Shown here piece by piece: positions 1 to 28,491 of a stretch of 28,491 nt of DNA. This DNA is from a virus: positions 1 through 28,491 of the IMG/VR virus record IMGVR_UViG_3300031566_000285, one strand, 5' to 3'. Within the stretch, counting starts at the first letter, position 1. The number at the start of each line of letters is the position of its first letter. The position numbers and the translations under genes are program-made. A model generated the notes under the pieces. It was not told where the DNA came from, made no database searches, and saw nothing but the letters and a program-made list of their open reading frames with translations.

Positions 1-50
1 TTGCGGCCCCAGCGCCGGCAGCTTTACAAGACGACGAAATCCCGTTTTGA
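1..50 (+). CDS. ssb: C-terminal end of a single-stranded DNA-binding protein (partial)
   Basis: The frame beginning at base 3 runs to a TGA at 48-50 and encodes AAPAPAALQDDEIPF. An Ala/Pro-rich linker ending in an acidic DD(D/E)IPF tip is the hallmark of bacterial and phage SSB proteins. That tip docks primases, helicases and nucleases onto coated single-stranded DNA. The rest of the gene lies upstream of the window, so the OB-fold cannot be checked. The next gene is a primase-helicase, which fits a replication block. The identification rests on 15 residues and the context. Confidence 0.62.
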   Translation, partial: AAPAPAALQDDEIPF

Positions 51-57
51 TAAAGAA

Positions 58-87
58 AACCCCGGCAGTTGGGACACTGCCGGGGTT
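58..87. terminator. Strong hairpin after ssb, terminator-like, best on the - strand
   Basis: A perfect 12-bp stem (AACCCCGGCAGT at 58-69 and ACTGCCGGGGTT at 76-87) closes a 6-base loop, eight bases after the SSB stop. On the + strand no T-run follows. On the - strand the stem is followed by TTTTCTTT, so it reads as a classic intrinsic terminator for antisense transcripts. On the + strand it may attenuate transcription or protect the 3' end of the ssb message. Confidence 0.55.
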
Positions 88-128
88 CCACTAGGAAAAC
101 AGACTGATTGATTGGAGAAAGTCCGAAT

Positions 129-2423
129 ATGAAAACTTTAACAAAAACAAGCGACGTTGGCAAGTCTGAGATGCTACTTGCAGCCGGTGCGCTGGACACT
201 CGCATAAACGAAGCCGGGTCAACTTATTCGCCAATTAAGCTGAAGGAAATTGCGGCACTGGTTGACGAACCGCAGGCGTTAGAAAAGTCAAAGGCCGCAT
301 TTATCATCCCATCAACTTATCGTGAGTATGACGGCAGGAGCCACGCGGCTCAACGTGAGCGCGGCGAATACTGGATGCTGGCCATTGACGTGGATGAGGG
401 CGACCCGTCGCTCACAGAGCTGCGCACAGCCGTTGACCGAGTTACCGGCAATGCGTCCTCGCTGTTTTACTCGTCAGCCGGGGCCAGCGAAGACAACCGC
501 AAGTGGCGCGCGCTTATCCCGCTGTCAGAACCTATCTCAGGCGAGGATTACGTTGACGCACAGCTATCTCTGTTCGAGCTGTTAGCCGCCGAAGGTATAA
601 CCTGTGACCCTGCATTATCGCGCACTGGTCAGCCAATCTATCTTCCAAATGTGCCGCCAGCCAAGCGCGATGACGCAGGCAACCCTCTATTTTACCACGG
701 CGCACGCAATCGCGGTGACGGCCTGATGGTGCCAAAGGAAAGCACAGTCTGGGCAAACTTGATTTTTAGGCGGAAGAATGCCGAGATAGCTGAGCAACGC
801 GCCGCCGCCGAGCGCGCAATTAGAGCGCAGCAGCGTGAAGAAAAGCAAAATAAGTTTGGTGAAAGTGATCCAGTTGCCGAGTTCAATCGTAGCAACACGA
901 TTGCCGACCTGATGGTCAAGCATGGTTACGAGAAGCAAGGTCGCTCCGACAGCTACCGCTCACCAATGCAGACATCCGGCTCACACGCCACCAAAGACTT
1001 CGGCACGCACTGGGTCAGCCTGTCAGGTTCAGACATGGCGGCGGGCATAGGCCAGACCAGCGCAGAGTTTTGCTGGGGCGACGCATTTGACCTGTATTGC
1101 TATTTCGAGCATGGAAACGACATGCGGGTGGCTGTCAGGACTTACGCAGCCGTGTTGCGGCCCAGTCCGTTTGAAGAGGTCAAGCAGGCGGCTCCAGAGG
1201 CCGAATACGAGCCTGATGACGGCCTAGACGACTTCGACACCGTGCCAGAGGCCCAACCTAAGCCTGCACAGAGGCAGGAATGGCCGACTAGGGTCTTCCG
1301 GTTCGATGAGGCAAGTTTGCCGCGCAGGCAGTGGGTTTATGGCCATCACCACATTCGAGGCTTTGTCAGCGTCACGGCATCCGCCGGCGGCATAGGCAAG
1401 ACTTCGCTTACTATGGTTGAGGCGTTGGCAGTCGCAACGAATCGGCCATTGCTGAGCGAGAAGGTAATCCAGCAGACAAACACTTGGATAATTAATTTAG
1501 AGGACGATCTGTCAGAAATGCAACTGCGCTTGGCAGCGGCCATGAAACATTACAAGGTCAGCCACGATGACATTGAAGGCAAGCTGTTTATGGATGCGGA
1601 AGACACAATTGGCATCACGCTGGCCGCTGAGACGAGGGACGGCATCATCCAAAATGACGCCCTGCTCAACTTAATGCGTGACAAAATCAAAGCCAACAAT
1701 ATTGGCCTAGTCATAATCGACCCATTTGTCTCAGTTCACCAAGTTAATGAAAATTCCAACATGAGCGTGCAAGTGGTGGTCGCAATGCTGCGCAAGCTGG
1801 CCAGAGAGGCCAATGTCGCCATTCACGTCGTGCATCACGTCAGAAAGGGCAACGGCGTTGACGCCGACATAGATAGCGTCCGAGGCGCAGGCTCACTTAT
1901 CGGCGCGGCCAGAGCAGCCAGAGTTATCAACCGGGTAAGCCTCGAAGATGCAACCGCGCTGGGCGTGCCAGATGACAGCGCCAGAGGTCTGTTTAGGGTT
2001 GACGATGGCAAAGCAAATCTCAGCGCGCCAGCAGACAAGGCAGTCTACCGCCGCATGATTGGCGTCAAACTTGACAACGAAGAATACATTGGCGTGGCCG
2101 TTGAGTTCAACCTGCCAGATCAGTGGTCAGGAATGTCAACCAGTGTTGTAAACAATATGCTTACACTTATCGACAAGGGACCAGAGGACGGCGAACGATA
2201 CTCGATCAGGCCACAAGACCGGCAGAGGTGGGTCGGGCTAGTCATCACGGGTTATGTGTTCCCAAACATAGACGACGCGAAGACCAGCGGGCAAGCCAAG
2301 TCAATTCTGCGCAAGTGGATGGATGAGGGCTTGATTGAAGAGCAACAGTATCACAGCCCAAGCCAGCGCAAGGAGCGTGGCGGCGTGATGTCAACAGGCA
2401 GAGTTGGGGAGATAGGAATATGA
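129..2423 (+). CDS. Primase-helicase: N-terminal primase-like region and RepA-type AAA ATPase
   Basis: The protein is 764 residues. The ATG at 129 is preferred over an upstream TTG at 108 because GGAGAAAG (114-121) precedes the ATG and lies inside the TTG version. Residues about 75-190 (AIDVDEGDP, FYSSAGASEDNRKWRALIPL, SRTGQPIYLPN) resemble the archaeo-eukaryotic primase-like region of phage and plasmid replication proteins. Residues about 255-345 match the middle part of such primases. A RecA-like motor follows: Walker A ASAGGIGKTS near 417-426, Walker B-like GLVIIDPF near 530, and HVVHHVRKG with GAGSLIGAARAARV, as in hexameric RepA-type helicases (AAA_25). The expected role is priming and unwinding at the phage replication fork. 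Family assignment is by eye. The ATPase is certain and the primase part probable. The stop overlaps the next start by four bases. Confidence 0.85.
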   Translation: MKTLTKTSDVGKSEMLLAAGALDTRINEAGSTYSPIKLKEIAALVDEPQALEKSKAAFIIPSTYREYDGRSHAAQRERGEYWMLAIDVDEGDPSLTELRTAVDRVTGNASSLFYSSAGASEDNRKWRALIPLSEPISGEDYVDAQLSLFELLAAEGITCDPALSRTGQPIYLPNVPPAKRDDAGNPLFYHGARNRGDGLMVPKESTVWANLIFRRKNAEIAEQRAAAERAIRAQQREEKQNKFGESDPVAEFNRSNTIADLMVKHGYEKQGRSDSYRSPMQTSGSHATKDFGTHWVSLSGSDMAAGIGQTSAEFCWGDAFDLYCYFEHGNDMRVAVRTYAAVLRPSPFEEVKQAAPEAEYEPDDGLDDFDTVPEAQPKPAQRQEWPTRVFRFDEASLPRRQWVYGHHHIRGFVSVTASAGGIGKTSLTMVEALAVATNRPLLSEKVIQQTNTWIINLEDDLSEMQLRLAAAMKHYKVSHDDIEGKLFMDAEDTIGITLAAETRDGIIQNDALLNLMRDKIKANNIGLVIIDPFVSVHQVNENSNMSVQVVVAMLRKLAREANVAIHVVHHVRKGNGVDADIDSVRGAGSLIGAARAARVINRVSLEDATALGVPDDSARGLFRVDDGKANLSAPADKAVYRRMIGVKLDNEEYIGVAVEFNLPDQWSGMSTSVVNNMLTLIDKGPEDGERYSIRPQDRQRWVGLVITGYVFPNIDDAKTSGQAKSILRKWMDEGLIEEQQYHSPSQRKERGGVMSTGRVGEIGI

Positions 2424-2752
2424 GTATAGTTGGATGGACAGGAGACTCTAAAGATTGCTTTCACAGGTATCACGACAGAGAGGAAAAAGAAAACGCGCTT
2501 GAGTTTACTTGGTTTGCAAACAGTAACCCAAGTCTTGAGTTTTATTGGCCAAATCGTGACAAGGCTCCGTGGCACATCCAGTGCGTCACCAAGATAGGCG
2601 ATGACGACGTTGAGATGAACTTCTGGCCACACAAGTCAAAGGCGCAGTTCAAGTATGAGAAGGCCATTGAGCCGCTGAGCGCGTTTATCTGTGAGCTAAT
2701 AAAGCGGATCAATGAAGCCGAAAGAGAAGAAGATTTTGATGTCGTTGAGTAG
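2420..2752 (+). CDS. Small acidic protein coupled to the primase-helicase, unknown function
   Basis: The protein is 110 residues. Its ATG lies inside ATGAG, overlapping the primase-helicase stop, so translation is probably coupled. It is rich in aromatic and charged residues (FTWFANSNPSLEFYWPN, WHIQCVTKIGDDDVEMNFWPHK) and ends in an acidic helix (INEAEREEDFDVVE). No family is recognised and no membrane segment or signal peptide is visible. Its place behind the helicase suggests a replication accessory role, by context only. Confidence 0.7.
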   Translation: MSIVGWTGDSKDCFHRYHDREEKENALEFTWFANSNPSLEFYWPNRDKAPWHIQCVTKIGDDDVEMNFWPHKSKAQFKYEKAIEPLSAFICELIKRINEAEREEDFDVVE

Positions 2753-2917
2753 TGCGCCAGTGGATTTTCTCAGTGGCGCACCAGTGGCGCGACTGGCGCA
2801 TTTGGCTGAAAGCCGTGAAATTAAGGGTGATTCGGAAATATCGCAAACACCTTATTTATATAGTGCGCCACTGGATTTACTGAATTTCCTCCGGAAATTT
2901 ACACCCAGTGGCGCACT
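2752..2917. repeat. Cluster of inverted TGCGCCA(C/G)TGG elements in a gene-free stretch
   Basis: Within 166 bases the sequence GTGCGCCASTGG or its complement appears about six times: 2752-2763, 2771-2781, 2781-2790, 2792-2800, 2862-2874 and 2905-2917. The last two form a perfect 13-bp inverted pair (AGTGCGCCACTGG / CCAGTGGCGCACT) around 30 bases. That loop holds a second small hairpin (AATTTCC / GGAAATT, 2883-2899). The cluster directly follows the primase-helicase module, as origin iterons or repressor operators often do. An open frame crosses it (2712-3101) but does not look like a real protein. The rest of the gap to 3093 holds the two hairpins listed next. Confidence 0.6.
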
Positions 2918-2933
2918 TTGTCAAGACGCAGGT

Positions 2934-2971
2934 CTAAAAAGAGTTGGCCAATGCCAACACTCTCTTTTTTT
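2934..2971 (+). terminator. Intrinsic terminator of the replication block
   Basis: GTTGGC (2943-2948), loop CAAT, GCCAAC (2953-2958) form the hairpin core. A-rich AAAAAGA lies on the left and CTCTTTTTTT on the right, and these flanks can extend the stem with a small bulge. The trailing T-run makes it a good rho-independent terminator on the + strand. The A-run on the other side allows weak bidirectional use. It would end the ssb/primase-helicase transcript. Confidence 0.6.
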
Positions 2972-2995
2972 GAGACGACCAGCAGCGCCATTGCC

Positions 2996-3023
2996 GGGGC
3001 TTTCTTGGCTGACGCCAAGCCCC
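2996..3023. other. Second hairpin, GGGGC/TTGGC stem with a bulge
   Basis: GGGGC (2996-3000), a four-base bulge TTTC, TTGGC (3005-3009), loop TGAC, then GCCAAGCCCC (3014-3023) give a 10-bp stem with one bulge. It stands 71 bases before the ATG of the next gene and has no T-run. It could be a leader structure or a backup transcription stop. I have no evidence to choose between these. Confidence 0.4.
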
Positions 3024-3093
3024 GTCAAAGTCGCAGCTTTGCGTCCTCGCTTCAGTTGGCAGGGTTGGAATAGGTTAAAGGGGTTGGTCCACA

Positions 3094-3690
3094 ATGGTTA
3101 ATAAAGTTAAAGCAGGAAAGCCAAAGTCAGCAGCAGCAAAAGCGGCGATGGCCAATCGTGGAAAGTTCGATAGCAAGTACACTGACTACGGTGAGCCGGT
3201 CCATTACAAGGTAGCAGCCGCAGTGGCTCCGTTGAGTGCGGCGACAGCTTCAGCCGCAATGGTCTGGGGTGACACGCTGACTGACTGTGTGCCGCCAGCC
3301 TACGCGCTGCGGTATCGTGAGCTTAAAGGTGATCTGGATGCCGCGATAGCTCTCGATGATTATGACGCCTGCGCAACGCTGTCTACAAGCATGATTAAGG
3401 CGCTCAGGGTGATGAACCAGAAAGCTAGGGAAGACGGCTTCAAGCCGCCGCAGGTTGACGGTCATATCGCAGAGTGGAAGGGCAAGATATATTGTTTCCT
3501 CGCCAGCGGTGATTTGGCAGCAGTGCGCAAAGCTAGGCCGACGTGGGCTGTGTATCACCTGGGCGACGTGTGTGCCGTCTTGAGCGTGCGCACAGATGAA
3601 ATGATGGCCGCAGTGGTTGACAAGTTTCCCAGCGCCAAGATTGTTGACGTTAGGTTGTATGATGATGAAATCCCATTTGGGCATGATTGA
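3094..3690 (+). CDS. Hypothetical protein with an SSB-tip-like DDEIPF motif near its end
   Basis: The protein is 198 residues, starting at the ATG after AAAGGGG. The first 45 residues are basic and Lys/Ala-rich (KAGKPKSAAAKAAMANRGK). Residues about 70-112 look helical (LRYRELKGDLDAAIALDDYD, then LSTSMIKALRVMNQKAR). The remainder looks like an alpha/beta domain (WKGKIYCFLASGDLAAVRK, VYHLGDVCAVLSVRTDEMM). The C-terminus is VRLYDDEIPFGHD, which repeats the DDEIPF of the SSB tail at the start of the window, followed by three extra residues. The family is not recognised. Its stop is 11 bases before the ATG of the next gene. Confidence 0.7.
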   Translation: MVNKVKAGKPKSAAAKAAMANRGKFDSKYTDYGEPVHYKVAAAVAPLSAATASAAMVWGDTLTDCVPPAYALRYRELKGDLDAAIALDDYDACATLSTSMIKALRVMNQKAREDGFKPPQVDGHIAEWKGKIYCFLASGDLAAVRKARPTWAVYHLGDVCAVLSVRTDEMMAAVVDKFPSAKIVDVRLYDDEIPFGHD

Positions 3691-3701
3691 AGGAAGACAA
3701 G

Positions 3702-3989
3702 ATGAAGCGTGACGAAATACTGAAGACAGCCGGCCATTTGATAAGCAAAGATCGGCACGACACATACGGAGACAGCGCGACGTCTCACAGTCGCATAGCT
3801 GCGTTCTGGTCAGCGTATCTGGGCATAGAGCTTAGCGCGGTTGACGTGGCGGCTATGATGGTGCTGATGAAGGTCAGCAGGAGCAAGGGCGGGTCAGCCT
3901 CGCCGCATCTCGATAACTTTGTGGACATTTGCGGATACGCAGCGTTGGCCGGTGAGATGGCCGCTGAGAGCGTAAAGGATGCCGGGTAA
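3702..3989 (+). CDS. DUF6378-type small phage protein
   Basis: The protein is 95 residues. I choose the ATG at 3702 (MKRDEILKTAG) because AGGAAG sits 6 bases ahead. The longer TTG version at 3687 would put that ribosome site inside the gene. The sequence pattern (LISKDRHDTYGDSATSH, VDVAAMMVLMKVSR, HLDNFVDICGYAALAGEM) is that of a widespread phage family I know as DUF6378. It is all-helical with a conserved DN..D..GY motif. The arrangement recalls MazG-like nucleotide pyrophosphohydrolases, but I do not see the full metal-binding set and would not assign activity. Confidence 0.72.
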   Translation: MKRDEILKTAGHLISKDRHDTYGDSATSHSRIAAFWSAYLGIELSAVDVAAMMVLMKVSRSKGGSASPHLDNFVDICGYAALAGEMAAESVKDAG

Positions 3990-4127
3990 GCCAAAGCACA
4001 ACTGAGGTTGATTTCTGGGCGCAGTTGTACTTTAACTGAACGTGCGGGCTTGTCCTCCCGATAGCTCGACAACTCTGCCTCTGATTGCGTCAAGTGCAGT
4101 CAGGGGCGTTTCTTTAAGGGGAAGCCG

Positions 4128-4316
4128 ATGGCGTACCGAATAGAACTAAGGATGATCTTGAACTGTGATGATAGCGACGAGGCCGAGCTAGAGCTTGATG
4201 AGCTGGCAGATTACATAGCAAGAAGGCTGACCGATGGCTCAGACTATGAGCGTGTCGTACAGGCAATGGTTGAGGCTATCGTTGAGCTGCATGATGATAG
4301 CGGCACAGTTCACTGA
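4128..4316 (+). CDS. Small acidic hypothetical protein
   Basis: The protein is 62 residues from an ATG preceded by AAGGGGA. It is strongly acidic (CDDSDEAELELDELADY) and appears to be one or two helices. No family is recognised. The 138 bases before it contain a 7-bp inverted repeat (ACAACTG 3998-4004 / CAGTTGT 4022-4028) and no other supported feature. Confidence 0.55.
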   Translation: MAYRIELRMILNCDDSDEAELELDELADYIARRLTDGSDYERVVQAMVEAIVELHDDSGTVH

Positions 4317-4388
4317 AGGTTGGATGGCGGGTTAAGCTCTGCGCGAGACATCGCCACAGCTCAGCGCGCATCTGCTCGCGTAGCAAAC

Positions 4389-4458
4389 AAGGCAGAATGG
4401 TGTCAATATTGAGTCAACAACGTGTCAACATTGTGGCAACAATAAGGCAGAAGGGTGT
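4389..4458. repeat. Direct repeats AAGGCAGAAKGGTGT and TGTCAAYATTG
   Basis: AAGGCAGAATGGTGT (4389-4403) recurs as AAGGCAGAAGGGTGT (4444-4458), 55 bases apart with one change. Between them TGTCAATATTG (4401-4411) and TGTCAACATTG (4423-4433) are two near-identical 11-mers, 22 bases or about two helical turns apart. A looser copy, GGCAACAATA, follows at 4435. This spacing would put binding sites on one face of the helix. Confidence 0.5.
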
Positions 4459-4559
4459 TATCACGCCCCATAAATGTCAACGCACTGTAATCATTGCATA
4501 TTAAATTTAACATAATACGGGTTATGCGTCTTAGCTGGCGGATGAGGCAAAATGACCCC

Positions 4560-4697
4560 CACCCGGTCAGGATTTTTGCCGGGTGTGCGTGTGTAGAAAA
4601 GCACGCACACGCGGCCAGAAAAAAAATGAGCTGGCTCCCATATCCTTTGGGGGGTACACTGTGGGGGTAGTCGGCGACGTTACAGCGCCCCGACTAC
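4560..4697. other. Three hairpins ahead of the HNH/terminase genes
   Basis: Hairpin 1 has a 7-bp stem (CACCCGG 4560-4566 / CCGGGTG 4579-4585). Hairpin 2 has a perfect 9-bp stem with a 10-base loop (GTGTGCGTG 4583-4591 / CACGCACAC 4602-4610) and shares three bases with hairpin 1, so the two compete. An A-run follows at 4618-4626. Hairpin 3 has an 8-bp stem (GTAGTCGG 4667-4674 / CCGACTAC 4690-4697) and ends 30 bases before the HNH start. The mutually exclusive stems could be regulatory or part of a packaging site. Confidence 0.5.
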
Positions 4698-4727
4698 TTG
4701 ACCGGCAGGAACGAAGGAGTACAGCCA

Positions 4728-5261
4728 ATGACAATTTCAATAGATGATCTCAACCAAACGCTCAAGTACAACCCAAAGACAGGTTCACTTACTTGGCGTA
4801 AGCGCACAAATAGTTTTCCCGCACCGATAACATCCATAAGAATTTTCAACTCAAAATTTGCAAACAAACCAGTTTACGAAGAGGCGCACAAGGGTTACCG
4901 CCGAATTAGACTCTCTAGCAAGAGTTATATGTCTCACAGGGTAGCGTGGGCTATACACCACGGCGATTGGCCTGAAGATCAGATAGACCACATAAATGGC
5001 GTCAGGTCTGACAATAGGATTAAAAATTTACGCGCCGTTGACCAAATTGGAAATTCCAGAAATACGAAAATTCCGTCAACGAATATGTCTGGCGTTATAG
5101 GAATTAATTGGGACAAGCGAGACTGGAGATGGATAGTTAGTATTGGAGTGAACAAAAAAACAGTTAGAATTGGCTCATTTAAAGATTTTGAGGAAGCAGT
5201 ATTTGCGCGCAGGTCTGCTGAAGTTAAGTATGGCTATCACCCCAACCACGGCAAACGCTGA
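4728..5261 (+). CDS. HNH endonuclease with C-terminal AP2-type DNA-binding domain
   Basis: The protein is 177 residues. The ATG at 4728 has a good ribosome site (GAAGGAG) 8 bases upstream, so I reject the TTG at 4698. The HNH_3 core is SHRVAWAIHHGDWPEDQIDH, then ING and NRIKNLRAV. It provides the first His, the central His in DHIN, and the Asn residues of a beta-beta-alpha metal finger. The tail (SGVIGINWDKRDWRWIVSIG, VRIGSFKDFEEAVFAR) is an AP2-like DNA-binding domain. This architecture is typical of free-standing homing endonucleases. Adjacency to terminase also recalls the HNH proteins that assist cos cleavage. By eye the gene is more AT-rich than its neighbours (many AAA, AAT and ATA codons), which favours a mobile homing gene. 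Confidence 0.88.
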   Translation: MTISIDDLNQTLKYNPKTGSLTWRKRTNSFPAPITSIRIFNSKFANKPVYEEAHKGYRRIRLSSKSYMSHRVAWAIHHGDWPEDQIDHINGVRSDNRIKNLRAVDQIGNSRNTKIPSTNMSGVIGINWDKRDWRWIVSIGVNKKTVRIGSFKDFEEAVFARRSAEVKYGYHPNHGKR

Positions 5262-5318
5262 CCCCTTGCCAACCAACACATAACCAGCGTAAAATTTGAA
5301 AACTTTGGAGAAAGCAAA

Positions 5319-5819
5319 ATGGCGGGCAAACCTTTACGAAAAAAAATTCTAATTGATGTCGCCCAGCGCGGCGGTGCTGAGTATTTGTTTGAGGAGTTGG
5401 CGTCGGGCAAGACGATGACTAAGCTGGCGGAGGGCTACGGGTGCAGCCGTGAATACTTCAGCAAGACGATACATGGCGTGCCGGAGTATGCGGCGGTCAT
5501 AGGCAAGGCGAAGTCTGCGGCTGCTGACGCGCTGGTTGAGGAGGGCTTGGGCATGGTTGACGCGCTGGATGGTGCCAGCTCCACGCAAGAGATTGCCGCC
5601 ACGCGCGAGAAGGTTCAGTGGCGTAAGTTTATGGCTGGTTCGTATAACCAGGAGCGCTACGGCAACCGGCCACAGACAAATGTCACGATTAGCGTGAGCG
5701 ACATGCATTTGGATGCTCTCAGAAAAGTCAACTCTGATATTGCCGCGATTGACGCGGAAGACCGTGAGCGCGAGGCATTGGCCATTGACGCGGATTATGA
5801 GGACTTGAGCGATGAATGA
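5319..5819 (+). CDS. terS: Terminase small subunit (putative)
   Basis: The protein is 166 residues and starts after TTTGGAGAAAGC. Residues 1-60 hold a helix-turn-helix-like segment (FEELASGKTMTKLAEGYGCS, then REYFSKTIHG), suited to recognising the packaging site. Next come an Ala-rich helix (VIGKAKSAAADALVEEGL), the motif TREKVQWRKFMAGSYNQERYG seen in small terminases, and an acidic C-terminus (AEDREREALAIDADYEDLSDE). It overlaps the large subunit by eight bases. Size, context and helix-turn-helix fit TerS, whose members diverge strongly in sequence. Confidence 0.8.
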   Translation: MAGKPLRKKILIDVAQRGGAEYLFEELASGKTMTKLAEGYGCSREYFSKTIHGVPEYAAVIGKAKSAAADALVEEGLGMVDALDGASSTQEIAATREKVQWRKFMAGSYNQERYGNRPQTNVTISVSDMHLDALRKVNSDIAAIDAEDREREALAIDADYEDLSDE

Positions 5820-7212
5820 AGCCAACCCCCTAGAAGAGTTTGTGTTGCGCTACCGAGATGACCCGGTTTTATTTGTCAAGGAAGTGTTGGGCGCGACGCC
5901 GCACGACTATCAGGCTGAGTTTCTCAACGCTGTCGCCGCTGGCGAGCGCAAGATCAGCATCCGCAGTGGCCACGGCACGGGCAAGTCAACGTCGGCCAGT
6001 TGGGTGATGCTGTGGTTTGTATTGCTGCGCTTTCCGAATAAAGTTGTGGTTACTGCGCCGACGAGCGGTCAGCTTTTCGATGCCTTGTTTGCTGAGTTGA
6101 AAAGATGGATCAACGAGCTGCCGGACCAGTTGAAAATCTTGCTGACTGTTAAGTCGGATAGAGTTGAGCTTACGGCTGCACCGGCGGAGGCGTTTATCTC
6201 GGCTCGCACAAGCCGCGCTGAGACGCCGGAGGCATTGGCCGGTGTTCACTCGGAGAATGTGCTACTTGTCGTTGACGAGGCTTCTGGTGTGCCTGAGAAG
6301 GTCTTTGAGGCGGCTGCTGGTTCGATGTCGGGCCACGCGGCGACGACTATCCTGCTGAGCAACCCAACACGCTCCAGTGGCACGTTTTACGAGAGCCAAA
6401 CCCGGCTGGCGGCGACTTGGTGGACCCGGCGTTGGTCGTGCATAGAAAGCCCGCTTGTCAGCGATGAATTTGTTGACGAGATGCGGGCCAGATATGGGGA
6501 AGATAGCAATGCCTTCCGCATCCGTGTGCTTGGTGAATTTCCTCTGGCTGATGACAACACGATTATTCCGTTTCACCTGGTTGAGAGCGCCATTCATCGT
6601 GACATTGAGGTCACGCCGGATGTAAAGCCGATCTGGGGTTTGGATGTAGCTCGATTTGGATCGGACAAGACGGCTTTGTGCAAACGTTATGGCAACGTGG
6701 TGACTGAGATAACGAGCTGGCATGGTTTGGACTTGATGCAGACTGTGGGCCGAGTGATGGCTGAGTTTGAAAACTTACCGTCAAGTATGCGCCCTAGTGA
6801 GATACTTGTTGACAGCATTGGCGTCGGCGGTGGTGTGGTTGATCGCTTGCGTGAGTTAGGTGCGCCGGTCAGGGGTATTAATGTCGGCGAGGCACCGGCG
6901 ATGGGCAAGACGTATATGAATTTGCGTGCTGAGCTGTGGTTTAAGACGAAGGGTTGGCTTGAGGATAGGTCGTGCAAACTGCCTGACAATGACCAGCTCT
7001 TGTCAGAACTGACGGCGATTAGATACTCATTCACGTCGTCGGGCAAGATGAAGGCTGAGAGTAAGGACGAGATGCGTCGGCGTGGTCTTAAATCGCCGGA
7101 TTTGGCTGACGCATTGTGCCTGACGATGGCCAGTGACGCGGCGACGGCTTTATCTGGCGCGATGTCAAGTTGGAAGAAAGCTATCAAGCGTAATTTGAAA
7201 GGTATTGCATGA
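5812..7212 (+). CDS. terL: Terminase large subunit (ATPase and nuclease)
   Basis: The protein is 466 residues, a normal length. The motor domain has Walker A GHGTGKST (53-60), the coupling-type TAPTSGQ (81-87), and Walker B VLLVVDEASG (150-159) with the catalytic acid. The RNase H-like nuclease has acidic residues D278 (WGLDVARFGSDKT), D334 (ILVDSIGVGGG) and D430/D433 (SPDLADALCL). These two domains pump DNA through the portal and cut the concatemer. All motifs expected for an active enzyme are present. The start overlaps terS and the stop overlaps the next gene, so the block is probably co-translated. Confidence 0.96.
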   Translation: MNEANPLEEFVLRYRDDPVLFVKEVLGATPHDYQAEFLNAVAAGERKISIRSGHGTGKSTSASWVMLWFVLLRFPNKVVVTAPTSGQLFDALFAELKRWINELPDQLKILLTVKSDRVELTAAPAEAFISARTSRAETPEALAGVHSENVLLVVDEASGVPEKVFEAAAGSMSGHAATTILLSNPTRSSGTFYESQTRLAATWWTRRWSCIESPLVSDEFVDEMRARYGEDSNAFRIRVLGEFPLADDNTIIPFHLVESAIHRDIEVTPDVKPIWGLDVARFGSDKTALCKRYGNVVTEITSWHGLDLMQTVGRVMAEFENLPSSMRPSEILVDSIGVGGGVVDRLRELGAPVRGINVGEAPAMGKTYMNLRAELWFKTKGWLEDRSCKLPDNDQLLSELTAIRYSFTSSGKMKAESKDEMRRRGLKSPDLADALCLTMASDAATALSGAMSSWKKAIKRNLKGIA

Positions 7213-7397
7213 AAAAAATTCCATTTCACAAGTTATCGCCAAAAATGAAAAATATTCGCATGAATAATTGGATAAAGACATATATCGGGCGCGGATTAGA
7301 CTTGGAGGATGCGCAGTACGCCGCCCGCTGGCGCGCTGGCCATTGGAAGCTGTCAGACAGGATGAAAAAGGTCATGGCTGGCTTAGAGGATGTGTGA
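7209..7397 (+). CDS. Small basic hypothetical protein after terminase
   Basis: The protein is 62 residues and its ATG overlaps the terminase stop (ATGA). It is basic and probably helical (KLSPKMKNIRMNNWIKTYIG, YAARWRAGHWKLSDRMKKVM). No family is recognised. The coupling to terL and the regular amphipathic pattern make a real gene likely. Confidence 0.62.
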   Translation: MKKIPFHKLSPKMKNIRMNNWIKTYIGRGLDLEDAQYAARWRAGHWKLSDRMKKVMAGLEDV

Positions 7398-7461
7398 TAT
7401 TGCCATTGCGTGGTCATTGTTTAATAAATGTGCTACTGTGCTGGAAAATGAGGACTATTAA

Positions 7462-8370
7462 ATGGGTATTTTTGATTTTCTTAGCGACTTATCATCTAAA
7501 CGCGCCAAGGAACTTGACCTTGGCGGGTTAAAGTCGCTTTTAGGCACGCGTAAAGCAGCTGAGGCTGGGTTGCGTGGCGATGAGATGATGAAAATTACTG
7601 GTAATGATAGTTTGCCGGGTTATTTTAATCCAGAAACGCGTGAATATGTGCCGTGGTACGTTGATTTGTTTGACGGCGGCGGATTTAATTCTGCTGGCGG
7701 TGAGAATGCTCAGGCTCAAGCTGCTTCGCCAAGACAAATTTCGCCTCAGGTTCAGCCTCAGGATTCTGCTTCTCCGCGATTATGGAATGATACTGCTCCA
7801 TCTTACGCGCATGAGCCATATAGCGGCGGTGGCATCATCTCTAACAGCCAGATGAACCAAGAAATGTATGGCTATGACTACCCGACTGAATTTCCTCTAG
7901 GCGCTGAGCCAAAATCTTTGCTAAGTTTGGAACGGCCAATCCGCCCCTACGCTGGCCGTGATAATTTTATGGAATTTTCTCAGCCGTCTGACTATGATAT
8001 TCTGCGCGTCAGGCCAGCATACCCCGCACAAGCTGAATTTCCGCTAGGCGCTGAGCCAGAATCTTTGCAAAGTTTGGAGCGGCCAATCCGCCCCTACGCT
8101 GGCCGTGATAATTTTATGGAATTTTCTCAGCCGTCTGACCGTGCCATTCAGCGCGACATGCCAGCATACCCCGCTCAGGTTTTTGGGGTTGTCGGCTCAG
8201 ATGCCAGTATGGGCAAACAGGTAAATCCAATACCCCAAGTTGACGCGGCTGAGTTCCAGAGGTTCCGGTCAAAATTTGAAAATCTCCTCAAGCTCAACCG
8301 CCAATGGGGCTTCCCTGACAGAGAGGCGGCTGTGTTTCAGGCTTTGAAGGCAGGTGGGAGCAATTACTAA
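7462..8370 (+). CDS. Putative virion-associated protein with a duplicated 49-residue unit
   Basis: The protein is 302 residues. The N-terminus (MGIFDFLSDLSSKRAKELDL) is an amphipathic helix, followed by a Gly/Gln/Pro-rich stretch with low-complexity linkers. Residues about 143-240 consist of two tandem copies of a 49-residue unit containing FPLGAEP, LERPIRPYAGRDNFMEF and SQPSD. The C-terminus (FQRFRSKFENLLKLNRQW) looks helical. Its stop overlaps the next start (TAATG). No family is recognised. Position between terminase and adaptor, and composition, suggest a minor virion or internal protein. Confidence 0.72.
   Translation: MGIFDFLSDLSSKRAKELDLGGLKSLLGTRKAAEAGLRGDEMMKITGNDSLPGYFNPETREYVPWYVDLFDGGGFNSAGGENAQAQAASPRQISPQVQPQDSASPRLWNDTAPSYAHEPYSGGGIISNSQMNQEMYGYDYPTEFPLGAEPKSLLSLERPIRPYAGRDNFMEFSQPSDYDILRVRPAYPAQAEFPLGAEPESLQSLERPIRPYAGRDNFMEFSQPSDRAIQRDMPAYPAQVFGVVGSDASMGKQVNPIPQVDAAEFQRFRSKFENLLKLNRQWGFPDREAAVFQALKAGGSNY
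7888..8181 (+). repeat. Two tandem 147-base copies inside a coding region
   Basis: Copy 1 spans 7888-8034 and copy 2 spans 8035-8181, exactly 49 codons each and in frame. A 60-base core (7933-7992 and 8080-8139) is identical even at silent positions, while the flanks differ at scattered bases. That pattern indicates a recent duplication or ongoing gene conversion. Confidence 0.93.
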
Positions 8371-9926
8371 TGGCTGGATTACTTGACTCACCAAGCCGTG
8401 ACTCATATTTTGCAAAACGCGCTGCTGATCGTGACGCATATTTTGCCAGACGTGCAGAAATGCGACGCACTGGCGAACGGGATTTTACTGGCGAAGACGC
8501 GGCCAAATTCATAGCTGAAGCCACGCCGATCATTGGTGACGCGATGGCTGCGAAAGAGGTATGGGACGAGGCTACTTCAGAAAACCCGAATTGGGCGTTG
8601 GTTGGCGCTTTAGGCGGCGCTACCTTGCTGGGCTTAATACCCGGCGCTGGCGATGCGGCTGCAAAAGCTGTTAAGGCTGGTGCGCGTGGTTTACTTGATA
8701 CGGCTAAGCGCGTTGAGGTTGACCCGAATACAATGGGTTCGCTGTTAGGTAATGTGCGGTTGAAGCCGAAGGTTAGCATTCAAGACACCATTCAATCGAA
8801 GTATCCAGACGTTTCTGTTGATTTGTTCGGCGACTCTGAAAAGGGTTATGAGTTAAGTAGAATTGTGGTGCCAAAAGGTTCGCGCGAGCAAGGCACCGGC
8901 ACAAAGGTCATGGAAGAAATTTTGTCTTTAGCTGACGCTCAAGGCGCAAGGGTTTCTTTGACGCCGGATAGTGCTTTTGGAGGCAGCAAGCCCCGATTAA
9001 AAAAGTTTTATAAGAAATTTGGATTTGTTGATAACAAGGGTTCAAATAAAGATTTCACAACGCGCAACACTATGTATCGTGACCCTGTAACACCAACTCC
9101 ATCACCAGCCCAAGAAGTCTCTGGCTTGCTGGCGTCTGGCCGTGCTGACGAAGTTACCGATGAGATGCTGGGCAAGCTGACACCGAACGACAACATGGAA
9201 TTGTTTGAATTGTACCAAAGCGGCGCAACCGGAATGGACATGCCAATGGATACTGCATCAAGGGACGCTAGGGCGGAAGTTATGTTCCCCCGAGATGACA
9301 GCTATCACGGGACAAACGCAGACATAAAAGGCTTTCAAGGCAATGTTTTTTCGTCAGAAAACCCAACACTCGCCAGCACTTATGCTAGGGGTTCGGCTGA
9401 CGCTCAAATCTATCCTCTGCGGCTTGGAAGTAAGTTAGGCGACACGGTGGTTGAGGGCGGCGGCGTAAATTGGAACCAGCTAAACCCAGATGAAATATAC
9501 AAAACTGATCCTGCTATAGCGGAATGGCTTGGATATGATGAGCTTTCAGATAGTTCAGGTAGGGTTTCTACTCGCGGAGTTGAGCGTGCAGCAATGCGTG
9601 AAGGTCGGAGCGGTGTTCAGTTTAAAGATATTAACGATATTGGGCCGGGTTTTAATTCTAACCAGTTTAAGAATTTAGGTTACACAAAAGAACAAGAGCG
9701 TGATTTGCAGCGACAGTATATGGAGGATTTATCAAAACCTTCAAATGTAGATGTTCGGTTGTCACCTAATTTAGTTCGTTCCAAATTCGCTCGATTTGAT
9801 CCACGCTTGGCTCATTTGAGAGATTTATCAGCCGGATTAACTATTATACCCGGCGGCTTACTAGTCTTACAAGAAATGCAAAAACGTGCTAATGAAGAGC
9901 AACAAAGGCAAGGACTACTACAGTAA
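8370..9926 (+). CDS. Putative injected effector: GNAT-like plus ADP-ribosyltransferase-like domains
   Basis: The protein is 518 residues. Residues 1-43 are basic and helical. Residues 45-130 carry a hydrophobic phage-internal-protein segment (ATPIIGDAMAAKEVWDEA, LGGATLLGLIPGAGDAAAK). Residues 144-238 resemble a GNAT acetyltransferase fold, with an acetyl-CoA loop-like SREQGTGTKVMEEI (171-184) and the late motif KKFYKKFGF (211-219). Residues 308-490 resemble a polyvalent ADP-ribosyltransferase domain: YHGT (H313), VFSSENPTLASTYARG (Y338), GVQFKDIND (Q417) and the closing VRSKFARFDP. H-Y-[E/Q] is the diphtheria-toxin/PARP-type order, but Q replaces the usual E, so transferase activity is uncertain. 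T4 Alt is a known virion-delivered enzyme of this broad class. Domain calls are by eye. The start overlaps the preceding stop. Confidence 0.68.
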   Translation: MAGLLDSPSRDSYFAKRAADRDAYFARRAEMRRTGERDFTGEDAAKFIAEATPIIGDAMAAKEVWDEATSENPNWALVGALGGATLLGLIPGAGDAAAKAVKAGARGLLDTAKRVEVDPNTMGSLLGNVRLKPKVSIQDTIQSKYPDVSVDLFGDSEKGYELSRIVVPKGSREQGTGTKVMEEILSLADAQGARVSLTPDSAFGGSKPRLKKFYKKFGFVDNKGSNKDFTTRNTMYRDPVTPTPSPAQEVSGLLASGRADEVTDEMLGKLTPNDNMELFELYQSGATGMDMPMDTASRDARAEVMFPRDDSYHGTNADIKGFQGNVFSSENPTLASTYARGSADAQIYPLRLGSKLGDTVVEGGGVNWNQLNPDEIYKTDPAIAEWLGYDELSDSSGRVSTRGVERAAMREGRSGVQFKDINDIGPGFNSNQFKNLGYTKEQERDLQRQYMEDLSKPSNVDVRLSPNLVRSKFARFDPRLAHLRDLSAGLTIIPGGLLVLQEMQKRANEEQQRQGLLQ

Positions 9927-10546
9927 TGGCAATCACAACATACGCAGAGCTTCAGGCCGCGATAGCCAGTTGGCTTAACCGGGATGACTTGACCTCCACG
10001 ATTCCTAACTTCATCGACATGGTTGAGGCGGATATGTCCCGCACGATCCGTCACTGGCGCATGGAGAAGCGGTCAATTGCTGATTTAACTACGCAATACA
10101 GCGCATTGCCGTCTGATTTTTACGAGCCTATCCGGCTGAGCATAACCAGCGGCACGACTTACAGCCTTGAGCTTGTGGGCCAGGCTGACTTGCTGCGTTT
10201 GAGGCAGCGAACAGACAACGTGACGGGCAGGCCACAGTATTACGCCATGACCGACGGCTCAATTGAGGTATTCCCAACGCCTGACGACACTTACACGCTG
10301 GAGATGGTTTACTATTCAAAGATTATTCCGTTGACTGACGTTAATCCGAGCAATTGGGTTTTGAATTACTACCCTGATGCGTATCTGTACGGATCGTTAA
10401 TTCATAGCGCGCCATTCTTGGCTGATGACAATAGGCTAAGTATTTGGGCAGCGTTGTATGATAACGCTATTAATGCTATCAATGCAGATAGCGACAAGGC
10501 TAAATTTGGCGGCTCTGGCCACCGCATGAAAATCAGGAGCTTCTAA
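9926..10546 (+). CDS. Head-tail adaptor protein (SU10-type)
   Basis: The protein is 206 residues and its ATG overlaps the previous stop (TAATG). The pattern MAITTYAELQAAIASWLNRD, IPNFIDMVEADMSRTIR, LPSDFYEPIRLSI, IEVFPTPDDTYTLEMVYYSK, NWVLNYYPDAYLYGSLIHSA is that of the adaptor family of SU10-like and many marine podoviruses. Twelve copies would form a ring below the portal to which the nozzle attaches. Length is normal for the family. Confidence 0.85.
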   Translation: MAITTYAELQAAIASWLNRDDLTSTIPNFIDMVEADMSRTIRHWRMEKRSIADLTTQYSALPSDFYEPIRLSITSGTTYSLELVGQADLLRLRQRTDNVTGRPQYYAMTDGSIEVFPTPDDTYTLEMVYYSKIIPLTDVNPSNWVLNYYPDAYLYGSLIHSAPFLADDNRLSIWAALYDNAINAINADSDKAKFGGSGHRMKIRSF

Positions 10547-10918
10547 ATGGCAACTTTAAACGATCGAGTGTTCGACAACGGTCTGACCGTTTTGGACACA
10601 GAGGGAAATCGCGTAGACATATGCTCTCAAGAGCCGACGACTTATGCGGCGGCAACCAGCACTTACACGCTGGGCAACGAGACTAGCATTAGCGTCTCAG
10701 CCCCGGCTGATGCCTCGCCAAATGGCCGTAAGGTTACGCTGGCCGCAATTACTGGCGCGTCTGTTACCGGGACTGGTACTGCCACGCACTACGCAATTGT
10801 TGACACGGGTAATAGCCGCTTGCTTGCGACTGGCTCATTGTCGGCGTCTCAGGCGGTGACTTCTGGAAATACATTCAGCTTGACAGCTTCAGACATCCGC
10901 ATTCCAGATCCAGCATAA
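10547..10918 (+). CDS. Small beta-rich structural protein
   Basis: The protein is 123 residues and its start directly abuts the adaptor stop. It is Thr/Ala/Ser-rich with alternating beta-strand patterns (ASVTGTGTATHYAIVDTG, ATGSLSASQAVTSGNTFSLT), as in small virion decoration or fibre-attachment proteins. Homologues are common next to marine podovirus adaptors, as I recall, without a settled function. Position favours a minor tail or head-surface component. Confidence 0.7.
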   Translation: MATLNDRVFDNGLTVLDTEGNRVDICSQEPTTYAAATSTYTLGNETSISVSAPADASPNGRKVTLAAITGASVTGTGTATHYAIVDTGNSRLLATGSLSASQAVTSGNTFSLTASDIRIPDPA

Positions 10919-10927
10919 GGTGTAAAA

Positions 10928-12310
10928 ATGGCCGTTCTCAAGAACCGGGCAAAAATGTCCACCAGTACCACGGGTACTGGAACAATCACGCTTGGCTCTG
11001 CCGAGAGTGGCTACCAAACCTTTGCCGACGCTGGCGTGGCAGACGCTGACGTCGTCCGATATGTCATCGAGGATGGCGCGGCATGGGAGATCGGCACAGG
11101 AACCTACACGGCAACTGGGACGACGCTCACACGCACGGTAAGCGAAAGTAGCAATGCGGACGCCGCAATTACCTTAACTGGCTCTGCGGTGGTCTTTGTC
11201 GGGGCTGCGGCGGAGGATATATACACAGACGCAGACGTAGATACACACCTAAACACAGGCACAGCTACGACTGGCGAGGTCTTGTCATGGTCTGGAACGG
11301 ACTACGACTGGATCGCTGCGGGTGGTGCAGCACTTGAGTTGTATGCTGAGAACCCTGTCACACCCACTGCACCTTCTGCTACTGGTACAAATGCTTTCGC
11401 AATTGGAAGTGGGGCTTCAGTTTCCTCTACAGACGGAATTGCCCTTGGCAAAGACAGCAGTGCAACGGGAAGTTTTCGTTCCATAGCGATTGGTAGGCTG
11501 TCAGTATCTAGTGGCATCAGCAGCGTTGCGATAGGTTATGGCGCAACAGCAACATCGACTGAAGGAAATGCCTTTGGCCGTGATTCGCATGCCGTCACAG
11601 GCGCAGGAGCAACTGCTATTGCAAAATCCTACGCCTCTGGCGCAGACTCCTTCGCAGCAGCTATAGGCAATAGCGGCTCAAGCTACGGTGCTACTGGCGC
11701 TAACAGTATTGCTATGGGCCAAAGGGCAAAAGCAGTTGACGGTACATCTGTTGCTATTGGTCAAGATTCATCCGCTGCAAACGGTGGTTATGCGTTTGGG
11801 TTGGAGGCTGTAGCTTCTGGTACACAATCTTTTGCCGCAGGAGCCGCTACGGATGCTACAGCAGCGTATGCAACTGCTTTAGGTAGAGGTGCGCAAGCAA
11901 CCCACCAAGGCTCAACAGCGGTTGGTTATCTCGCAGCAACAACTACAACAAACCAAGTAGCGGTGGGAGCGGCGGGACACACTGTTAAGATTTCCACTCT
12001 GCACGAAACTGTAGGCACGATTACAACTGGCACTATTGACCTTGCTACTGGCAACGTCTTCGCTGATGCGCCTGCTACCAATGCGACCTATGTATTCAGT
12101 AACCCTGCCGCCTCTGGTTTAGCTAATGGCTTTACACTCAAGATAACGCCCTCTGCGACTGTGACAATCACTTGGCCTGCCTCGGTTGACTGGGCTGCTG
12201 CAACTGCACCTGACGCCCCTGCTAGCGGTGACACGAATGTCTATACGTTCTATACGACAGACGGTGGCACGACTTACTACGGCTTCCTCGCTGGCGGAGC
12301 AATGGGATGA
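10928..12310 (+). CDS. Tail fibre with YadA-like adhesin repeats
   Basis: The protein is 460 residues. Residues 1-105 (MAVLKNRAKMSTSTTGTGTI, WEIGTGTYTATGTTLTRTV) are a phage fibre N-terminal attachment domain. Residues about 155-345 contain roughly 14-residue repeats of the type AFAIGSGASVSS, GIALGKDSSATG, SIAIGRLSVSSG, SVAIGYGATATS. This is the left-handed beta-roll of YadA-type trimeric adhesin heads. The C-terminus (IDLATGNVFADAPATNATYV, WPASVDWAAATAP) is a beta-rich tip. It probably trimerises and contacts the host surface. Its stop overlaps the next start. Confidence 0.85.
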   Translation: MAVLKNRAKMSTSTTGTGTITLGSAESGYQTFADAGVADADVVRYVIEDGAAWEIGTGTYTATGTTLTRTVSESSNADAAITLTGSAVVFVGAAAEDIYTDADVDTHLNTGTATTGEVLSWSGTDYDWIAAGGAALELYAENPVTPTAPSATGTNAFAIGSGASVSSTDGIALGKDSSATGSFRSIAIGRLSVSSGISSVAIGYGATATSTEGNAFGRDSHAVTGAGATAIAKSYASGADSFAAAIGNSGSSYGATGANSIAMGQRAKAVDGTSVAIGQDSSAANGGYAFGLEAVASGTQSFAAGAATDATAAYATALGRGAQATHQGSTAVGYLAATTTTNQVAVGAAGHTVKISTLHETVGTITTGTIDLATGNVFADAPATNATYVFSNPAASGLANGFTLKITPSATVTITWPASVDWAAATAPDAPASGDTNVYTFYTTDGGTTYYGFLAGGAMG

Positions 12311-12966
12311 GTATAGCTAGAATGATGCAACAGGCTGCTGCTGGTGTGTCTGCTGGCGGTGTTGAGTTTGTGTCCTACAACGACACTAACCTTCAGGGTA
12401 GCTACACTCTTGACTATCCAACAGGCACACAAAGTGGCGACCTTTTGTTTTTATTTTGCGGCAATGATAGCAGTGTCTCTGCCGGTACACCTTCGGGTTG
12501 GACAAAACTTGCTGAAGGAAATACCCCTATAGATGTGTTTTATCGCACAGCAGGTGCGGAGACCTCAGTGATCGCTCCCGAGGGGGCTAATCCTGCTCAA
12601 GGTGGGGCTATAGTTTCTTCGTTCAGAAACGCTGCTTATGTGCAATCAAACACAATAAGTGGAGGCACAGGACACACCCCGCCAACACCATTTACTGCTT
12701 TTTCTGGTGCTACAGTAGGCAATTCGTGTGTCTGCTTCGTTTGGTATGATGACGATATTCAGTCTGGGGACGCAACTCAAACAGATTTCTCCGTTATTGT
12801 GTCTGATTTCTATGGGACTGGCGCTGGTTCAGGTTGTTCAATGAACGTAACTTACGCTTTGGGTGTAATAGACTCCACAACTTTTACTCCCCCCGACTTA
12901 AACGCCAGTGGTATCGTTAGCGAAGGCCATTTCTCGTGGGCCTTTGAAGTTGAACCAACAGCATAA
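12307..12966 (+). CDS. Tail-fibre-associated beta-rich protein
   Basis: The protein is 219 residues and overlaps the fibre stop by four bases. The N-terminus MSIARMMQQAAAGVSAGG is a short helix and linker that recurs in proteins behind phage fibres. The rest is a beta-sandwich-like domain (YNDTNLQGSYTLDYPTGTQS, GDLLFLFCGNDSSVSAG, GWTKLAEGNTPIDVFYRTAG). It could be a receptor-binding tip or a fibre accessory. The exact role is not readable. Confidence 0.68.
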   Translation: MSIARMMQQAAAGVSAGGVEFVSYNDTNLQGSYTLDYPTGTQSGDLLFLFCGNDSSVSAGTPSGWTKLAEGNTPIDVFYRTAGAETSVIAPEGANPAQGGAIVSSFRNAAYVQSNTISGGTGHTPPTPFTAFSGATVGNSCVCFVWYDDDIQSGDATQTDFSVIVSDFYGTGAGSGCSMNVTYALGVIDSTTFTPPDLNASGIVSEGHFSWAFEVEPTA

Positions 12967-12975
12967 GGACCAATC

Positions 12976-13404
12976 ATGCTACTCGTAAAAACAACAAGCG
13001 GACAGGTAGAGCAATTTCCATACACGCTCGGAGACCTTCGCCGTGACAACCCACAGACTAGCTTTCCCAAGCAGATACCAAGTGCTATCTTTGAGAGCTA
13101 CGGTGTCTATTCTGTAACGGAACCAGACAGACCGTCTTACGATCATCTCGTCCAGAGTTTAGTCAGAGGCACACCCGTGTATAGTGATAGCTGGAATGTT
13201 AGCTACACTGCGGAGAACTTACCTCAGGATCAGGCAGAGGCTAATGTTCGCAATAGCCGTGACCGCCGTTTAGCAGCCACAGACTGGATGGCTCTATCAG
13301 ATGTCACCATGCCAATCGAAATGGGTGCCTACCGTCAGTCGCTTAGAGATGTAACGGTCCAAGCTGGGTTTCCTTACAGTATAACTTGGCCCACCAAGCC
13401 TTAA
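12976..13404 (+). CDS. Phage tail assembly chaperone
   Basis: The protein is 142 residues. The C-terminal part (NSRDRRLAATDWMALSDVTM, AYRQSLRDVTVQAGFPYSIT, then WPTKP) matches the Phage_tail_APC family (PF16778 from memory), with its R..RL..TDW and YR..LRD signature and closing WP..P. These proteins are encoded beside fibre genes and assist fibre folding or attachment. The N-terminal half (GQVEQFPYTLGDLRRDNPQT) is the usual small beta domain. Confidence 0.85.
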   Translation: MLLVKTTSGQVEQFPYTLGDLRRDNPQTSFPKQIPSAIFESYGVYSVTEPDRPSYDHLVQSLVRGTPVYSDSWNVSYTAENLPQDQAEANVRNSRDRRLAATDWMALSDVTMPIEMGAYRQSLRDVTVQAGFPYSITWPTKP

Positions 13405-13423
13405 CGCCTAACAGGAGAAACCA

Positions 13424-13729
13424 ATGGCTATTCAAAACAACATCGCTGAAGGTAGCAGCCAATATGGTATAGCCTTTGACAACGCTTACTACCGCATTGC
13501 TACCGCAGCAGTATCACGCCAACGTGGGGATGACCCCAAGTTCAGTGTCATGATTGACCTGTCAGCATATGCGACAGCAACACCAACCGACGATACTCGA
13601 GAGGTGAATTTTATTCGATATAACGTAAGTCTGGATGACATCGAAGCTGCATCTGGTGACGCATTCTTGGATAAATGCTACGCTTGGGTCATGGCTCAAG
13701 ACGACATGGCTGGCTCAACTGCCGTATAA
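13424..13729 (+). CDS. Small hypothetical protein in the fibre module
   Basis: The protein is 101 residues and starts at ATG after AGGAGAAACC. The text (NNIAEGSSQYGIAFDNAYYR, SRQRGDDPKFSVMIDLSAYA, LDKCYAWVMAQDDM) resembles a small globular protein. I know similar reading frames in phage tail modules but no defined function. The context suggests a fibre or tail accessory. Confidence 0.65.
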   Translation: MAIQNNIAEGSSQYGIAFDNAYYRIATAAVSRQRGDDPKFSVMIDLSAYATATPTDDTREVNFIRYNVSLDDIEAASGDAFLDKCYAWVMAQDDMAGSTAV

Positions 13730-13739
13730 GGAATAACCG

Positions 13740-14390
13740 ATGCTTGGATTTAGTCCTCTAGCTTCTGCCGCGCTCGCGGATACCGGGGCTGCTTCAGAGC
13801 AGGTTATATCTACTGTAGACATTGTTACGGGCGTACCTACGGTTGCGTCCTCAACAATTTCTCAGGTCCACACACTGGCGGCTACGGGCATTACGTCTGG
13901 GGTACCTACTGTTGCATCCTCAACGGCCACGTTGGATTATGCACTAACAAGCGCCGATATCGTGGCAGGCACGCCGACTGTCGGGCCGCCTGACCTAGAC
14001 CAGAACCACGTCTTTACTGGCGTTGACATTGTAACGGGCGCGCCAACTGTTGAGGCTTCCGCTATTGTCCAAGCTAACGCGCTGGCGGCATCGGGCATTA
14101 CGTCTGGCGTGCCGACTGTTGCGGCTGTATCAATCAGTCAAGGCAGCAACATTACATCTTCGGACATTGTTGCCGGCATTCCAGTAGTCGGCTCTCCGAG
14201 CATGACGCAGGCCCACGTCATTGTGCTGAGTGATATCGTGACTGGTGTCCCGCAGGTAGGCCCGGCCAGCTTCAGGTGGACGGAGCAGTCTATTGCGGCC
14301 ACAAATTGGACAGATCAATCAACGTCGGCTACAAACTGGACAGATCAATCAACGTCGGCCACGACTTGGACCGAACAGCAGGCGGCGTAG
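13740..14390 (+). CDS. Repetitive tail protein with DIVTG-P-V units
   Basis: The protein is 216 residues. About eight copies of a roughly 24-residue unit fill residues 20-175 (for example VDIVTGVPTVASSTISQ, GITSGVPTVASSTATL, ADIVAGTPTVGPPDL). The C-terminus has four short WT(D/E)QS units. Similar D-I-x-x-G-x-P-x-V repeats occur in phage tail and fibre proteins and suggest an elongated beta solenoid or stalk. Unit number probably varies by recombination. Confidence 0.72.
   Translation: MLGFSPLASAALADTGAASEQVISTVDIVTGVPTVASSTISQVHTLAATGITSGVPTVASSTATLDYALTSADIVAGTPTVGPPDLDQNHVFTGVDIVTGAPTVEASAIVQANALAASGITSGVPTVAAVSISQGSNITSSDIVAGIPVVGSPSMTQAHVIVLSDIVTGVPQVGPASFRWTEQSIAATNWTDQSTSATNWTDQSTSATTWTEQQAA
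14278..14387 (+). repeat. Four 30-base units at the end of the repetitive tail gene
   Basis: Units of 30 bases encode WTEQSIAATN, WTDQSTSATN, WTDQSTSATT and a partial WTEQQAA. The middle units share CAGATCAATCAACGTCGGC exactly. Tandem in-frame repeats like this expand and contract by slippage or recombination. Confidence 0.85.
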
Positions 14391-14470
14391 CCATAACTGG
14401 CAAAGTAAGGTATAGTGGCCGAAATGGCCGATTTTAAAGTAACTTAAAATGGCAAATACGGAGATTATTC

Positions 14471-15556
14471 ATGGCTGATACAACCACAACGGCATATGGC
14501 CTAACGAAGCCAGAAATTGGCGCTTCCGAGGATACTTGGGGTACAAAGATCAACACTGATCTGGATACTTTGGATACGGTTGTAAACGCGATTGGCGGCA
14601 AAACTGCCGCTGCTACGTTGTCATATGCAGATTCTGCCAAGATTACGACGACTGCCACTGGTGTGGATGTTACTGGCACAGTGACTGTGGATGGCAACGT
14701 GGGCATTGGGGGATCGCCTTACGCTTGGACAACTTTATCTGGCTATAAAGCAATCGACACTGCATACGCTAGTTTCTTTGGTTGGAACGGTGGCACTGGT
14801 GTTTCACAAAATGCCACACTTACCTCTGCGGGATGGCGATACAGAGACACCCTGACAGCGCAGCGATATGAGCAAACAGGTGGCAATCACATTTGGTACA
14901 ATGCACCCTCTGGCTCCTCTGGCACTGCAATTACGTTTTCAGAGCGTATGCAAATTAATTCGTCAGGCAGCGTGTTGGTGGCTGGGTTTTCCGCGACAGG
15001 GGTAACCGCAGGACAGAAAATAGATGGCCCAAATGCTATAACGTCTTCTAGTGTGAATACAACAGCCTCATACAAGCAGTATAAATTCTACAATCCAAAC
15101 GGGGAAGTGGGTTCTATCTCAACAAGCGGCATAGCCACAGCCTACACCACAGCATCAGACTACCGCCTAAAGACTGACGCCCAGCCAATGGCAGGTGCAT
15201 CCGCCCGTGTCCAAGCACTGAACCCAGTGAACTTTGAGTGGATTTCAGACGGTACTCGTGTCGATGGTTTCCTTGCACATGAAGCACAGGCAATTGTTCC
15301 AGAGGCAGTCACAGGCACGAAGGACGCAATGCGTGACGAAGAATACGAAGTCACAGCAGCTATCGAAGCCACATACGATGACGATGGCAACGAGCTAACA
15401 GCCGCAGTTGCTGCAGTTATGGGTACTCGCAACGTCCCAGACATGCAGGGCATTGACCAAAGCAAGCTAGTACCTTTGCTGACTGCTGCATTGCAAGAAG
15501 CACTAACTAAGATTGACGCAATGGAAGCACGTCTTGTAGCATTAGAAACACCATGA
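14471..15556 (+). CDS. Tail fibre/spike with C-terminal S74 self-cleaving chaperone domain
   Basis: The protein is 361 residues and its ATG follows GGAG by 7 bases. Residues 1-45 (TTTAYGLTKPEIGASEDTWG) are the usual phage fibre N-terminus. The middle is a beta-rich shaft with SAGWRYRDTLTAQRYEQTGG and FSERMQINSSGSV. Residues 229-361 form a peptidase S74 intramolecular chaperone: SDYRLK gives the Ser229/Lys234 pair, followed by VQALNPVNFEW, VDGFLAHEAQAIVPEAV and a final helix (LTKIDAMEARLVALE). The chaperone trimerises the fibre and then cuts itself off ahead of Ser229. The mature fibre would be about 228 residues. Both catalytic residues are present. Confidence 0.9.
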   Translation: MADTTTTAYGLTKPEIGASEDTWGTKINTDLDTLDTVVNAIGGKTAAATLSYADSAKITTTATGVDVTGTVTVDGNVGIGGSPYAWTTLSGYKAIDTAYASFFGWNGGTGVSQNATLTSAGWRYRDTLTAQRYEQTGGNHIWYNAPSGSSGTAITFSERMQINSSGSVLVAGFSATGVTAGQKIDGPNAITSSSVNTTASYKQYKFYNPNGEVGSISTSGIATAYTTASDYRLKTDAQPMAGASARVQALNPVNFEWISDGTRVDGFLAHEAQAIVPEAVTGTKDAMRDEEYEVTAAIEATYDDDGNELTAAVAAVMGTRNVPDMQGIDQSKLVPLLTAALQEALTKIDAMEARLVALETP

Positions 15557-15660
15557 TGGCACTAGACAAGCGACTGCACCTCTTCAGGATGGCAACTATA
15601 GTTGGCAGCGTTGTTATTATTCCATACTTTGTGTTACGTTGGACCAAGCGCATACTCTGA
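15553..15660 (+). CDS. 35-residue single-span membrane peptide
   Basis: An ATG inside ATGATGG overlaps the S74 fibre stop by four bases, and the frame runs to TGA at 15658-15660. The peptide starts MMALDKRLHLFRM, continues with a hydrophobic segment ATIVGSVVIIPYFVL, and ends RWTKRIL. It has positive charges on both sides of one membrane span. The coupling to the fibre gene and the filled gap to the nozzle gene support a real gene. The size suits a small phage membrane peptide, possibly holin- or antiholin-like, but no function is shown. Confidence 0.58.
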   Translation: MMALDKRLHLFRMATIVGSVVIIPYFVLRWTKRIL

Positions 15661-15669
15661 GAGGCGACA

Positions 15670-17151
15670 ATGGCTTTAATTGATCTGAACATTCCCGCTG
15701 GCGTCTATAAAAACGGGACGGACTTGCAGAGCATGGGTCGCTGGCATGATGCAAGTTTAATCCGCTGGGGTGACGGCGTTATGCGCCCAATTGGAGGCTG
15801 GCGTTTACGCTCCTCAACAGCGGCCAATGCCGTCCTGCGCGGCATGTTGACTTGGATTGATAACAGCTCAGACCGTTGGATTGCATCTGGCACATACGAC
15901 AAACTTTACATCTGGAATACAGTAGGCACGCGATTTGACATTACTCCCGCTGGCTTAACATCGGGCCGCGAGGACGCTATTGCGTTCACAGGCTTTGGCG
16001 GCGGGACATACGGCAGTTACGCATATGGCGTCGCCCGACCTGACACAGTTCGAATCCAACCTGCTACAAGTTGGGATTTGGAATCATGGGGCGAATATTT
16101 GCTGGCCTGCAACGAAGATGACGGTAAGATTTACGAGTGGCAGCTTGACACAGCCGTAGTGGCAGCGGTTCTGTCTAACGCTCCAGTTGACAATCTTGGC
16201 TGCGTTGTAACCGAAGAGCGCTTCTTGTTTGCGCTTGGCGCTGACGGCAATCCCCGCAAGGTACAATGGTCAGATCGTGAAGATAATACTCTATGGACGC
16301 CAGCCGCTACTAACGAAGCCGGTGATCTTGAGCTAAACACTTCCGGCACGCTGATGAAGGGCATGACCGTTCGCGGCCAGACTTTACTTTTAACAACACG
16401 CGACGCCCACATTGCCAACTACATTGGGCCACCTTATGTTTACGGCATTGAGCGGGTTGGCACGGCATGTGGGTTAGCCGCAAAGCAAGCTGCCGTTGTG
16501 GTTGATGCCAGCGCATTCTGGATGGGCGCTAATTCGTTTTACACATATCAGGGCGGAGCTGTGCAAGAACTTCCGTGCGACGTGTCTGACTATGTGTTTA
16601 ATGACATTAACAAAGGTCAGATCAGCAAAGTATTTGGCATGTCAAACTCAATGTTTGGCGAAGTAACTTGGTTCTACCCAAGCTCAGCGTCAATTGAGAA
16701 TGACCGCTACGTCACATATAACTACACAGAAAACACTTGGATGATCGGCAACTTGGCCCGCACGGCAGGAAGCGACCGTGGCGCGTTTATCCAGCCCATG
16801 ATGGCTGACCCGGCAGACTATAAGATATATGAGCATGAAGTTGGTTTTGACTACGGCACGTTGACGCCGTTTGCTGAAACTGGGCCTTTTCGCATTGGCA
16901 CTGGCAACCAAGTTATGAGAGTGACTGAATTATTGCCGGATGAAAAATCTCAAGGCGACGTGACTGCAATTTTTAAAACGCGCTTTTACCCAAACGGCGA
17001 GGAACGGTCATACGGACCGTATTCCATGAGCAATCCAACGTCGGTAAGGTTTACCGGGCGTCAGGTTCGCATGCGTATTGAGGGTGAGCGCTTAGCTGAT
17101 TGGCGCGTTGGAATTAATCGGCTTGACGCTGTTGCTGGTGGTCGTAGATGA
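15670..17151 (+). CDS. Tail nozzle / tail tube closure protein
   Basis: The protein is 493 residues, starting after GAGAGGCGACA. It has the pattern of SU10-like and podoviral nozzle proteins: DLNIPAGVYKNGTDLQSMGR, IRWGDGVMRPIGGWRLR, LYIWNTVGTRFDITP, VTEERFLFALGADGNPRKVQ, WSDREDNTLWTP and repeated beta-propeller-like blades with W and aromatic residues. Six copies would extend the tail below the adaptor. It ends four bases inside the next gene. Homology is by recognition of the pattern. Confidence 0.82.
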   Translation: MALIDLNIPAGVYKNGTDLQSMGRWHDASLIRWGDGVMRPIGGWRLRSSTAANAVLRGMLTWIDNSSDRWIASGTYDKLYIWNTVGTRFDITPAGLTSGREDAIAFTGFGGGTYGSYAYGVARPDTVRIQPATSWDLESWGEYLLACNEDDGKIYEWQLDTAVVAAVLSNAPVDNLGCVVTEERFLFALGADGNPRKVQWSDREDNTLWTPAATNEAGDLELNTSGTLMKGMTVRGQTLLLTTRDAHIANYIGPPYVYGIERVGTACGLAAKQAAVVVDASAFWMGANSFYTYQGGAVQELPCDVSDYVFNDINKGQISKVFGMSNSMFGEVTWFYPSSASIENDRYVTYNYTENTWMIGNLARTAGSDRGAFIQPMMADPADYKIYEHEVGFDYGTLTPFAETGPFRIGTGNQVMRVTELLPDEKSQGDVTAIFKTRFYPNGEERSYGPYSMSNPTSVRFTGRQVRMRIEGERLADWRVGINRLDAVAGGRR

Positions 17152-17810
17152 CCCAGCAGAACCGTCCACCAGAGCCGCAGGATAAAGATTGGCAGACTTG
17201 GGGCCGACGCCTTATGTCGTACCTGTCCCAAACTCGCTCTGCGCTGGTTCAGCAAACTGGCGGCGAAAGTGCGGCAGAAGATGGAACGATCATGTGGGAC
17301 AGGCAAAACCAGTGGCCTGTTATTAGTAGAAACGGCGTTTGGCGGCAAATTGTTATTGCTAATGGCGTGGCTCACCTTGAAATTAACACAGACCAAACTG
17401 CTGCTGCTATTAATACAGCGTATCCACTTACATATACAATCATGGCTGGTAGCGTTGGCGTTTCGCTTGGCACGCCAGCTTCTCGCGTAATCTTTACGGA
17501 AGGTGGATCATATACATTAAGTTTTACAGCACAGACATCATCTACGTCTAGCTCTACTGTTAATTTTTGGTTTTGGCCTCGGATAAATGGAGTAGACATT
17601 GCAGATAGCGGTATGCAAAATACACTACACCAAAATGGCGCTACAATGATTGTATCTCGTACACAAATATTTAATGTTGATGCAGGCGATTACTTAGAGG
17701 CATATTGGGCGACAGACAGCACTAATGGCAGCTTGCAGCACCACGCCGCAACTGCGTTTGCCCCAGCCACTCCCGCTTCAACACTTGCTATATCCAGGGT
17801 GAACGCATGA
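17148..17810 (+). CDS. Beta-rich virion protein, probable tail fibre or tip component
   Basis: The protein is 220 residues and overlaps the nozzle stop by four bases. The N-terminal part (QDKDWQTWGRRLMSYLSQTR) is a helix for attachment. Residues about 95-220 look like a jelly-roll (SRVIFTEGGSYTLSFTAQTS, FWFWPRINGVDIADSGMQ, TQIFNVDAGDYLEAYWATDS), similar to C1q/TNF-like fibre tips. A receptor-binding or capsid-fibre role is plausible from fold and position. It overlaps the next gene by four bases. Confidence 0.68.
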   Translation: MTQQNRPPEPQDKDWQTWGRRLMSYLSQTRSALVQQTGGESAAEDGTIMWDRQNQWPVISRNGVWRQIVIANGVAHLEINTDQTAAAINTAYPLTYTIMAGSVGVSLGTPASRVIFTEGGSYTLSFTAQTSSTSSSTVNFWFWPRINGVDIADSGMQNTLHQNGATMIVSRTQIFNVDAGDYLEAYWATDSTNGSLQHHAATAFAPATPASTLAISRVNA

Positions 17811-18169
17811 ATGAAGAACTAGAGCGTTGCAGGACTTGGATTGAGGCTGCCTTGGGTTACTCAGGCGGCACTCACGACTTTATTGACGTGGCCGAGGGCA
17901 TATACAAAGGCACGATGCAGTTGTGGCCAACGCCAAAGGGGTGCATAGTAACTGAAATCGTGGTATATCCACGGAAGAAGATTTTAAACGTGTTTCTTGG
18001 TGGCGGTGAATTGGACCAGATTTTGGATATGCACGACGATGTAATAGAGTGGGCAAAAGCACAAGGTTGCGTAGCCCTTACCATGACTGGCCGCTTTGGC
18101 TGGAAGAAATCATTGAAGGCGCACGGTTGGGAAGCCCAACATTCGTCATATGTTAAGGAGTTTGGCTAA
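17807..18169 (+). CDS. GNAT-like small internal virion protein (T7 gp13-type)
   Basis: The protein is 120 residues. The motif order (ELERCRTWIEAALGYSGGTH, LWPTPKGCIVTEIVVYPRKK, LNVFLGGGELDQILDMHDDV, CVALTMTGRFGWKKSLKAHG) matches a common phage family. It looks like a degenerate GNAT fold: a strand V-TEIVVYP, then the helix and the GR.GW.K..K..GW motif. T7 gp13 belongs to this broad group and is needed for correct assembly of internal virion proteins. The acetyl-CoA loop (Q/RxxGxG/A) is not evident, so a structural rather than enzymatic role is likelier. It overlaps genes on both sides, starting the ejection-protein run. Confidence 0.68.
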   Translation: MNEELERCRTWIEAALGYSGGTHDFIDVAEGIYKGTMQLWPTPKGCIVTEIVVYPRKKILNVFLGGGELDQILDMHDDVIEWAKAQGCVALTMTGRFGWKKSLKAHGWEAQHSSYVKEFG

Positions 18170-19503
18170 TGTCTGGCGGAAAAGGTGGATCAACCACATC
18201 TAGTGTTACAATACCTGAGTATATTGAGGCTGCTGCCCAGCGCAACCTGAACAAAGCCGAGCGTATTTCGCAAATTGGCTACACACCGTATTATGGCCCA
18301 GACGTTGCAGGGTTTACGCCCATGCAGCAAGCTGCGTTTCAGAACACGGCTGACACTGCTGGCGCATTTGGCATGGCGGCGCCATCTTCCCAGCAAGACA
18401 TTTACGGCGGCATGGCTCCACCAACAGAATATGCTGGCGGGGTTCAGGGTTACTCTGCCGCGCCAATTTACGAACAGTCGTTGGAGGCATTAGCTCAAAA
18501 TCGTCCCGGCCAGAAGGCTTACATTGATAGCTTCTTTATTGACCCGACCAGCGGTAGCGGATCAGCAGGCAACTTTGCTCCGATTGACTACACGCAGTAT
18601 CAGACCAATGCTGCGGCAGCTCGCGCTGGCGGCGCAGGTGGCGGCGGCGGAGATGGCGGAGATGGCGGAGATGGCGGTGGAGCTGGCGGCGGATTATCAA
18701 CTCCAGATTACAATTATGGTGGGGAAACCTATGCTGGCGGAGATTACGCGAACTCGCAGATTACAAATCCAGCAGGCGGAACTGGAATTGGTTCGATTAC
18801 AAACACATCTGCACCGGGTACCTTTGAGGGAATTGGCAACGACATGGGTGAGGCTTTAACTGGTCTTGCGGCTAATACACTTCCCGGTAAGTTCCTGCTT
18901 GGGCCTTCTTACAATGTTGGAGGTGCAAACAATCCGATTAAAACACCAACTATTAATGAAGTGGTTACTAACGCCCCGAGCGGAATGGAATATAATCCGA
19001 CTACCGGCAGCTACTCCGGTGGCAGCGACAATGTTTTCACAGCTTCAACTTCAGGGACTGCCCCGGTCAGGCCATTGGCAAGTCCAAATCGTACTGATAG
19101 CAGTGACAGTGGTAATACAAGCGACACTGGCAGCGGCAAAACCCCGCCCAGTGTCATCTGCGCCGCTATGAATAAGATGGGCTTACTGCCTGACGACATT
19201 TACGCGCTGGATTTGGAATTTGGCCTAAAGGTCAACCGAGAAGACCCAGTGTTGGGTGACGGTTATCGCCTGTGGGCTTTGCCCGTGTCTGAGTTTATTA
19301 AGAAAGACACGCTTGGAGCTAGAGCATTGCGCGCATTTTTACTGCCGCTTACATTGGCTTGGGCAAAAGAAATGGCGCACCAGATGCGTCCAGACGACTA
19401 TAAACCAAACTATGCTGGCAAAGTTATTATGGCCATTGGCCATCCAACTTGCCGCGCAATTGGCCACGTTTTCCTTGGTCGCCTAGTAAAGAAGGACGTG
19501 TAA
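18169..19503 (+). CDS. Internal virion/ejection protein with Gly-rich linker
   Basis: The protein is 444 residues and its first base is the last base of the previous stop. The N-terminus (VTIPEYIEAAAQRNLNKAER, YTPYYGPDVAGFTPMQQAAF, QNTADTAGAFGM) is conserved among phage internal proteins. Residues 153-175 are a Gly/Asp run (GGAGGGGGDGGDGGDGG), followed by a disordered Ser/Thr/Gly region to about 325. Residues 328-444 form a helical module (VICAAMNKMGLLPDDIYALD, GYRLWALPVSEFIKK, AWAKEMAHQM, GKVIMAIGHPTCRAIGH). The protein probably sits in the capsid and is released with the DNA. Confidence 0.72.
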   Translation: MSGGKGGSTTSSVTIPEYIEAAAQRNLNKAERISQIGYTPYYGPDVAGFTPMQQAAFQNTADTAGAFGMAAPSSQQDIYGGMAPPTEYAGGVQGYSAAPIYEQSLEALAQNRPGQKAYIDSFFIDPTSGSGSAGNFAPIDYTQYQTNAAAARAGGAGGGGGDGGDGGDGGGAGGGLSTPDYNYGGETYAGGDYANSQITNPAGGTGIGSITNTSAPGTFEGIGNDMGEALTGLAANTLPGKFLLGPSYNVGGANNPIKTPTINEVVTNAPSGMEYNPTTGSYSGGSDNVFTASTSGTAPVRPLASPNRTDSSDSGNTSDTGSGKTPPSVICAAMNKMGLLPDDIYALDLEFGLKVNREDPVLGDGYRLWALPVSEFIKKDTLGARALRAFLLPLTLAWAKEMAHQMRPDDYKPNYAGKVIMAIGHPTCRAIGHVFLGRLVKKDV

Positions 19504-19504
19504 G

Positions 19505-20437
19505 ATGGGAAGCTCAGCATTAGCACCAACAATACAGCCGCAAGCTATGCCGCAAGGGCAAGCTCAGTACGCGCCAATGGCTCCACAGGGTCAGTTTAAT
19601 GTAAACCAAGCGGCGGCAGGCGGATTGCAGCAGGCCATGCAGGGTACACAACAAGCAATGCAAGCCCCAATTAACATTGGCGCTTATGCTAATCCATACG
19701 AAAATCAAGTTGTTCAGCAATCCATGCGCGATGTTGGTAGCGCTGCGCAAATGGGGCTTAATCAGCTTGATGCTCAAGCCGGTGCAGCCCAAGCCTTTGG
19801 CGGCTCACGTCACGGTATTGCGCAAGCAGAAACAATGAAAGGCTTTAACCAGCAGGCGCTGGATCAAGCCGCCCAACTTCGGTCGCAGGGCTTCAATGCA
19901 TCATTGCGAGCTGCAATGGCTGATCGTCAGGCTCGACTTGGCGCTGCGTCTCAACTTGGTTATCTAGGTCAGCAAGCGTTCGGCGTGGGTCAGACTATTC
20001 AGAGCAATCAGCGGCAGCAAGGCTTGTTACAGCAAAGCATTCAGCAAGCGCTTATTGATGCTGCAAGGCAGCAATATGCTGGCTACACAGGCGCGCCACA
20101 AACGGCGCTTCAGGCTCCGCTGGACGCGCTTGGCATTGCCCAGCAGGGAGGAGCAAGAACGACAACTGACTCAGATCAACCCGGCTTGCTCAGCTATTTG
20201 CAAACTGGCGCTAAGATTGCGGCGCTCTGCTGGGTTGCCCGCGAGGTTTACGGTAAGGACGACCCTAAGTGGCTTCAATTCCGCGAGTGGGTTATCGGCT
20301 ACTCGCCAGATTGGTTTTACAAGGCTTACAGCAAATATGGCGAAAATGTGGCAAAGGCTGTCAGCAAAATGCCAGCGCTTAAAGCTATCATTCGTCCTTA
20401 CATGGACGCCAAACGTAAGGCGATTGGATTTAAGTAA
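19505..20437 (+). CDS. Gln-rich internal virion/ejection protein
   Basis: The protein is 310 residues. A Gln/Pro/Ala-rich head (PQAMPQGQAQYAPMAPQGQF) precedes long Ala/Gln helices: ANPYENQVVQQSMRDVGSAA, AGAAQAFGGSRHGIAQAETM, LIDAARQQYAGYTGAPQ. The AFGGSR.G..QAET motif is widespread in podovirus proteins placed here. The C-terminus (CWVAREVYGKDDPKWLQFRE, YSPDWFYKAYSKYGENVAKA) is a separate helical module ending in basic residues. An ejection or trans-envelope channel role is inferred by analogy. The stop overlaps the next start (TAATG). Confidence 0.72.
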   Translation: MGSSALAPTIQPQAMPQGQAQYAPMAPQGQFNVNQAAAGGLQQAMQGTQQAMQAPINIGAYANPYENQVVQQSMRDVGSAAQMGLNQLDAQAGAAQAFGGSRHGIAQAETMKGFNQQALDQAAQLRSQGFNASLRAAMADRQARLGAASQLGYLGQQAFGVGQTIQSNQRQQGLLQQSIQQALIDAARQQYAGYTGAPQTALQAPLDALGIAQQGGARTTTDSDQPGLLSYLQTGAKIAALCWVAREVYGKDDPKWLQFREWVIGYSPDWFYKAYSKYGENVAKAVSKMPALKAIIRPYMDAKRKAIGFK

Positions 20438-22062
20438 TGGCAAAAGGTTTTATCCCTCTCGAAAAGCAAATGGACTTCCTCTGGAGTGAACTTCAGGGAA
20501 AGGAAAAAGCTGGCTTTGGCAAGTTTCTTTCCGCCGGGGTTAATACGCCGGAAGACTATGCGACGCTGTGGGATAAAACCTATGAGCGCTCTGGCGGCGC
20601 TGGCGATGCAAAGGCTAGAGATTACGCAGGCAGCGTATTTGCGGCCATGTCCGACGGCACTTCAAACCAAGAGTTAATTTCTCCAAACGCCAAGTTTACC
20701 TACAACTATCTAACGCAAAAGGGCATGACGCCACAGCAAGCCGCCGGCGTCACTGGCCGCTTGATGGCTGAAAGCTACGAGGAAATGAACCCAGACGCCC
20801 GCAACACTATGGCAGGCGGTCAAGGCACATACGGCGTAGCGCAGTGGCGTGGCAGCCGGATGGACGACTTGGCCAACTTTGCCGGTGTTGATGTGGGCGA
20901 TATTACATCACTGCCGGCGACTACACCCGGCGGCGGATTACTTACAACAAGCCAAGGAACCTCACCCATGATTGATCCAACAAAAGCTCCTTTGATGGGC
21001 AGCGAGGCAATGTATAAATTCGACCCGCAGGCATCGCAGCAGGCAGCTCAGCAAGCTCAGCGTCCACAGCAGGGCGGGCTTGGCGGTTTGCTCTCAACGC
21101 TGAAAGACAAGGCAATGGCCGTTGACCCGCAGACCGGGATGACAGGTTTTGAGCGCTTTGCGTCTGCACTTGATCCACTAATTATGGAAGAGTTTCGCGG
21201 TGGTGAAGGCATTAGAGAGCGTGGCGCGCAACGGGTTGCTGCTGGAAACAAGAACAGAACCATTGAGATGTTGCGAGCTAGAGGTCGCGCAGACTTGGCA
21301 GACATGGTTGAGCGTGGCATGATTTCACCGACTGAGGCGGCTGGGCAGTTGCTGGCGGTGCCGAAAGAAAAAGGCAGAACCGTTGACGCAGCAACATTGC
21401 GCAAAATGTTCCCCGGCGCTCAAATTGAAGATGGGCTTTACAACTTAAAGCCTGACGGAACAGCGAACAAAGTTGGCGGCGGCGGCGTTAATGTAACCGT
21501 CGGCGGCGAAGGCACGGAAGCGTTTGAGAAAGAGTTTGGCCAACTTGACGCAAGAAAGTTAGCGTCTATTGATAATGTCGGCTCCTCTGCATCAAGAAGT
21601 TTAATGCAGATCGACCGGCTTGAAACGCTTTTAAACAATGTACCAACCGGCATGAGCGCAAACATCAAGCAGCTTGCTGGTAACTTCGGCATCCAGACAG
21701 AGGGTCTAGGCGATATTCAAGCTGCGACAGCTATAATTAACGCACTTGTCCCGGCACAACGGCCAGTCGGTTCTGGGCCAATGTCTGATGCTGACTTGGA
21801 TTTGTTTAAACAATCTTTGCCTCGCATAATCAACTCGCCCGGCGGCAACCAGATGATTATCGACACAATGCGCGGGCTTGCGCAATATGACGCGATGGGT
21901 TCTGAAATTGTGCAAAGATTCCGCGCTAAAGAAATATCAAAAGTTGACGCGTTTAAGCTCTTAAATAGCCGACCAGACCCGTTTGCAAGTTTTAAGGCTT
22001 CAATGGGGCCAGTTGAAACTGACATGAGTACAGAAGACGCGCTAAAAATTCTAAACCAATAA
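20437..22062 (+). CDS. Virion lysozyme/ejection protein with an apparently permuted Phage_lysozyme2 domain
   Basis: The protein is 541 residues. Residues 83-150 match the first half of the Phage_lysozyme2 family: KFTYNYLTQKGMTPQQAAG, GRLMAESYEEMNPDARN with probable catalytic Glu112, and TYGVAQWRGSRMDDLANFAG. The usual second half, tQ.dFLw.EL...yErsg..ka...A, appears instead before it at residues 10-70 (KQMDFLWSELQGKEKAGFGK, YERSGGAGDAKARDYAGSVF). The halves are swapped relative to the order I know. A Gln linker (about 200-215) leads to a helical C-terminus (NALVPAQRPVGSGPMSDADL, DLFKQSLPRIINSPGGN) common in podovirus internal proteins. The role is local opening of peptidoglycan during DNA entry. 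Confidence 0.78.
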   Translation: MAKGFIPLEKQMDFLWSELQGKEKAGFGKFLSAGVNTPEDYATLWDKTYERSGGAGDAKARDYAGSVFAAMSDGTSNQELISPNAKFTYNYLTQKGMTPQQAAGVTGRLMAESYEEMNPDARNTMAGGQGTYGVAQWRGSRMDDLANFAGVDVGDITSLPATTPGGGLLTTSQGTSPMIDPTKAPLMGSEAMYKFDPQASQQAAQQAQRPQQGGLGGLLSTLKDKAMAVDPQTGMTGFERFASALDPLIMEEFRGGEGIRERGAQRVAAGNKNRTIEMLRARGRADLADMVERGMISPTEAAGQLLAVPKEKGRTVDAATLRKMFPGAQIEDGLYNLKPDGTANKVGGGGVNVTVGGEGTEAFEKEFGQLDARKLASIDNVGSSASRSLMQIDRLETLLNNVPTGMSANIKQLAGNFGIQTEGLGDIQAATAIINALVPAQRPVGSGPMSDADLDLFKQSLPRIINSPGGNQMIIDTMRGLAQYDAMGSEIVQRFRAKEISKVDAFKLLNSRPDPFASFKASMGPVETDMSTEDALKILNQ

Positions 22063-22072
22063 GGGGCCGGAC

Positions 22073-24019
22073 ATGGCAGAGACAATGACATCGGCTGGCG
22101 CATCTCAAATACTCCAAGCCATCAAGGTTTTGGAAGTGTTAGAGGCAAACGGCACAATCAGCGCCGGTGAGCAGGCCGCATTGGATCGCGCACGGGCCAA
22201 GCAAAAGCCAGCAGAGCAAGCTGCCTTGGAAACTCGAGCCACATACGGCGGCCTTACCGCTGGCGCGATGATGAACTTAAACGACGAAGCTCGCGGGGCA
22301 TACAATTTTGCCAACAAGCTGTTGAAATCTCGTGACTTGGAAGGCGCAAAGAAGGCTTACGCAAAATATCGTGACCTTCAGCGCCAGATTGACCAAGCGC
22401 TGCAAGTTGTCGCGCCAGAACAATACGCCAGTGGGCAAACCGCTGGTGCAGTTGTGAGCATGGTTGCGCCGGGTGGCGTGGCATTTAGGGCTGGCTCAAA
22501 GCTGCCTGTGCTGGGCCAGATTGCTACATCTGGCGGCGTTGGCGCAACGGCCACAGCTCTGCCACAGTTTGCGGGCGGCGAAGATGGCTTCACTGCAAGG
22601 ATGTCAGAGGTTGACCCATTGACTACCGCTGTAGGCGGCACACTTGGCGCGGTTGCACCTGTCGCTGGCCGAATGGTTGGCGCTGTAACCCGTGGCGCGC
22701 AAAACTTAGCCCGCAAGGGTGTTGACGGATACGGCGGCGCAGCATCTCGCAAAGTTGCCAAAACGCTGTCAGGCCCGCAAGCAACCGGGCAAGATATTCA
22801 GTCATATTTAGACAGCCTTGGCCCAGAGGCCATGCTGGCCGACGTGCCGGGTCGCCCCCGTACAATGGCCCAAGGCTTAGCGACGATACCGGGCGAGGGT
22901 CAGGAAGTCTTGACTCGTGAAATTGGAGCGCGAGGCGCAGGCGCAGGCCAACGCATTGAAGATGTGATGACGCAGCGGATTGACCAGCCCAATGTCGGCT
23001 TCGAGGAAACTCTGGCCCAGCAAGAGCTAAAGTCTGGCGTGCTTGGGCCAATGTATGAGGCGGCAACGCAGAGCGACAAGACATTCGACGTTGACACGTT
23101 GCGCAGCGCATTGGTTTTGTATGGCAAAGATTCCTCACGGGCCGTGCGCGCCCAAATGAATGCTGTCCTGAAGGACTTAGGCGCAACCGGCCCGGTTAGC
23201 GCAGAAAAGCTGCACAACGTAAGGTCAGCCTTGAGCGATGTAATATTTAAAGAGGGTGGCAGCGTAGCTGTAAATTTAAAGCCAATTTTGCACAAAATGG
23301 ATGACCAGTTGGATACGCTTGGCAGCTACAAAGAAGCCCGATCCGGCTATTCTGACGCATCCGCCATCCAGAGAGCGGTTGAAGACGGCGAAAGGGTATT
23401 TACCGGCGGCAAAACATCCGCGCTTTCGCCCCGAGAATTGGAAGCAAAACTTGCAAACATGACAGACATAGAGCGGGCAGCTTTCCAGAAAGGTGCTAGA
23501 GACTACATTGGCGCATTGATGGGGACATCCCGCAACGACGCTGCCGCAGCTTGGGGCGAGTTTGCAAAATCTTGGAATGCTGAGAAGTTGAGAATGCTTG
23601 TTGGGGAAGATGACGCTATGGCGATTACTCAGCGATTGCTTGCTGAAAAAGAGTTTTCCAAAACCTCATCTGACGTTCTGGCTGGTTCGCAAACTGGCTT
23701 TCGCACGGAGGCTGCTGCCGGCTTGCGTGACCTGCGTGACCCTGACAGCCTTTCGGCACCTTCGGTCGGCCAGCGCGTCAAGGCTGCCTTGGCTGCGCCG
23801 GTCAACAGGATCATGGATGAGGTCATGTATGGCACGGGGAATATTCGGCGCGAAATCGGTGAGATACTTACGCTGCAAGGTCCAGAGCGTGACGCAGTGG
23901 TTGCTCAGCTTTTGGGCGAGGCTTCCAAGTTGCAAGATAAAACCAAGCTGCAAAATTTGACAAACATGCTTACGCAAGTCGGTCTTATGGCTTCTACGCC
24001 AGCGATTACAGGCGAATAA
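22073..24019 (+). CDS. Large internal virion/ejection protein with amphipathic helices
   Basis: The protein is 648 residues, starting after AAGGGGCCGGAC. The N-terminus is helical (ILQAIKVLEVLEANGTISAG). Residues about 123-165 (AGAVVSMVAPGGVAFRAGSK, LGQIATSGGVGATATALPQF) and 184-207 (PLTTAVGGTLGAVAPVAGRM) are Gly/Ala-rich and could insert in a membrane. The long C-terminal part is helical (TREIGARGAGAGQRIEDVMT, SAEKLHNVRSALSDVIFKEG). This is typical of the largest podovirus ejection protein, by position after the lysozyme protein and by composition. The proposed role is a DNA channel across the cell envelope. Confidence 0.74.
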   Translation: MAETMTSAGASQILQAIKVLEVLEANGTISAGEQAALDRARAKQKPAEQAALETRATYGGLTAGAMMNLNDEARGAYNFANKLLKSRDLEGAKKAYAKYRDLQRQIDQALQVVAPEQYASGQTAGAVVSMVAPGGVAFRAGSKLPVLGQIATSGGVGATATALPQFAGGEDGFTARMSEVDPLTTAVGGTLGAVAPVAGRMVGAVTRGAQNLARKGVDGYGGAASRKVAKTLSGPQATGQDIQSYLDSLGPEAMLADVPGRPRTMAQGLATIPGEGQEVLTREIGARGAGAGQRIEDVMTQRIDQPNVGFEETLAQQELKSGVLGPMYEAATQSDKTFDVDTLRSALVLYGKDSSRAVRAQMNAVLKDLGATGPVSAEKLHNVRSALSDVIFKEGGSVAVNLKPILHKMDDQLDTLGSYKEARSGYSDASAIQRAVEDGERVFTGGKTSALSPRELEAKLANMTDIERAAFQKGARDYIGALMGTSRNDAAAAWGEFAKSWNAEKLRMLVGEDDAMAITQRLLAEKEFSKTSSDVLAGSQTGFRTEAAAGLRDLRDPDSLSAPSVGQRVKAALAAPVNRIMDEVMYGTGNIRREIGEILTLQGPERDAVVAQLLGEASKLQDKTKLQNLTNMLTQVGLMASTPAITGE

Positions 24020-24029
24020 AGGGATTAAC

Positions 24030-26111
24030 ATGGAACTTAAACCAAAATCACGCCGCGAAGTAGAGAGCATCGTTCAAGACGCAATTGAAGACGCAGTGAG
24101 CTTTGTTGAGGGCGAGATCAGCGAAGAGCGGATCAAGTCTCAGCGCTACTACGACGGCGAGGTCGATCTGGGCCACGAGAAAGGTCGCAGCAAAGTTGTG
24201 GCCACCAAGGTTCGTGACACAATCCGCGCCGTAAAGCCAAGCCTAATGCGGATCTTTCTTAGCACAGCTAAGCCAGTGGAATATGTGCCGCGCGGCCCAG
24301 AAGACGTGGCAATGGCTGAGCAAGCCACTGAGTTTATGCACCACGAATTTACCCGACTAAACGGCTACAGCGTAATGAATGACGCATTCCAAGACGCGCT
24401 GGTCAAAAAACAAGGCATCGTCAAAGCCTACTGGATGACCTACCCAGAGGCCGAAATCTACACATTTACTGACCTGTCTGACGACGAATATACCTATCTG
24501 GTGGACGATGACGACGTGACGGTCATTGAACACAGCGTTGAGGTTTCTATTGAGCTGGACGAAATGGGCATAGAAATGGAAATGCCAATCCACAGCGTTA
24601 AATTAAGCCGCCAGAAAGAAAAGGGCGAGCTGTGCATTGAGAGCGTTCCGCCTGAAGAGTTTTTCGTTGATCGTGATGCTCGCAATTTAAAGGATGCGTA
24701 TATATCTGCGCACCGAACAGAAATGCGCGCTGGGGATTTGATCGCTATGGGTTATGACGCAGAAGTTGTCTTAAACCTAGACAGCTTTTCTAGCGGGTCA
24801 GATATGGCTGAGACTGAAGTGTTTGAGCGGCAGGGCTACGACACAGACAGTTCTGATGAAAGCGAGCAAGACCCGGCAATGAAGAACGTAAGCGTTACTG
24901 AGGCTTATATGCGCATTGACGTGGACGGCACAGGCATTCCAGTTCTGCACAAACTTACATGCGGCGGGACAGCATATGAGTTGCTGGACTTTGAGCCATG
25001 TGACGAAATACCATTTGCTAAATTTGAAGTCGACCCAGAACCGCACACGTTTTATGGCCGCTCATTGGCCGAGATTGTTGAAGACGACCAAGACGCTGCC
25101 ACAGCCGTGCTGCGCTCAATCCTCGACAACGTGGCAATGACAAACAACCCTCGTTTGGCTATCGTAGACGGGGCCGTCAATATTGATGACGTCCTCCAAA
25201 ATGAAATTGGCGCAATCGTAAGAATGCGCGCACCCGGCTCAGTCCAAGAATTAACCGTGCCATTTACTGCCGGTCAGACACTTGGCGCACTAACATACCT
25301 AGATAGCCTCGTAGAGACGAAGACAGGTGTGTCACGGGCCTCAATGGGCTTAGACCCGAGCGCAATGCAGTCTACAACTAAGGCTGCTGTGCAGGCCACT
25401 GTGCAGTCGGCAGCGGGTCAAGTTGAAGTCATGGTTCGCAACCTTGCTGACGGTATGCGTGACTTGTTTGGCATTATGCTGCGCTTAATGAGCAAGAATG
25501 TTGACGAAGAGCAGATGATGCGGATGAACGGCACATTTGTGCCGGTCGATCCACGGGTCTGGGATTCAAGTTTCGACGTTACTATCAATGTGGGCCTTGG
25601 CACTGGCCGTGAAGAAGAAAAGATCATGGCGCTTAACCAGGCGCTGCAAATGCAAACTATGGTTTACCAAACTTACGGGCCAATGAACGGCTTGGTCAGC
25701 ATGACTAATATCCGCAATACATTGGCCGACCAATTGGCCGTTGCTGGCATTCGCAACGCTGACCGTTATTTTGCGCCGATCACGCCAGAGATTGAAATGC
25801 AGATGCTTCAACAGCAGCAGCAGGCTCAAGCTCAGCAAGGTCAAGCAGCCGATCCAAACGCCGCATTCTTGCAGGCTGAGCAAATGAAAGCTCAAGTTAA
25901 GATGCAATCCGACATGGCTAAGTTGCAGCTTGACGGCCAGAAGGCAGCAGCCAACGACGACTTAAAGCGTGACCAGATGGCTCAAGATTTGCTGGTAGAT
26001 GCAGCTAAAATCTACGGCGAATACGGCACGTCGGTTGATGTCGCCCGCATCCAAGCTGAGCAAGATAAAATGCGGATGATCGGCGGCATGGCTCAAGGAA
26101 TGCCGCAATGA
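24030..26111 (+). CDS. Portal protein
   Basis: The protein is 693 residues, a normal size for P22/SU10-type portals. Diagnostic stretches are DAIEDAVSFVEGEISEERIK, SQRYYDGEVD, RSKVVATKVRDTIRAVKPSL, FSDPLxx-like RIFLSTAKPVEYVPRG, QDALVKKQGIVKAYW, SVPPEEFFVDRDARNLKDA and DDQDAATAVLRSILDN. A Gln-rich C-terminal helix (QMLQQQQQAQAQQGQAAD, to 693) corresponds to the barrel/coiled-coil tail. Twelve copies form the vertex channel for packaging and ejection. It overlaps the next gene by four bases. Confident by pattern and context. Confidence 0.93.
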   Translation: MELKPKSRREVESIVQDAIEDAVSFVEGEISEERIKSQRYYDGEVDLGHEKGRSKVVATKVRDTIRAVKPSLMRIFLSTAKPVEYVPRGPEDVAMAEQATEFMHHEFTRLNGYSVMNDAFQDALVKKQGIVKAYWMTYPEAEIYTFTDLSDDEYTYLVDDDDVTVIEHSVEVSIELDEMGIEMEMPIHSVKLSRQKEKGELCIESVPPEEFFVDRDARNLKDAYISAHRTEMRAGDLIAMGYDAEVVLNLDSFSSGSDMAETEVFERQGYDTDSSDESEQDPAMKNVSVTEAYMRIDVDGTGIPVLHKLTCGGTAYELLDFEPCDEIPFAKFEVDPEPHTFYGRSLAEIVEDDQDAATAVLRSILDNVAMTNNPRLAIVDGAVNIDDVLQNEIGAIVRMRAPGSVQELTVPFTAGQTLGALTYLDSLVETKTGVSRASMGLDPSAMQSTTKAAVQATVQSAAGQVEVMVRNLADGMRDLFGIMLRLMSKNVDEEQMMRMNGTFVPVDPRVWDSSFDVTINVGLGTGREEEKIMALNQALQMQTMVYQTYGPMNGLVSMTNIRNTLADQLAVAGIRNADRYFAPITPEIEMQMLQQQQQAQAQQGQAADPNAAFLQAEQMKAQVKMQSDMAKLQLDGQKAAANDDLKRDQMAQDLLVDAAKIYGEYGTSVDVARIQAEQDKMRMIGGMAQGMPQ

Positions 26112-26350
26112 CAACAGAAATACGCATAGAGGCAGATGATGCCCGTCGCTTAAAAAACGACACTGCTTTCCAGCAGTTTGTGCAGAGTGTGCGCGAAAAT
26201 CAAATGCAGATTTTCGCAAACAGTGTGGCGGCTGACGTAGCTGCCCGTGAAGAGGCCCACGCAATTATGCGCGCGCTAAACCAGATCGAAATGACCCTTG
26301 ACGCTGCGCTTGCAGCAGAGACACTTTTGGATCGCAAACAAAGGACGTAG
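26108..26350 (+). CDS. Small helical protein between portal and scaffold
   Basis: The protein is 80 residues and is coupled to the portal stop (ATGA). It is all helix by pattern (EADDARRLKNDTAFQQFVQS, AREEAHAIMRALNQIEMTLD) and acidic. Small helical genes at this place are frequent in SU10-like phages. No specific function is known to me. It may be a scaffold partner. Confidence 0.65.
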   Translation: MTTEIRIEADDARRLKNDTAFQQFVQSVRENQMQIFANSVAADVAAREEAHAIMRALNQIEMTLDAALAAETLLDRKQRT

Positions 26351-26355
26351 CACCG

Positions 26356-27327
26356 ATGGATTCGACTACCCTAGCAGCAGTAGAAAGCCTACTGAAACCC
26401 GCAGAAGACAATTCTGGCGGAGATAATCTTGATGAAGCTGTAAACTCAATGATTGAGCCTGACGACGGTCAGTCTGAAGAAGTTGAAGTTGAAGACGAGG
26501 ATCAAGATGACGTTGCGGCATCCGACGACGATTACGATGATGTCGAGATTGACGACGAAGACCCTGTAGAGGCACAAGCTGAAGACACCAATTTCATCCC
26601 CGTCAAAGTTGACGGAAAAGAAGAAATGTGGACACTGGATCAGTTAAAGCAATCTGCTGCGGGACAAGCGGCAATTAATAAAAGGTTCCAAGAAGTGGCT
26701 GAAGCGCGAAAGCAAATTCAGCAACATGGAGCCGCATTGCAACAGCAGCAACAGCAGATCGTGCAGTTGTACCAGCAAGCGCAACAAGGTGGTTTGCAAG
26801 CCCCAATCCCGCCAACACGGGAGTTATTTGAAAGTGACCCAATTGGGTACATGGAAGAAAAGCTCAAGTATGACGAGGGTAAGGCACAATACGACCAGAA
26901 TATGTACCAACTTCAGAATGTTCAAAATCAACGCGCGCAAGCTCAGCAAGAGGCTCATCAGACCTACCTTCAAGAGCAAGCACAAGTGTTGACGCAGTTC
27001 ATTCCTGAGATTGCCGACCCCAAGAAGGGTGAAGCAATTAAAAACGCATTGGTTGAAACCGGCGTTTCTTACGGCTTTAGTGCCGAAGAAATGCAGAACG
27101 TAACCGATGCTAGATATGTACGTGCGTTGAATGACGCCCGTAAATATCGTGAGCTGGTATCAAAGCGCAAATCAGCACAGTCCAAGGGTGAAAAAGCCCG
27201 TCCTGTGGTAAAAGCTGGTGCAAAAAAGCGACCTGAAAGCAACGCTGACACTCGTAAAAAAGCGCAAGTGCGCTTGCAGAAAACTGGCTCAGATGCAGAC
27301 GCATTGAGCTTGATGTTTAAACAGTAA
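26356..27327 (+). CDS. Scaffolding protein
   Basis: The protein is 323 residues. It has an acidic, disordered N-terminus (SEEVEVEDEDQDDVAASDDD), a short folded part (FIPVKVDGKEEMWTLDQLKQ), then Gln-rich coiled-coil helices (AALQQQQQQIVQLYQQAQQG, MYQLQNVQNQRAQAQQEAHQ) and a basic C-terminus (KARPVVKAGAKKRPESNADT). Acidic front, coiled coil and basic end, directly before the capsid gene, is the standard scaffold plan. It would guide capsid assembly and then leave. Confidence 0.88.
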   Translation: MDSTTLAAVESLLKPAEDNSGGDNLDEAVNSMIEPDDGQSEEVEVEDEDQDDVAASDDDYDDVEIDDEDPVEAQAEDTNFIPVKVDGKEEMWTLDQLKQSAAGQAAINKRFQEVAEARKQIQQHGAALQQQQQQIVQLYQQAQQGGLQAPIPPTRELFESDPIGYMEEKLKYDEGKAQYDQNMYQLQNVQNQRAQAQQEAHQTYLQEQAQVLTQFIPEIADPKKGEAIKNALVETGVSYGFSAEEMQNVTDARYVRALNDARKYRELVSKRKSAQSKGEKARPVVKAGAKKRPESNADTRKKAQVRLQKTGSDADALSLMFKQ

Positions 27328-27347
27328 GTCTTTGAAAGGACTAGACA

Positions 27348-28304
27348 ATGACGCAACCGGCCAACCTATTTGATACATACGATTCTGTAGGAATTCGTGA
27401 AGACCTTAGTGACATGATATACAATGTGGACCCTAGTGCTACGCCCTTCTATTCCAAGTCGAGCAAGACGAAAGCAAAGAACACTCTCGTCGAGTGGCAA
27501 ACACAAGCATTGCGCGCATCAGCCGTAAATGCTCACATTGAGGGTGACGCAACTTCTGCCGATGCCGTCACTCCAACTGTCCGCCTTGGCGCACGCACAC
27601 AGATTTTCAAAAATGCTGTGGTCGTGTCCGATACGGATGAAGCCGTTGACAATGCAGGTCGTGCCAAAGAACTGGCATACCAAACTTTGCTTATAGCTAA
27701 AGAGCAAAAATTGGACATCGAAAAGGCTCTGTTTGCTAACCAAGGCAACGTAACCGGAAGCAATGTTCTCGCTCGCAAAACTGGCGGCGTTCCATCATGG
27801 TTGATTACTAACGTAAACTTCCAAAACGGTAACGGCGGCGCAAACCCAACTGGCGACGGTTCCAACGCTCGTACAGATGACGGCACTGCAACTGCATTCT
27901 CGCAGGCCAAGTTTGACGACGTTATGCAGGAAATTTGGACCGAGGGCGGCAAGCCAGATACGGTTTATCTGTCAGCATTCCAACAGAATGTTGCCTTGGG
28001 CTTTACAGGGAACAATAATCAGCGTTCAGCAGTACAAGCTGGCGATGAGACTGTTGTAAAATCTCTGGCGGTGTATGTGACCCCTTGGGGTACGGTCCAA
28101 TTCCACCCTTCACGGGAAAACCGTTCGCGCGACGTCTTCATTTTGCAGGACAACATGTGGGAATGCGCAGTATTGCGTGGAACCAAGAATGTTGCACTTG
28201 CAAAAAATGGCGACAATACTACCCGACAGGTCACCACAGAACTCGCTCTTTGCTCAAAAAATGAAAAAGCAAACGGCGCGATTTACGACAACACAACTTC
28301 GTAA
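27348..28304 (+). CDS. Major capsid protein, SU10 family
   Basis: The protein is 318 residues, starting after GAAAGGACTAGACA. It shows the SU10_MCP pattern: NLFDTYDSVGIREDLSDMIY, NVDPSATPFYSKSSKTKAKN, VEWQTQALRA, TQIFKNAVVVSDTDEAVDNA, LDIEKALFANQ and a C-terminal VTPWGTVQFHPSRENRSRDV followed by MWECAVLRGTKNVALAK. It has an HK97-type fold as a family and builds the icosahedral head. It has its own downstream terminator, consistent with high expression. Confidence 0.93.
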   Translation: MTQPANLFDTYDSVGIREDLSDMIYNVDPSATPFYSKSSKTKAKNTLVEWQTQALRASAVNAHIEGDATSADAVTPTVRLGARTQIFKNAVVVSDTDEAVDNAGRAKELAYQTLLIAKEQKLDIEKALFANQGNVTGSNVLARKTGGVPSWLITNVNFQNGNGGANPTGDGSNARTDDGTATAFSQAKFDDVMQEIWTEGGKPDTVYLSAFQQNVALGFTGNNNQRSAVQAGDETVVKSLAVYVTPWGTVQFHPSRENRSRDVFILQDNMWECAVLRGTKNVALAKNGDNTTRQVTTELALCSKNEKANGAIYDNTTS

Positions 28305-28313
28305 TATACTAAG

Positions 28314-28340
28314 TAAAGGGGCGGCTTTGTCGCCCCTTTA
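28314..28340 (+). terminator. Hairpin after the capsid gene
   Basis: A perfect 10-bp stem (TAAAGGGGCG 28314-28323 / CGCCCCTTTA 28331-28340) with loop GCTTTGT lies 10 bases after the capsid stop. The trailing T-run is short (TTTA), so it may be a partial terminator or a 3'-end protector that raises capsid mRNA over downstream genes. Confidence 0.65.
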
Positions 28341-28359
28341 ACCCAATCGGAGAAATGAC

Positions 28360-28491
28360 ATGAAAAAAGTTTTAGTTGTAGGCTTCAAGATACACACTTC
28401 ACTTGGCAAGTTGGTCAAGGGAGACACGGCAGAACTGCCAAACGCAGAGGTTGAAACCCTCCAGCGCGTTCGCCCAGATGCACTTAAAGTG
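28360..28491 (+). CDS. Start of a small gene after the capsid (partial)
   Basis: An ATG preceded by CGGAG (28349-28353) opens a frame that runs off the end of the window after 44 residues (MKKVLVVGFKIHTSLGKLVK, then GDTAELPNAEVETLQRVRPD). The sequence is beta-strand-like at first, then helical, with the LxKG..aeLP pattern of small proteins often found behind phage capsid genes. Function is not recognisable from the part present. Confidence 0.66.
   Translation, partial: MKKVLVVGFKIHTSLGKLVKGDTAELPNAEVETLQRVRPDALKV

Follow-up and report, generated by a model that had tools for sequence, protein, structure and literature searches.

We analysed a window of 28,491 nucleotides, positions 1 to 28,491 of IMG/VR virus record IMGVR_UViG_3300031566_000285. 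It contains a gene for a virion protein whose N-terminal domain we read, with a probability of roughly 0.83, as a natural circular permutant of Phage_lysozyme2 (PF18013) that forms the muramidase-like part of an ejected protein. The canonical N-terminal catalytic half (A) and C-terminal half (B) are encoded in the order B-A. The relevant features are as follows.

20437..22062, plus strand: gene for a virion (putative ejection) protein with the permuted lysozyme at its N-terminus; open reading frame of 541 aa.
20458..20646, plus strand: B, the C-terminal half of Phage_lysozyme2; residues 8-70, matching profile positions 75-139.
20647..20685, plus strand: new B-to-A connector, residues 71-83; the gap between the two profile matches.
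20686..20886, plus strand: A, the N-terminal catalytic half; residues 84-150, matching profile positions 2-66.
20770..20772, plus strand: codon of E112, the presumed catalytic glutamate by alignment to E45 of phi29 gp13.
20887..20931, plus strand: what is probably left of the canonical A-to-B linker, residues 151-165 (VDVGDITSLPATTPG), by its likeness by eye to VDPADVDAQL in a canonical ortholog (L166).
21490..22059, plus strand: C-terminal domain that defines the ortholog family, from ortholog searches.

When the whole protein was compared with Pfam-A, PF18013 was the sole family found, in two stretches (78.7 bits against a gathering score of 28.2). Residues 77-160 alone matched profile positions 2-66 (60.3 bits, E 3e-16), with one other model at a sub-threshold level only. 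Residues 1-75 alone matched PF18013 only, at positions 75-139 (27.3 bits, E 4.5e-6); the B half of this protein is thus weaker than A and, by itself, lies below the gathering score. Seven longer virus records had a front piece that exceeded that score alone (29.4-32.5 bits), and each of them gave exactly one match per profile half. Profile positions 2-139 are covered once by the two pieces, with only the linker (67-74) as a gap and no leftover of other copies. Since positions 75-139 are followed by 2-66, the halves are complementary and in reverse order. Canonical orthologs gave a single continuous match (for example, 3-133). The original prediction had proposed exactly this swap, including a match of the front segment to the family's C-terminal half, and it is confirmed by the separate searches; the boundaries given there (10-70 and 83-150) are correct to within a few residues. 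Both profile halves are present, the presumed catalytic glutamate lies in the first profile half and the canonical A-then-B order is absent. The domain is a PF18013 homologue, a permuted variant outside the canonical topology. In common with the N-terminal domain of phi29 gp13 (3csr, 3csq) it has the two profile halves, the segment of the catalytic Glu and the GxAQW segment; it differs in having the halves reversed and the new termini in the A-B linker.

We also rotated the domain string at every position and scored each rotation with a canonical-only profile built from 22 canonical proteins, none of them permuted. As encoded, the domain matched in two pieces (58.1 bits, and 32.7 bits for the B half). 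The best rotation, starting at residue 79-84 and continuing with 1-78, gave one collinear match of 97.7 bits. Rotated domains of other permuted lineages likewise gave a single collinear match (L236, 98.3; L185, 92.6; L068, 88.7; L105, 74.8 bits), while the best unrotated piece across the scanned permuted proteins reached 49-58 bits. In pairwise comparison with the canonical-order protein of phage Twort, identity was 48% over 48 aa for the front piece and 46% over 56 aa for the catalytic piece, with z of 13.6 and 20.5, respectively, over shuffled sequences. The profile match, the Twort z-score and the rotation scan rule out that the front piece is similar by chance.

The Twort matches also bear on whether A and B came from two different lysozyme donors and were joined in reverse order. 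The best canonical relative does differ between the halves, being a L. brevis plasmid protein for A and Twort for B; pieces of 50-70 aa are, however, poor at resolving donors, and Twort ranks near the top for A as well as for B. We consider a chimera of this kind very improbable.

The swapped order is not produced by the choice of frame or start codon. The ATG of the open reading frame shares one base with the TAA of the preceding gene (TAATG), and two codons 5' of it the same frame holds a stop, so no protein sequence can stand ahead of residue 1. This upholds the earlier view that the order is no frame or start error, an explanation ruled out by the upstream stop together with a Met start that is common to the relatives.

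The permuted order was present in about 45 IMG/VR contigs belonging to three lineages, which are 44-56% identical to one another. The permuted contigs were mostly 76-93% identical, with L105 and L106 at 55%. The third lineage (L236 and L238) was found with a DNA pattern in which the B motif had to precede the A motif, and L236 is 50% identical to the window protein. As such pattern scans span only some codon choices, further permuted lineages may exist. In another locus of the third lineage (L234, 13715-14062) the frame ends within the catalytic half, through sequencing error or decay. Among 210 loci, B-A order was seen in 121 ORF hits, a number that includes many contigs fetched more than once (about 45 contigs), and A-B order in 30; no A-B-A or B-A-B intermediates occurred among these loci. 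An assembly artefact is ruled out by the number of separate contigs. In a survey of 823 bacterial genomes, none of the 144 PF18013 matches (in 112 genomes) was permuted, and the two that were split (G734 and G806) had the canonical order. Two scans of genome contigs revealed no permuted member, and an extended search from narrow alignments returned the same contigs and nothing further.

Both halves are under purifying selection. E112 and S113 were invariant in all 41 aligned rows (26 permuted and 15 canonical), E112 aligning to E45 of phi29 gp13, which we take to be the catalytic residue of that enzyme. In both halves dN was far below dS (Nei-Gojobori); between the window and the permuted L066 the values were dN 0.031 and dS 1.606 for B, and dN 0.038 and dS 0.940 for A, several of the dS values being close to saturation.

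AlphaFold2 modelling of residues 1-165 with permuted relatives only gave a pLDDT of 76.9 and a pTM of 0.80; the stretch 114-132 was poorly predicted. Once the input also held catalytic-half fragments from canonical homologs, the two scores rose to 90.0 and 0.89; the added fragments carry no information on how the halves meet, and half-length canonical B fragments were excluded from the input, their MAFFT alignment being unreliable. In both models the two segments packed together, as the original prediction had expected, so that residues 8-70 and 84-150 are predicted to form one domain. Taken with the profile matches, that domain is probably a single lysozyme fold. Foldseek returned nothing at E<0.001 for either model, and the first model had no lysozyme match by Foldseek (PDB, BFVD) or VIA-align. 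For the second model, VIA-align paired residues 78-156 with 11-88 of phi29 gp13 (3csq; 28% identity, rmsd 3.6) at Z 2.9, a score that is not significant by itself and no better than that of unrelated rows; the pairing is in register with the E112/E45 sequence alignment. Weak pairings with MltE and MltF were also obtained. Sequential structure search against phi29 gp13 recovered the catalytic half only. Foldseek and VIA-align apparently follow chain order, and a permuted fold should score poorly with them; the missing whole-domain match is expected for a permuted chain and is no evidence of a new fold, but with it the lysozyme fold of the whole domain stays at the level of a sequence-based prediction.

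These results weigh on a further reading, raised at the outset as the alternative to permutation, that a tandem duplication left behind parts of two separate lysozyme copies, with no single fold and a structural role only. Duplication is the usual route to permutation, and the front piece is weaker than the catalytic one. Each piece is nevertheless complete and in single copy, E112 is invariant, dN is low relative to dS in both halves, the prediction gives one packed domain, and the order persists over three lineages at 44-56% identity. We judge decayed remnants to be very improbable; tandem duplication stands as the likely origin of the arrangement, with loss of the first A and the last B. 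A pairing between subunits, in which the A half of each chain is completed by the B half of its neighbour in an ejection-protein oligomer, is more improbable again, for the monomer model with both halves in one chain is already confident (pTM 0.89), although only a monomer was predicted here and neighbouring chains may be close, since SU10 ejection proteins have been proposed to form a channel (PMC9509320). Circular permutation, put forward earlier as the simplest reading, is supported by the single-copy complementary pieces, their conservation, the three lineages and the one predicted domain.

Such a permutant most likely arose by an in-frame tandem duplication of the lysozyme region; from the resulting A-B-A-B, the outer A and the outer B would have been lost to leave B-A; the old termini would then be joined through the short connector, and the new termini would lie within the old A-B linker. 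By eye, the start of the protein appears to fall inside that linker (GFIPLEKQ, resembling NLPPLEKQ in L190), and a second trace follows the A half (GVDVGDITSL, resembling GVDPADVDAQL in L166). Linker traces at both breakpoints fit with duplication of A-B and subsequent loss of the outer halves. The common breakpoints point, tentatively, to a single origin of the permutation.

The C-terminal domain search recovered 70 distinct related ORFs. Among these orthologs, canonical PF18013 occupies the N-terminal region in Rhizobium phage RHph_I3_18 and in L141-L143, L165, L166, L168 and L171. The same place holds an SLT transglycosylase in L134 and L161, a glucosaminidase in L065 and Peptidase_M15 in L170; the N-terminal region of the remaining orthologs has no recognised domain. 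In L159 the fused arrangement is split: a canonical lysozyme has its own gene (3729-4427), immediately ahead of the one for the C-terminal domain. The repeated swapping of muralytic domains argues that the N-terminus of this protein family would serve to cut peptidoglycan. The RHph_I3_18 ortholog (QIG75013), annotated as 'putative tail protein', is 46% identical to the window protein in the C-terminal domain and is followed by a gene in the same order; its PF18013 is canonical (one match, 12-136) and starts about 125 residues inside the protein.

The permuted lysozyme itself appears to be mobile. Mapping the permuted state onto the C-terminal-domain tree takes three changes, and well-supported branches force two or more of these. 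Outside the lysozyme, permuted L105 is closest, among the proteins compared, to canonical L168 (52% over 147 aa). The C-termini of permuted L005, L093 and L100 are very divergent, and permuted L066 and L185 have a C-terminal part of another family, phrog_13634. Between L066 (3998-5542) and the window gene (20437-22062), the permuted lysozyme is 93% identical and the C-terminal family differs (phrog_13634 in L066), which is recombination inside the gene. From the three tree changes and the divergent or replaced C-termini, the permuted lysozyme seems to move as a module.

The open reading frame lies between an upstream gene matching phrog_4287 ('DNA ejection protein') and a downstream gene of phrog_5880, whose function is unknown, and it is located upstream of an SU10-type portal gene. 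The window encodes both an SU10-type portal and a major capsid protein; the gene lies in the structural block of this SU10-like phage beside a putative ejection-protein gene, as would be expected of an ejection protein of SU10-like podoviruses. Elsewhere in the window, a putative fibre protein (10928-12310) matches the YadA_head repeat six times (PF05658, E 1.1e-15), the repeat being familiar chiefly from adhesins of bacteria, and the product of 13740-14390 is built of repeats of about 25 residues (DIVTGVPTVASSTISQ...) without a Pfam match. Inside the structural block, 8370-9926 shows a weak GNAT acetyltransferase match and a match to phrog_10691 (a profile of 3925 positions). The product of 4698-5261 is a free-standing HNH endonuclease (HNH_3, E 6.2e-15) that also matches AP2 weakly.

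Virions of phage SU10 contain gp20-24, which are gone once the genome has been released. One of them, gp20, a Kuravirus ejection protein, has transglycosylase activity and has been proposed to break down the cell wall (PMC9509320). The window protein resembles gp20 in its proposed role and in the SU10-type portal and major capsid protein of the window, a likeness of role and gene setting; gp20 is described as a transglycosylase (PMC9509320), whereas the window protein carries a putative lysozyme. By this analogy the window protein most likely does the job of gp20, using a lysozyme. Together, B and A would form a single N-terminal muramidase-like domain of the virion protein, and this protein would be expelled with the DNA and open the peptidoglycan for genome entry, as proposed for gp20. 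We infer muralytic activity, packaging in the head and ejection for the window protein. It is conceivable, if unlikely, that the permutation is adaptive: having B first might alter unfolding and refolding during threading through the portal and tail channel, or might allow the halves of neighbouring ejected chains to pair, such that the lysozyme would be active only after periplasmic delivery.

Circular permutants of other proteins include natural ones, such as concanavalin A and the swaposins, and engineered ones, such as T4 lysozyme, all with the same kind of topological change. Our literature search, which was not exhaustive, did not turn up any natural circular permutant described for the PF18013 family. 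In profile-based annotation the domain shows up as a partial lysozyme, and the permutation goes unnoticed. Natural enzyme permutants with canonical-order orthologs in the same protein family are uncommon, and this known enzyme in a new permuted form has unusually good matched canonical orthologs. With such pairs (permuted L105 and canonical L168, with flanks 52% identical; the window protein and RHph_I3_18), the effects of permutation are directly measurable, on folding, stability and passage through the phage tail. In this phage protein family, an enzyme fold appears to have been rewired in the course of evolution and yet retained.
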